Below, piece by piece: positions 1 to 50,016 of a stretch of DNA of 50,016 nt. The position numbers and the translations under genes are program-made. The notes under the pieces are model-generated. The model was not told the DNA's origin and did not search any database. It worked only from the letters and a program-made list of their open reading frames with translations. The stretch covers positions 1-50,016 of the IMG/VR virus record IMGVR_UViG_3300044961_000373; one strand, 5' to 3'. Origin of the DNA: a virus. How positions within the stretch are numbered: position 1 is the first letter of the stretch; every line of letters begins with the position of its first letter.

Positions 1-10
1 CCCTATCTGT

Positions 11-16
11 TATAAT
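11..16 (+). promoter_or_regulatory. Possible -10 box for the first gene
   Basis: TATAAT lies 26 bases before the first start codon and is followed by an AAAGGA ribosome site. The matching -35 would fall before the window, so the promoter cannot be confirmed. Confidence 0.3.
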
Positions 17-42
17 ATAAAAAGAAAGGATAATAAGAGCAT

Positions 43-342
43 ATGTCGAGAACATACAGGAAGAGGGAATTCCCTCAAAGGTATATCTTTTCGAGAAAGG
101 AATTTGACAATTCCGAAACGGCAAAAAAGAGATTCGGTACATATGAAAAATATCTTGTATGGATTAACAAAGACCATCCACCGGGATTCAGGAACGCTCC
201 GAAGTTTTTTCGCCGGATCCTGAATCAAAAGAAGCGTGCCAAGGCTGAACAGGAAATTAAGAATTGGTACACACACAAAGACATTGATTCTGACATTGAG
301 GTTCCTTGTAATCGTAATGATGCGAATTGGTTTTGGTTCTGA
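43..342 (+). CDS. Small basic phage protein of unknown function
   Basis: This gene encodes 99 residues rich in Lys, Arg and aromatic residues. It begins MSRTYRKREFP and ends NDANWFWF. The start is supported by an AAAGGA ribosome site about 12 bases upstream. I do not recognise a catalytic motif. Short proteins with an MSR-[TK]YR start are common among T4-like phages, but I cannot assign a role. It is followed after 12 bases by another small gene on the same strand, so the two are probably co-transcribed. The strong basic character would suit nucleic-acid or nucleoprotein binding, which is inference only. Confidence 0.7.
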   Translation: MSRTYRKREFPQRYIFSRKEFDNSETAKKRFGTYEKYLVWINKDHPPGFRNAPKFFRRILNQKKRAKAEQEIKNWYTHKDIDSDIEVPCNRNDANWFWF

Positions 343-354
343 TAGAGAGAAAAA

Positions 355-651
355 ATGAAAATAGAAAATTTGACTCCAATAGAAATAGCTTTTCTTTATC
401 AGATTCATGTTGAATCTGTACAATCTTGCTTAACAGAACAAGATGTTTTTTATACTGCAAAATGTCATTGGCCGATGACAAGTAGAGAAATTATGGAAAC
501 AGTAGGTGATGTACAAAAAAGAGAATTTGGAAAATATAAAATGCCAACAATAGAGAGAGTAAGAGAACTTTTTAATTACTATTCTCTAATGTTTAAAGAA
601 AATTTGGAAAAGTTGGAAAAGGATTTGGGATTTTGGAAAAAGGATCTATAA
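355..651 (+). CDS. Small hypothetical protein, mostly helical
   Basis: This gene encodes 98 residues with a continuous, well-used reading frame. The start follows an AGAGAGAAAAA stretch 12 bases after the previous stop. The N-terminal half contains two cysteines and a histidine (FYTAKCHW around residue 38), not enough for a metal site. The C-terminal third (from about residue 60) is rich in Lys, Glu and Leu and looks like an amphipathic helix or short coiled coil. No family is recognised. It lies with the previous gene in a short rightward pair that precedes a late-type promoter box. Confidence 0.65.
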   Translation: MKIENLTPIEIAFLYQIHVESVQSCLTEQDVFYTAKCHWPMTSREIMETVGDVQKREFGKYKMPTIERVRELFNYYSLMFKENLEKLEKDLGFWKKDL

Positions 652-679
652 TTTACCGAATCAGATAGGAGCAATAATA

Positions 680-687
680 GATAAATA
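680..687 (+). promoter_or_regulatory. Late promoter box GATAAATA
   Basis: An exact match to the NATAAATA late box of T4-type phages. It sits just before a strong AGGAGG ribosome site and the Cys-rich small gene. A start about six bases after the box would place the RNA 5' end next to that ribosome site. Confidence 0.5.
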
Positions 688-694
688 ATATATT

Positions 695-717
695 AGGAGG
701 GTTGTTATATACCTCCT
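695..717 (+). promoter_or_regulatory. Ribosome site inside a perfect 6-bp hairpin
   Basis: AGGAGG at 695-700 is the exact reverse complement of CCTCCT at 712-717, leaving an 11-base loop. In RNA, the Shine-Dalgarno sequence of the next gene would be paired with its own second and third codons. This could hold translation off. The pairing is seen directly; regulation is inferred. Confidence 0.5.
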
Positions 718-924
718 ATAGAGAAGGTTTGTTTAAATTGTGTTTATTGCAAATTGAAAATTCATGATGATATTTTGGTTTATGAATGTCACAGACATGC
801 TCCTTCCCCATGTAGAGAAGGAGAGGCAGATCAAATAATTTGGCCCATAATAGATCCTTATTCGGAAGCTTGCGGAGAATATAAAAAGCATAGGAGTTAC
901 TCCTGTGCTTTTTCTATTATATAG
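709..924 (+). CDS. Cys-rich small zinc-ribbon-like protein, apparent ATA start
   Basis: This open frame of 71 codons has no in-frame ATG, GTG or TTG at its beginning. The best start is ATA at 709, eight bases after a perfect AGGAGG. The product carries CLNCVYC near residues 8-14, then ECHRHAP and a late EACGEYK, a layout seen in small Cys-rich metal-binding proteins of phages and bacteria. The last dozen codons lie in the arms of the terminator at 883-913. The similar proteins I know usually stop soon after CGE-aromatic-K, so the tail may be an extension. Either a non-standard start is used, or the original ATG mutated to ATA and the gene is silent. Confidence 0.5.
   Translation: MPPIEKVCLNCVYCKLKIHDDILVYECHRHAPSPCREGEADQIIWPIIDPYSEACGEYKKHRSYSCAFSII
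883..913. terminator. Bidirectional intrinsic terminator between convergent genes
   Basis: A 14-bp stem (883-896 with 900-913, one G-U pair) closes a TTA loop. It has an A-run on the left and a T-run on the right, so it can end transcription from either side. It contains the stop codon of the leftward gene and lies inside the last codons of the rightward Cys-rich gene. Confidence 0.8.
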
Positions 925-1203
925 TGTTCTAAAATCTCTTTTCGAACGGATTCCTCTTTTGGAGATAAAGGATGCTTTGTGACGGTATAAGAAAAATATA
1001 AGAATTCTAATTCCGTCATTAAGCATTCGTGTATCTGTTCGAAGGATTCACAGAAAATGTCGACACAAAATTTATTATCCCGAGTTTTAAAAAAAACTCC
1101 ATCATAAAAGACATCAAAACTAACATCTTTTTTTAAATTGGATTTTGTTTCCAGAAATTAGATGAAATTCTCTTCCTTTCTTATATACAAATTTTTCTAC
1201 CAT
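897..1203 (-). pseudogene. Small acidic protein gene broken by a one-base shift in an A7 run
   Basis: Reading leftward, ATG at 1203 opens MVEKFVYKKGREFHL and runs into a stop soon after a run of seven A (T7 at 1128-1134). Skipping one base there joins a second frame that continues without a stop to TAA at 899-897: DVSFDVFYDGVFFK to the end EHYIIEKAQE. Together they would give about 102 residues with consistent codon use. The gene is third in a leftward operon and begins three bases after the preceding stop. The break may be a real mutation, a programmed +1 shift or a homopolymer error in assembly; the sequence alone cannot decide. No family is recognised. Confidence 0.6.
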
Positions 1204-1206
1204 GCT

Positions 1207-1281
1207 TTAAGCACCTTTATGTAAAAATAAATCAATCATAATAAATACTGAAAATAAAAAGATTACGAGTAGAACAGTCAT
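1207..1281 (-). CDS. 24-residue single-span membrane peptide
   Basis: A very short frame encodes MTVLLVIFLFSVFIMIDLFL followed by HKGA. It is one continuous hydrophobic segment with a short basic tail. The start is backed by an excellent AGGAGG ribosome site seven bases upstream. It sits between the three-helix membrane protein and the frameshifted small gene, all leftward. Tiny membrane peptides in phage early operons often act on host membrane proteins or envelope processes, but nothing here fixes a role. Strong translation signals make it more likely real than chance. Confidence 0.6.
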   Translation of the reverse strand: MTVLLVIFLFSVFIMIDLFLHKGA

Positions 1282-1330
1282 GATTTGACCTCCTCTACTC
1301 ATATTTAGATAAAAAGACATTTTTATCTGA

Positions 1331-1639
1331 TTATACCATTCCTAGCAATTTAGCGATGTATGCCAATAGAGATAGGAAAGCTGGAGAAAGCAATACAATA
1401 ATGTTTCTTTTTTGATATTCCTTATCGGTTTCATGTTGTTGTTTTTTCGATAATAGATATGTTTCCGAAGGTGATTTAATAAAAGAAATCATAATTCCAT
1501 AAATAGCGGTTGATTGAAACCAAGTTAGAGTAGTAAGTCCGAAAACAGAAGCAACAAGTGTATTCCAACAATACATAAATGATGCTCCTGAATAAAGAAA
1601 AGCAAGAACAGCAATCGGAATAGTAAAAATATATTTCAT
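1331..1639 (-). CDS. Small integral membrane protein, three predicted helices
   Basis: The chosen start (MKYIFTIPIAVLAF) has AGGAG six bases upstream, and a promoter lies just before it; a longer in-frame reading would run through that promoter. The product has 102 residues. Hydrophobic spans lie at about 3-26, 36-54 and 78-100. A charged loop between the second and third is rich in Lys, Gln and Glu (SKKQQHETDKEYQKRN). No enzyme motif is visible. It is the first gene of a leftward operon. It could be an early envelope-modifying or superinfection-exclusion protein; that is inference from size and context. Confidence 0.7.
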   Translation of the reverse strand: MKYIFTIPIAVLAFLYSGASFMYCWNTLVASVFGLTTLTWFQSTAIYGIMISFIKSPSETYLLSKKQQHETDKEYQKRNIIVLLSPAFLSLLAYIAKLLGMV

Positions 1640-1655
1640 AAATTCTCCTATTATT

Positions 1656-1684
1656 AGTATAGCATAATTATTTTTTAAAATCAA
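1656..1684 (-). promoter_or_regulatory. Leftward host-type promoter TTGATT-17-TATACT
   Basis: On the minus strand, TTGATT (1684-1679) and TATACT (1661-1656) are separated by exactly 17 bases. It drives the three-gene leftward operon. The TATGCTATACTAATA core is identical to that of the promoter before gp55 at 47190-47218. Confidence 0.75.
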
Positions 1685-1698
1685 TTTTTTCTTTTTTT

Positions 1699-1741
1699 CT
1701 TGACAAATGACTTGACAAATGTTATTATGAGAGTGTAGCCG
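1699..1741. repeat. 43-bp compound upstream element, left copy
   Basis: This stretch matches the reverse complement of 47141-47183 with one mismatch in 43 bases. It contains two direct copies of CTTGACAAATG with a 12-bp period (1699-1709 and 1711-1721), then GAGAGTGTAGCCG. In both places it lies directly upstream of a TATACT-type promoter, so it looks like a binding site for a regulator or an upstream promoter element. Confidence 0.8.
1700..1728 (+). promoter_or_regulatory. Possible rightward promoter TTGACA-17-TATTAT
   Basis: Within the repeat element, TTGACA (1700-1705) and TATTAT (1723-1728) are 17 bases apart and face the baseplate genes. The right-hand copy of the element has TATTCT at the same place on the opposite strand. 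The promoter may be real, making the region divergent, or the hexamers may simply belong to the operator repeats. Confidence 0.45.
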
Positions 1742-1758
1742 TTTCAGATACCCAAACA

Positions 1759-1776
1759 TACCTTAAATACCTTAAA
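1759..1776. repeat. 9-bp tandem repeat beside the compound element, left
   Basis: Two perfect copies of TACCTTAAA occur head to tail. Read toward the leftward promoter they are of the form AAGG-N2-TT. A similar perfect 9-bp tandem (AAGGACTTA) lies at the same relative place beside the right-hand element. Confidence 0.55.
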
Positions 1777-1778
1777 GA

Positions 1779-1809
1779 AATAATAAATATGACAAAACAA
1801 TTCATGGGG
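1779..1809 (+). repeat. Partial duplicate of the start of the gp5 gene
   Basis: These 31 bases match 1883-1913 with one mismatch. The copy includes an AATAAATA box and an ATG reading MTKQFMGKDF before a stop, so it is a ten-codon stub of the gp5 start 104 bases upstream of the real one. It may be a recombination scar or a short upstream open frame. Confidence 0.65.
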
Positions 1810-1878
1810 AAAGACTTCTGAACTGATTAACTTATAAAAACATTCCTCCATATTTCCCCATTCTTCTCTAAAATAATC

Positions 1879-1886
1879 TATAAATA
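1879..1886 (+). promoter_or_regulatory. Late promoter box TATAAATA before gp5
   Basis: This exact T4 late box lies directly against the first ATG (1887) of the gp5 gene. If transcription starts about six bases after the box, the RNA begins at about 1892, one base before the second in-frame ATG (1893). No Shine-Dalgarno sequence is seen. Confidence 0.7.
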
Positions 1887-3137
1887 ATGAATATGACAAA
1901 ACAATTCATGGGGTATGATGGATTCTATTGGTTTCAGGGTGTTGTAGAAGATAGACAAGATCCATTAAAAATCGGAAGAGTAAGAGTCCGGTGTTTAGGA
2001 ATCCATACAGATGATAAAAATTTGATCCCGACCGAAGGTCTTCCATGGGCGCATGTGATGATGCCCATTACATCTGCTTCTATTTCTGGAATAGGAGAAA
2101 GTCCAACAGGATTAATAGAAGGAACTTGGGTGATCGGTTTCTTTAGAGATGGAATGACAGCACAAGATCCTGTTGTTATTGGTTCATTACCAGGTATTCC
2201 GGAAGAAAAAGCGAATCCAGAAAAAGGATTTTATGATTCGAGAAAAGCAGAAAGACTTTCTTTAGATCCGAGAAAGATAAAAGAAAGACATTATCCATAT
2301 GATGGAACAGGCGTTTCATTCAAAAATGAAGATTCGGCAGAAAATTTTCCTAGAGATATTGGTAAACATCCTCTCGGATGTGAATTAAATGAAAGTGATG
2401 TAAATAGGCTCGCTAGAAATGAAGGAACAGATGAATCTATTCACCAAATAAAAGATGATATGTTGGATAAAAAGGTTCCGACAGCACTCATGATGGGCGG
2501 TGAATGGAATGAACCACCTTCCACATTTTCTCCAATTTATCCATTCAATTCTGTCAGGGAAACCGAGAGTGGTCATGTTGTTGAATTTGATGACACACCG
2601 AATTGGGAACGCATTCATATTTGGCACCGTACGGGAACATTTGAGGAAATAAATTCTAAAGGAGATAAGGTAGAAAAAATTGTCCGTGATGGATATGAAA
2701 TCATATTGAGAGATAATTTCATTCATATTTGCGGAAATGCAAACATAACGGTAAATGGAAATATAAATCTTTATACGAAAAAGAATGCACATATTCAAGT
2801 TGATAAAGATGCTCTAATCTATGTAAAGGGTGACGTTGACGCAAAAATTGATGGTGATGTACAAGCAGAAATTGCTGGTCATTTGGATGTTTGTGTCGAA
2901 AAGGATATTGCTATCGAATCTTCTGGAAATGCTTCGCTAAAAACACAAAAAAATATCGTAATTGAAGCTGCTGAAAATGTGGAAATTCACTCCAAATCCG
3001 AAACGAAAATTCATTCTGAATCAAATATGTGGTTTCGTACAGATGGAGATTTTGAACATATCGTTGGAGGTAAATATACTGTTACTTCTGGTGGAAACAT
3101 GGAATTTAAAGCACCAAGGATTGATTTAAATAAATAA
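1887..3137 (+). CDS. gp5: Baseplate central hub/spike protein, gp5-like, without lysozyme domain
   Basis: The 416-residue product is a tail spike of the gp5/VgrG type, placed at the centre of the baseplate. Residues about 15-104 form the OB-fold hub domain (GRVRVRCLGIHTDD, then DPVVIGSLPG). From about 265 to the end, short Val/Ile-Asp-Gly repeats fit the triple-stranded beta-helix needle. T4 gp5 is 575 residues with a lysozyme domain between these parts; here that space holds only a charged linker. Two starts are possible (1887 and 1893); the second fits the late box better. The stop overlaps the ATG of the PAAR tip gene by one base, as expected for a spike and its tip. Confidence 0.92.
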   Translation: MNMTKQFMGYDGFYWFQGVVEDRQDPLKIGRVRVRCLGIHTDDKNLIPTEGLPWAHVMMPITSASISGIGESPTGLIEGTWVIGFFRDGMTAQDPVVIGSLPGIPEEKANPEKGFYDSRKAERLSLDPRKIKERHYPYDGTGVSFKNEDSAENFPRDIGKHPLGCELNESDVNRLARNEGTDESIHQIKDDMLDKKVPTALMMGGEWNEPPSTFSPIYPFNSVRETESGHVVEFDDTPNWERIHIWHRTGTFEEINSKGDKVEKIVRDGYEIILRDNFIHICGNANITVNGNINLYTKKNAHIQVDKDALIYVKGDVDAKIDGDVQAEIAGHLDVCVEKDIAIESSGNASLKTQKNIVIEAAENVEIHSKSETKIHSESNMWFRTDGDFEHIVGGKYTVTSGGNMEFKAPRIDLNK

Positions 3138-3415
3138 TGCCTGCTGTAGTAAGATTAAATGATCTAAGTGCTGGAATTGATGGTGCACCGACACCAGCAT
3201 CAAGCGCTTCAGAAAACGTTTTTGTAAACAATAGAGGAGTCCACAGAAATGCAGATTCGTGGGTTCCTCATGGTGCACCATTACATTCGAGAATTTCTGT
3301 AGGCGGTAGTAATAATGTTTTTGTGAATAATCTAAGAGTCATGAGAGTAAATGATACTATATCTTGCGGCGATCGAGCCGGACAAGGAAGTCCAAATGTT
3401 TTTTGTAACGGATAA
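3137..3415 (+). CDS. PAAR-type spike tip protein
   Basis: The 92-residue product has the PAAR repeat hallmarks: short segments such as MPAVVRLNDLSAG, VHRNADSWVPHG, NNVFVNNLRVMRVNDTI and a terminal SPNVFCNG. PAAR proteins form a small cone that caps the spike needle, usually binding a metal through His and Cys; candidate ligands are His35, His45, His50, Cys77 and Cys90. It begins inside the stop of the gp5 gene and is followed by gp25, the usual order in gp5-without-lysozyme relatives. It should sharpen the tip that pierces the outer membrane. Confidence 0.9.
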   Translation: MPAVVRLNDLSAGIDGAPTPASSASENVFVNNRGVHRNADSWVPHGAPLHSRISVGGSNNVFVNNLRVMRVNDTISCGDRAGQGSPNVFCNG

Positions 3416-3422
3416 CTAAATA
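3415..3422 (+). promoter_or_regulatory. Late box variant ACTAAATA before gp25
   Basis: This matches the NCTAAATA variant also seen before 20706 and gp22. The expected RNA start lies within two bases of the gp25 ATG at 3430. Confidence is modest because the second base differs from the strict consensus. Confidence 0.4.
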
Positions 3423-3429
3423 TAAGAGT

Positions 3430-3813
3430 ATGAGTAAGACATTTAAGGACATAGATTTATCTTTTATTCCTCATCCTGTTACAAAAGATATTTCTATTTT
3501 AAAGGATGAAGATGCGATAAAACAGGCCGTTAGAAATCTTGTATTCACACAAAATTATGAAAAACCATTTCGCCCAGATATTGGTTGCCAAACAGTTGGA
3601 TTGCTTTTTGAAAATATATCTGTCATGACCTCGATCATGATCCAGAAAAGTGTTGAAAACGTTTTAAAAAATTTCGAGCCAAGAATAAAAATATTAAATG
3701 TTTTTGTTGATGTTGCTCCAGATGAAAATGGATATAACTTAACAATAGAATATATGATCGTCAATCACCCGAGTCCATATAGATTTACCTTTTTCCTTGA
3801 GAGGCTACGATAA
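3430..3813 (+). CDS. gp25: Baseplate wedge subunit gp25 (lysozyme-like fold)
   Basis: The product has 127 residues, close to T4 gp25 (132). It shows the family pattern: SFIPHPVTKDISILKDEDA near the start, then a KPFRPDIGCQ segment that includes the conserved FxP core, and a C-terminal strand ending RFTFFLERLR. gp25 joins the gp6-gp7 core bundle in the wedge and seeds sheath assembly on the baseplate. It ends immediately before the gp6 ATG, so the two are translated together. Confidence 0.95.
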   Translation: MSKTFKDIDLSFIPHPVTKDISILKDEDAIKQAVRNLVFTQNYEKPFRPDIGCQTVGLLFENISVMTSIMIQKSVENVLKNFEPRIKILNVFVDVAPDENGYNLTIEYMIVNHPSPYRFTFFLERLR

Positions 3814-5631
3814 ATGAGCGAAATCGGAAATTTAAGAGTTGCGGAACTTGATTTCGATGAAATCAAGGAAAATATAAAAAATTTTTTACGACAACAATCA
3901 GAATTTACAGACTTTGATTTTGAAGGAAGTGCTCTTTCTGTTCTAATTGATACATTAGCATATAATACACATTATTTGGCTTTTTATATGAATATGCTTT
4001 CTTCGGAAGCATTTTTGGATTCTGCGGCATTAAGATCAAGTGTAGTCAGTCATGCTAAACATTTAAATTATCTTCCTGTTTCAAGAAAGGCACCTACAGC
4101 AATCATAGATATCGAAGTAAATACAGGAATTGCTTCTCCAGCCAACATTGTAATACCAAAAAATTATAAATTTTCGACAACAATTGATAATAAATCCTAT
4201 ACATTCGTAACGAATGAGACTTATAATATTGTTCCTGTAAGCGGTCAATATAAATTAGAAAATGTTGTCATTGTTCAAGGTGAATGGTTCAACATGTCAG
4301 ATGTCGTGAATAATTCTTTACCTAAACAGAGATTTGTAATTCCTGATCCAAATGTTGACACATCTACTATTTCTGTCCGTGTTCAAACTTCGACAACCAA
4401 TCTAGAACAAGAAGTGTTTGAATATGCTTCCGATTTTACGATTTTGACACCTGATTCTAGAGTATTTTTCTTACAAGAAGTCGAAAATGGAAAATATGAA
4501 ATATATTTTGGTGATGGAGTTCTTGGAAAAAAATTAATTGATGGGAATATCGTTATTGTCGATTATCTCGTAACTGACGGACAAGACGCAAATAAAGCTG
4601 GCGGTGGTGGTTCTGCTGGAAGATTTATTCCGTCAAGTCCATTAGATGGATTTACAGATATCATAGTTACAACAGTTACTCCTGCATTTGGAGGGGCAGA
4701 AAGAGAAAACATAGAACGGATTCGTTTTTCTGCTCCGAAGAATTTTCAAACACAAAATAGAGCCGTCACTGTAAATGATTATAAAACATTGATTAGACGT
4801 GATTATCCAAATGCGAGTAGCATTTCGGTTTGGGGCGGTGAATCACATGTCCCTGTAACATATGGAAAAGTATTCATTAGTATAAAACCTGTAGAAGGGT
4901 TGGAACTTACAAATACAACAAAAGAATTTATTAAGAAGAATATTATTTCGCGTTACAACATCGTTTCTTTAATACCAGAAATTGTAGATCCGGAATACAT
5001 TTATTTGATAATTGATAGCACCGTAAAATATAATGCTTCGAAGTTGACAATACCTGTTGGAAATTTGAGAGATAATACAATATTGACTATTCGCAATTTT
5101 GCAAAAGAGAATATAGATGCGTTTGAAAGAATTTTTCAGTATAGTAGATTATTAACATCAATAGATAATTCTAATGTAGCAATTACATCAAATATTACAA
5201 AAATTAAAATGCGGAAAGAATTTGTTCCCCGCATAAATGAAAAAGAAACTTATAGAATCAATTTTAATAATCCAATTGTACCAGGTTCTTTGTTCAGCAA
5301 TAAATTTTTAATCACAAATGATTCAATGATTAATTATTTTCCTGGAGATGAATATTACTTTGATGATGATTTCGAAGGAAATTTGAGAATTTATAAAATT
5401 TTCGAAAGTAAAAAGGTTATAATGAAAAAATTAAGCGGAACAATCAACTATATGACAGGAGAAGTTATTATTTCCAATTTTATTCCATCTTCTGTTGTGA
5501 ATGGAAATCACATTCAATTGACTGTTGTTCCTGAAAATACGGATATTATTCCAAAAAGAAACGACATTATTACACTTCTAAACACCGATATTGTTGTAAA
5601 AGTACAACCTGAGGCTCCGGTAATTGTATAA
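3814..5631 (+). CDS. gp6: Baseplate wedge subunit gp6 (baseplate J family)
   Basis: The 605-residue product (T4 gp6 has 660) begins with the typical helical start MSEIGNLRVAELDFDEIKENIKNFL and an FTDFDFEGSALSVLIDTLAYNTHY segment characteristic of baseplate J proteins. A middle region with GDGVLGKKL and GAERENIERIRFSAPKNFQTQNRAVTVNDYK is highly diagnostic. gp6 dimers form the continuous ring that locks the six wedges around the hub. The stop overlaps the following ATG (TAATG), so translation is coupled to the next wedge protein. Confidence 0.95.
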   Translation: MSEIGNLRVAELDFDEIKENIKNFLRQQSEFTDFDFEGSALSVLIDTLAYNTHYLAFYMNMLSSEAFLDSAALRSSVVSHAKHLNYLPVSRKAPTAIIDIEVNTGIASPANIVIPKNYKFSTTIDNKSYTFVTNETYNIVPVSGQYKLENVVIVQGEWFNMSDVVNNSLPKQRFVIPDPNVDTSTISVRVQTSTTNLEQEVFEYASDFTILTPDSRVFFLQEVENGKYEIYFGDGVLGKKLIDGNIVIVDYLVTDGQDANKAGGGGSAGRFIPSSPLDGFTDIIVTTVTPAFGGAERENIERIRFSAPKNFQTQNRAVTVNDYKTLIRRDYPNASSISVWGGESHVPVTYGKVFISIKPVEGLELTNTTKEFIKKNIISRYNIVSLIPEIVDPEYIYLIIDSTVKYNASKLTIPVGNLRDNTILTIRNFAKENIDAFERIFQYSRLLTSIDNSNVAITSNITKIKMRKEFVPRINEKETYRINFNNPIVPGSLFSNKFLITNDSMINYFPGDEYYFDDDFEGNLRIYKIFESKKVIMKKLSGTINYMTGEVIISNFIPSSVVNGNHIQLTVVPENTDIIPKRNDIITLLNTDIVVKVQPEAPVIV

Positions 5632-8558
5632 TGGAAAAACAATTCATTTCAACCTCAATATTAGAACAACTACCCCGCTATATTTTAGCAGATTACCAGA
5701 CATTTGCCAGATTTTTACAAGCCTATTTCGAATGGCTGGAATTAGATACCAGTGTTGTAGGTAAATTGGATAGATTTAAGGATTTTCGTGATATAGATAA
5801 TACACTAATCGAATTTGTCAAACATTTTGAAAGCGAATATCTTTTTAATATTCCTAAGAATCTTTATAGTGAAAATGGTGTTTCGGTGAATAAGGCTTCT
5901 CTTATAAAACACATAAAGCAATTTAATCAAACGCGAGGAACAGAAAATTCTTTTAAACTCCTTTTTAGAATACTTTTCAATGAGGATGTTGAATTTTATT
6001 ATCCAAAGAGCGATATGCTTTATGTTTCTGATGGAAAGTGGTCGTTTGATGAGATTTTGAGATGTACAACAAATAATGATACGTTTTCTTTTATAGGAAA
6101 AAGAATATATGGTGTAACAAGCGGTGCTTCCGCCGCTGTCGAAAATATATTTAATATTCAAATAGATCAAGAACTTGTTTCAGAATTATATATTTCTGGA
6201 ATAATAGGAACTTTCCTTCCGGGTGAACAAATACGAATCACTATAGATGATGTTGATTATTTTGAAACACTATTTAATATGGTTTCAAAAATAAATGTGA
6301 TTGTACCAGGGATTGGATATAAAGTTGGTGATCCTATAATTATTATCGGGTCTAATAGTGGTGCTATTGCCGCTGAAGCCACAGTAGAAAAGGTAAAAGG
6401 GCGCATTTCAGACAATATAGCAGTAATTGATGGAGGATTTGGTTACAATTATCCTCCAACAGTACAAATTATAGGAACAGGTTTTGACGCAAAAGCGGAA
6501 GCAAAACTTTCTCCAACAGGGTTATTAAAGATTGAATTGATTAATAGTGGTTCTGGATTCGATATATTGAACCCCCCTTCTATTGAATTTATTCCAAATA
6601 TTATTTCATTAGAATTAATGGATATTTCGGATATTTTTCAAGTAGGAGAAATAGTTATAGGGCAGACTACAAACAGATCGGGTATCGTAAAGAGATTTTA
6701 TTTTGAAAGTGGTAAATATTATGTTGATTTAGAATCTTGTTCTGGTGTATTTCAAATAGATGAAAATATTGAAGGACAAACAAGTAATTCTACGGCAAAA
6801 ATAACAGATATGACTCCATCAGGAGCAATTGCTATTGCTGTAGTCGCAAATAATACAACGATTGAAAGAATTGATATATTAAATTCTGGACAAGGATTTG
6901 TTGATATTCCTAGAGTTGTTGTTCGAAATCAAGATGATTCTATTAATAATTCAGTTGTTGCTAGAGCATATTTAAATCCAACAACGGTATCACAAATAAT
7001 TTTATTAAATGGTGGAAGAGATTATACTTCAGAAGGTAATATTTTTGTTAAGTTTTCTGGAGGTTTTTTGGATGAGGGTAGGGATGCCGTAGCTTTAGCA
7101 GAAATTGAAGGTGGTATTGTAAATGTTTTAATTAATAATCCCGGTATTCGTTATGATGTTGTTCCATCATATTCATTGAGTTACGCTTCAGGAACAGGTG
7201 CCCAGCTTTCTTTTGAAATTGGACCAAAATATAAGAATCAAGGTAGATGGTTGAATACAGATAGTTTCATTTCTTCCGATAAATTTATACAAGATTCTTT
7301 TTATTATCAGGTATTTTCTTATGTTTTAAAATCGACACAAAGCATTAATTCATATCGTGATGTGGTAAAAAATATATTACATCCCGCAGGACTGATGTTA
7401 TTTGGAACAACAATTTTAACATCATTCTTTCAGCTTGGTCCAACATATTCTAGCTTAGAAGGTGAAAAATTTAGGTATTTGCCTAGAGAAAAAACAACGA
7501 TTTCTTACCCATTCCCGAATAATACTTATTGGAATACATACGCAAACACTCAAATATTCCCATGGTTAGGAACAATAATTGGTGATATTACATTAAACCC
7601 TAAGTCAAGAACAAATTGGATTCCTGATGTTTTTGTAAATGTATTTAATCCTACATTTGATGTTCCTACAACAGGTATGTTGGTTGAATATAATTTCATT
7701 GAAGGTGTAAATCCTCAGTTATTATATGATATTAGTGATAATCCAAAATATAATGGAATATTAGGTAATACCATATTACAAGATATTAATGATCCTGAAT
7801 GGGTTTCAACTGGACTTAGATTTGACGGACATTTTGTAAATTGTACGACTATTCCAGTAAATCAGTTAGAAAAGACAATTATTGTTGTTGCTAAAATTGA
7901 ACGTTTTGATAGACCTGCTTCTATTGTGGGATGTTTGGATAATGATAATTTAAATTTTGTATCCGGATATAGTATCAATGTGAATACAAATAAATCTATT
8001 AAATTTGTTACACAAAAGAGAGTATTATCTCCTCCAGGAACATTTAAGATTGAATATGATACAGCCCCAAACAGTATTTCAGAAACATCATGGTTTATGG
8101 TAGCATTGCGTTATAAAGATAACAGAATGATAGTTAATTTTAATAATGAACCTTCGGTGTTTGTTGATTTTCCTGTAAATGTTGTTTCTCGTGGTATTTT
8201 AAATAATTCGAAAGGTTTTTATTATGGAAACCAAGGTTATACACCACCCCTATCAGAAGGTTCATTTTATGGATCATCGTTTTATGGAAAAACATTATAT
8301 GGTGCTGGATCCGAAGTAAGTATTACGTTTATACCAATTAACTCGTTATTTAATGAATCATTGTTCAATGAAGTATTTTTCGATGGAAATGTTGAACAAC
8401 AAATTACATTCGTTCAACCTGTTATTGGTCAACCATTATTAAATGGTATTATTGCTTATTCCTATATCTATAATCGTTTAATTACCGATGAAGAGACGGA
8501 GGCAATTTATGTTTCATTGCGGACTTCTTTAAATTCAAGAGGAGTATTTCTTCCTTAA
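5631..8558 (+). CDS. Large baseplate wedge protein (gp7 position) with repeat modules and a LamG-like C-terminus
   Basis: The product has 975 residues. The first 150 (SILEQLPRYILADYQTFARF, then NQTRGTENSFKLLFRILFNE) match wedge proteins that follow gp6 in far-T4 relatives, at the place of T4 gp7. Residues about 150-560 hold repeated beta modules of two kinds: IDGGFGYNYPPTVQI-type and a GE-I-GQT(S/T) type. From about 679 on, the chain looks like a LamG/concanavalin-like domain: it opens MLVEYNF and closes IIAYSYIYNRLITDEETEAI, the usual end of such folds. This would put a sugar-binding module on the baseplate. gp7 identity is from position and size; direct homology is not certain. Confidence 0.65.
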   Translation: MEKQFISTSILEQLPRYILADYQTFARFLQAYFEWLELDTSVVGKLDRFKDFRDIDNTLIEFVKHFESEYLFNIPKNLYSENGVSVNKASLIKHIKQFNQTRGTENSFKLLFRILFNEDVEFYYPKSDMLYVSDGKWSFDEILRCTTNNDTFSFIGKRIYGVTSGASAAVENIFNIQIDQELVSELYISGIIGTFLPGEQIRITIDDVDYFETLFNMVSKINVIVPGIGYKVGDPIIIIGSNSGAIAAEATVEKVKGRISDNIAVIDGGFGYNYPPTVQIIGTGFDAKAEAKLSPTGLLKIELINSGSGFDILNPPSIEFIPNIISLELMDISDIFQVGEIVIGQTTNRSGIVKRFYFESGKYYVDLESCSGVFQIDENIEGQTSNSTAKITDMTPSGAIAIAVVANNTTIERIDILNSGQGFVDIPRVVVRNQDDSINNSVVARAYLNPTTVSQIILLNGGRDYTSEGNIFVKFSGGFLDEGRDAVALAEIEGGIVNVLINNPGIRYDVVPSYSLSYASGTGAQLSFEIGPKYKNQGRWLNTDSFISSDKFIQDSFYYQVFSYVLKSTQSINSYRDVVKNILHPAGLMLFGTTILTSFFQLGPTYSSLEGEKFRYLPREKTTISYPFPNNTYWNTYANTQIFPWLGTIIGDITLNPKSRTNWIPDVFVNVFNPTFDVPTTGMLVEYNFIEGVNPQLLYDISDNPKYNGILGNTILQDINDPEWVSTGLRFDGHFVNCTTIPVNQLEKTIIVVAKIERFDRPASIVGCLDNDNLNFVSGYSINVNTNKSIKFVTQKRVLSPPGTFKIEYDTAPNSISETSWFMVALRYKDNRMIVNFNNEPSVFVDFPVNVVSRGILNNSKGFYYGNQGYTPPLSEGSFYGSSFYGKTLYGAGSEVSITFIPINSLFNESLFNEVFFDGNVEQQITFVQPVIGQPLLNGIIAYSYIYNRLITDEETEAIYVSLRTSLNSRGVFLP

Positions 8559-8561
8559 ATG

Positions 8562-8569
8562 GATAAATA
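8562..8569 (+). promoter_or_regulatory. Late box GATAAATA before the gp8-like gene
   Basis: The box ends six bases before the ATG at 8575, so the predicted RNA start falls on the A of the start codon. No ribosome site is seen between them. Confidence 0.65.
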
Positions 8570-8574
8570 ACTAT

Positions 8575-10107
8575 ATGTCTGCTATTTTACAAAATAATTT
8601 TAGAGTATCTGCGGCAAAAAAATTCATTTCTCAAATTGGCCAAACTTCCAATATAGCATATGTTTTTATTGGAAAATCAACACCTTGGGATAATGAAAAC
8701 AGTCCTCCTGTTCCGAATAATTGGGTTCAAACGACATTTGATGCATATGATGATATGCTTTTTTTGAAGCGCATTATTCCTAATGATGTTCATTTAGTTA
8801 TTCGCCGAAATAATTGGAAAAGAGCGACAATTTATGAAACATATGCACACAATGAAGAATTGTTTGATCCTGCTCGTGGTATAAAGCCATTTTATGTAGT
8901 AACAGATGAATTGAATGTTTATAAATGTATTAGTAATGGATACGGAAAACCATCAATCAATAAACCTACAGGAAGAAGTAGAAACATTTTTTCGAGCGGT
9001 GATGGATATTTGTGGAAATATATGTATTCCATCACCAGTGATTTAGAAAAATTTGTTACACCGGATTTTATTCCTGTTCCTGAAATAGGTTCATCTGTTA
9101 TCAATGATTATGGTATCGAACACATTAAAATTGTGAATGGTGGTTCTGGATATACAGGTTCTACAATCAATTTAAATATAACCGGTAACGGAAGCAATTG
9201 TCAGGCATATGGTAAAATTGAAAATGGTGTTATAACAGAAGTTGTTATTACTAATAGAGGAAGAGGATATAGAAATGCTTCTGCTACTTGCGCTGCCCCT
9301 CCTTTAGGTGGAACACAAGCAACATTTAATGCGATTATATCACCACCCGGTGGTCATGGATCGAACCCTGCCATCGAACTTGGTGGTCATTTTGTGATGA
9401 TGATTGCGAGATTCAATAGAGATGAGTCAAAGAGAATAAGTGTGTCGAATGATTTTAGAAAAATTGGAATCATCGAGAATCCGAAGAGTTTTACCGGTAA
9501 TAATATATTAACGAATAACATTTTATCAATGATTCATAAATTACATTTTTCTTCTGTGATAGGATTAAATGCATTCGAACCTGATGAAATTGTTGCCGGA
9601 AATATAAGTGGCGCTTCAGCAACAGTTGTCGATTATGATAATGTGGAACAAGAATTAGGTTTGATTAATATTTCTGGAGAATTTTTTCCTGGAGAACAAT
9701 TAACAGGGCAAACTACAGGATGTGTTGGAATTTTGAATATAGGCGCAAATTCATCTGGTACATGCCAATCTGGTGGAATTTCTTCTGTAGTTCTTGGAAC
9801 AAATGCTCCTTTAAATTTGAAAAAAGAAGGATTTTCTACGGTAATAAGAATAACGGGCGGAAAGGGTGCTGGACAAATAAAAACATTAGATGTAGATTCA
9901 TATGATCCCAATACAAAACAAATAAATATTATAGGGTTTTGGGAATTAAGTTTAATTCCTGATTCAACAAGCACATATGTAATATCATGGATAAAATATC
10001 CTGATGTAGCGAAAGATAGCGGCAATCTTTTACTTATCGAACACAGAAGACCAATTTCTCGTGCTGATGACCAAGTAGAAGAAATAAAAATTTGTGGTGA
10101 ATGGTAA
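8575..10107 (+). CDS. gp8: Baseplate wedge subunit gp8-like
   Basis: The 510-residue product has the gp8-type N-terminus: NFRVSAAKKFISQIG, YVFIGKSTPW, YDDMLFLKRI, VIRRNNWKRATIYETY and SGDGYLWKYMYSI. T4 gp8 is only 334 residues. The excess is a GSGY module at about 183-257 (NGGSGYTGST through NRGRGYRNAS) and a later GE-x2-AGNISGASATV/GEQLTGQTTG pair near 340-390. gp8 is an external wedge protein that binds gp7 and gp10. A late box may give a leaderless message. Confidence 0.8.
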   Translation: MSAILQNNFRVSAAKKFISQIGQTSNIAYVFIGKSTPWDNENSPPVPNNWVQTTFDAYDDMLFLKRIIPNDVHLVIRRNNWKRATIYETYAHNEELFDPARGIKPFYVVTDELNVYKCISNGYGKPSINKPTGRSRNIFSSGDGYLWKYMYSITSDLEKFVTPDFIPVPEIGSSVINDYGIEHIKIVNGGSGYTGSTINLNITGNGSNCQAYGKIENGVITEVVITNRGRGYRNASATCAAPPLGGTQATFNAIISPPGGHGSNPAIELGGHFVMMIARFNRDESKRISVSNDFRKIGIIENPKSFTGNNILTNNILSMIHKLHFSSVIGLNAFEPDEIVAGNISGASATVVDYDNVEQELGLINISGEFFPGEQLTGQTTGCVGILNIGANSSGTCQSGGISSVVLGTNAPLNLKKEGFSTVIRITGGKGAGQIKTLDVDSYDPNTKQINIIGFWELSLIPDSTSTYVISWIKYPDVAKDSGNLLLIEHRRPISRADDQVEEIKICGEW

Positions 10108-10121
10108 CTTATTAAAAATAA

Positions 10122-10129
10122 TATAAATA
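10122..10129 (+). promoter_or_regulatory. Late box TATAAATA before the 2,042-residue gene
   Basis: An exact late consensus ends 11 bases before ATG at 10140, giving a leader of only about five bases. Confidence 0.7.
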
Positions 10130-10139
10130 ATAGAGAATT

Positions 10140-13100
10140 ATGCCAACAGTATTTTCAACATCACCTTATTACGACGATTACGATAAAAATAAAAAATTTT
10201 ATCGCATATTATTCCGTCCAGGAACGGCGGTTCAGGCAAGAGAACTGACTCAATTACAGACTATTTTTGGGAACCAAATTGAACAATTTGCTGACCATAT
10301 TTTTAAGAATGGTGCTCAAGTAAAACCCGGACAAATTGCATATGATTTGGAACTTTCGTTTGTAAAAATTGAACCTACGATTAATGGATTTCCTATCAAT
10401 TTAAATGATATTGACCCAGATAATCAAAATAATGTGGGTGATATTTTCATTGAAGGGGAGAGAAGCGGTGTAAAAGCGAAAGTTATTAAAATTGTTGGTT
10501 TAGAAGGTTCAGACCCATTTACTATTTTTGTGAAATATGTAAATAAAGGTACTAATGGGACCTCTTCCACATTTGATAAAGGTAATGTTGATGCAATTCC
10601 AACACCTATTCAAGCAGAAAATTTGAGAAAAGTTGGATCTGCGAATCCATTTGCTAAAATAATGGATAGTAATATGGATCCTTTAGGAAACGGATGTTCT
10701 GTTTCTATTGAAGCGGGTGTATATTATGTGAATGGTATTTTTGCTAACGTCGAAAGGCAAACAATAATTTTAGACAAATATACAAATACACCTACTTATA
10801 AAATTGGATTAGAGGTAATTGAATCAATAATTACATCATCCGAAGACGATTCATTAAACGATAATGCTCAAGGATCAAGCAATTTTGCCGCTCCCGGTGC
10901 TCACAGATATTCAGTGAGTTTGAATTTAGTAAAAAGAAACGTTTCTTCTTTAACAGAAGATAATCAAAACTTTGTTGAATTGTTGAGATTAAAAAATGGA
11001 ATTAGAGAAAAACAAGTAGAAGAAACTGCTTATAGTTTATTAGAAGAAACTTTGGCTCGTAGAACATATGATGAATCCGGTGATTACTATATACGTCCAT
11101 TTGGTATTGATATTCGTGAACATTTGAAAACAGATACAAACAGAGGAGTATATCCAATTTCTTCTCCTGACCCAGGAGCAAAATTGGGAGAAGAATCTAA
11201 ATTAGCAGTCGGTATAGAACCATCAAAAGCATATGTGAAAGGATATGAAATTCAAACTTTGGCAACCACATGGTTAGATGTTGATAAAGCGAGAGATACA
11301 CTCGTTTCTAACAATTCTTCTATAAGAGCAAATTTTGGTAATTGGGTTTATGTATGGAATCCCTATAATTTCCCATCAATCAATAATTATCAAAAAATCA
11401 ATCTTTATGATATTTCTGTTCTTTATGATTCTAACGGACAAATATCGAATGCTTCTACATTTGGTTCTTTAACACCTATTGGTACCGCAAGGGTTCGTGG
11501 ATTTGAATATGTTTCCGGAACACCAGGAAATCCATTTTCGAATCCAACAGCGATATATAAAATGTATCTTTTTGATATTCAGATGGTTTCCGGAAAACAA
11601 TTTTCTGAAGTAAATTCTTTCTATTCTCCAACAGATTTTAGTGATGATCCTGTTGCCGGAATAATTTGCCAAGATTTATATTTGATAAATGCGAACATTT
11701 CTCCTTCTCCCAATGACGTTGTTATCTCTTCAACAGGAAGAGTAACAATTGTTTCATACAATTCATCATCTGGTTCCGCAATTGTCAGACCAACAATTAA
11801 TACAGGTTCAACATTTTATCCAAAAGTTTTAAAGAATGAATTTGTAACCTATGGTGTTTCCGGAACAGCAAAAGTGGGTGAATTGTTGAGTATCCAAGAA
11901 ACAGGATCAAATACATTAATTTATAGGTTACCAAAAACAGCAATCAAAACTGTGAAAGGAGAAAATAATCAAGTTGATACAACGTATACAATAAAGCGTG
12001 TTATTGTAACCACAATTACAAACAATACAATTCTTGTGAATGTTAGTGGTGATGAAGTTTTTGATACATTTAATTTAACAGATTATATCCTTTCCGTTGC
12101 AGAAAATTCTTCCAATTTTAGAGGGCATATCATTAATTTGAATGGTCTTCCTGTGAATGTTTCTGGATCTACTTTAACAATAGGTGGTCTTAATGCTTAT
12201 AATGGACTCCAGGTAAAATTAATTGCTCCTGTAGTTAAACTTGTCGCTACAAGTAAAGCAAAAGATTTACAAACAAAAACACAAACATTTGCAACATATA
12301 ATATTGATTCCGTGAATTACTTAGATGAAGTTGATATATATTCTCTCATTAGTATTAAAGATTTTTATGGAAATGATGTTACAGAAAGATTTTCATTCGA
12401 TAATGGACAGAGAGATTCTTTTTATCAACGCGGTTCTTTTTTGTTAAGAAAAGGATCTACTCCTCCAGATTCTCCGATTACTGTTGAATATTCATTCTTT
12501 AGACATGGATCTGGAGGTGATTATTTCTCTGTTGATTCGTATAACCAAAACCAAATTAATTATAGTAATATTCCAACATATATAAGCCGTGATACGGGGC
12601 AAGTATATCAATTATCGAACTGTTTAGATTTTAGACCAAGGACAAATATCGCTTCTGAAGGACCGATGAGCGATTATCCTATAGGGCAATCTGAAATTTT
12701 AAAACCAAATGCGAATGTTCGTTGCGATTTTCAATATTATGTCGGAAGATTCGACAAAATATTTTTAACAAAGCGAGGAGAATTTAAAGTTGTTCGTGGT
12801 ATTGCATCCGAAAGACCGCAAGAACCGCAAGATATTGCGGATGCAATGTTACTCTATACATTATTTATTCCTGCTTATACATATTCTCCATCTTCTGTAT
12901 CCGTGAAAAGAATTGATAATAGAAGATATACGATGCGTGATATCGGTAAACTCGAAAAACGCATTTTGAATCTCGAATATTATACAACATTAAGTTTGCT
13001 CGAAAAAGAAACTGCTGATATGTATATTCCTGATGATTCGACAGGATTGAATAGATTTAAAAATGGCTTCATTGTCGATTCTTTCGTTGGGCACGGTATA

Positions 13101-16100
13101 GGCGATGTATTAAATCCTGATTATTCGTGTTCTATTGATATTGAAAGAGGAGAAGCAAGACCTGAATTTATTCAAAATTACTTAGATTTAAATTTACAAA
13201 CGACGGATCCTGATAGTGGTAATGCTCCTGTTTCGACAAATTATGCAAAAACAGGAGATTTAATCACATTACCATATGTCAATGTGACATTGGTAGAACA
13301 ACCATTTGCTTCCAACTTTATAAATATAAACCCTTATAATGTTTTTAATTGGGTTGGTTCTATTGAATTGGATCCAGAAACAGATTTATGGAGAGATACT
13401 AATAGATTACCTGATATTATACAAAATAATAATGCTGCTTTTGAAGCAGAATTAGTAAGATTATCACCCACATTAGGAACAGTTTGGAATGAATGGCAAA
13501 CACAATGGACTGGAGTTGTTTCTGAATCATCTACATTTACAACAACAGAAGAAGTAACAAGAGGTATTACTATAGACGAATCTAGAATGAATGCTGCTAG
13601 AATGGATAATAGACTTCCTCCTACAGCATTGATTACTACTACTACAACCTCCACAATAGAAAATAAAACACAAGTCGTTCAATCGAACCAAGTAAGAACA
13701 GGTGTTGTTACTACTGTCGTACCGAGAGAAACACGCCAACAAATTGAAGACCGTTTGGTGAATAATGATATTATTCCGTTTATGAGAACGCGGGATGTTT
13801 ATTTTAAAGCAAAAAGATTTAAACCTAGTACATTATTATATCCATTTTTTGATAATGTAAATGTTTCTCGATTTTGTTCTGGATCAGGAGGATCAGGATT
13901 CACAACTGTTCCGCCTGTAGTGACATTCTCTGCACCACCTTCAGGAACAACAGCACAAGGTACAACAATTTTAAGAGATGGAAAAGTCGTCTTTATTGAG
14001 ATTACAAATCCTGGATCAGGATATACTTCAGCACCAACAGTGTCATTTAGTAGTATTCCAAACGGTGCGACCGCTCCTTCTTCGGCTGATGTAATTGTAT
14101 CTGTAGAAAATGGAAGAGTCGTTTCCGCTGTGTTGAAAATGAAAACCGATGAAAATGGAAATCTAGAAGGTATGTTTAGAATTCCAAATACGGATACGAT
14201 TCGTTTTAGAACGGGAACAAGAATCTTTAGATTAGTTGATGATCGAGAAAATAGAAGAGTATTTACAACTACTTTTGGTGAATGTAGATATGTTGCTCAA
14301 GGATTTTTAGAAACACGACAATCTACAATACTTTCGACAAGAGAACCGCAATTGGTGAGAACAAATGTTTCTGAAAACAGAATCTTGACAAATGTTGTTA
14401 CAACATCAAATGAAATTTCAAGGGAATCTACCATAGAATCGGGTTGGTTAGATCCAGTAGCACAAACATTCATTACAACAGATAAGGGTGGATCATTTAT
14501 CACAAGTGTTGATATCTTCTTTGCTTCTAAAGACGATACAATTCCTGTAACATTACAAATTCGTGATGTTGTAAATGGGTACCCAGGACAAAGAATAATT
14601 CCGTTTGGAGAAGTTGTTTTGAATCCAGTTGATGTTGTTATTGATCCGGACGGAACGAGAAATCTCCCAACAAAATTTACATTCAAATCACCAATCTATA
14701 TCCAAGAGAATGTTGAATATGCGATTGTCTTGATTAGTAATTCGAATAATTATAATGTTTGGATTTCTCGTATGGGAGAAAATCAGATAGGGACAACGAA
14801 TCCAATTTCTGAACAACCATATGCGGGATCATTTTTCAAATCACAAAACGCAAGCACATGGACGGCAGAACAATTAGAGGATCTAAAATTTACAATTTAT
14901 AAAGCAAAATTCGATACTTCTGTTATCGGAAATGTAATTTTCGTGAATGATGTTGTTCCTTCCCAATCACTAGATTCTCTTTGTTTCTGGACTGTAGAAG
15001 GATCAGAAAAGGTTCGAGTTTATCAAAAAAATCATGGAATGCCTTTTAACACATCTCCGGCATCAAGTAAAGTATTAATTCAAGGTGTAACAGGAACACT
15101 GAATGGAATTCCTTCTTCTGAATTTAATGGTATTCATGAAATTTCTGATGTAACATTAGATACATATACAATCAATTTAGTAACTCCAGCAACAGCAACA
15201 GGATTTACAGGAAATGAAGGAATTACAGCAACTCGGAATTATCAAATGGATGTTGTACACCCAATCGTACAAAATATTGTTTTCCCGAACACCGAACTTT
15301 CGTTTTCAATTAAAACTGTTTCTGGAAAATCGGTTTCTGGTAATCAACAACCGTATTCAAAAACACAGAATTGGGAACCGATTATTGTAAATTCTAATGT
15401 AGAATTTACAAATCCAAAACTTATTGCATCAGCTTTGAATGAAATTGATCTAGTGCAAGCGGGTGTTGGTGTCTACAATAATAAATCATTTGTATTAAGA
15501 TCATTATTTATAAGCGAATATGACAATTTATCACCAGTAATTGATACACAAAGAATTGGTGTTGTTGTTGTTGGAAATAGAATAGCAGATTATACACACA
15601 AAACAGTAAATATAAATAGTCCTTCTGGGTATGATTTGAGACCAGCATCCCGTTCAATTAATATTGCAAATTGTTCATTACTATCGGATGATAATTCAAT
15701 TAATACTTCATCGGATGTGTTTACAGACCAAACAATTCTTGGAAAATATATACATTTAACATCTCCTAATAATAATTTTAATTCATTTGAAACGGCTATT
15801 AAGGTGATTGAAATTGCTTCTCCAAGAAAGTTGATTGTTGATGCACCCATTACTACAACATTGAACACATCTGCTGTAATTGATGTATATGATTTCTTTA
15901 CTGCTGAAGAAGGAGCATTTGATACCTCTAATCCGGCAAAATATATTACTCGTCCTTTGAATTTATTGGAACCAGCAAATTCTTTGAGAGTTTTTGTTAC
16001 AGCTTTTCGTTCCTTTGATTCTGATTTCGATATCTATTATAGAGTAGGACGTTCTACAGATAACAAATTATTTGAAGAACAACCTTATAAGAAAATGAAT

Positions 16101-16268
16101 TTGGATAATATTCCACAAAACAATTTAGAAAGATTTGTTGAATATAAATATTCAGTAGAAGAAGAAGTCGAATTTACTACAGTTTCATTTAAGATTGTGA
16201 TGAGAAGTACAAATTCGGCAAATGTACCGAGATTTAGAGATATACGAGGCATCGCTCTATCGTCATAA
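10140..16268 (+). CDS. Giant virion protein, DUF4815 type, probably baseplate
   Basis: The 2,042-residue product begins MPTVFSTSPYYDDYDKNKKF and RILFRPGTAVQARELTQLQT, the signature of DUF4815 structural proteins in cyanophage-like myoviruses. The N-terminal about 450 residues form that domain. The rest is beta-rich, with a Thr-rich segment near 1130-1200. A GSGY module pair lies at about 1245-1335 (GGSGFTTVPP and [11 protein letters not shown]), and beta domains near the end resemble receptor-facing modules. It follows gp8, where T4 keeps gp9/gp10, so a peripheral baseplate or fiber-attachment role is likely but unproven. Its 6.1-kb frame is uninterrupted. Confidence 0.8.
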   Translation: MPTVFSTSPYYDDYDKNKKFYRILFRPGTAVQARELTQLQTIFGNQIEQFADHIFKNGAQVKPGQIAYDLELSFVKIEPTINGFPINLNDIDPDNQNNVGDIFIEGERSGVKAKVIKIVGLEGSDPFTIFVKYVNKGTNGTSSTFDKGNVDAIPTPIQAENLRKVGSANPFAKIMDSNMDPLGNGCSVSIEAGVYYVNGIFANVERQTIILDKYTNTPTYKIGLEVIESIITSSEDDSLNDNAQGSSNFAAPGAHRYSVSLNLVKRNVSSLTEDNQNFVELLRLKNGIREKQVEETAYSLLEETLARRTYDESGDYYIRPFGIDIREHLKTDTNRGVYPISSPDPGAKLGEESKLAVGIEPSKAYVKGYEIQTLATTWLDVDKARDTLVSNNSSIRANFGNWVYVWNPYNFPSINNYQKINLYDISVLYDSNGQISNASTFGSLTPIGTARVRGFEYVSGTPGNPFSNPTAIYKMYLFDIQMVSGKQFSEVNSFYSPTDFSDDPVAGIICQDLYLINANISPSPNDVVISSTGRVTIVSYNSSSGSAIVRPTINTGSTFYPKVLKNEFVTYGVSGTAKVGELLSIQETGSNTLIYRLPKTAIKTVKGENNQVDTTYTIKRVIVTTITNNTILVNVSGDEVFDTFNLTDYILSVAENSSNFRGHIINLNGLPVNVSGSTLTIGGLNAYNGLQVKLIAPVVKLVATSKAKDLQTKTQTFATYNIDSVNYLDEVDIYSLISIKDFYGNDVTERFSFDNGQRDSFYQRGSFLLRKGSTPPDSPITVEYSFFRHGSGGDYFSVDSYNQNQINYSNIPTYISRDTGQVYQLSNCLDFRPRTNIASEGPMSDYPIGQSEILKPNANVRCDFQYYVGRFDKIFLTKRGEFKVVRGIASERPQEPQDIADAMLLYTLFIPAYTYSPSSVSVKRIDNRRYTMRDIGKLEKRILNLEYYTTLSLLEKETADMYIPDDSTGLNRFKNGFIVDSFVGHGIGDVLNPDYSCSIDIERGEARPEFIQNYLDLNLQTTDPDSGNAPVSTNYAKTGDLITLPYVNVTLVEQPFASNFININPYNVFNWVGSIELDPETDLWRDTNRLPDIIQNNNAAFEAELVRLSPTLGTVWNEWQTQWTGVVSESSTFTTTEEVTRGITIDESRMNAARMDNRLPPTALITTTTTSTIENKTQVVQSNQVRTGVVTTVVPRETRQQIEDRLVNNDIIPFMRTRDVYFKAKRFKPSTLLYPFFDNVNVSRFCSGSGGSGFTTVPPVVTFSAPPSGTTAQGTTILRDGKVVFIEITNPGSGYTSAPTVSFSSIPNGATAPSSADVIVSVENGRVVSAVLKMKTDENGNLEGMFRIPNTDTIRFRTGTRIFRLVDDRENRRVFTTTFGECRYVAQGFLETRQSTILSTREPQLVRTNVSENRILTNVVTTSNEISRESTIESGWLDPVAQTFITTDKGGSFITSVDIFFASKDDTIPVTLQIRDVVNGYPGQRIIPFGEVVLNPVDVVIDPDGTRNLPTKFTFKSPIYIQENVEYAIVLISNSNNYNVWISRMGENQIGTTNPISEQPYAGSFFKSQNASTWTAEQLEDLKFTIYKAKFDTSVIGNVIFVNDVVPSQSLDSLCFWTVEGSEKVRVYQKNHGMPFNTSPASSKVLIQGVTGTLNGIPSSEFNGIHEISDVTLDTYTINLVTPATATGFTGNEGITATRNYQMDVVHPIVQNIVFPNTELSFSIKTVSGKSVSGNQQPYSKTQNWEPIIVNSNVEFTNPKLIASALNEIDLVQAGVGVYNNKSFVLRSLFISEYDNLSPVIDTQRIGVVVVGNRIADYTHKTVNINSPSGYDLRPASRSINIANCSLLSDDNSINTSSDVFTDQTILGKYIHLTSPNNNFNSFETAIKVIEIASPRKLIVDAPITTTLNTSAVIDVYDFFTAEEGAFDTSNPAKYITRPLNLLEPANSLRVFVTAFRSFDSDFDIYYRVGRSTDNKLFEEQPYKKMNLDNIPQNNLERFVEYKYSVEEEVEFTTVSFKIVMRSTNSANVPRFRDIRGIALSS

Positions 16269-16269
16269 T

Positions 16270-16473
16270 ATGATACCAGTAGAAAAATATAACGATCTTT
16301 ATAGGGATCCTAACAGTAAAGGTATTGTTAATTCCAACAAGAAAGAACGAGAATTGTTTCTTGAAAGGAAGAAAAGGATTTTGAATAAAGAAAAAACGTT
16401 AGAAAAAATAATTACAGATTTAAATAATAGGATAGAAGTATTGGAAAAAATACTTTTGGAGAAAAATAACTAA
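16270..16473 (+). CDS. Small coiled-coil protein
   Basis: The start MIPVEKYNDLYRDPNSKG lies one base after the giant gene's stop. The 67-residue product is very rich in Lys, Glu, Leu and Asn. From about residue 28 the heptad-like pattern (LEKIITDLNNRIEVLEKILL) indicates a single coiled-coil helix. Its stop overlaps the next start (TAATG). It may be an assembly or connector peptide for the neighbouring virion proteins. No family is recognised. Confidence 0.7.
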   Translation: MIPVEKYNDLYRDPNSKGIVNSNKKERELFLERKKRILNKEKTLEKIITDLNNRIEVLEKILLEKNN

Positions 16474-16766
16474 TGCCTGTACCACTTCCGATTGAAATTA
16501 CGGATAATTTCGACCAATGGCGTCAAAAATGTAATCAAGCTTTTCAGGTACTTTTAGATGTCGTCAATGAAAATCCTGTCCAAACATTAATAGAAATGGA
16601 AATACCAGTGAATAATAGAGATATTCTTTTATATGATAATACATCTCAAACTTTTAAAAATACTCTATTCGATGCTCTTATCCAAGACTATTTACAAGAT
16701 AATGGTTTTCGTTCCGACAGTAAGGTGAAAAAATATTATTTCACAAATCAAAATAATTTATATTAG
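16473..16766 (+). CDS. Small hypothetical virion-region protein
   Basis: The product has 97 residues. It starts with MPVPLPIEITDNFDQWRQKC, a motif found at the beginning of many phage tail-fiber and structural proteins (the short helix around FxxWR-x-KxN). The middle contains IEMEIPVNNRDILLYDNTSQ, reminiscent of fiber domains that read 'dgdil.yd.tt..w.n'. It may be a minor fiber or fiber-attachment protein, though it is too short for a full fiber. Translation is coupled to the coiled-coil gene upstream. Confidence 0.65.
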   Translation: MPVPLPIEITDNFDQWRQKCNQAFQVLLDVVNENPVQTLIEMEIPVNNRDILLYDNTSQTFKNTLFDALIQDYLQDNGFRSDSKVKKYYFTNQNNLY

Positions 16767-16774
16767 AGGAAAAT

Positions 16775-17095
16775 ATGGCAAACGGAAGATTAGCGAGTGG
16801 TGTAATTTCGAGCACGAATGTTTGGGAACAATTTTATCAAGTTCCTGTTGGATTTACTGCTTCTATTACTCTGAATGTGTGCAATCAAGGAGCAAACAAC
16901 GCGAAAATTCGTGTTGCTATTCCATCTTCAACAAACGTAAATCCAGAAGATATTATAGAATATGATGTCGAGATATATAAAAATGAATCATTTCAGAGAA
17001 CAGGAATCGTTCTTTCATCGGGGCAATATTTGTTTATTCGTTCTAATGAAGGCTCGATTAGTGTCAATATTTGGGGATTCGAAGAAGAAATTTAA
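16775..17095 (+). CDS. Small beta-sandwich-like virion protein
   Basis: The 106-residue product begins MANGRLASGVISSTNVWEQF and is followed by YQVPVGFTASITLNVCNQ, a layout I recognise from small structural proteins of marine T4-like phages. Alternating hydrophobic and polar residues suggest a beta sandwich; the chain ends SISVNIWGFEEEI. The start has AGAGGAAAA seven bases upstream. It could decorate the head or tail; no position in the virion can be assigned from sequence alone. Confidence 0.75.
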   Translation: MANGRLASGVISSTNVWEQFYQVPVGFTASITLNVCNQGANNAKIRVAIPSSTNVNPEDIIEYDVEIYKNESFQRTGIVLSSGQYLFIRSNEGSISVNIWGFEEEI

Positions 17096-17104
17096 GGAAG
17101 TTTT

Positions 17105-17548
17105 ATGAAAAAGTTTTGGTTAAGTATAGTATCCTTCTTTAAAGGAGAAAAATGGAAAAAAGCCAGATTTGTTGTTGCTTTAATTGCTGATATGTTACCG
17201 TATGTCGAAACGGCAGTTACTATATTATCTAATTTGACACAGAACAAACAACTAAAAGCGATCCAAAAAGCATTAAATTATTTTAATATTCCAAAAGAAG
17301 AAATACCATTTAATCCAGAAAGAACATATACAAAATCGGAAATAAATGGTATATTGATGTCGGCGGCTAATTATGCTGTCCGTGATGAGATACAGAAAGC
17401 AATTGAAAAAACGGCAGAAGGATTTTTAATTTTTGGTGGACAAAAAATTAAAAATTCATCCGAAATACCAGATAATATTATAAATACTGCTGTAAACACC
17501 GTTTACACATATTTGAAAAATTCGCAAGGAAAAGAAAACGATGAATAA
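17105..17548 (+). CDS. Hypothetical helical protein
   Basis: The 147-residue product begins MKKFWLSIVSFFKGEKWKKARF, an amphipathic, basic and aromatic start that could lie on a membrane. A moderately hydrophobic stretch follows at 23-45. The remainder is helical and charged. It vaguely resembles small holin-like or tail-associated phage proteins, but there is no clear transmembrane segment and no endolysin beside it, so I leave the function open. AAGGAAG upstream supports the start; the next gene overlaps its last eight bases. Confidence 0.6.
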   Translation: MKKFWLSIVSFFKGEKWKKARFVVALIADMLPYVETAVTILSNLTQNKQLKAIQKALNYFNIPKEEIPFNPERTYTKSEINGILMSAANYAVRDEIQKAIEKTAEGFLIFGGQKIKNSSEIPDNIINTAVNTVYTYLKNSQGKENDE

Positions 17549-17699
17549 TTTATTCGATGATATTAAGTTTAATGAGGTTAGAATTGTTCTTAAAAAATTT
17601 GAAGGAGAACAAACGGAAAAACCATTTGAAGAAATCATTATAGAAAACGGAGAAATTGTAGAAATTAGGAGATATAAAGAAGATGCCACTATTAAATAG
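17541..17699 (+). CDS. 52-residue hypothetical protein
   Basis: A short frame begins MNNLFDDIKFNEVRIVLKKF and ends EIRRYKEDATIK. It overlaps the end of the upstream gene by eight bases and the start of the next by 17 bases. It has an AAGGA site upstream, and its own 3' end carries the AGGAG site for the next gene. The product is charged, with alternating strands. Its tight packing between two real genes is the main support. No family is recognised. Confidence 0.55.
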   Translation: MNNLFDDIKFNEVRIVLKKFEGEQTEKPFEEIIIENGEIVEIRRYKEDATIK

Positions 17700-18060
17700 C
17701 GGTCGCGACCATATCGCAAAAACTATAATCGGGGAATCTGTTACCGCCTTCAATAATGCTAATGCATATATTGCTGTAGGTAATAGTAATACTGCTTTTT
17801 CGGCTTCCCAAACCGATTTACAAGGTGCTAGTAAATATCGCAAAGCGGTGGATGCTTCTTATCCACAAAGAACAAATAATGTTCTCACATATCGTGCAAC
17901 ATTTTCTACCTCTGAAGCGAATTTTGATTGGGAAGAATGGGGTATTGCTAATGATCCAACTTCTGGTACACTATTAAACCGTAAAGTTGAATCGCTAGGT
18001 ACAAAAAATTCATATCAGACATGGCAATTTACTGTCGATATTACTGTTGTAGCAGGATAA
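17683..18060 (+). CDS. Small conserved tail/structural protein
   Basis: The product has 125 residues. The pattern NANAYIAVGNSNTAFSASQTDLQG, the RKAVDASYP segment, then ATFSTSEANFDWEEWGI and TLLNRKVESLGTK, is a common signature of a small phage structural family seen in many myo- and siphoviruses. It is probably a tail or fiber-proximal subunit with an all-beta fold. AGGAGAT upstream supports the start. It is followed by another virion-type protein four bases later. Confidence 0.75.
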   Translation: MPLLNSGRDHIAKTIIGESVTAFNNANAYIAVGNSNTAFSASQTDLQGASKYRKAVDASYPQRTNNVLTYRATFSTSEANFDWEEWGIANDPTSGTLLNRKVESLGTKNSYQTWQFTVDITVVAG

Positions 18061-18064
18061 ATTT

Positions 18065-18988
18065 ATGTCTTTACAATATGCTTCTGGAACAAGAGTAAAT
18101 GTGACATTTTCAACAACCGCGACAGGTCTTACCGGAAAACGAGAGATTTTATATAATTTAGGATTAGCTTTACAAGATGCCGGTTGGGACATCACAACCG
18201 GATCTCTTACACCAACAACAGATTCAATTATTTTTGGATCACAATATACACCTGATTCTAATTTGAGAATGAAAGTGAATATTGATACCGCTTCAACGAA
18301 CTGTTGTAGAATAAGAGCTATGCGATATTCTGATGAATTACAGGGAACAAATGTCGCATCTGGTATGTTTCTTGTTCCAGCAGTATCTAAAAATTGGAGA
18401 ATTATTGCTAATAGACATCAATGTTTTATTTTTGAAACTGCCGGTAATAATACTGGATCTATAGCATATTTTGGTACACCATGGATACCATCATGGCAGC
18501 ACGGTGTTGTAACGGAGTGTTATTTTTCTTATGCTAATAGGATTTCTGATAATACGACAACCGCTGTTGGATCCTTCCGGGTTAATTTAAGAGGATCATA
18601 TCAAAATGCCCATGGTAATTTGTATGCAAATTGGAATAATGTTATTATAGATCATTTTAATAACATATCAAACGTTGCAAGCTCCGGATTAGGATTGATG
18701 GCTTTTCATGGTTCATCTTTACAACAGGCTGCTGAAGTTTGTAAAGAATGGGCAGACGGTACTGAATTAATGTATGATCCTCTTATTAAGTGGCCCGATA
18801 CTGCTGTTGCTTCTCAAAAAGCACGAATCAAAGGACAACTTTGGGATGCCGCAATTATTTCAGGATCATATGCAACCGAACAAACATTTACTGATGGAAA
18901 CGGTATCAAATGGTATGTTTTCACAGACAATTCTCCGATAGATAATACAACGTTTGGTCCGGGAACACTATTATTAAGAGTACCATAA
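18065..18988 (+). CDS. Virion structural protein of unknown place
   Basis: The product has 307 residues, rich in aromatic residues, Asn and Thr, with no catalytic motif. It begins MSLQYASGTRVNVTF and contains LYNLGLALQDAGW, which I associate with phage proteins encoded next to the preceding small structural gene. The middle (FGTPWIPSWQHG, FSYANRISDN) looks like a beta-rich surface protein. A GATAAATT sequence (18056-18063), one base off the late consensus, lies just before the ATG. A receptor-binding or tail-surface function is possible. Confidence 0.65.
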   Translation: MSLQYASGTRVNVTFSTTATGLTGKREILYNLGLALQDAGWDITTGSLTPTTDSIIFGSQYTPDSNLRMKVNIDTASTNCCRIRAMRYSDELQGTNVASGMFLVPAVSKNWRIIANRHQCFIFETAGNNTGSIAYFGTPWIPSWQHGVVTECYFSYANRISDNTTTAVGSFRVNLRGSYQNAHGNLYANWNNVIIDHFNNISNVASSGLGLMAFHGSSLQQAAEVCKEWADGTELMYDPLIKWPDTAVASQKARIKGQLWDAAIISGSYATEQTFTDGNGIKWYVFTDNSPIDNTTFGPGTLLLRVP

Positions 18989-18989
18989 A

Positions 18990-20687
18990 ATGTCTAGGTT
19001 TTTAGGTATAGGTTCTGTTTATGTTTCTGATGAGCATATAACTCAAAATAGGGTAAAGATATTAAACACAAACCAAAGTACATTTAGAAATATAAATCCA
19101 AATTCTTTTGTAGTTTCCGCCGCCGCTCCCGTATCATCTTCTAATTTGTTTTATTTACAACCAGGAACAATATTAACGGCAACAACAAAATATGCGGATT
19201 ACGCAAATTTAGATATAATTTTATCTGAAATAGTTGGAACAGATTCATTAACAATAATTTCTACAGAAGCTTTAAATTCTTTCCTTTCTTATTTGGATTT
19301 GATTGATAATCTTTCTATTTCTTTTACAGAAAATTACCAAACATTTTCTTCTCTGACAAACAACGAAACTATTTTTGTTGATTTAATTGAAGAAGAAAAT
19401 ATTTCTCTCGCGCTAGAATCCCTGGATTCAATTTCTTTTCAATTAGAACAATTAACAACAATTGCAAATGTGATTGAATCCTATGATTCAATTGGATTAA
19501 ATTTTATAGAAAATCAAAGCATTTTCGTTTTTATTAATACAATAGAATCATTACTTGTTAATTTAGAAGAAGTATATAGACTTTCGAAGTTTTTTTCATC
19601 TTCTGATTCTGTTTCCGTTTCGTTGAATGAAAACGAATCTATATTAAACATAATTCAAAAGTTGGAAACATTAATTATTTCTTTAACAGAAAGTTTACAA
19701 ACAAATGTTTCTTTTATATCTAACGATAATATCAATATAATTCTTTCAGAAAACAAATTTATTGATATTCTCCTTTCTTCCGTCGATTCTATTTCAACAA
19801 TCATTGAAGATATTGGATATTTTTTTCGAGACCTTTTTTCTAATGATTCGGTTTCTATAACTTTTAACGAAAATAGCCAAATAACACTTGTAATCCGAGG
19901 TATGGATTCTTTGTTGGTTTCTCTAGAAACAATTCTTTCTTTTTTTAAGGAATTAAATTATACAGATTATATTGAAAATGGTATAACCGAATTTGTTCAT
20001 ATACAAAATATATTTTCTTCTTTTGATTCGATAGAAAATTCGATAGAAGAACTGAGAAATTTAATAAACAAAATTAAAAAAACAGAAATTCTTTCTTTTC
20101 AGGTCGAAGAAGAGTTGAAAACAGTAGAAACTTATATCAAAAAAACAGAAAACCTTCTTTTATCTACGAATGATTTATTAAATATAACCCACAAATTATT
20201 GGTAAATTTGAGCGATTCGGATACATCCGTTTTCATCGCAGCGGAAAATGTAAATAATTTGAAAAATATATTTTATTCAATTGACAACTTAGGTACTTCT
20301 ATCCTTGAAAATGTTAATTTATTTTTGAATTTGTTTTCTTCCGAAAATGTTACAATTTCGGTGATTGATTTGATGAATGATTTGCGAGTTTTTATTTCAA
20401 AAAATGATATTATTGAAATAAATGATAATATAAAACAATTGTTTGTGGAATTGAATCCAACAAATGATGAAGTAATTGTGGGTATGAAAGCGAATATTAT
20501 ATATAATGATTTATTGGTAGCCCTTTTAAAGAAAACGGAATCTTTATTAGAAATAGTAGAAAAAATTCAATATTTGTGTAATATCATCCAAAAAGAAATT
20601 TTTGTTGCTGAAATTGAAAAGAAAGTTGAATCTTCTATAATTGGAGAATCAAATGTGATTGATTCGGAAGTAAAAAGAAAGAAATAG
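18990..20687 (+). CDS. Long acidic protein built of about twenty 20-residue repeats
   Basis: The 565-residue product has a short N-terminal domain (1-70) and then repeats with a strict 20-residue period. Each has an Asp or Glu followed by Ser/Asn and a short hydrophobic strand, then a Leu-x-Glu: for example LDSISFQLEQ, SDSVSVSLNEN, NDSVSITFNEN, FDSIENSIEEL. The acidic anchor falls at residues 106, 126, 146, 166, 186 and so on to 386 without slipping, then more loosely to about 473. The C-terminus (490-565) is a charged helical end. This points to a regular solenoid or fibrous rod. It lies among virion genes and before the neck genes. The exact role is unknown; a fiber, whisker or ruler-like part is inferred. 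Confidence 0.8.
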   Translation: MSRFLGIGSVYVSDEHITQNRVKILNTNQSTFRNINPNSFVVSAAAPVSSSNLFYLQPGTILTATTKYADYANLDIILSEIVGTDSLTIISTEALNSFLSYLDLIDNLSISFTENYQTFSSLTNNETIFVDLIEEENISLALESLDSISFQLEQLTTIANVIESYDSIGLNFIENQSIFVFINTIESLLVNLEEVYRLSKFFSSSDSVSVSLNENESILNIIQKLETLIISLTESLQTNVSFISNDNINIILSENKFIDILLSSVDSISTIIEDIGYFFRDLFSNDSVSITFNENSQITLVIRGMDSLLVSLETILSFFKELNYTDYIENGITEFVHIQNIFSSFDSIENSIEELRNLINKIKKTEILSFQVEEELKTVETYIKKTENLLLSTNDLLNITHKLLVNLSDSDTSVFIAAENVNNLKNIFYSIDNLGTSILENVNLFLNLFSSENVTISVIDLMNDLRVFISKNDIIEINDNIKQLFVELNPTNDEVIVGMKANIIYNDLLVALLKKTESLLEIVEKIQYLCNIIQKEIFVAEIEKKVESSIIGESNVIDSEVKRKK

Positions 20688-20691
20688 AAGG

Positions 20692-20699
20692 CCTAAATA
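20692..20699 (+). promoter_or_regulatory. Late box variant CCTAAATA
   Basis: NCTAAATA-type box seven bases before the ATG at 20706; the predicted RNA start is next to the ATG. Confidence 0.4.
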
Positions 20700-20705
20700 T
20701 ATCAT

Positions 20706-21071
20706 ATGATTAATGGAAAAATATTTACTATAAATACAACAGAATCGGCGAGTTTTTCTGTAAAGGTATCTACAAAAAATCCTGGTGGTCAGGCTGTTCC
20801 TGTTAATTTGGACGAAAAGGAACTTCATTTTTATGTGAAATTTAATGAACAGGATAAAGATGAAGACGCCTTCATTCACAAATTCACAGGTTCTGGAATT
20901 ACTCATACAAATCCTGCTTTAGGGGAAGCGGAAATTGATTTGTTGCCTTCCGATACTGTTTCTCTTTTAAATACAAATTTAACACATAAAACATATTGGT
21001 CCTTACGAGTCGTTTATGGAAGTGTTAATAAATTTATCCAGGAGGGTGTGCTCTTAATCACACCGGCATAA
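20706..21071 (+). CDS. Beta-rich structural protein (BppU N-domain-like)
   Basis: The product has 121 residues. The order of strands ESASFSVKVSTKN, KELHFYVKFNEQDKDEDAF, TGSGITHTNPALGEAEIDL, LPSDTVSL, then THKTYWSLRVVYGS resembles the N-terminal domain of phage baseplate/fiber proteins of the BppU type. In that pattern a polynomial-like 'GIT..dp..G.a.i.l.psdT' motif is typical. No catalytic residues are seen. It ends one base before the gp13 start, so it probably belongs to the neck or a fiber attachment point. Confidence 0.6.
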   Translation: MINGKIFTINTTESASFSVKVSTKNPGGQAVPVNLDEKELHFYVKFNEQDKDEDAFIHKFTGSGITHTNPALGEAEIDLLPSDTVSLLNTNLTHKTYWSLRVVYGSVNKFIQEGVLLITPA

Positions 21072-21072
21072 T

Positions 21073-21828
21073 ATGGCAATTCCAAATTCACGGCAATCTT
21101 TAATTGATTATTGTAAACGTGCTCTTGGACATCCTGTTATAAACATTGATGTTGCGGATGAACAGATTCAAGACCGAGTTGATGAAGCTTTACATTTTTA
21201 TCGTGAATTTCATGGTGATGGTGTAACGCGAGATTACTATAAGCATAAAGTAACTGCTCTTGATAAACAAAGACAATATATTGAAATTCCGGAAGAAATT
21301 TCACAAATAATTCGTGTTCTTACTGCTCCTGCTCTTGCAAATTGGGGTGGTATGTTTTCTTTTACATATCAATTTTTTTTGAATGATTTTTACCGCCCTG
21401 GAGGTATAGGTCTTGGTGGTAACCTTTCTAATTATGATATTACGATGCAGTATTTAAATTTGATTGACCACTTCTTCAATCAAGAAAAAACCGTACATTT
21501 TGCTAGAAACGAAAATAAATTGAGAATTAATATTGATTGGAATAAAGTTGTTAAAGTCGATAGTTATTTTATTATTGAATGTTATAGGATTATAGACCCA
21601 GAAGTACACACAAAGATGTGGAATGATTTGTGGTTGAAAAAATATTTGACCGCATTGATTAAATTACAATGGGGAGAAAATTTAAAAAAATATTCTGATG
21701 TATCTTTAATTGGTGGTGTTAAATTAAACGCCGATAAAATTTATGAAGAAGCTAAAATAGAAAAGGAAACATTAGAAAAACAAGCACAAGATACATGGCA
21801 ACTACCAATAGATTTTATGATTGGTTAG
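21073..21828 (+). CDS. gp13: Neck protein gp13
   Basis: The 251-residue product carries the gp13 pattern: SRQSLIDYCKRALGHPVINI, then QIQDRVDEALHFYREFHGDG, and IDPEVHTKMWNDLWLKKYLTALIK toward the end. T4 gp13 has 309 residues. gp13 and gp14 form the neck complex that closes the filled head and accepts the tail. gp14 and gp15 follow two genes later, with a basic internal-protein-like gene between. Confidence 0.92.
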   Translation: MAIPNSRQSLIDYCKRALGHPVINIDVADEQIQDRVDEALHFYREFHGDGVTRDYYKHKVTALDKQRQYIEIPEEISQIIRVLTAPALANWGGMFSFTYQFFLNDFYRPGGIGLGGNLSNYDITMQYLNLIDHFFNQEKTVHFARNENKLRINIDWNKVVKVDSYFIIECYRIIDPEVHTKMWNDLWLKKYLTALIKLQWGENLKKYSDVSLIGGVKLNADKIYEEAKIEKETLEKQAQDTWQLPIDFMIG

Positions 21829-21840
21829 ATAGGAGATTTT

Positions 21841-22482
21841 ATGCCAAAAGCATTTAAGCAATATATCCAAGAAGCAATCGGAAACAAATATGTCAACCAC
21901 CAACTTCTTTCAAAAAAAGGATATGAATTAATGGGAACGGATCAATATTATAAAAAAGGTGCTCCTGGAATTAAATTAAAGAAAGGTGCTGAATGGGTTT
22001 CACTGAAAGATCCTAAATTAAAAGGAAAATCTACAACAGATTTGGCAAGATATTTGCGTTCAACGGGTGGTTTCCAAATTGATGAAGATGTTATAAAAAG
22101 TGAGGCGCATGCAAAGAAGCTTTATAAAAAATATAAGAAAGAATTAGAAAAATATGATGATATGGAAAAACGTAAAATTCGTATGCTCCCGGGTGAACAG
22201 ATCCGTTCTAGAGAATTGCGTTTTAAGATGAAAAAGTTAAAGAAAATGATTGGTCCTGATTATCCTATGGAAGAAGTAAATGATTTGGAAGAAAAATGTC
22301 ACGGTAAGGTAGATAATTTATCGTCTGATAAAAATCCTAATGTAAAAGAGGGTATGAATTGGAAACCATATACTTTTAGACGAAAGCGCGAAAAAGAGAT
22401 GAATGTAAATAGAGAAAAAGAAAGGATGACCGGAATGAAAAAGATTCCGATTGATATGAAATTTAAGCAAAAGAATAGTTAA
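21841..22482 (+). CDS. Basic protein with capsid-targeting-like N-terminus; candidate internal head protein
   Basis: The 213-residue product is strongly basic. Its start MPKAFKQYIQEA resembles the targeting sequence of T4 internal proteins (MKTYQEFIAEA), which the gp21-type protease removes after the Glu. Here the matching cut would be after Glu11. The body contains a Lys-rich coiled segment (KLYKKYKKELEKYDDMEKRK) and an Arg/Lys-rich C-terminus. Such proteins are packaged in the head and injected with DNA. A strong AGGAG site supports the start. It lies between gp13 and gp14. The function after injection is unknown. Confidence 0.65.
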   Translation: MPKAFKQYIQEAIGNKYVNHQLLSKKGYELMGTDQYYKKGAPGIKLKKGAEWVSLKDPKLKGKSTTDLARYLRSTGGFQIDEDVIKSEAHAKKLYKKYKKELEKYDDMEKRKIRMLPGEQIRSRELRFKMKKLKKMIGPDYPMEEVNDLEEKCHGKVDNLSSDKNPNVKEGMNWKPYTFRRKREKEMNVNREKERMTGMKKIPIDMKFKQKNS

Positions 22483-22484
22483 CT

Positions 22485-23384
22485 ATGCCAACAAATCCAT
22501 ACTTAAATCATTTAGGATTTACAAATATGAATGAACAGCTTTTGTATAACAATCTTATACAAGAAGCGATTCGTAATTATGGTATGGATGTTATCTATAT
22601 TCCGAAAACAATTTCTAAATTGGATTTACTATTCGGAGAAGATGTATTAAAGAAATTTGAAAAATATTATCCAATTGAAATGTATTTTGAATCTGTTGAT
22701 GGATTTTCTGATGACAGAAATTTTCTTTCCAAATTTGGTTTAGAAATACGAAAACAAGCAAATTTTGTTGTTTCTGTGGATCGCTTTTCGCAAGAAGTAC
22801 AAGATGATCCGAGTGTGGCTGTTCGCCCAAATGAAGGTGATTTGATTTACATGCCATTAACTCGTGATTTGTTCGAAATTGTATTTGTCGATCATGAAGC
22901 AATTTTCTGGCAACTAGGAAAAGTTTTTGTTTGGCGTATACTTGTAGAAAAATTTGCTTATTCTTCAGAAGAAATTAATACAGGAATCCCGGATATTGAC
23001 ACAATAGAAACGAATAATACAATGGTACAAGGTCCTATTTTTACAATACAATTAGAATCTGGTGGTTGGGGATATACTACTGCTCCAACAGTTGTTATTA
23101 CTGGCGGCGGAGGCTCCGGTGCTTCTGCTATCGCTACAATCAATACAAACGGAAATGTTATTTCTGTATCCGTTTCTTTTAATCCATTAACATTTGTTCC
23201 GTATACGAGTCCACCAACAATTACATTTACTGGTGGAAATGGGTATGGGGCAAGAGCGAGAGCAATTCTTGTTGATAATAATTATGGTTCAAAACCTGGA
23301 TCAAATAATACTTTAATACAAAATGATGCTGATGAAATTCTCGATTTCTTGGAAAGAGATCCATTCAGTGGAGGCAATTATTAA
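22485..23384 (+). CDS. gp14: Neck protein gp14 with an inserted GSGY module
   Basis: The 299-residue product has the gp14 signature: NPYLNHLGFTNMNEQLLYNNL, EAIRNYGMDVIYIPKTI, LFGEDVLKKFEKYYPIEMYF and a FSKFGLEI-like segment (FLSKFGLEIRKQANF). T4 gp14 has 256 residues. The extra length is a module at about 185-262 (GGWGYTTAPTVVI and YTSPPTITFTGGNGYGA), the same type as in the sheath and baseplate proteins. The family C-terminus (DEILDFLERDPFSGGNY) is retained, so the module is an internal insertion. The stop overlaps the gp15 ATG. Confidence 0.93.
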   Translation: MPTNPYLNHLGFTNMNEQLLYNNLIQEAIRNYGMDVIYIPKTISKLDLLFGEDVLKKFEKYYPIEMYFESVDGFSDDRNFLSKFGLEIRKQANFVVSVDRFSQEVQDDPSVAVRPNEGDLIYMPLTRDLFEIVFVDHEAIFWQLGKVFVWRILVEKFAYSSEEINTGIPDIDTIETNNTMVQGPIFTIQLESGGWGYTTAPTVVITGGGGSGASAIATINTNGNVISVSVSFNPLTFVPYTSPPTITFTGGNGYGARARAILVDNNYGSKPGSNNTLIQNDADEILDFLERDPFSGGNY

Positions 23385-24160
23385 TGCTTTCACATTCCCC
23401 TTTTTATCATAGTCATTTAAGAAAATTGATTACATCATTCGGAACAATTTTCAATGATATATCTATTCAAAGAAAAGATAATACGGATAATGTAATAAAA
23501 ACTATTTCTGTTCCTATTTCTTATGCTCCGAAAGAATTTTGGGTGGCAAGATTACAACAAGACCCGAATCCAAATATTCCAGGACAAGCTACACCTATAA
23601 AGATGATTGTTCCGAGAATGGGTTTCGAAATGATAAATATGACATATGACCATACGAGAAAATTAATTTCTACGGGTCAAAATGTCGCAATTAATACTGA
23701 AGAAGGTGATACGATTCTTTCTCAATTTCAGCCTGTTCCTTGGAATATTGATTTTGGATTATATATTATGACAAGAAATATTGATGATTCATTACAAATT
23801 ATCGAACAAATATTGCCATTTTTTACTCCCGATTTTATGATAACGATAAAAGAAATGCCGGGAATGAATTTAATTCGTGATATTCCTATTGTATATGGTG
23901 GTATTTCTTCTGAAATTATTTTTGATGGAACACCCGATAAAGTAAGAACAATAATGTGGAATCTTTCTTTCACGATGAAAGGATATCTATATCAACCTAT
24001 AAGAAAAGTGAAAATAATTAAAGATTCTACTGTTAATTTAATCGCCGAATCTACGAAAGGTAATTCGGGAACATCAATCCGTGCTGTAGTTGACCCCATT
24101 GATGCTAAATTTGATGATACTTGGCAAATACAAACAGAGATTAGAGATTTTTCAGAATAA
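23384..24160 (+). CDS. gp15: Tail completion / sheath terminator gp15
   Basis: The product has 258 residues (T4 gp15 has 272). Family features are the opening HSPFYHSHLRKLITSFGTIF, then PISYAPKEFWVARLQQDP, IVPRMGFEMI and PWNIDFGLYIMTRNIDDSLQI. gp15 forms a hexamer that caps the tail tube and sheath and joins the tail to the neck. It overlaps gp14 and completes the neck gene group. Confidence 0.95.
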   Translation: MLSHSPFYHSHLRKLITSFGTIFNDISIQRKDNTDNVIKTISVPISYAPKEFWVARLQQDPNPNIPGQATPIKMIVPRMGFEMINMTYDHTRKLISTGQNVAINTEEGDTILSQFQPVPWNIDFGLYIMTRNIDDSLQIIEQILPFFTPDFMITIKEMPGMNLIRDIPIVYGGISSEIIFDGTPDKVRTIMWNLSFTMKGYLYQPIRKVKIIKDSTVNLIAESTKGNSGTSIRAVVDPIDAKFDDTWQIQTEIRDFSE

Positions 24161-24163
24161 ATA
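24156..24163 (+). promoter_or_regulatory. Late box AATAAATA before the first fiber gene
   Basis: The box overlaps the gp15 stop and lies 16 bases before the fiber ATG; an AAAGAGAA stretch follows as a possible ribosome site. Confidence 0.5.
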
Positions 24164-24179
24164 AAAAAGAGAACAAATT

Positions 24180-25757
24180 ATGAACAATAAGGCTTTAAGA
24201 GAACGCAAAAAATTATCTTCTGATAATAATACATTTACCGGGAAACCAGGTGAAATTGTAATCGTTACGGATGAAAAAACGCTCGCCATTCATGATGGAG
24301 TAACCGCTGGTGGTGTGAAATTATCGAAAGAAGATGCTAATTCTACATCTATACATCAACACGCAACGGCAACGCAATCGACACCAGGATTTTTAAGTGC
24401 TGCGGATAAAACAAAATTGGATAATCTTTCGCAACAAGCACTACCACCAGCTTCTTCTCAAAATAATCCAGATACTCTCGTTAGGAGAGACACAAACGGT
24501 GATTTTGCAGCTAGAAATATAACAGCAACACAATTTATCGGTGCTTTAAGTGGATTGGCAACAGGAATTTCTGGTAATTTATCGGGTGATGTTACTAGCA
24601 TAGGAATGGTTACAACTCTACAATCGGTTACTACTCCAGGTAATTATGGTTCTTCAACAGAAGTTCCGAGAATTACTGTTGATGCAAAAGGAAGAATTAC
24701 TGCTGTTCAATTACAACCAATTTCCGCTACTGCCAGCGGCGCCGCCGGTGGAGACCTGGGTGGTAATTATCCAAATCCAACAGTAGAGACGGTTGGAACA
24801 AGAACCAAAGCACAAATTTCTCAGAGTGTTTTGGATACTATTAATGCTACAAATTCACCAACAGCAAATACAATAGTGAAACGGGACAGTAGTTCTAAGT
24901 TTAGATCCGGATTAACTTCTATATCAGATTCTTCTGATACAGTAGTATCGAAATCATATGTTGATGCTTTGGGTGGTTCCGGAGGTTATTCTAATTTTGC
25001 TGTCTACAGAAGAAATCCGTCTTCCGGAACACAAGAAATTTCTGTGAATGGTGCAAGTTTTACTAACACAAATGCGGGAACATTTTCTGTACCTTCAAAT
25101 GTTAGAGTTGTTGGTATGATTTTAGTTTCTGGTGGACAAGGTGGATTTTATATCATTAGAGGAACGGGGTCGTTTTTAGTTGGAGACCCTGGAGGAACAT
25201 CAGGGGCAGTCTTTTATGCTTCTATGGTTCCTGTTGTTCCTGGATCGAATTTATCCATTACTATAGGTAGTGGTGGTAACGGTGGATATTGGGATAATAT
25301 AAGTTCGATGATAATGAATCCTGCCGATGGTGGATCAACAATAGTATCTGGATTACTTTCATTTTTAACAGGATCCGCTTCAAAAACGATAACCATTCCT
25401 GGTGGTACTTCAAGCAATATGAACCAATTTACTAGTGGATCTTCTCCTATCTATTTTTTCATTCCTACTTTAGGTGGTGATTATGCTTATTTACCGAACA
25501 TTAGAAAAACCGCTAATATTTTTGGTGTAGGTGGTGCAGTTGCAGGAACACCAACACCGGAATCTACTGTAGCGTTTGGTAGTTTTTCTCCTATAGGAAC
25601 AATTTTAGAATTAGGAAATCCAAGCACGCCTGGGATTCAAACAACACCTACTAGGTCTGGAATAGGATCAGGTGGCTCAAGTACTGTCGTTTTGTCAGGA
25701 AATTCTTCTATTTCTGCTGGAGCAGGTGGACATGGATATGCAATTATTTTCTATTAG
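24180..25757 (+). CDS. Tail fiber/adhesin with Gly-rich tip
   Basis: The 525-residue product has several parts. Residues 6-50 (ERKKLSSDNNTFTGKPGEI, TLAIHDGVTAGGVKL) match a virion-attachment domain used by many fibers. Residues 100-215 hold the repeat ATQFIGALSG with GGDLGGNYPNPTVETVG, shared with the fiber gene at 26952. From about 330 to the end it is Gly/Ser rich and closes with AGGHGYAIIFY, like adhesin tips that pack as Gly-rich helices and bind receptors. It should set host range. The small S26-like gene starts inside its 3' end. Confidence 0.85.
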   Translation: MNNKALRERKKLSSDNNTFTGKPGEIVIVTDEKTLAIHDGVTAGGVKLSKEDANSTSIHQHATATQSTPGFLSAADKTKLDNLSQQALPPASSQNNPDTLVRRDTNGDFAARNITATQFIGALSGLATGISGNLSGDVTSIGMVTTLQSVTTPGNYGSSTEVPRITVDAKGRITAVQLQPISATASGAAGGDLGGNYPNPTVETVGTRTKAQISQSVLDTINATNSPTANTIVKRDSSSKFRSGLTSISDSSDTVVSKSYVDALGGSGGYSNFAVYRRNPSSGTQEISVNGASFTNTNAGTFSVPSNVRVVGMILVSGGQGGFYIIRGTGSFLVGDPGGTSGAVFYASMVPVVPGSNLSITIGSGGNGGYWDNISSMIMNPADGGSTIVSGLLSFLTGSASKTITIPGGTSSNMNQFTSGSSPIYFFIPTLGGDYAYLPNIRKTANIFGVGGAVAGTPTPESTVAFGSFSPIGTILELGNPSTPGIQTTPTRSGIGSGGSSTVVLSGNSSISAGAGGHGYAIIFY

Positions 25758-26070
25758 AGGTTATAGTTTAGAACCGGATTTAAAAGATAAAGATGTAATT
25801 ACTATAGAAAAGAAAAATAATTATGAAAAAGGTGATATTGTTGTTTTAGATTTACCAAAATATGGACGAATAATAAAAAAAATTACACATGTTGCCGGAG
25901 AAGAGTTTCCAGAAGATGGTTGTTTAAAAGAATGGAAAAAGTTTTATAATATTATTCCAAAAGGATATGCTATCGTTATGGGTAATGCTATAAATAGTAT
26001 AGATAGTAGAAAATTTGGTCCAATAAATATAAGTTCAATAATGGGAGTAGCAAAAAAAGTAAATGCCTAA
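25738..26070 (+). CDS. Signal-peptidase-like (S26) small protease without membrane anchor
   Basis: The 110-residue product matches the conserved boxes of type I signal peptidases in order: GYSLEPDL (box B, Ser10), EKGDIVVLDL (box C), RIIKKITHVAGEE (box D, Lys47 as general base) and MGNAINSIDSRKFGP (box E). The usual N-terminal membrane helices are absent and the whole chain is soluble. LexA/UmuD-type S24 proteins share boxes B and D, but box E is of the signal-peptidase kind. The chosen ATG has AGGTGG eight bases upstream. It overlaps the end of one fiber gene and the start of another, so it may process a fiber or other virion protein; the substrate is inferred. Confidence 0.75.
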   Translation: MQLFSIRGYSLEPDLKDKDVITIEKKNNYEKGDIVVLDLPKYGRIIKKITHVAGEEFPEDGCLKEWKKFYNIIPKGYAIVMGNAINSIDSRKFGPINISSIMGVAKKVNA

Positions 26071-26959
26071 TCCAAACACTGCTGTTTTTCCTTCTGCGAT
26101 TGCTACAGATTCTACTTTTCCTGTTGCTACTGGTTCATTCCAAACTATTTTAACATCCGCCATTAATAATTCCACAACAACTATTCCAGTCGGATCAACA
26201 AATTCTGAGGTTCCTATTATATTGAGAATTAATAATGAATTAATTTTGGCTATAAACAAATCAGGAAATAATTTTATAAATTGTGTTCGTGGTTTTTATG
26301 GTACTACGGCGATTTCTCATTCCTCCGGTGCAAATGTTTTTTGTTATATTACAGCATATCATTTTAACCAATTGGCAAAAGAATTGATTGCTGTTCAAAC
26401 TGCATTAGGCGTAAATCTAGAAAATATTACACCATTAATAGCACCACAATATATATATTATAGGGTTGGTATTGTTCAGGATGATAATCCAACTCTAGCG
26501 TTTTCTGTAAAAACAGCAACAAAGCCAACTGTTGTAAAAATAGAATATAATAGAGTTTTGACAGCCGCCGCACAATATGGAGCAGGATCTTCTCAAGAAA
26601 TGTATGAAAACCTTTTTGTTCCGGAAGATTTTTTAGAAGAAAGTAATATCGAATTAATAATGACTTGGAATACTCCTGAAACAATAGGAAATGTGAGATG
26701 GGAATTATATGCATCTGAAGTTGAATCTGGTGATAGTTTAGATATACCATCATGGACAATAAGTTCTTTTGTTCAAGATACTGTTCCTGGTATAACAGAA
26801 AGATTGGTTAAGTCAACAATTGTAGCATCTACTATAGGATTAACATTGTCAGGTAAACATCTTTTCTTTAAAATTATGAGAGGAACTGATACTGCTGCTG
26901 GTCCAGCAAATTTAATTTCAGCAAAATTTAAGTTAATGAGAGCGATGTCAAATGCCTAA
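26063..26959 (+). CDS. Tail fiber-like protein with shared N-terminal domain
   Basis: The product has 298 residues. Residues 1-125 ([16 protein letters not shown], then [20 protein letters not shown]) are paralogous to the start of the fiber gene at 26952, and the two genes begin with nearly the same DNA. The shared part is likely a virion-attachment domain. The C-terminal half ([20 protein letters not shown] to KLMRAMSNA) is a distinct beta-rich domain without a known motif. The start overlaps the peptidase stop by eight bases, and its own stop overlaps the next fiber start in the same way, so three genes are coupled. Confidence 0.75.
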
Positions 26960-28538
26960 TCCAAATACTGCTGTTTTTCCTGCTTCTATTCCAACAGATG
27001 TCTCGTTAGCTGGTGTTGCTACTGACAATCTTTATACCACTTTATCGGCATCTATCAATAATAGCCAGACAAATAATATTGCCGTAACTTCTAGTTCTTT
27101 TGAAGTACCTGCTCTATTGTTGATTGATTCAGAATTGATTCTTGTGGAATCAAAAGCAGGGAATATTTTAAATGATGTAACTCGTGGATTTGCAGGAACG
27201 ACCGCTGCATCACATCTCGCGGGTGCAAATGTTTATGGGTATATATTTGCCTTCAAAATGAATCAGATTTCTGCTGAAATAAAAGCCATTTGTAATTCAT
27301 TAGGGCAAAATCTCTCAAATATACTTTATTCAGGACGTTCTGCTGGAGGTGATTTAGCAGGGACATATCCTAATCCAACATTAGCAAATATTGTTGGATT
27401 GACACCAGGAACATTTGGTGAAGGGGAATATGTTCCAGTAATAACTGTTGATCAGAAAGGTAGAATTACAGAAATATCCGAAACACCAATTACTATTACA
27501 GGTGGTGGAAACCCAACAGGTCCAGCAAGTGGTGATTTAGGAGGTACATATCCATCACCAACTGTCGAAACTGTTGGAAGCAAAACAAAAACAGAAATTT
27601 CAAATACCGTAAATAAAGTTGCAAATTCTACAAACGCAAATGTTGTTTCTACTTTAGTTGAAAGAGATTCGAATGGAGATTTTGCGGCTAGAAATATAAC
27701 AGCAACACAATTTATTGGTTCTTTAACAGGAAATGTAAATGGTAATGTGACAGGAAATGTTTCTGGTACTGCTGCTTCTTTTACAGGAAATCTGACAGGT
27801 GATGTTACTAGCGTAGGTATGACAACTACGCTTTCTAACACTCCTGTTACTCCTGCCGAATATGGATCTTCAACACAAGTTGCTAAAATCACCATTGATT
27901 CAAAAGGGAGAATTACTGCTGCTGTTAATGAAACAATTTCCGGTGTTATACCAGGTGGAGCGGCTGGTGGAGATTTAGCAGGTACATACCCAAATCCAAC
28001 AGTTTCTAAATCTTCATTTACATCATTTTCAATTAATGATGTCCGTATAAAAGATAATTCGGGAAATATTCAATTTAGAAATTTTAATGATGATGCATTT
28101 ATTGATATTGAAGCGAAGAGGATTTTTCAAAAAGAATTTTCTAACGTACCAGCAACACTAAAATATAGTATTCCTTATACAGATTTAGTGGATGCTGATG
28201 TAACACAGGAAATTATTTTTGCTTCATTGCCCGCGAAAGCAAAAGTGTTAGCAATAACATTAAAAACAGAAACAGAATTTTCTGGTTCTGGATTTACATC
28301 CGTGAATGTAGAAATTGGTGATGGAAATATAGATGATTATTATGTAACCGTATATGATTGTGATGCTACTGTTTCCAATACAAATTATAGTGATACTCAA
28401 ATGTACAAATCGCCCACATTTAGTCCTAGTAATTTGGTTGCTAAATTTACAGCAAATCAAAATTTTGGAAACGGAACAACAACAAATTTAAGTTCCGGTA
28501 ACCTAGATATATGGGTTACTGTTGTTGTTCTTCTATAG
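26952..28538 (+). CDS. Large tail fiber protein, mosaic of shared modules
   Basis: The 528-residue product starts with the attachment domain shared with 26063. Then come three [12 protein letters not shown]-type repeats (at about 133, 194 and 340) and a block, [16 protein letters not shown], almost identical to the fiber at 24180. Short hydrophobic-glycine repeats ([13 protein letters not shown]) follow at 260-272. The last about 130 residues form a separate beta domain ([13 protein letters not shown] to WVTVVVLL), which would be the exposed tip. The architecture suggests fibers built by exchange of segments. Its receptor is unknown. Confidence 0.85.
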
Positions 28539-28550
28539 GAGGTCAAACTG

Positions 28551-29579
28551 ATGGCTTTTGTAGATTGTGAAGGATTCGAATCTCTTTATTCGAATGCACC
28601 TTCATTAAAAGAAGAATTTATATCAATAGCCGCCGTAACTAGTAGTACAGATCCACAAATAACTGCATTTGGTTTTGGGAAATGTTTCGGAACAGGTATA
28701 GGTACATTTGATCAATTGTTTGTTTCCAAATTTCCAGGTTTAGTAAACAAAAAAACAATTTTCTTCAATTGGCATTTTAAAAATGTAATTAATAATACTA
28801 TTACTTTTAATTTACTAACACTACAAGATGAAAGTATAACACAGGTTGCTTTAAGAAGAAATGGAGATGGTTCATTTTCCGCTCTTAGAGGCTCTACGGT
28901 TTTAGCAACATCACCTATAATTACAACTAATAATCAATATTATTTCCTTCAATTAAAAGTTGTAATTGATTCTACGAATGGTGAATTTATATTTAAAGTG
29001 GACAATTCGACAGTTTTTAATTTAACCGGAATTAATACACAAAATACTGCAAACGATTATGTAAATAGATATACATTTAATGCACAATCTAATACAATTT
29101 ATATTGATAATGTTGTTATTTATGATGATAGTGGGTCTGTAATGAATGATTTTACAGAAGAAACGAGAGTAATAGGTCAATATCCTACAGGAAATGGTGA
29201 CACGATTGAATGGACTCCCAATACTTCAACCAATTTTTCTAGAGTAAATCAGAATTATGATGGGGATACAACATATAATTTTACCGATACGGTAGGACAC
29301 ACTGATTTATTTACATATGCTTCTCTTGTTACATCAGGAGCAAATGTATATGCTATAAAAGTGGGATCCACATTTAGAAAAGATGATGCTAATACAAACG
29401 CGGTCGTAAATGTGGTAAAAAGTGGTGGTACGATTTATGAAGATCCTGCTGGTCCGTATGAATCTTCTCCTTCTTACATAATCAAAGAATGGATTATGAT
29501 AAATGATCCAAATACATCTTCACCATGGACTGTTTCTGCGGCAAATGCTATTCAATCAGGAATAAGAAGAAAATTATAA
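28551..29579 (+). CDS. Concanavalin-like lectin-fold virion protein, copy A
   Basis: The 342-residue product begins MAFVDCEGFESLY and continues with a jelly-roll pattern: FFNWHFKN, FLQLKVVIDSTNGEFIFKV, then IYIDNVVIYDDSG. The second half has RVIGQYPTGNGD, VNQNYDGDTTYNF and a final WTVSAANAIQSGIRRKL, as in a widespread phage family I know as lectin/glucanase-fold tail or decoration proteins. It has a very strong AGGAGG site. A close paralog follows directly. It may bind sugars on the host or stabilise the fiber. Confidence 0.75.
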   Translation: MAFVDCEGFESLYSNAPSLKEEFISIAAVTSSTDPQITAFGFGKCFGTGIGTFDQLFVSKFPGLVNKKTIFFNWHFKNVINNTITFNLLTLQDESITQVALRRNGDGSFSALRGSTVLATSPIITTNNQYYFLQLKVVIDSTNGEFIFKVDNSTVFNLTGINTQNTANDYVNRYTFNAQSNTIYIDNVVIYDDSGSVMNDFTEETRVIGQYPTGNGDTIEWTPNTSTNFSRVNQNYDGDTTYNFTDTVGHTDLFTYASLVTSGANVYAIKVGSTFRKDDANTNAVVNVVKSGGTIYEDPAGPYESSPSYIIKEWIMINDPNTSSPWTVSAANAIQSGIRRKL

Positions 29580-29593
29580 TAGGAGTTAATGGA

Positions 29594-30619
29594 ATGTCTT
29601 TTGTAGATTGTGAAGGATTCGAAACTATCAATAACAATGATGTAAAAGAAACACTCATAGGAGTTTCTAATAATTATATCACGAGTAGTGATCCACAAAT
29701 TACTGCTTTTGGATATGGTACAGCTTATGGAAAAAATGTCGGTGGTGCTGAAGATACCTTTTCTTGTTATTTTCCAGGTTTAGTAAACAAAAAAACAATT
29801 TTCTTCAATTGGCACCTGAAAGGTAATTCTACCACTGCTTCAACCAATATGCATTTGACGCTGTTAGATGGTGCATCAACACAGGTCGTTTTAAGAAGAA
29901 ATGGAGACAATTCATTTTCCGCTCTTAGAGGCTCTACGGTTTTAGCAACATCTTCTCCAATAATTACAGTAACAAAATATTATTTCCTTCAATTAAAAGT
30001 TGTAATTGATTCTACGAATGGTGAATTTATATTTAAAGTGGACAATTCGACAGTTTTTAATTTAACCGGAATTAATACACAAAATACTGCAAACGATTAT
30101 GTAAATAGATATACATTTTTAGTATTATCAAATTTTAATTTCATTGATAATGTTGTTGTTTATGATGATGCAGGAACACAAATGAATGATTTTACACCAG
30201 AAACTAGGGTTTTTGGTCAATTCCCTACTGCTAATGGTGATATAAATGAATTTACTCCCAATACTTCAACCAATTTTTCTAGAGTAAATCAGAGATATGA
30301 TGGGGATACAACATATAATTTTACCGATACGGTAGGACACACTGATTTATATGCATATAATGCTTTAGTACCTTCTGGATCTGCTGTATATGGAGTAAAG
30401 ACAAGCATTTTCTTTAGGAAATCGGATTTAGGAGATAATGAGGTCGTAAATGTGGTAAAAAGTGGTGGTACGATTTATGAAGATCCTGCTGGTCCGTATG
30501 AATCTTCTCCTTCTTACATAATCAAAGAATGGATTATGGAAAAAAATCCAAATACAAATGATTTTTGGACCGTTTCTGGAGCAAACTCATTACAAACAGG
30601 AATTAGAAGGAAATTATAG
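29594..30619 (+). CDS. Concanavalin-like lectin-fold virion protein, copy B
   Basis: The 341-residue product is a tandem paralog of the previous gene. The chosen start MSFVDCEGFETINN has TAGGAG upstream and aligns with copy A; a longer in-frame reading overlaps copy A and is rejected. DNA blocks at 29981-30118 and 30442-30538 are identical to 28941-29078 and 29402-29498, while the intervening parts differ. That pattern suggests recent duplication with local change or exchange. The role should match copy A, perhaps with altered ligand choice. Confidence 0.75.
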   Translation: MSFVDCEGFETINNNDVKETLIGVSNNYITSSDPQITAFGYGTAYGKNVGGAEDTFSCYFPGLVNKKTIFFNWHLKGNSTTASTNMHLTLLDGASTQVVLRRNGDNSFSALRGSTVLATSSPIITVTKYYFLQLKVVIDSTNGEFIFKVDNSTVFNLTGINTQNTANDYVNRYTFLVLSNFNFIDNVVVYDDAGTQMNDFTPETRVFGQFPTANGDINEFTPNTSTNFSRVNQRYDGDTTYNFTDTVGHTDLYAYNALVPSGSAVYGVKTSIFFRKSDLGDNEVVNVVKSGGTIYEDPAGPYESSPSYIIKEWIMEKNPNTNDFWTVSGANSLQTGIRRKL

Positions 30620-30628
30620 GAATACATA

Positions 30629-30952
30629 ATGCCATCAAGAACAACTCAAATAACATTACAAATTCCAATAAAACCAACACAATCAGCTTCCCGCGTTACA
30701 AATATTACATCACAAATCACTGAAGGTACGGGAACATCATCAAATTTTTCGTTTTTAACAAAAGCGACACGGGATATTGTAAATACATTTAATACAAATC
30801 TATCACATATAACAAAAGCAACACGAGATGTTGTGTGTTCTGTGTATCCAGTTCCGAATGATACAAGAATAACACAAGCAACAAGGCAAATCGTTTGTGA
30901 GGTAAAAAGAGAACCAGTATTTGGACATATAAATATTCCTATAGGATATTAA
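30629..30952 (+). CDS. Small repeat protein with three KATR motifs
   Basis: The 107-residue product has three repeats of about 28 residues, each centred on I/L-T-[KQ]-ATR-[DQ]-[IV]-V: LTKATRDIV, ITKATRDVVCSV and ITQATRQIVCEV. The intervals differ in length. The N-terminus is Thr/Gln rich. Similar 'TQ-x-R-x-V' repeats occur in short phage proteins next to fiber genes. It may be a fiber-associated or neck decoration protein. It sits just before the small terminase and has no late box of its own. Confidence 0.65.
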   Translation: MPSRTTQITLQIPIKPTQSASRVTNITSQITEGTGTSSNFSFLTKATRDIVNTFNTNLSHITKATRDVVCSVYPVPNDTRITQATRQIVCEVKREPVFGHINIPIGY

Positions 30953-30956
30953 ATGA

Positions 30957-31517
30957 ATGAAAAATGTTGCTGAGAAATTAAATGAAGTATTAGGTATTGC
31001 CGAAGAATTAATACAAGAAGAAAGAGAAGAAAATAAAGTTGTGGAAATGATTCCAGTTTCCACAACACCATCTATATCTCCTTCTCCTATTACAAACAAT
31101 TCAATCAATACTTCTATTGATATTTTCCAAGAGATAGAAGAAAGTACAAAAGAAAGAATTTCGGAATTAAATGAAGACATAAAAGCGGCGAGAGATAACC
31201 TTTCTTTTCTAATAAAAATTGGTAAAGATGCTGCTGATGAATTACAAAATTTGGCTATTGAATCGGAAGAACCAAGAATGTATGAAGTATTCAGTGAATT
31301 AATTAATAGTATTTCTTCTGTGACAAAGGAAATGATTTCACTTCATAAAGTCCGATCCGATATTATAAGAAATGAATTTGAAAGAAAACGTCCAGTAAAA
31401 GAAGAAATAAAAAATTTAACACAAAATAACACCACAGTATATTTAAATACTACTGATGTTATAAAAGCGATCCGTGAAGGTGCGATGGATGCCGACATAC
31501 AATCAACAGCAGATTAA
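30957..31517 (+). CDS. gp16: Small terminase subunit gp16-like
   Basis: The product has 186 residues (T4 gp16 has 164). It has an acidic N-terminal helix, a Thr/Ser/Pro linker (about 33-50) and a long central coiled region (ESTKERISELNEDIKAARDN to KVRSDIIRNEFERK), followed by TDVIKAIREGAMDADIQ. This is the usual gp16 plan, in which the coiled coil drives ring assembly. The identity rests on this pattern and on its overlap with the large terminase, as in T4. Two ATGs lie four bases apart; 30957 gives the real frame. Confidence 0.8.
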   Translation: MKNVAEKLNEVLGIAEELIQEEREENKVVEMIPVSTTPSISPSPITNNSINTSIDIFQEIEESTKERISELNEDIKAARDNLSFLIKIGKDAADELQNLAIESEEPRMYEVFSELINSISSVTKEMISLHKVRSDIIRNEFERKRPVKEEIKNLTQNNTTVYLNTTDVIKAIREGAMDADIQSTAD

Positions 31518-33135
31518 ATGCTTTTCTAATAATCCAAAATTAAAAGATGCCGGGCAATCTTTACCTTATGATTCACACATGATTTCGGAATTAGTAAAAT
31601 GTCAGAAAGATCCCATTTATTTTATCAGAAATTATGTAAAAATTCTTAATGTTGATAAAGGTATTATTAATTTTGACCTTTATAAGTATGAAGAAGAATT
31701 TATTGAAAAAATGCAAAACAATCGTTTTGTAATTAGTAAGTTTCCTAGACAAAGCGGAAAATCAACAACCGTTATTGCTTACTTTTTATGGTATATTCTT
31801 TTTAACGATAATGTTAAGGTTGCTCTACTTGCAAATAAAGCAGAAACGGCACAGGAATTGATGTCAAGATTACAATTTGCGTTTGAATGTCTCCCATTTT
31901 GGATTCAACAAGGTGTGTTGGTTTGGAATAAACGTTCAATCGAATTAGAGAATGGGAGTAAAATGCGCTGTGCTGCTACTTCCGCTTCCGCTGTCCGCGG
32001 TGATACTTATAATATTATTTTTTTGGATGAATTTGCTCACATTCAACCACCTAGATTAGCAGACGAATTTTATACTTCCGTTTATCCAACAATTATGTCT
32101 GGACAAACGACAAAAATGTTTATCGTTTCTACACCAAAAGGAATGAATCTATATTATAAATTATGGATTGATGCCGTAGAAAAAAGATCAAATTATATTC
32201 CTATAAATGTTGATTGGAACCAAGTTCCTGGAAGAGACGAAAAATGGAAAGAAAAGGTTATTGCTGACATAGGTCCCGATAGATGGGCGCAAGAGTTTGA
32301 ATGTCAATTTATTGGATCTTCCGGAACATTGATTTCTACAACAAAATTGCGGCAAATGGCATTTAGAAATCCAATTAGCAACATTCATGGATTAAATTTG
32401 TATGAATATCCAAAAAAAGATCACCGGTATTGTTTATCTGTCGATACTGCTGAAGGGAAAGGTTCTGATTATCATGTGATTCAAGTTATTGATGTTACTA
32501 AACTTCCATTTAGACAGGTTGCCGTTTTCCGGGATAACACTTCTCCTGTTATGTTGTTACCTAATATAATTGATACCATCGGTAAATATTATAATAATGC
32601 TCAGGTAATTATAGAAATAGCTTCAACCGGTATGCAGGTTGCAGATATGCTTCATTTTGATATCGAATATCCTGAAATTATTCATGTTACCGTTAAGGGG
32701 CGTTTTGGACAAGTAGTTGGAGGCGGATTCTCAAAGACTTTTCAGCGTGGTGTAAAGATGTCTCCGGCAGTAAAACGAATGGGGTGTATGAATTTGAAAA
32801 CACTCATTGAACAAGAAAAACTGATTATTCAGGATTTTGATACAATAAGTGAATTAACTACATTTGTAGATAATGGAAGCGGAAAATATCAAGCAGAAGA
32901 AGGGTGTAATGATGACACGACGATGGCGCTTGTTGTTTTTTCTTGGTTAGTAGCACAAAGATATTTTAGAACTGATGATGATGGAATAGATGTTCGCCAA
33001 AATTTGGAAGAAGAAAATAAGGATTGGATAAATAACGAAATGTTGCCGCCGATGCTTTCTATTTCTGATGGAAGAGAAGAAGATTATGAAATTGATTCGC
33101 AAGGTATTGCATGGAGATCAATTATAGAAAAGTGA
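31489..33135 (+). CDS. gp17: Large terminase subunit gp17
   Basis: The 548-residue packaging motor has an ATPase domain and a nuclease domain. Walker A is PRQSGKST at about 86-93, and Walker B with its catalytic Glu is IIFLDEFAH near 176-184. The coupling motif is in FIVSTPKGMN. The RNase H-like nuclease shows SVDTAEGKGSDYH and CNDDTTMALVVF as metal-binding acids, with IIEIASTG between. ATG at 31489 is preferred over upstream GTG codons because it has AAGG upstream and gives a normal start. The gene overlaps gp16 by 29 bases. Confidence 0.96.
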   Translation: MPTYNQQQIKCFSNNPKLKDAGQSLPYDSHMISELVKCQKDPIYFIRNYVKILNVDKGIINFDLYKYEEEFIEKMQNNRFVISKFPRQSGKSTTVIAYFLWYILFNDNVKVALLANKAETAQELMSRLQFAFECLPFWIQQGVLVWNKRSIELENGSKMRCAATSASAVRGDTYNIIFLDEFAHIQPPRLADEFYTSVYPTIMSGQTTKMFIVSTPKGMNLYYKLWIDAVEKRSNYIPINVDWNQVPGRDEKWKEKVIADIGPDRWAQEFECQFIGSSGTLISTTKLRQMAFRNPISNIHGLNLYEYPKKDHRYCLSVDTAEGKGSDYHVIQVIDVTKLPFRQVAVFRDNTSPVMLLPNIIDTIGKYYNNAQVIIEIASTGMQVADMLHFDIEYPEIIHVTVKGRFGQVVGGGFSKTFQRGVKMSPAVKRMGCMNLKTLIEQEKLIIQDFDTISELTTFVDNGSGKYQAEEGCNDDTTMALVVFSWLVAQRYFRTDDDGIDVRQNLEEENKDWINNEMLPPMLSISDGREEDYEIDSQGIAWRSIIEK

Positions 33136-33149
33136 GAAATCCTTTTTTT

Positions 33150-33157
33150 GATAAATA
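33150..33157 (+). promoter_or_regulatory. Late box GATAAATA before the sheath gene
   Basis: An exact NATAAATA box 61 bases before the gp18 ATG. The AT-rich leader carries a strong AAGGAG site (33203-33208), as expected for a highly expressed structural gene. Confidence 0.7.
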
Positions 33158-33218
33158 CAAACAGACATAAAAAGGAATTTTTTATATTTTTTTGTTTTAG
33201 ATAAGGAGAATCAATAAA

Positions 33219-35126
33219 ATGGCATTCCAGATTTCACCAGGTGTGCTGACAAGAGAAATCGACCTTTCAACATATATACCAGCCATTGGAACAACTACCG
33301 GAGCAATTGCTGGATTATTTCAATGGGGTCCCGTTGAACAAAGAGTTCTTGTCGATAGTCCACTTTCTTTAGAAAAAGTTTTTGGTAAACCAGATAACGA
33401 GACTTATATAGATTGGTTTAGCGCATTCAATTTCTTATCATATGGAAATTCACTCTTAGTGATTCGCGCCGCTTCTGCTGCTGCAAAAAATGCAATTGCA
33501 AATAGTGGTAAAGTCGCTTCTCTCACCATTGTTTCCGGTGGATCCGGATATAATGCAGGAGATACTACAGTAACAATTTCTGCTCCACCTCCTGGCGGAA
33601 CACAAGCAACAGCAACATTAGTTATTGAAGGAGGAGTAATTACAGGAATTACAATTACGAATCCTGGATCTGGTTATACTTCTGCTCCTACTGTTACGGT
33701 TACAGATTCAAATTTAACACCTGGATCTGGTGCAAATATTACCGCTGCTCTTTATGTTCCTGTATTAATAAAAAATCTCGACGATTATACAGTAAATTAT
33801 GCAGCCGGAGAAGGAAATGTTGGTATGTGGGCGGCAAAATATCCAGGTGAATTAGGAAATTCTCTTACTGTTTCGATTGCTGATTCCGCATCATTTGCTG
33901 CTTGGGTATATAAAGATTTCTTTTCCTCAGCACCAGAAGTCGGGGAAGTTCATGTGATTGTTGTAGATAAAGGTGGTGTGATTTCAGGTACTCCTGATAC
34001 CGTTCTTGAAAAATTTGAATTTATGAGTAAGGCGGTTGATGCAAAGAAAGAAGATGGATCCTCAAACTATTACGCAAACGTAATCAATAGAACATCTTCA
34101 TGGATTTGGTGGATGGATCACCCAGTCGGATCGAACTGGGGTGCGGTAGAGGGAACAACATTCACAACAATTAGTACAGCATTGACAGAACGTCTTGGTG
34201 GTGGTGTTTCCGGAAACAATTCCGCAACCTCTTCCGCTTACATCAATGCTTGGAATTTAGTACAAAATGGTGATGATGTTGATGTATCGTTGTTAATAGG
34301 AAGTTCTCCAAATGTTTCTGATAATGTCGCAATAGTTTACCAACATATTGTCGATAATATTTGCGAAGTTCGAAGAGATGTTGTAGCATTTTTCTCTCCG
34401 GAAATGAGTGATGTTGTATCAAATCCCGGTAATGAATTGGATGATACCGTAGAATTCTTCACAACAACATTGAATCGTCCAACTTCATATGCGGTTGCCA
34501 CATGTAATTGGAAATATCAATATGATAAATTCAATGATACATTCCGTTGGGTTCCTGATAATGGAGATATTGCTGGATTATGTGTAAGAACAGATAGAGA
34601 TAGAGATCCTTGGTATTCACCAGCAGGATTTAATCGTGGTGTGTTAAAGAATGTTGTGGATCTTGCTTGGAAACCATCACAAGCGGATAGAGATGTTCTT
34701 TATGTAAATGGAATAAATCCTGTAACCACATTCAAAGGTCTTGGACCTGTATTGTATGGAGATAAGACTCTATTAAGAAAACCATCGGCATTTGATAGAA
34801 TCAATGTCCGCCGTCTGTTTATTGTTTTGGAAAAAGCAATTTCAACCGCAGCAAAATACTCATTATTTGAGTTTAATGATTCCTTTACGAGAGTTCAATT
34901 TCGAAATCTTGTTGAACCATTCTTAAGAGATGTTCAAGGAAGAAGAGGAATCTTTCAATTTCGTGTCGTTTGTGATGAAACGAATAATACACCAGAAGTA
35001 ATTGATAGTAATAGATTTATTGGTGATATTTACATTAAACCAGCGAGATCAATTAATTTTATTCAATTAAATTTCGTTGCAACAAGAACAGGTGTTGCAT
35101 TTGAGGAAATTGTTGGTAAATTTTAA
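33219..35126 (+). CDS. gp18: Tail sheath protein gp18 with GSGY insertion
   Basis: The 635-residue product begins [20 protein letters not shown] and ends IRPARSI-like ([31 protein letters not shown]), both clear sheath signatures. The conserved C-terminal core includes [20 protein letters not shown] and [17 protein letters not shown]. Residues about 99-179 form an inserted module with [14 protein letters not shown] and [13 protein letters not shown], a unit found in four other virion proteins here. It would be exposed on the sheath surface, since variable domains of sheath proteins face outward. A hairpin terminator follows the stop. Confidence 0.96.
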
Positions 35127-35153
35127 AAAAGAGGGAGAAGACTCCCTCTTTTT
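35126..35153 (+). terminator. Terminator after the sheath gene
   Basis: GAGGGAG (35131-35137) and CTCCCTC (35142-35148) form a stem around an AAGA loop, flanked by an A-run and a T-run. It starts at the last base of the gp18 stop. The symmetric flanks allow A-T extension of the stem. Confidence 0.9.
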
Positions 35154-35156
35154 CAC

Positions 35157-35178
35157 CATAAATATATTAGAATAAATA
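35157..35178 (+). promoter_or_regulatory. Two late boxes before the tube gene
   Basis: CATAAATA (35157-35164) and AATAAATA (35171-35178) lie in tandem between the gp18 terminator and the gp19 ATG. An AAGAGGAA site follows. The double box fits the high demand for tube protein. Confidence 0.65.
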
Positions 35179-35196
35179 ATTTAAGAGGAATAAAAA

Positions 35197-35763
35197 ATGT
35201 CGTTAACAGTACAAGATTTTAGAGCCCAATTGAAATTTGGTGGTGCAAGACCTACTCTTTTCAAAGTAACTCTTCCATTTCCGTTGGTGACTCCTGATAC
35301 TGATGCCTCCACAAAATTAACATTTACATGTGAGGCAGCTTCATTACCTTCATCAAATGTTTCAGCAATACAAGTTATGTATATGGGGCGCCAAACAAAA
35401 TGGGCTGGTGATAGAACATTTGATGATTGGAATGTAACTATCATTAATGATGAAGATTTTAAAGTCAGAAAGGCTTTTGAAAGATGGCTTTCCGCTTTAA
35501 ATTCTCACTATTCAAACTTAAGAAATCCTGGTGCCGTAGAAACAACTGGATATCAGGTCGATGCTTTTGTGACACAACTAAGCCGCACAGGAGAAGTTAT
35601 TGAAGGATATAAATTCATTGGAATGTTTCCAACAACAATAACACCTATTGAATTGGCGTGGGGATCTACAGATACGATAGAAAGATTCAACGTTTCACTT
35701 TCTTATCAGTGGTGGGAGAATGCTCAAACTGATGGGCAAGGTGGAGCCGCTTTTAATCTATAA
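35197..35763 (+). CDS. gp19: Tail tube protein gp19
   Basis: The 188-residue product (T4 gp19 has 163) has the tube fold pattern: TVQDFRAQLKFGGARPTLFK, FTCEAASLPSSNV, then WNVTIINDEDFKVRKAFERW and a final strand WGSTDTIERFNVSLSYQWW. Rings of six stack to form the inner tube through which DNA passes. It lies alone between gp18 and gp20 with its own late boxes. Confidence 0.95.
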   Translation: MSLTVQDFRAQLKFGGARPTLFKVTLPFPLVTPDTDASTKLTFTCEAASLPSSNVSAIQVMYMGRQTKWAGDRTFDDWNVTIINDEDFKVRKAFERWLSALNSHYSNLRNPGAVETTGYQVDAFVTQLSRTGEVIEGYKFIGMFPTTITPIELAWGSTDTIERFNVSLSYQWWENAQTDGQGGAAFNL

Positions 35764-35810
35764 AATGGTATTTTTGTGTTTTTTTAATAAGTAAGCGAGG
35801 AAAATAATAA

Positions 35811-37556
35811 ATGGCAAATTGGCGCCTATTTGGATTTAGTATTGGAGATCCAGCCGAAAAATATAAAAAAGAATTAGAAAAACAAAAATCTTTTTCTATT
35901 CCTACTAATGAAGATGGTGCGGTAGTAATTCAGGCTGGTGGTGTTTTTGGTACTTATGTGGATCTTGACGGAGCTTCTGCTAAAAATGAAGTTGAATTAA
36001 TTACGAAATATCGTGAAATGTCTCTTACTCCGGAGGCATCAATGGCTATAGATGATATAGTTAATGAAGCGATAGTGATGGAGGATAATAAACCTCCAGT
36101 AAAACTCATTACAGATGATTTGCCATATGACAAGTCATTTAAGGGGAAATTAAATGACGAATTTGATAATATCATTGGACTTTTGGATTTTAATAACATC
36201 GGTTATGAAATATTTAGGCGTTGGTATGTTGATGGTAGGCTTTATTTCCATATCATCATTGATGAAGAAAATCCTCACGAAGGCATCAAAGAATTAAGAT
36301 ATATTGATCCGAGAAAAATAAGAAAGGTACGGGAAATTAAAAAGAAAATTGATAATATTACTGGATCCGAAGTAATTACGGATATACAAGAATATTATAT
36401 TTTCAACGAGAAAGGAATACAATCTTCCGCAGGTTTGTATACTGCTACGGGTATGGGTGGTGTGAAAATTTCTGTTGATTCAATATGTTATGTAAATTCC
36501 GGTCTTGTTGATGCACAATATAACACGATAGTTTCTCACCTTCATAAAGCAATCAAACCATTAAATCAATTAAGAATGATTGAAGATGCGATAGTAATAT
36601 ATCGTCTTTCAAGAGCACCAGAAAGAAGAATATTTTATATTGATGTTGGTAATTTGACGAAAACAAAAGCTGAAGCATATCTTAAAGAAGTTATGCAAAG
36701 ATATAGAAATAAATTGGTTTATGATTCTAATACCGGTGAAATTCGTGATGACAAACGGCATTTATCAATGTTAGAAGATTTTTGGCTTCCAAGAAGGGAA
36801 GGTGGAAAAGGAACGGAAGTTTCAACTCTCCAGGGTGGTCAAAATCTTGGAGAAATACAAGATGTAATGTATTTTAAGGAAAAATTATATAGAGCACTAG
36901 ATGTTCCTTTAAGTAGATTACAAACGGAATCTGGTTTTTCTTTAGGACGCGCTTCTGAAATTACTCGTGATGAGTTGAAATTTACAAAAGCTATCCACAG
37001 GATGAGAATTCGCTTTTCTCATTTATTTGACAAATTATTAAAAATACAATGCATTTTAAAAGGAATTATTGCCGAAGAAGATTGGGAAGAAATTACTAAA
37101 AAGATTTATTATAAATACCAAAAAGATTCTTATTTTTCTGAATTGAAAAATTCAGAAATTCTCCAAAATCGTGCGACGGTTCTACAACAATTAGAACCAT
37201 ATGTTGGAAAATATTATTCAAAAGATTATGTATACAAAAATGTTCTGCTTATGAATGAAGAAGAAATAGAGGATATGAAGGTGAAAATAGAAACTGAGAG
37301 AAAAGAAGAATCTGAAAACAATTTAAATCAATTTAATAATACACAAAATGATATGAATACATTACCTTTTGATCCGAATATATCACCTGATGATCAAAAC
37401 GCTCAACCACAGAATTTTCCTACTAATGAATTACCATTACCGCAAGAAAATAAAAAACAAGAACCGGGCAGAAAAAAACAAGAATTTAGGAACGAAAAAG
37501 AAATTAATTTAGTAAAAAGAGAGAAAAAAGAAAATCCTAAATTTATGTCCAAATAA
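35811..37556 (+). CDS. gp20: Portal vertex protein gp20
   Basis: The 581-residue product (T4 gp20 has 524) carries family motifs: YREMSLTPEASMAIDDIVNEAI, IIGLLDFNNIGYEIFRRWYVDG, IKPLNQLRMIEDAIVIYRLSRAPERRIFYIDVGN, and VPLSRLQTESGFSLGRASEITRDELKFTKAI, all quoted in part only as recognised. The portal ring initiates head assembly and is the DNA gate. A C-terminal tail from about residue 500 is rich in Asn, Gln, Pro and Lys and looks unstructured; it accounts for the extra length. GAGGAAAA precedes the start. Confidence 0.95.
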   Translation: MANWRLFGFSIGDPAEKYKKELEKQKSFSIPTNEDGAVVIQAGGVFGTYVDLDGASAKNEVELITKYREMSLTPEASMAIDDIVNEAIVMEDNKPPVKLITDDLPYDKSFKGKLNDEFDNIIGLLDFNNIGYEIFRRWYVDGRLYFHIIIDEENPHEGIKELRYIDPRKIRKVREIKKKIDNITGSEVITDIQEYYIFNEKGIQSSAGLYTATGMGGVKISVDSICYVNSGLVDAQYNTIVSHLHKAIKPLNQLRMIEDAIVIYRLSRAPERRIFYIDVGNLTKTKAEAYLKEVMQRYRNKLVYDSNTGEIRDDKRHLSMLEDFWLPRREGGKGTEVSTLQGGQNLGEIQDVMYFKEKLYRALDVPLSRLQTESGFSLGRASEITRDELKFTKAIHRMRIRFSHLFDKLLKIQCILKGIIAEEDWEEITKKIYYKYQKDSYFSELKNSEILQNRATVLQQLEPYVGKYYSKDYVYKNVLLMNEEEIEDMKVKIETERKEESENNLNQFNNTQNDMNTLPFDPNISPDDQNAQPQNFPTNELPLPQENKKQEPGRKKQEFRNEKEINLVKREKKENPKFMSK

Positions 37557-37559
37557 ATA
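37552..37559 (+). promoter_or_regulatory. Late box AATAAATA before the prohead-core genes
   Basis: The box overlaps the gp20 stop. It precedes an AGGAG site and the small gp67-position gene. Confidence 0.5.
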
Positions 37560-37575
37560 AAGGAGATATAATTAT

Positions 37576-37740
37576 ATGGAAGAAAAACGTTATGGTGCTT
37601 CTTTAGGTGTTTATTATAAAGGAAAAACGAAAGTTGAAGAACCAAAAGAAGAAAAGAATGAAAAGAAAATGACATTAAAGGAAATTTTTGAAACAACAAA
37701 AACAAAACCAAGAGGTACTAAAAATGACAATCGCCCATAA
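37576..37740 (+). CDS. Small Lys/Glu-rich prohead core protein (gp67 position)
   Basis: A 54-residue frame begins MEEKRYGASLGVYYKGKTKV and is followed by an acidic and basic stretch (EEPKEEKNEKK) and a short tail. Its place directly after the portal gene, its size and its charge match T4 gp67, the core peptide cut up by the prohead protease. AGGAG lies ten bases upstream. It overlaps the next gene by 17 bases. Homology cannot be proved for so short and low-complexity a protein. Confidence 0.6.
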   Translation: MEEKRYGASLGVYYKGKTKVEEPKEEKNEKKMTLKEIFETTKTKPRGTKNDNRP

Positions 37741-38104
37741 AATTGTTGAAAACATTTTAAAAGATGAGGCACAATCTTGTTTCGAAAATTTCGATGTTGC
37801 TTTAAAGATAAAAACATATCCAATTATTTCGGAAGCAGCAAAACAAATTGCTTCAACTGTTATTTTTGAAGCAAAAGATACACCCTCTGATTTTAATTTA
37901 CAAGAGAAAATTTATAATTCTTTTCCACCACAAACACAAAAAGCAATTGATTTTGTTATCGAAAAAGTTGCTGAATACGGTACCAAAAATTTTTCAAATA
38001 TCATAGAAGACGCGGAAGTTAAGTATGCTATTGTTGATGATAGTTTAAAAGAATATTTTGGTCAAGCAATTACAGCAAAATTGTACGAATCAAACGTTCT
38101 TTAG
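37724..38104 (+). CDS. Prohead core protein candidate (gp68 position)
   Basis: The start MTIAHKIVENILKDEAQSC has AGAGG eight bases upstream and is preferred to an upstream in-frame ATG that lies within the previous gene. The 126-residue product is largely helical. Its N-terminal hydrophobic helix ends ILKDE-A, like the sites cut by the T4-type prohead protease. It occupies the place of T4 gp68 between portal and protease. Sequence similarity is not evident to me, so the assignment is from position and the cleavage-like motif. Confidence 0.6.
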   Translation: MTIAHKIVENILKDEAQSCFENFDVALKIKTYPIISEAAKQIASTVIFEAKDTPSDFNLQEKIYNSFPPQTQKAIDFVIEKVAEYGTKNFSNIIEDAEVKYAIVDDSLKEYFGQAITAKLYESNVL

Positions 38105-38203
38105 AAAAACGGCGATATTAGAGATTATATTGTGGGAAGAAGTTAAAATGGATGGAAAAAATATTTTTAAAGAGAATAGTTGTAGTAAAGGCGGTAGAAC
38201 AAA

Positions 38204-39127
38204 ATGGTAAATCCATCAAAAACAATAGTTTCGTCTATATTAAATGAGGATGCCGTTACACTTTCAGATACATTTAACGAAACTCTTTTGAAATCTTTAC
38301 AAAATAAATTAGAATCTGTAAAGATGAAGATTGTTTCGGAAGTTTTTGATAATGGTGAATTTTCTGTTCGCCAACTGAAGGAACAGGTGGCAAGAGAAAA
38401 AAAATCGTTAAGAGATATGGTATTAGTAGGTTTGTCTTCAAATCTTGTTGAAGATTTTTCTTTAAAACCAAAGGATAAAGAAGAATTAAAGCGCGGTCGT
38501 GTAAGAACAGTAAACAAATTTAGAAATATGCCTAGCCAACATATGGATTCTTACCGTGACCACCAGGAATATTATAAGAAAAATCCAACTTGGGCAGGAA
38601 AGCCTTCCTTTATGAAATCACCTGCTCATTTTATCGGAATCAAAACTGAAGATTTTTCTTTAAAACCAAAAACGAGACAAGATTATGAAGCAAGACGTGT
38701 GAATAAACCAATCCATTATGTTCCTGCTAAAAAAATGAATGCCAACTCTCTTATTGGAGATAAAGAAAATATGGGAATGAGTCGTAAATCATTACGTTCT
38801 TGGAAACCTGTGAAAGAAGATCATTCTCTAAAACTCGCAAATCCTAGACAAAGAAAATTATTTACTGATTTTTCATCCTTTAAACAACATAAAATAGAGA
38901 AGGATGCTGATTTAAAAACAGCAAACGCAATTAAACAGATAAACAAAGAGAAAAAAGATACTTATAAAAGATGGATGAATAATCGGTGGATGAGAAAGGA
39001 AGATTTTTCTTTAAAACCAAAATCTTCGCATGATATAATTTCTCGCAAAGTTGGTAATCCGAAAAGTATGGTTTCCACTCACCGTAAATCATTATTAAAA
39101 AATTTTGCTTTAGGGAGCAAAATTTAA
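38204..39127 (+). CDS. Prohead-region protein with four EDFSLKPK-type repeats; frame shifts near its end
   Basis: The 307-residue product is basic. A first region (1-80) is helical and contains SSILNE-DA, a possible prohead protease site. Then come the peptides EDFSLKPK at 83-90, 149-156 and 266-273, and a weaker EDHSLKL at 205-211. Between them are Arg/Lys-rich segments (SYRDHQEYYKKNPTW). The last codons run into a stop at 39125, but the +1 frame continues for about 25 codons to a TAATG overlap with the next gene, as is usual in this genome. Two neighbouring genes carry the same peptide. It is probably packaged in the head; function unknown. Confidence 0.75.
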   Translation: MVNPSKTIVSSILNEDAVTLSDTFNETLLKSLQNKLESVKMKIVSEVFDNGEFSVRQLKEQVAREKKSLRDMVLVGLSSNLVEDFSLKPKDKEELKRGRVRTVNKFRNMPSQHMDSYRDHQEYYKKNPTWAGKPSFMKSPAHFIGIKTEDFSLKPKTRQDYEARRVNKPIHYVPAKKMNANSLIGDKENMGMSRKSLRSWKPVKEDHSLKLANPRQRKLFTDFSSFKQHKIEKDADLKTANAIKQINKEKKDTYKRWMNNRWMRKEDFSLKPKSSHDIISRKVGNPKSMVSTHRKSLLKNFALGSKI

Positions 39128-39200
39128 TCATCGTGGTGATTTGATTAGAACAAAAGATAATAAGGTTATCGGTGTATCGAAAGGGGTTTCACAATTCTAA
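39117..39200 (+). other. Likely frameshifted C-terminal extension of the preceding gene
   Basis: In the +1 frame after the AAAA-TTT at 39119-39125, the sequence reads KFNHRGDLIRTKDNKVIGVS and continues to GVSQF before TAA at 39198-39200. The codon use is coding-like, and the stop overlaps the next ATG in a TAATG junction. One base fewer would fuse it to the preceding protein. A sequencing indel, a real mutation or a programmed shift are all possible. Confidence 0.6.
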
Positions 39201-39664
39201 TGAAGTCTTTTTCCAATTTTATTAAAGAAGCGAAAGGATTGTGGCAACAGAATTCTGTTTTCTTTAAAACAGGTCAAAAATATGCCGAAAAAGGAAAGGA
39301 AAAAACTCATCCAGACGGACAAAAAAAGCTTTCTCATCAAGAATATTATGATCTTCCAAGAGAAGCGAGAAAAGCATATAGAGAAAAATATGGAAATGTG
39401 TATGAAGATTTTTCCTTAAAACCGAAAACAAAAAAAGAATTAGATAGAAGAGAAAAATTAATAAACATACCACAAATACAAGATAAAGTAAAAGGAAAAA
39501 ATATTGTTCCAATATTAAAAAAGAGTATGGGAAAAAGTGATGATACCGGATCACCAAATACTAAAATACAATTTTATAAATGGACAAAATATATTGATAA
39601 GATGTCCGGAAAAAAACCAAAATCAATAAGAAAATTTTTCAAAAGAGAATTAAGTTTAGATTAA
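39200..39664 (+). CDS. Candidate internal head protein with targeting sequence and EDFSLKPK motif
   Basis: The 154-residue basic product begins MKSFSNFIKEAKGLW, closely like the T4 capsid-targeting sequence MKTYQEFIAEA; the expected cut is after Glu10. EDFSLKPK stands at residues 69-76 and is followed by TKKELDRREK. Highly charged segments rich in Lys, Arg and Glu make up the rest. It lies between the four-repeat protein and a small virion protein, upstream of the protease gp21. I infer that it is packaged in the head and perhaps injected. Confidence 0.7.
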   Translation: MKSFSNFIKEAKGLWQQNSVFFKTGQKYAEKGKEKTHPDGQKKLSHQEYYDLPREARKAYREKYGNVYEDFSLKPKTKKELDRREKLINIPQIQDKVKGKNIVPILKKSMGKSDDTGSPNTKIQFYKWTKYIDKMSGKKPKSIRKFFKRELSLD

Positions 39665-39676
39665 TAGGAGCATTGA

Positions 39677-40099
39677 ATGTCGGTTACAGCACAAATAATT
39701 AAAGATTCAACGAGGGAAACCGTCATTAAATTAACAAATTATGGCATAACTGAATCTGCTGTCACGAAAGTAGATGCCTCCACATTAGTAGGTGCCATAG
39801 AAGGACAATCGTTTCATGAAATTGTTATTACTAATATTTCATGGTCTGTTTCTGGATCTGGTGTGGTCACTTTACTTTGGGACGCAGGAACACCACAACC
39901 TATTGTAAATCTGAGTGGATCCGGATCATTGCGTTATACTGGTGGAGAATTTATCATGATACGGAATAATGCTTCAAACCCGAATGGAGATATTAAATTG
40001 ACTACAAATAATTGGGGTGCAACAGTAGCTTATACAATTATTTTAACTCTTTCCAAATTAACAAATTTTGATAGAGGCGGAGTCGATTCAGTAGGATAG
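39677..40099 (+). CDS. Small beta-sandwich virion protein
   Basis: The 140-residue product shows alternating beta strands: STRETVIKLTNYG, ESAVTKVDASTLVGA, EIVITNISWSVSGSGVVTLLWD, then SGSLRYTGGEFIMI and a final VAYTIILTLSKLTNF. I recognise this as a conserved small structural protein of T4-like marine phages, often near head genes. A role as head decoration is plausible from its place between head genes. TAGGAG precedes the start. Confidence 0.75.
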   Translation: MSVTAQIIKDSTRETVIKLTNYGITESAVTKVDASTLVGAIEGQSFHEIVITNISWSVSGSGVVTLLWDAGTPQPIVNLSGSGSLRYTGGEFIMIRNNASNPNGDIKLTTNNWGATVAYTIILTLSKLTNFDRGGVDSVG

Positions 40100-40108
40100 G
40101 ATAATCAT

Positions 40109-40675
40109 ATGAAAACATTTAGTCAATTCATACAAGAGTCTATTAATATTATCGAACATGCTCCGAGAAAGGTTACTAAGACATTATATAAAGGTCCGAT
40201 TAAAAAAATCGGAACAAAATATGAAGAAATGAATGGTATGGAAGAAGGATATCGGGAACGCCGTAAAGGGGAAAAGAAAACTTCTTCTAACCCCGAATCG
40301 AATGTAAAGAAAGAAGATTTTTCTCTGAAACCAAAATCGAAAGAAGATTTAGCAAAACGGGATTTATCTCATCACCCACCTGTTCCACAAGATGAATATT
40401 TCAGACGGTCTGCAAAACGATGGTCAACAAAAGAAATGGATAGAGCACTTAGGCAGAAAAAGTGGAATATGGATCCGAGAACCGGAAATTTAGAAAACAG
40501 AAAAAGAGCGAGTGGTATTTCCGGCGGCGATCTTTCTGCGGCCGTAAAAACATCTAGATGGGCGAAAGAAAAGAAAAAATCATTTGGAATTCATTATGGA
40601 AAAGTTGATTATATTCCTCAGGGACATAAAGATGCTTATAAAGAAACACTCAGAAAGAAAGGAATTAAAGTGTAA
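40109..40675 (+). CDS. Candidate internal head protein with targeting sequence and EDFSLKPK motif, second copy
   Basis: The 188-residue basic product begins MKTFSQFIQESINII, again like T4 internal proteins, with a likely cut after Glu10. EDFSLKPK occurs at 69-76, exactly the same position as in the gene at 39200, followed by SKEDLAKRDL. The C-terminal part (RWSTKEMDRALRQKKW, SGISGGDLSAAVKTSRW) has no recognised domain. The shared start and motif position with 39200 suggest common descent, while the bodies differ. It directly precedes the protease gp21. Confidence 0.7.
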   Translation: MKTFSQFIQESINIIEHAPRKVTKTLYKGPIKKIGTKYEEMNGMEEGYRERRKGEKKTSSNPESNVKKEDFSLKPKSKEDLAKRDLSHHPPVPQDEYFRRSAKRWSTKEMDRALRQKKWNMDPRTGNLENRKRASGISGGDLSAAVKTSRWAKEKKKSFGIHYGKVDYIPQGHKDAYKETLRKKGIKV

Positions 40676-40680
40676 TTCCT

Positions 40681-41379
40681 ATGGGAAAAACAATGAAACT
40701 TATTACGGAATATAAAGATTTCGGTCAAGACATAACATATCTTACTGAAGACGTACCTGGGGTAGGAAAAAAATATTTTATTTCTGGTATTTTTTTGCAA
40801 GCTAATGTAAAAAATCGTAATAATAGAATTTATCCTGAAGAAATTATGGAAAGAGAAGTGAATCGCTATACAAACAATTATATCTTAAAACGCAGAGCAT
40901 TTGGGGAATTAGGACATCCTGAAGGTCCTTTGATTAATTTAGATCGCGTTTCACATTTAATTGAACATTTAACTAGAGATGGATCTAATTGGATCGGAAA
41001 GGCAAAGATTTTAGACACACCGAATGGAAAAATTGTAAAAGCGATGATAGATGATGGAGCGCAATTAGGTGTCTCATCGCGTGGTGTAGGTTCATTAACA
41101 AATAAAAATGGAGTAAATATTGTAGGTGATGATTTTATGCTATCAACCGCAGCCGATATTGTTGCAGATCCTTCAGCACCGGCAGCATTTGTGAATGGAG
41201 TAATGGAAGGAAAAGAATGGGTTTGGAATAATGGTATTTTAAAAGAAGAAAAAATTGCGGAAATTGCGAAAACAATAAAAAAGAGACCATTAAAAAAAGG
41301 TATTAAAAAACATGTAATTGATGAAGAATCCGCAATAAAAGCATTTTCTCATTTTTTATCCGAAATTTCAAAATATTAA
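40681..41379 (+). CDS. gp21: Prohead core protease gp21
   Basis: The product has 232 residues (T4 gp21 has 212) and is a serine protease of the herpesvirus-like prohead type. Motifs are YFISGIFLQANVKNRNNRIYP, the catalytic His in FGELGHPEG (His79) and the catalytic Ser in GVSSRGVGSL (Ser132/133). It cleaves core and capsid proteins after Glu in Ile/Leu-x-Glu contexts. Its own N-terminus has LITE, a possible self-cleavage site. An alternative start at 40693 (MKLITEYKDF) is possible and has GGGA closer to it. Confidence 0.93.
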   Translation: MGKTMKLITEYKDFGQDITYLTEDVPGVGKKYFISGIFLQANVKNRNNRIYPEEIMEREVNRYTNNYILKRRAFGELGHPEGPLINLDRVSHLIEHLTRDGSNWIGKAKILDTPNGKIVKAMIDDGAQLGVSSRGVGSLTNKNGVNIVGDDFMLSTAADIVADPSAPAAFVNGVMEGKEWVWNNGILKEEKIAEIAKTIKKRPLKKGIKKHVIDEESAIKAFSHFLSEISKY

Positions 41380-41383
41380 TTTG

Positions 41384-41391
41384 GCTAAATA
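41384..41391 (+). promoter_or_regulatory. Late box variant GCTAAATA before gp22
   Basis: An NCTAAATA-type box just after gp21. A second TGTAAATA lies at 41396-41403, and AAGGAG precedes the gp22 ATG. Confidence 0.45.
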
Positions 41392-41432
41392 TAACTGTAA
41401 ATAAAGGAATTAATTAAGGAGAATTAATTAAA

Positions 41433-42671
41433 ATGGCAAATACGCTGGAAAAAGCAATTCGTTCTGTTTTAACAGAAGCAGGTCCAGATTCAATTCCTGG
41501 AAGAGTTGAACCAACACCTGAATTCCATGAAGTTGGGGGATCAACACATGACAATGTTGCTCCAAAATTAGATTATGCTAAAACAATCAAACCGGGACAA
41601 GGAAAACTTCCTAATGCTTCCGGAGGTGGACCGGAAAAGAATCCAACAAAATATAAAAAGAGCGAAGACTTGGATCCTAAAAAGGAAATGAGTGAAGAAG
41701 AAGAAGTTGATGGTGATTCATTAGAAGAGGATTCAGAAAGACTTCCAAATTGGTTAAAAACTCTTGTTTCTGAAAATCTCGAAGAAGAAGAGGAGATTTC
41801 AGAAGAAGATGAAATTTCAGAAGAAGAGGAGATTTCAGAAGAAGATGAAATTTCAGAAGAAGAGGAAGAAGTTGAATTTGAAATTAATGAAGAATATTTC
41901 AACGAAAAACGCGCCGAGGCCTTTTCTGTTGCTGAAGAATCTTTATTGAGCATTTTCGGAGATAATAAATTATCTGAATCTTTCAAGACAAAGTTGGTTT
42001 CTGTTTTCGAAGCTGCTGTCCAAACACAAGTAGAAGTAATCCGAGAAGAATTAGAAGCAAGATATGAATTAGCTCTCAATGAACAAGTGAAAGAAATTTC
42101 AAATGCTCTAGTTGAGAGAGTTGATACATATTTGGATTATGTTGCAGAACAATGGTTGAATGAAAATGAAATCGCAATTGAAAGAAGCATGAAAGCTGAA
42201 TTAACAGAAAGTTTCATGTCAGATTTAAAGAAATTGTTTGAAGAACATTATATTGAAGTTCCAGAAAAGAAATTGGATGTTCTGAATTCTCTCGCTGAAC
42301 AGAATGAAAAGTTGTCTGTACAATTAAATAAAACATTAACTGAATTAATCGAAACGAAAATGTCGTTGAAGGAATATAAAAAGGAAGAATTGATCACAGA
42401 AGCAACTCGTGGAATGATTGATTCAAAGGCATCAAAATTGCGTAAGTTAGCCGAAGCAATTGAATTTGACGATGATTTTGAAGAAAAGATAAATTCATTG
42501 AAAGAAACAGTTAATGGTTCTTCTTCAAAAACATCAAAGAAAACAACACTTACAGAAGATGCAGATAAAGGAAAAGATATGAACGAAAAGGAGAAGAAAA
42601 GCACTTCTGATCCTCTTATCGAACAAACTTTAAATATCTTAAATCGTACAGGTTCTACAATTAAGAAATAA
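41433..42671 (+). CDS. gp22: Prohead scaffold protein gp22 with acidic repeat insert
   Basis: The 412-residue product is much longer than T4 gp22 (269). The N-terminus SVLTE-AGPDS has a good prohead protease site. Residues 117-147 are an acidic tandem repeat of EISEED and EISEEE. The rest (150-370) is helical scaffold-like sequence, e.g. FKTKLVSVFEAAVQTQVEVI and MSDLKKLFEEHYIEVPEKKLD, followed by a charged tail. It forms the core around which gp23 assembles and is then degraded. It lies between gp21 and gp23 as in T4. Confidence 0.92.
   Translation: MANTLEKAIRSVLTEAGPDSIPGRVEPTPEFHEVGGSTHDNVAPKLDYAKTIKPGQGKLPNASGGGPEKNPTKYKKSEDLDPKKEMSEEEEVDGDSLEEDSERLPNWLKTLVSENLEEEEEISEEDEISEEEEISEEDEISEEEEEVEFEINEEYFNEKRAEAFSVAEESLLSIFGDNKLSESFKTKLVSVFEAAVQTQVEVIREELEARYELALNEQVKEISNALVERVDTYLDYVAEQWLNENEIAIERSMKAELTESFMSDLKKLFEEHYIEVPEKKLDVLNSLAEQNEKLSVQLNKTLTELIETKMSLKEYKKEELITEATRGMIDSKASKLRKLAEAIEFDDDFEEKINSLKETVNGSSSKTSKKTTLTEDADKGKDMNEKEKKSTSDPLIEQTLNILNRTGSTIKK
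41781..41873 (+). repeat. 18-bp tandem repeat in gp22
   Basis: Alternating GAAGAAGAGGAGATTTCA and GAAGAAGATGAAATTTCA units give a 36-bp higher period. The encoded peptide is an (EISEE[DE]) series. Copy number could change by slippage. Confidence 0.85.
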
Positions 42672-42712
42672 GAAAGAGTGAAATTGAAATAAAAAACCAA
42701 ACCATCCAAAAG

Positions 42713-42720
42713 GATAAATT
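42713..42720 (+). promoter_or_regulatory. Near-consensus late box GATAAATT before gp23
   Basis: It differs from NATAAATA at the last base and is followed at once by AGGAG and, six bases later, the ATG of the major capsid gene. The imperfect match is surprising for so highly used a gene, so upstream late promoters may contribute. Confidence 0.4.
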
Positions 42721-42731
42721 AGGAGAAAAAA

Positions 42732-44063
42732 ATGTCAGTTATTGATGAATTAAAACAACAACAGTCCCACACAGCCGCTTTGGTTGAAGCATGGTCTGCT
42801 GTTCTGGATCATGAATCTGCTCCGCCGATTGTTAATCACCGCGGGCAGCCGGATTATACCAGAAAAGCTGTTACCGCTCAACTATTAGAAAACACAAAGG
42901 AGGCATTGCTTGAAGAAAGACGCCAACTTCTGAATGAAGCGCCTTCCGCTCCTGCTAATAATATTGGTGGTGGTGCGATTGGAACATGGGATCCTATTCT
43001 GATTTCTCTTGTCCGTCGTGCTATGCCAAATCTTATTGCTTATGATTTGTGTGGTGTTCAACCAATGACAGGTCCTACGGGACTTATCTTTGCGATGAAA
43101 TCGCGTTACATAAATCAAACAGGTGATGAAGCATTATTTAATGAAGCAAAAACAGATTTCTCAGGAACAGGTATTACTGGTGGTGCTGCTCACTCAGGAA
43201 CCTCTCCATTTGATGTGGGTTTTTCAACCGGTACCGGAATTTCGACCGCAAATGCAGAACAGCTTGGATCTGATCCTGCTTTAGATTTCCCTGAAATGGC
43301 ATTCAGCATTGATAAAGTGACTGTTTCAGCACAATCAAGAGCATTGAAATCAGAATACAGCATGGAATTAGCGCAAGATTTGAAAGCAATTCGCGGAATG
43401 GATGCTGAGACAGAATTGGCGAATATTCTTTCTGCTGAAATCTTAACAGAAATCAACAGAGAAATTATCCGCCGTCTGTATAGCATCGCCGTTGTCGGTG
43501 CTCAGTTTGGGACCGCCGTCCCCGGTGAATACAACCTGAACCTTGACTCAAACGGACGTTGGTCTGTGGAACGCTTTAAGGGTCTTCTTTTCCAAGCTGA
43601 CCGTGAAGCAAACGCAATTGCGAAAGAAACTCGTAGAGGACGTGGTAACTTCATCGTTTGCTCTTCTGACGTTGCTTCCGCATTATCTTTGACAGGTGTT
43701 CTTGATTATGCTCCCTCAATTTCATCCAACTTAAATGTTGATGATACAGGAAATACATACGTCGGAACACTTCAAGGAAAATTCCGTGTATATATCGACC
43801 CATATTTCGGTGGTTCTTCAACTCACGAATTATTGGTTGTTGGATATAAGGGTGCTTCTCCGTTTGATGCTGGATTCTTCTATTGCCCATATGTTCCGCT
43901 GCAAATGGTGAGAGCAATCGACCCGAATACATTCCAGCCAAAGATTGGATTCAAAACACGTTATGGAATGGTTGGAAATCCGTTCTGGGGAGCAACACCT
44001 GGGGCATTGACTCCAAATAGTAATCCTTATTTCCGTAAAGTGAAAGTGCTCAATATCAACTAA
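42732..44063 (+). CDS. gp23: Major capsid protein gp23
   Basis: The product has 443 residues (T4 gp23 has 521) and clear gp23 motifs: IGTWDPILISLVRRAMPNLI, YDLCGVQPMTGPTGLIFAMK, AEYSMEL-like (LKSEYSMELAQDLKAIRGMD) and RRGRGNFIVCSSDVASAL. The propeptide should be removed by gp21 after LLNE69, leaving a mature chain starting APSAP. Codon use is less AT-biased at the third position than in its neighbours (TCC, GCC, CGT choices), as expected for the most highly expressed gene. A perfect palindromic terminator follows. Confidence 0.97.
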   Translation: MSVIDELKQQQSHTAALVEAWSAVLDHESAPPIVNHRGQPDYTRKAVTAQLLENTKEALLEERRQLLNEAPSAPANNIGGGAIGTWDPILISLVRRAMPNLIAYDLCGVQPMTGPTGLIFAMKSRYINQTGDEALFNEAKTDFSGTGITGGAAHSGTSPFDVGFSTGTGISTANAEQLGSDPALDFPEMAFSIDKVTVSAQSRALKSEYSMELAQDLKAIRGMDAETELANILSAEILTEINREIIRRLYSIAVVGAQFGTAVPGEYNLNLDSNGRWSVERFKGLLFQADREANAIAKETRRGRGNFIVCSSDVASALSLTGVLDYAPSISSNLNVDDTGNTYVGTLQGKFRVYIDPYFGGSSTHELLVVGYKGASPFDAGFFYCPYVPLQMVRAIDPNTFQPKIGFKTRYGMVGNPFWGATPGALTPNSNPYFRKVKVLNIN

Positions 44064-44090
44064 ATAACAATTCAATTAAACAAAATAATT

Positions 44091-44123
44091 ATGGGAGTCA
44101 AGTTAACTTGACTCCCATTTTTT
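44091..44123 (+). terminator. Perfect palindromic terminator after the capsid gene
   Basis: A 28-bp perfect palindrome (44091-44118; half-site ATGGGAGTCAAGTT) ends in a run of T. It ends the late transcript of gp23. The following 128 bases to 44251 hold two late boxes and otherwise no gene. Confidence 0.92.
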
Positions 44124-44129
44124 CAATAT

Positions 44130-44137
44130 GATAAATA
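44130..44137 (+). promoter_or_regulatory. Late box GATAAATA after the capsid terminator
   Basis: An exact late consensus. The only frame right behind it is ten codons, so it probably serves the tube-fold gene at 44252 together with the next box. Confidence 0.45.
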
Positions 44138-44238
44138 TATGAAGAAAAAATACTATATTATAAACTCTTAAAAATACAACATTTTAAAATCACATTTAAT
44201 TTGATTTTCGACACCTGTTAAAAACATTTTTTTGAAAG

Positions 44239-44246
44239 CATAAATA
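44239..44246 (+). promoter_or_regulatory. Late box CATAAATA before the tube-fold gene
   Basis: The box ends six bases before the ATG at 44252, so the predicted RNA start is the A of the start codon. No ribosome site is present. Confidence 0.65.
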
Positions 44247-44251
44247 TTTTT

Positions 44252-44803
44252 ATGCCAAGAAAAATAGGTGCCGTAGCACGACAAATAGAAAATATCAATC
44301 AATTATCTAACCTAAAATTTGCTTTTAGGATAGAGAGATTTCCAGAAGTTAATTATTTTGTGCAAAGAGCAAATCTTCCAAGTGTTTCTATACAGTCAGT
44401 ATCACAACCGAACCCGTTCATTCCTATTCCGCAACAGGGGGATAGAATGAATTATGAACCACTTTCTATTTCGTTCGTGGTTGACGAATATTTGAAAAAT
44501 TGGATTAGCATTTACCGTTGGATGGAAGGGATTACTTTTCCGCAGAATTTTGAACAGTTTAAGGATATTCGTTTTTCGAACACGACAATAAATCCTGATA
44601 CAGGTAATTTGTTTTCGGATATTACCCTCTCCATTCTCACAAATAAATCAAATCCAAAATTAAATATTTTCTTTAAAAATGCCTTTCCAATATCTCTTTC
44701 TTCAATCAATTTTGATACAACAGAGGTATCGGTTGAATCTGTAATTTGTGAAGTTTCTTTTATTTACAATTATTTTGATATTGAAATTGTTTCGGAAATA
44801 TGA
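44252..44803 (+). CDS. Tail tube-fold protein, gp54/gp19-like
   Basis: The 183-residue product shows the tube fold of T4 gp19/gp48/gp54: KFAFRIERFPEVNYFVQRAN, LPSVSIQSVSQPNPF, then EPLSISFVVDEYLKNWISIY and a C-terminal block FPISLSSINFDTTEVSVESV. The paired segment in T4 gp54 reads similarly (DPLVISFRMD... and IPISVSSPELSYD). gp54 starts tube and sheath polymerisation on the baseplate. It is shorter than T4 gp54 (320), lacking the N-terminal helical part. The place between gp23 and uvsY is not that of T4. It may instead be another tube-like initiator. Confidence 0.65.
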   Translation: MPRKIGAVARQIENINQLSNLKFAFRIERFPEVNYFVQRANLPSVSIQSVSQPNPFIPIPQQGDRMNYEPLSISFVVDEYLKNWISIYRWMEGITFPQNFEQFKDIRFSNTTINPDTGNLFSDITLSILTNKSNPKLNIFFKNAFPISLSSINFDTTEVSVESVICEVSFIYNYFDIEIVSEI

Positions 44804-44809
44804 TATAAT
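44781..44809 (+). promoter_or_regulatory. Host-type promoter TTGAAA-17-TATAAT before uvsY
   Basis: TTGAAA (44781-44786) and TATAAT (44804-44809) are exactly 17 bases apart inside the end of the previous gene. A start seven bases after the -10 would be the A of the uvsY ATG (44816), a leaderless message. It would allow expression before late genes. Confidence 0.7.
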
Positions 44810-44815
44810 ATAATC

Positions 44816-45241
44816 ATGACATTTGACGAAATCATAACAGAATCAGAAAAAGATTTAAGGATGAATCCTGATTTGAGTCAGGAAATGAGGGATGCGCCTT
44901 TAAAAGAGCATAAGTATATAAAGGAATATCACTATAAACAAGCAAAATTGAAGGTGTTAAATACACAAAAGGTAAAATTGGAGAAAAAATTATTCCTTTA
45001 TTATAGTGGTGCTGCGGATGAAGAATTATATAAGCAAAAAGGAACAATTGAATTTAGAATTTTAAAACAAGATATTCAAAAATTCATTGATTCTGATGAT
45101 GAGATGATTGAATTAAAGGAAAAAATAGATTATATACAATCTTGTGTCGATTTGCTAAATGATATCGTTTTTTCTGTTAAACAATTACAATGGAAAGCAA
45201 AAACGGCAATCGAATATACTCAATTTACGAATGGGTCATAA
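44816..45241 (+). CDS. uvsY: Recombination mediator UvsY
   Basis: The 141-residue helical product (T4 UvsY has 137) has the family pattern: FDEIITESEKDLRMNPDLSQ, then KYIKEYHYKQAKLKVLNTQKV, LYYSGAADEELY and FIDSDDEMIELKEKIDYIQ with a terminal WKAKTAIEYTQFTNGS. UvsY loads the UvsX recombinase onto single-stranded DNA coated by gp32. It is followed by uvsW; both act in recombination-dependent replication. A host-type promoter precedes it. Confidence 0.9.
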   Translation: MTFDEIITESEKDLRMNPDLSQEMRDAPLKEHKYIKEYHYKQAKLKVLNTQKVKLEKKLFLYYSGAADEELYKQKGTIEFRILKQDIQKFIDSDDEMIELKEKIDYIQSCVDLLNDIVFSVKQLQWKAKTAIEYTQFTNGS

Positions 45242-45249
45242 ACTATTGA

Positions 45250-46728
45250 ATGAAAATTACATTACAAAAATACAATGAATCTCTAATAAAAATAGAAGCA
45301 GAATTATCTATTTTGAAAGAAATCGGAGATTATTTTACATTTTTCGTCCCCGGCGCCCAATATATGCCTTTGTATAGGATTAAGGCTTGGGATGGGAAGA
45401 TTCGCTTATTTGATTTTAAAACATGTACTTTACCATATGGTCTTCTATGGAAATTAAAAAAATTTACCGAAAATAGTGGTTATGAATTAATCACAAATGA
45501 TTTGGATATCGAAAATTCTTTTTCTAACATAGAAGCTAATGATTTCTTTAAAGCACTCCAACCAACTTCTAAAGGAAAAGAAATATATCCAAGAGAGGAT
45601 CAAATTTATGCGTTTCGTTCAGCAATACAGCGTAAGCGCATTATATTGATTAGTCCTACAGGGTCAGGAAAATCTTTAATCATTTACGCAATAATTCGGT
45701 GGTTAGTTTTTCAAAAAAAGAAAGTGTTGCTAGTCGTACCTTCAACCAGTTTGGTTGAACAAATGTATTCCGATTTTGAGGATTATTCATTAATCAATAA
45801 ATGGAAAGTATCGAAACATTGTCATCGTGTTTACTCAGGAAAAAAATTGGAATCGGATGCTTCCGTAGTTATTTCTACTTGGCAATCAATCTACAAATTA
45901 GGTAAATCTTGGTTTTCACAATTTGATGCCATTATTGGAGATGAAGCACATGGTTTTCAGGCAAAATCTCTTTCTTTAATTATGAAAAAATTGGAAAATG
46001 CCGAGTATAGAATAGGAACAACTGCTACATTACAGGAATCCAAAATTCATAAATTGGTTCTCGAAGGGTGGTTTGGCCCAGCCCGCGAAGTTATAAAAAC
46101 AAAAGAACTTATTGATTTGAAAGCGATTGCTGATGTATCAATAAGTTGCTTAATATTAAAATATCCTAAAGAAGAATGTAAGTTTGTAAAATCCTTGAAG
46201 TATCATGAAGAAATTGAATATATTGCTCAAAACCAAAAAAGAATGAATTTTTTGAAAAATCTTGCCCTTTCTCTTGACGGTAACACATTGATTATGTTTA
46301 AGTTAGTCGATAAACATGGAAAACAAATTTATAAGGAATTGTTAGAAAAGTCAAAAAATAAAATTCCTATCTTTTTCGTTCATGGAAAAATAGACGTAGA
46401 AAATCGTGAAGAAGTCCGTAAAATTGTCGAAAATCAAGAAAAATCAATAATTGTAGCCAGCTCTGGAGTTTTTAGCCAAGGAGTTAATATCCAAAGGATT
46501 CATAACATTATATTAGCTTCTCCAATGAAAAGTATAATTAGAAATAAACAATCAATTGGAAGAGGAACACGTTTGGGACACGATAAAACTGTAGTTAATA
46601 TATATGATATCGTTGATAATTTTGAATATAACAATAATAAAAATTTTGCTCTGGAACACTTTTTTGAGCGTTTGAAAATCTATAATGGAGAAAAATTTGT
46701 CGTAAAGACATATAATATAGCACTATGA
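45250..46728 (+). CDS. uvsW: Recombination helicase UvsW
   Basis: The 492-residue superfamily 2 helicase (T4 UvsW has 503) has motif Q/I region YPREDQIYAFRSAI, Walker A PTGSGKS at 136-142, DEAH at 231-234, motif III GTTATL at 256-261 and motif VI QSIGRGTRLG at 434-443. An N-terminal small domain (1-100) precedes the motor. UvsW unwinds R-loops and branched DNA and shifts replication from origin-driven to recombination-driven. It overlaps the next gene by four bases. Confidence 0.95.
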   Translation: MKITLQKYNESLIKIEAELSILKEIGDYFTFFVPGAQYMPLYRIKAWDGKIRLFDFKTCTLPYGLLWKLKKFTENSGYELITNDLDIENSFSNIEANDFFKALQPTSKGKEIYPREDQIYAFRSAIQRKRIILISPTGSGKSLIIYAIIRWLVFQKKKVLLVVPSTSLVEQMYSDFEDYSLINKWKVSKHCHRVYSGKKLESDASVVISTWQSIYKLGKSWFSQFDAIIGDEAHGFQAKSLSLIMKKLENAEYRIGTTATLQESKIHKLVLEGWFGPAREVIKTKELIDLKAIADVSISCLILKYPKEECKFVKSLKYHEEIEYIAQNQKRMNFLKNLALSLDGNTLIMFKLVDKHGKQIYKELLEKSKNKIPIFFVHGKIDVENREEVRKIVENQEKSIIVASSGVFSQGVNIQRIHNIILASPMKSIIRNKQSIGRGTRLGHDKTVVNIYDIVDNFEYNNNKNFALEHFFERLKIYNGEKFVVKTYNIAL

Positions 46729-47078
46729 AAAATGAAATCCAAATAATCAAGTTAATGAATGGTGAAACCATAATCGCTGATGCGAATTTTGATTCGAAAA
46801 AACCAGGAACAATTATAATAAATGATCCTATGCTTTTGGTTTCTCTAATACACCCATCTGATCCAGAAGTGAGTGGTATTTCTATGCATCGTTGGGTACC
46901 GTTTTATAACGGAGACCTCCATATTAAAAAATCTCTCGTTATAACACATTGTAAAGCACCTAAAGAATTGGAATCTTTTTATCTTTCAGCAAAGGAAAGA
47001 ATTAGTTTAAATCCGGATATTGTTGATGATTCTGCAATATTTCTAAAAGATTATGATGGAAATGGAATAAAGCAATAA
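46725..47078 (+). CDS. Small conserved phage protein, possibly Sm-like
   Basis: The 117-residue product begins QIIKLMNGETIIADANFD, has NDPMLLVSL in the middle and WVPFYNGDLHIKKSLVITHC later. This resembles a family of small proteins in marine T4-like phages whose strands (xKLxNGEEIIxxV... ndPxxl... I.k..Vi) suggest an Sm-like barrel. The function is not known to me. It overlaps uvsW and is followed by the compound regulatory region, so it ends the recombination cluster transcribed from the left. Confidence 0.65.
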   Translation: MKNEIQIIKLMNGETIIADANFDSKKPGTIIINDPMLLVSLIHPSDPEVSGISMHRWVPFYNGDLHIKKSLVITHCKAPKELESFYLSAKERISLNPDIVDDSAIFLKDYDGNGIKQ

Positions 47079-47112
47079 AAGGAAGAACTTTAAAAAGGGA
47101 TTTAATTACCGG

Positions 47113-47130
47113 AAGGACTTAAAGGACTTA
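47113..47130. repeat. 9-bp tandem repeat beside the compound element, right
   Basis: Two perfect copies of AAGGACTTA. This is the counterpart of the 9-bp tandem at 1759-1776, at the same side of the 43-bp element. Confidence 0.55.
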
Positions 47131-47140
47131 TTACTTGAAA

Positions 47141-47183
47141 CGGCTACACTCTCAGAATAACATTTGTCAAGTCATTTGTCAAG
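47141..47183. repeat. 43-bp compound upstream element, right copy
   Basis: It is the inverted counterpart of 1699-1741 with one mismatch. It contains two CATTTGTCAAG units with a 12-bp period (47161-47171 and 47173-47183) directly upstream of the gp55 promoter. Inverted reading gives TTGACA-17-TATTCT, a weak leftward promoter that would run antisense to the preceding gene. Confidence 0.8.
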
Positions 47184-47189
47184 TTTTTT

Positions 47190-47218
47190 TTGACATTTTT
47201 TTTTCAATATGCTATACT
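47190..47218 (+). promoter_or_regulatory. Host-type promoter TTGACA-17-TATACT before gp55
   Basis: A perfect -35 (47190-47195) and TATACT (47213-47218) with a 17-base, T-rich spacer. It should drive gp55, gp47 and gp46 before late transcription begins. The AAAAGGAG site follows in the leader. Confidence 0.85.
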
Positions 47219-47247
47219 AATAGAGTATTCAAAAGGAGAGAATACAT

Positions 47248-47793
47248 TTGAAAAAGAAAAACCATTATTTAAATAATGATGATTTTTTGAAAGCGATCAT
47301 AGAATATAAGGAAATGATTAAAAAAGCCAAGAGTGAAGGAAAAGAAAGACCACCTATTCCAGAATATATTGGTGAATGTTTTTTGTTGATTGCAAACAGA
47401 CTTTCTACAAATCCTAAATATTTTGGCTATACATATAGAGAGGATATGATTGGTGATGCTTTAATAGATTGTGTTAAGTATCTGGATAGATTTGATCCAC
47501 AAAAGAGTAGCAACCCATTTGCTTATTTTACACAATTTATGTATCATGCCTTTATTCGTTGTATAGGAAAAGAAAAACAATTTCAAGATACTAAATTTAG
47601 ATATCTTGAGAACTTGGAATTAATTGGCCAAGTTTCCGAAAAGCAGGCCGGTGATTCAAAGGAATATGATAATACATACGCAAAATTTATTTATGAAAAG
47701 CGCCGCGAATCATCATATGAATTTAGAAAAAACAAAGAAAAGAAGCAAAGAGAAAAGAAGAAGATTATTGGTATTTCACAATTCGAGGTGTAA
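47248..47793 (+). CDS. gp55: Late-transcription sigma factor gp55
   Basis: The 181-residue product (T4 gp55 has 185) starts at TTG with AAAGGAG upstream. Family features are DDFLKAIIEYKEMIKKAKSE, then PPIPEYIGECFLLIANRLST, YREDMIGDALIDCVKYLDRF and NPFAYFTQFMYHAFIRCIGKEKQ, which correspond to sigma region 2. It directs host RNA polymerase to the TATAAATA-type late boxes found throughout this window. The stop is followed at once by the gp47 ATG. Confidence 0.95.
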   Translation: MKKKNHYLNNDDFLKAIIEYKEMIKKAKSEGKERPPIPEYIGECFLLIANRLSTNPKYFGYTYREDMIGDALIDCVKYLDRFDPQKSSNPFAYFTQFMYHAFIRCIGKEKQFQDTKFRYLENLELIGQVSEKQAGDSKEYDNTYAKFIYEKRRESSYEFRKNKEKKQREKKKIIGISQFEV

Positions 47794-48882
47794 ATGAGTA
47801 AAATTGCTCTAATCACAGATTTACATTTTGGAGTAAGAAATGATTCATTAATTTATTTAAATTATTTTGAAAAATTTTATAAAGAACAATTTTTTCCATA
47901 TTTAATTGAAAATGGTATAGGGACAATAATTAATCTAGGAGATACTTTTGATAGAAGAAAATTTATTTCCTTTAATACATTGCGTAGGGCAAAGGAAATG
48001 TTTTTTGATGTGGCGTTTGAAAATGGAATTACGATTCATACTATTATTGGAAATCATGATACGACATATAAGAACACAAATGAATTAAATGGTCCTGACC
48101 AACTGTTGAGAGAATATACCAATATACACATATATTCAGAACCGGAAGAAATTGATTTATTTTGTACTGGTGAATTATTTGCGTTCATACCTTGGATTAC
48201 TGCGGATAATCAAGAAAAGGTGTTGAAATTTATTCAAGATACAAAGGCAAAAATTGCTTTTGGACATTTTGAATTGAATGGTTATGAAGTGTTGCGAGGT
48301 ATTAAAATGGAACATGGAATGGAACCAGATATTCTTTCAAAATTTGAAGCCGTTTTTTCTGGGCATTTCCATTCAAAGCATGATAAACGAAATATATATT
48401 ATTTAGGTACACCTTATGAACTATATTTTTCGGACCTTTATGATAACAAAGGATTTCATATTTTCGATACAGAAACGAGAGAATTGGAATTTATAATTAA
48501 TCCGAGAAGACTGTTTCATAGAATTTATTATGATGATAAAGGAAAAACGTATCAAGAAGTTGTAAAAAAGGTTGATTATTTGCAATACAAAGATACATAT
48601 GTAAAAGTTGTGGTTGTGAGAAAAACGAATAATTTATTTTTGGAAAAATTTTTGGATAAATTATATTCTGCTTCTCCTGTTGATGTTAAAGTTGTGGATG
48701 AATTTAAAGTAGATATAGAAGGAAATTTATTGGATGATTCTATTAGTTTAGCAGAAGATACATTATCCGTTTTGAATAAGTATGTCGATTCAATAGAATC
48801 TTTGAAAAACAACGAAACGAGAGAAAAATTGAAAAATCTACTTTCGGAATTGTACAAAGAAGCACAAATGATTGAGGAATAA
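47794..48882 (+). CDS. gp47: Recombination nuclease subunit gp47 (Mre11/SbcD type)
   Basis: The 362-residue product (T4 gp47 has 339) carries the metallophosphoesterase motifs in order: TDLHFG (Asp9, His11), NLGDTFDRR, GNHD at 86-89, FGHFEL and SGHFHSKHD. With gp46 it resects DNA ends for recombination and helps degrade host DNA. It is separated from gp46 by three bases. Confidence 0.96.
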   Translation: MSKIALITDLHFGVRNDSLIYLNYFEKFYKEQFFPYLIENGIGTIINLGDTFDRRKFISFNTLRRAKEMFFDVAFENGITIHTIIGNHDTTYKNTNELNGPDQLLREYTNIHIYSEPEEIDLFCTGELFAFIPWITADNQEKVLKFIQDTKAKIAFGHFELNGYEVLRGIKMEHGMEPDILSKFEAVFSGHFHSKHDKRNIYYLGTPYELYFSDLYDNKGFHIFDTETRELEFIINPRRLFHRIYYDDKGKTYQEVVKKVDYLQYKDTYVKVVVVRKTNNLFLEKFLDKLYSASPVDVKVVDEFKVDIEGNLLDDSISLAEDTLSVLNKYVDSIESLKNNETREKLKNLLSELYKEAQMIEE

Positions 48883-48885
48883 GGG

Positions 48886-50016
48886 ATGATAGTTTTTGAG
48901 AAGATTCGTTGGAAAAATTTTCTATCAACCGGAAGAAATTTTTTAGAAATAGATTTGGATACGAAATCATCAACATTGATTTCTGGTGTAAATGGAACAG
49001 GAAAATCGACTCTTTTGGATGCTCTTTCATTTGCATTATTTGGAAGAGCATTTAGGAAAATAAACAAACCACAATTGATTAATTCGATTAATGAAAAGGA
49101 TTGTTTGGTTGAAGTTGAATTTTCTATCGGAAAAACAAAATATATGATTCGTAGAGGTATGAAACCAAACATATTCGAAATTGTTGAAAACGGAAAAGTA
49201 AAAGATAAGGAAGCATTTATAAGAGATCAACAGGAATATCTTGAGAAATTTATATTGAAATTGAATTTCAAATCGTTTTCGCAAGTTGTTGTTTTAGGAT
49301 CAAGTACTTTTATTCCATTTATGCAATTATCTGCTGCTGATAGGAGATTTATTATAGAAGATTTGTTGGATATACAAATATTTTCTGCTATGAACGTTGT
49401 TCTGAAAAATAGAATCGCTGAACATAAAACGCAGTCGGATTCTTTGATCCATAGAAAAGAATTGGTTAAACAGAGAATAAATCTAATAGATTCGCATATA
49501 CAGGATTTAAAAAAGCATACAAAAGAGAGAATAAAACAAATTGAGGAACAGATACGTTTAACGAAAAATGAGATCGAAAAGGAAAACGAATTAATTATTG
49601 AATCTGCGAATATAGTAGCATCCCTGTCCAAAGAACTGGAGGAAAACCAATCTTTTTTTATTCGTTTGGGAAAATATCAGGAACTCCATAGCGATTTATC
49701 AAAAAAGATTAAAAATATTTTAAAAGAAAAGAAATTTTTCCAAGATATGTTATATGATAAAGAAAAATCAAAATGTCCTACTTGTAGCCAAAATGTTAAT
49801 GAAGAGTTTGCTTCCTCTTGTATAGAAAAGAAAAATGAACAAATCGAAGAATTGGAAAAAGCATTGAATGAGATTGATGTTGAGACACAAAAAATGAAGA
49901 TCGAAGAGGAAAGACTTCATTCTATTCGTGATGAAATAGAGAAATATAGACAAAAGATTTTGAAATATAAATCTAATATTGATGGATACAAAAAATATAT
50001 TTCTACTCTGAAAGAT
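48886..50016 (+). CDS. gp46: Recombination nuclease subunit gp46 (Rad50/SbcC type), cut by window edge
   Basis: 377 codons are present and the frame is still open at the last base. Walker A is GVNGTGKST at 34-42. A long coiled coil begins near residue 190, and the zinc-hook motif CPTC lies at 297-300, after which the returning coil starts. T4 gp46 has 560 residues, so roughly two thirds are here. The signature motif and Walker B should lie beyond the window. GAGGAATAAGGG precedes the ATG. It works with gp47. Confidence 0.96.
   Translation, partial: MIVFEKIRWKNFLSTGRNFLEIDLDTKSSTLISGVNGTGKSTLLDALSFALFGRAFRKINKPQLINSINEKDCLVEVEFSIGKTKYMIRRGMKPNIFEIVENGKVKDKEAFIRDQQEYLEKFILKLNFKSFSQVVVLGSSTFIPFMQLSAADRRFIIEDLLDIQIFSAMNVVLKNRIAEHKTQSDSLIHRKELVKQRINLIDSHIQDLKKHTKERIKQIEEQIRLTKNEIEKENELIIESANIVASLSKELEENQSFFIRLGKYQELHSDLSKKIKNILKEKKFFQDMLYDKEKSKCPTCSQNVNEEFASSCIEKKNEQIEELEKALNEIDVETQKMKIEEERLHSIRDEIEKYRQKILKYKSNIDGYKKYISTLKD

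Follow-up and report, generated by a model that had tools for sequence, protein, structure and literature searches.

A short peptide element shared by three probable head-internal proteins of a deep-branching T4-like phage

Between the portal and protease genes of an uncultured T4-like phage, three basic proteins carry the same octapeptide, EDFSLKPK. What keeps this peptide constant, and do the three proteins belong to the phage head? The stretch of DNA analyzed here (the window) comprises 50,016 nucleotides. Its head genes run in the order gp20, gp67-type gene, the three motif genes with one other gene among them, gp21, gp22 and gp23. They are listed below, together with a basic control protein encoded elsewhere in the window.

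35811–37556, + strand: gp20, portal protein (phrog_213, E 4e-205; PF07230, E 5e-178)
37724–38104, + strand: ORF 37724, motif-free prohead-core protein of gp67 type, pI 4.7 (second best match to the gp67-type profile)
38204–39127, + strand: ORF 38204, motif protein 1, 307 aa, pI 10.1; gp67-type N-terminal domain, three exact copies and one doubtful copy
39200–39664, + strand: ORF 39200, motif protein 2, 154 aa, pI 10.0; resembles T4 internal proteins (IPs)
39677–40099, + strand: ORF 39677, interposed gene without the motif, 140 aa; weak similarity to PHROG 16110 (E 0.0055)
40109–40675, + strand: ORF 40109, motif protein 3, 188 aa, pI 10.1; resembles T4 IPs
40681–41379, + strand: gp21, prohead protease (phrog_207, E 3e-79; PF03420, E 1e-35)
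41433–42671, + strand: gp22, scaffold and candidate partner, net charge −50 (phrog_237, E 2e-59; PF25623, E 2e-58)
42732–44063, + strand: gp23, major capsid protein (phrog_138, E 3e-139); candidate gp21 site LNE↓A from residue 67
21841–22482, + strand: ORF 21841, basic control protein without the motif, 213 aa; targeting-sequence-like start MPKAFKQYIQEA

In T4 the order is 20-67-68-21-22-23, and the motif genes thus occupy the slot of T4 genes 67 and 68, from portal to protease. They are not strictly adjacent, as the original prediction had them, since the motif-free ORF 39677 sits between ORFs 39200 and 40109.

The copies of the motif, with the tail that accompanies each exact one, are as follows.

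38450–38503, + strand: motif copy 1, EDFSLKPK at 38450–38473 plus conserved tail; residue 83 of ORF 38204
38648–38701, + strand: motif copy 2, EDFSLKPK at 38648–38671 plus tail; residue 149 of ORF 38204
38816–38839, + strand: degenerate copy EDHSLKLA, doubtful; residue 205 of ORF 38204, 5/8 positions
38999–39052, + strand: motif copy 3, EDFSLKPK at 38999–39022 plus tail; residue 266 of ORF 38204
39404–39457, + strand: motif copy 4, EDFSLKPK at 39404–39427 plus tail; residue 69 of ORF 39200
40313–40366, + strand: motif copy 5, EDFSLKPK at 40313–40336 plus tail; residue 69 of ORF 40109

Five exact copies are therefore present, three in ORF 38204 and one each in ORFs 39200 and 40109, starting at 38450, 38648, 38999, 39404 and 40313; the coordinates and residue numbers of the original prediction are correct. 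The sixth copy counted there, EDHSLKLA, is doubtful: when the remainder of the ORF 38204 protein is shuffled, agreement at 5/8 or more positions also arises in 563 of 20,000 cases, and the peptide scores 0.2 bits against the profile of the five exact copies. The conserved element is longer than the octamer and covers about 16 residues, EDFSLKPK-[STD]-x2-[DE]-hydrophobic-x2-[R/G], while the upstream side shows no conservation. A charged tail of the form [KR]-x2-[DE]-x3-R had been suggested. The tail is indeed there, but it is better described by [STD] at +1, [DE] at +4 and a hydrophobic residue at +5, each in 5/5 copies, and Arg at +8 in 4/5 (Gly in copy 1). At the nucleotide level, the 24 nt 3′ of the octamer are also conserved (identity 0.47 vs 0.31, with 0.0004 of random sets as high), and the 24 nt on its 5′ side are not (0.26). 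In AF2 models of low overall confidence (pLDDT 51 and 56), a helix begins two residues past three of the four exact copies modelled, the confidence of the motif itself being below 50.

The sharing of EDFSLKPK is real and far above chance. The longest peptide common to all three proteins in 20,000 shuffles was five residues, obtained once, and five DNA matches (≤3 mismatches) occur within the window, compared with none in 100 dinucleotide shuffles. A chance repeat is rejected, since neither shuffled proteins nor shuffled DNA reproduce the sharing. The copies are also alike as DNA (similarity 0.92), which raises the question of whether the conserved unit is a nucleic acid element. This possibility is rejected as well: every copy lies in frame in one of the three genes, the five DNA-similar copies all retain the peptide with codons that vary synonymously, and no copy is found elsewhere in the window. 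The search extended over 61 kb of this phage gave no further motif copy.

The similarity at the DNA level may reflect common descent. The motifs could be remnants of duplication of a single ancestral internal protein whose spacers have diverged, the motif staying alike through recent copying or gene conversion and not through binding. Codon sharing among the copies exceeds that of independent draws (6.4 vs 4.6 of 8, P 0.002), and part of the motif identity could thus stem from copying or gene conversion in the fairly recent past. The targeting sequence (described below) and the motif occupy equal relative positions in ORFs 39200 and 40109, and one copy in ORF 38204 looks decayed. However, five copies retain the peptide despite differing codons, and their upstream flanks are at background identity; if selection were absent, amino acid changes would be expected too. 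We consider it rather improbable that duplication explains the motif. The spacers between motifs show no residual similarity (P > 0.09 in 24/24 comparisons). The 5-mer HQEYY is common to ORFs 38204 and 39200, and some shared 5-mer is found in 12% of shuffles.

The placement of the three proteins in the head is indicated by their N-termini, where the following features were found.

38219–38356, + strand: gp67-type core domain of ORF 38204, residues 6–51 (iterated profile, E 1.6e-4)
39200–39229, + strand: capsid-targeting sequence MKSFSNFIKE of ORF 39200, T4 IPIII register; predicted gp21 cut before A11
40109–40138, + strand: capsid-targeting sequence MKTFSQFIQE of ORF 40109, T4 IPIII register; predicted gp21 cut before S11

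ORFs 39200 and 40109 resemble T4 IPI–III in being short and basic (154 and 188 aa with pI 10.0 and 10.1, vs 95–193 aa with pI 8.9–9.5 for the T4 proteins) and in starting with MK[TS][FY]xxFIxE[AS]. Both have F4, F7, I8 and E10, the key positions of IPIII (F/Y4-F7-I8-E10). In T4 IPIII, residues 4 and 7 serve targeting, and residues 8 and 10 direct processing (PMC9026906). The strict pattern fits 3 of the 90 ORF starts, compared with 0.001 on average when N-termini are shuffled, which confirms the earlier suggestion that two of the three proteins begin with a T4-like capsid-targeting sequence. Among 160 relative loci the strict pattern occurs in none, and a relaxed one in 54.

ORF 38204 appears to be of a different type. 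Its residues 6–51 match a gp67-type domain in an iterated profile built from 149 gp67-type ORFs, including T4 gp67 (PIP). Among the ORFs of this phage, ORF 38204 ranks first in this profile (E 1.6e-4), followed by ORF 37724 (E 1.4e-3), and the next is at E 1.0. Like gp67, ORF 38204 combines this N-terminal domain with the slot that follows gene 20, an assignment reached with the wide iterated profile only; it is not significant (E 4.6) with a narrower profile of seven Straboviridae gp67s. T4 gp67, in contrast, has 80 aa and an acidic tail, whereas ORF 38204 has 307 aa, is basic and carries the motif repeatedly. Homology to gp68, which has the same genomic slot in T4, is not supported, as the gp68 profile gave nothing significant among the ORFs of the phage (none below E 3.3), and the basic C-terminal tail of T4 gp68 is not seen here. 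Past ORF 38204, the short out-of-frame peptide RGDLIRTKDNK is similar to a stretch that is conserved in gp68.

Judged by sequence features, ORFs 38204, 39200 and 40109 very probably encode proteins of the head interior in this deep-branching T4-like phage and would be present in the virion. The position between gp20 and gp21, the two targeting sequences, the gp67-type domain and the basicity of the proteins lend good support to the original view of a head-internal family connected by one short linear motif. The T4 genes ipI–III, in contrast, are located elsewhere in that genome.

Might the motif itself be the signal for entry into the head, or for processing? ORF 21841 starts with a targeting sequence but lacks the motif, so targeting to the head does not in itself require the motif; together with the gp67-type ORF 37724, also motif-free, ORF 21841 indicates that proteins can enter without it. 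These two proteins weaken the case for a general packaging tag. Predicted gp21-type cuts follow the targeting sequences at IKE↓A in ORF 39200 and IQE↓S in ORF 40109. Ser is a less usual residue after a gp21 cut. A second L/I-x-E in ORF 40109 ends at E16. In both ORFs the motif lies beyond all candidate cuts, starting 59 residues past the predicted one, with no L/I-x-E at or past it. ORF 38204 has three candidate sites of the broad gp21 consensus L/I-x-E (PMC9026906), ending at residues 15, 60 and 83, and no [LI]xE[AGS] site.

The motif could be a processing or sorting signal for the gp21 protease or the portal, and not a stable docking site. The motif genes adjoin genes 20 and 21, and the candidate cut LVE↓D of ORF 38204 falls within motif copy 1, in agreement with the broad consensus (PMC9026906). 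Conversely, L/I-x-E stands at the start of only 1/5 exact copies and the fuller [LI]xE[AGS] of 0/5, so a gp21 cleavage signal fails as an explanation, and the residues preceding ED vary between copies, in line with the low upstream nucleotide identity. A signal of this kind is very improbable.

Another possibility is that the motif belongs to the architecture of internal proteins that condense DNA. A basic segment in extended form and a capped helix would then recur every ~60 residues along the DNA, and no specific protein partner would be involved. The three motif proteins have pI values of about 10 and net charges of +20 to +30. The spacing of the motif starts in ORF 38204 is nearly regular (66, 56 and 61 residues, the doubtful copy counted), and the 59-residue distance from the cut in ORFs 39200 and 40109 is similar to it. 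However, EDFSLKPK carries almost no net charge and is conserved with unusual strictness, while no residual similarity is seen among the basic spacers; charge alone does not demand an exact octamer. We therefore give this explanation only a small probability.

The search was also extended beyond this phage. No credible motif copy was found in other phages of IMG/VR and INPHARED, using patterns that read Ser as TCN, and not as AGY, throughout, and in one pattern also Thr as ACN. Among the four non-self matches of this last pattern, three have the sequence EDFTFKPK and belong to very large proteins that are near-identical to one another. The fourth (L010) has EDFSLKPK in a 244-aa ORF lacking the extension, and its contig also carries a sheath match. 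L010 is also the best match of the motif profile among 164 relative loci (E 0.02), followed by two at E 9.9. The degenerate form [DE][DE][FY]S[LIVMF]KPK occurs in 41 viral stretches, two of them from this phage; none of the 39 others has the +4/+5 extension or matches gp20–gp23 or the three motif proteins. One of these 39 matches sheath, and three match terminase gp17. In the virus collections searched, no homologue of the three motif proteins was found except in a near-identical record. The motif is absent from the relatives, which partly agrees with an outcome that the original prediction named as refuting it, the lack of conservation in relatives; but homologues of the proteins are absent from them as well, and cross-phage conservation cannot be judged from them. 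A PDB search with ORF 40109 as query gave no matches, and NCBIfam gave a single match, far below its cut-off.

Among the genomes of 84,980 prokaryote species, searched with Ser likewise as TCN, 16 stretches were found. In 14 of them one of the frames gives the exact peptide, within unrelated proteins or short frames. Of these 14, two have the acidic-hydrophobic pair at +4/+5, and neither of these also has Arg or Gly at +8. Two prokaryote matches presumably represent leucyl-tRNA synthetase starts. Host mimicry is rejected, since the matches are scattered, look like chance and in no case include the full extension. The string EDFSLKPK was not found in the literature searched, and these virus, prokaryote and literature searches agree with the earlier statement that no motif like it has been described.

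These results bear on whether the proteins are ejected with the DNA, as are the T4 IPs, with the motif binding one host target such as a nuclease, a polymerase or a nucleoid protein. The position of the motif past the candidate gp21 sites in ORFs 39200 and 40109 speaks for this reading, and lineage-private sequences fit host-specific effectors. In contrast, three effectors with an identical ligand motif, present in 3–4 copies on a gp67-type protein, are less economical than a common assembly partner, and the chance-like prokaryote matches show no mimicry of a host. Binding to a host target is unlikely, though it deserves consideration.

We propose that the motif is a docking element inside the head, by which all three proteins would bind one common partner, and we assign this reading a probability of roughly 0.45. 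The proteins would reach the prohead core in two ways that are already known, through the gp67-type N-terminal domain (ORF 38204) and through T4 IP-type targeting sequences (ORFs 39200 and 40109), which gp21 would then remove after residue 10. The lineage-private element, an extended EDFSLKPK followed by a Ser/Thr/Asp helix cap and an acidic-hydrophobic-x2-Arg start of a putative helix, should remain part of the mature 39200 and 40109 proteins; in 38204, the later copies at least should be retained. The likeliest partner is one of the acidic core proteins, gp22 or ORF 37724, or the inner surface of the capsid or portal. With its 3–4 copies, ORF 38204 may act as a multivalent hub, and the single-copy ORFs 39200 and 40109 as its clients.

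In T4, internal proteins co-purify with gp22, and their entry is described via the 10-residue targeting sequence; what IPII does, and what precisely IPIII does, is still open (PMC9026906). T4 IPII and IPIII have the targeting sequence alone in common, with no 5-mer beyond it, and IPI has no 5-mer in common with either, whereas a second common element is present here. Expanded sets of internal head proteins are likewise found in the giant phages SPN3US and phiKZ, where head paralogs are recognized by whole-protein similarity (PSI-BLAST; PMC5694885); in the present phage the sharing is confined to ~16 residues and the targeting sequence.

It is possible, although we regard it as doubtful, that a second code, private to a lineage, can exist in T4-type phages alongside the capsid-targeting sequence. 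In it, a docking motif that survives maturation would tether otherwise unrelated internal proteins to one partner, arranged around a multivalent, gp67-derived hub. If true, this second code would set which internal proteins are packed together, their ratio, or how they exit the head. The second shared element, expected in the mature proteins, offers a concrete peptide for finding the partner in head or host, and may be worth testing as a short tag to load proteins into phage heads.

The window is, judged from its gene content, a fragment of a T4-like phage, with very strong matches to the gp20 portal, gp21 protease, gp22 scaffold and gp23 capsid proteins. The portal is 51-55% identical to its best-ranked annotated relatives, which are marine T4-like phages (cyanophages and Pelagibacter phage Mosig), and 56% identical to the best IMG/VR match among those listed, a near-identical record aside. 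This record (59,154 bases) is 99.98-99.995% identical to the window over the common 47.7 kb and extends 11.5 kb past it, so that about 61 kb of the phage could be searched. The following features of the window, named by start position or coordinates, are considered here.

21841-22482: 213-aa protein, pI 9.8, with a capsid-targeting-like start and without the motif, adjoining the head-closure gene
22485-23384 and 33219-35126: in the head-closure and tail-sheath proteins, an additional segment that resembles portions of other families (tail, baseplate and head-closure) and looks like a shared inserted domain
28551-30619: two neighbouring tandem genes, ~83% identical in DNA across ~850 bp, the first of PHROG 2448 (unknown function)
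37724: gp67-type protein without the motif
38204, 39200 and 40109: the three motif proteins
39110-39199: directly past the ORF 38204 stop, another frame reading ...KFNHRGDLIRTKDNKVIGVSKGVSQF, resembling the conserved T4 gp68 stretch ARGEITRTKDRK
44091-44118: 12-pair palindrome directly after gp23, terminator-like on either strand; the T run is on the + strand side

The original prediction counted six EDFSLKPK copies in three head-region genes; five are exact and lie where it placed them, and the sixth (EDHSLKLA) is doubtful. Neither the window nor the extra 11.5 kb holds a further copy. In 20,000 shuffles, the longest peptide common to the three proteins was at most five residues. A heptapeptide common to at least three ORFs was found on the + strand of 4 of 166 loci or windows (158 of them, by our count, from other phages), and all four are copies of this phage. 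No homologues of the motif proteins were found in INPHARED (no match, or E no better than 0.4), and a search of IMG/VR for close relatives returned the near-identical record only. Exact or relaxed motif patterns gave scattered single matches in IMG/VR, with no extension after them and no gp20-gp23 matches within the stretch examined; matches in prokaryote genomes look like chance. The string was not found in the literature searched, nor did any title among the matches listed concern such a motif.

The conserved element extends downstream of the octamer. The octamer DNA averages 92% identity among copies, and the next 24 nt 47% against a background of 31% (equalled by 0.0004 of random sets), while the 24 nt upstream are unconserved (26%). 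After EDFSLKPK, position +1 is S, T or D, +4 is D or E, +5 is hydrophobic (5/5) and +8 is R (4/5; the first copy has G). Helix capping boxes usually take the form S/T/D-x-x-D/E. ORFs 39200 and 38204 were modelled with AF2 from the single sequence, at low confidence (mean pLDDT 51 and 56, mostly <50 at the motifs); in these models a helix begins two residues past three of the four exact copies modelled.

The exact copies differ pairwise by 0-4 nt, always synonymously, and the same five and nothing else are recovered when only DNA similarity is required (up to 3 mismatches), which argues for selection on the peptide. Their codons agree at 6.4 of 8 positions, against 4.6 expected from independent draws (P 0.002), an excess that speaks for gene conversion or a common origin. 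The copies could accordingly be duplication remnants, which we consider unlikely; the spacers have no residual similarity (P >0.09 in 24 of 24 comparisons).

As predicted, two of the three proteins carry a T4-like targeting sequence: the strict pattern fits the starts of ORFs 39200 (MKSFSNFIKEA) and 40109 (MKTFSQFIQES), which resemble MKTYQEFIAEA of T4 IPII and IPIII, and is absent from that of ORF 38204. It fits 3 of 90 ORF starts, the third being ORF 21841, against 0.001 in shuffles; among 160 relative loci, the relaxed sequence occurs in 54 and the strict one in none. In T4 IPIII, residues 4 and 7 matter for targeting and 8 and 10 for processing (excerpt of PMC9026906), and all four are matched in both ORFs. 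With pI 10 and a net charge of +20 to +30, the three motif proteins are strongly basic, and gp22 has a charge of -50. The motif as a structural unit for DNA condensing is likewise a doubtful reading.

The gp21 pattern [LI]xE[AGS] occurs in ORFs 39200 and 40109 at residue 8 only, where the targeting sequence ends, and not at all in ORF 38204. Under the broader consensus L/I-x-E (excerpt of PMC9026906), ORF 40109 has one additional site, whose last residue is 16, and ORF 38204 has three, whose last residues are 15, 60 and 83. The candidate cut at 83 falls within the first motif copy; a protease or portal signal is nevertheless very improbable. From the positions of these candidate sites, 39200 and 40109 should retain the motif after maturation, and 38204 should retain exact copies 2 and 3. 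In T4, the IPs are tied to the core by their propeptides and come free once these are removed (excerpt of PMC9026906); a retained motif must act later or do something extra. The role that we consider most likely is docking of the three proteins, through this shared site, at one partner inside the head (probability roughly 0.45); binding of a host target after ejection would come next and is less likely.

A gp67-type profile, built by iteration with a single marine gp67-type protein as seed and gathering 149 ORFs in 147 loci including T4 gp67, matches ORFs 38204 (E 1.6e-4) and 37724 (E 1.4e-3) best within this phage, the next match having E 1.0; a profile from only seven Straboviridae gp67s gave no significant match. 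The ...KFNHRGDLIRTKDNKVIGVSKGVSQF reading sits in the gene 68 slot and is identical in the near-identical record. A gp68 profile did not match this frame significantly; it would reflect a frameshift at the end of the gene or else programmed frameshifting.

Repeats in the gene 67/68 slot have a parallel in the best IMG/VR portal relatives (L094, L097 and L098). There, a ~308-aa protein after gp20 carries two copies of a different module, GFKGVLEK...WV; its start appears gp67-like by eye, which is unproven, and it is absent from the gp67-type profile list. In another T4-like phage (L047, 5591-8000), the gp67-type profile matches three consecutive ORFs, two of which have cysteine-rich, zinc-ribbon-like repeats by eye. 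Because of these repeats and profile matches, the gene 67/68 slot may be a site of diversification for core-targeted cargo, with the EDFSLKPK set as the version found in this phage.
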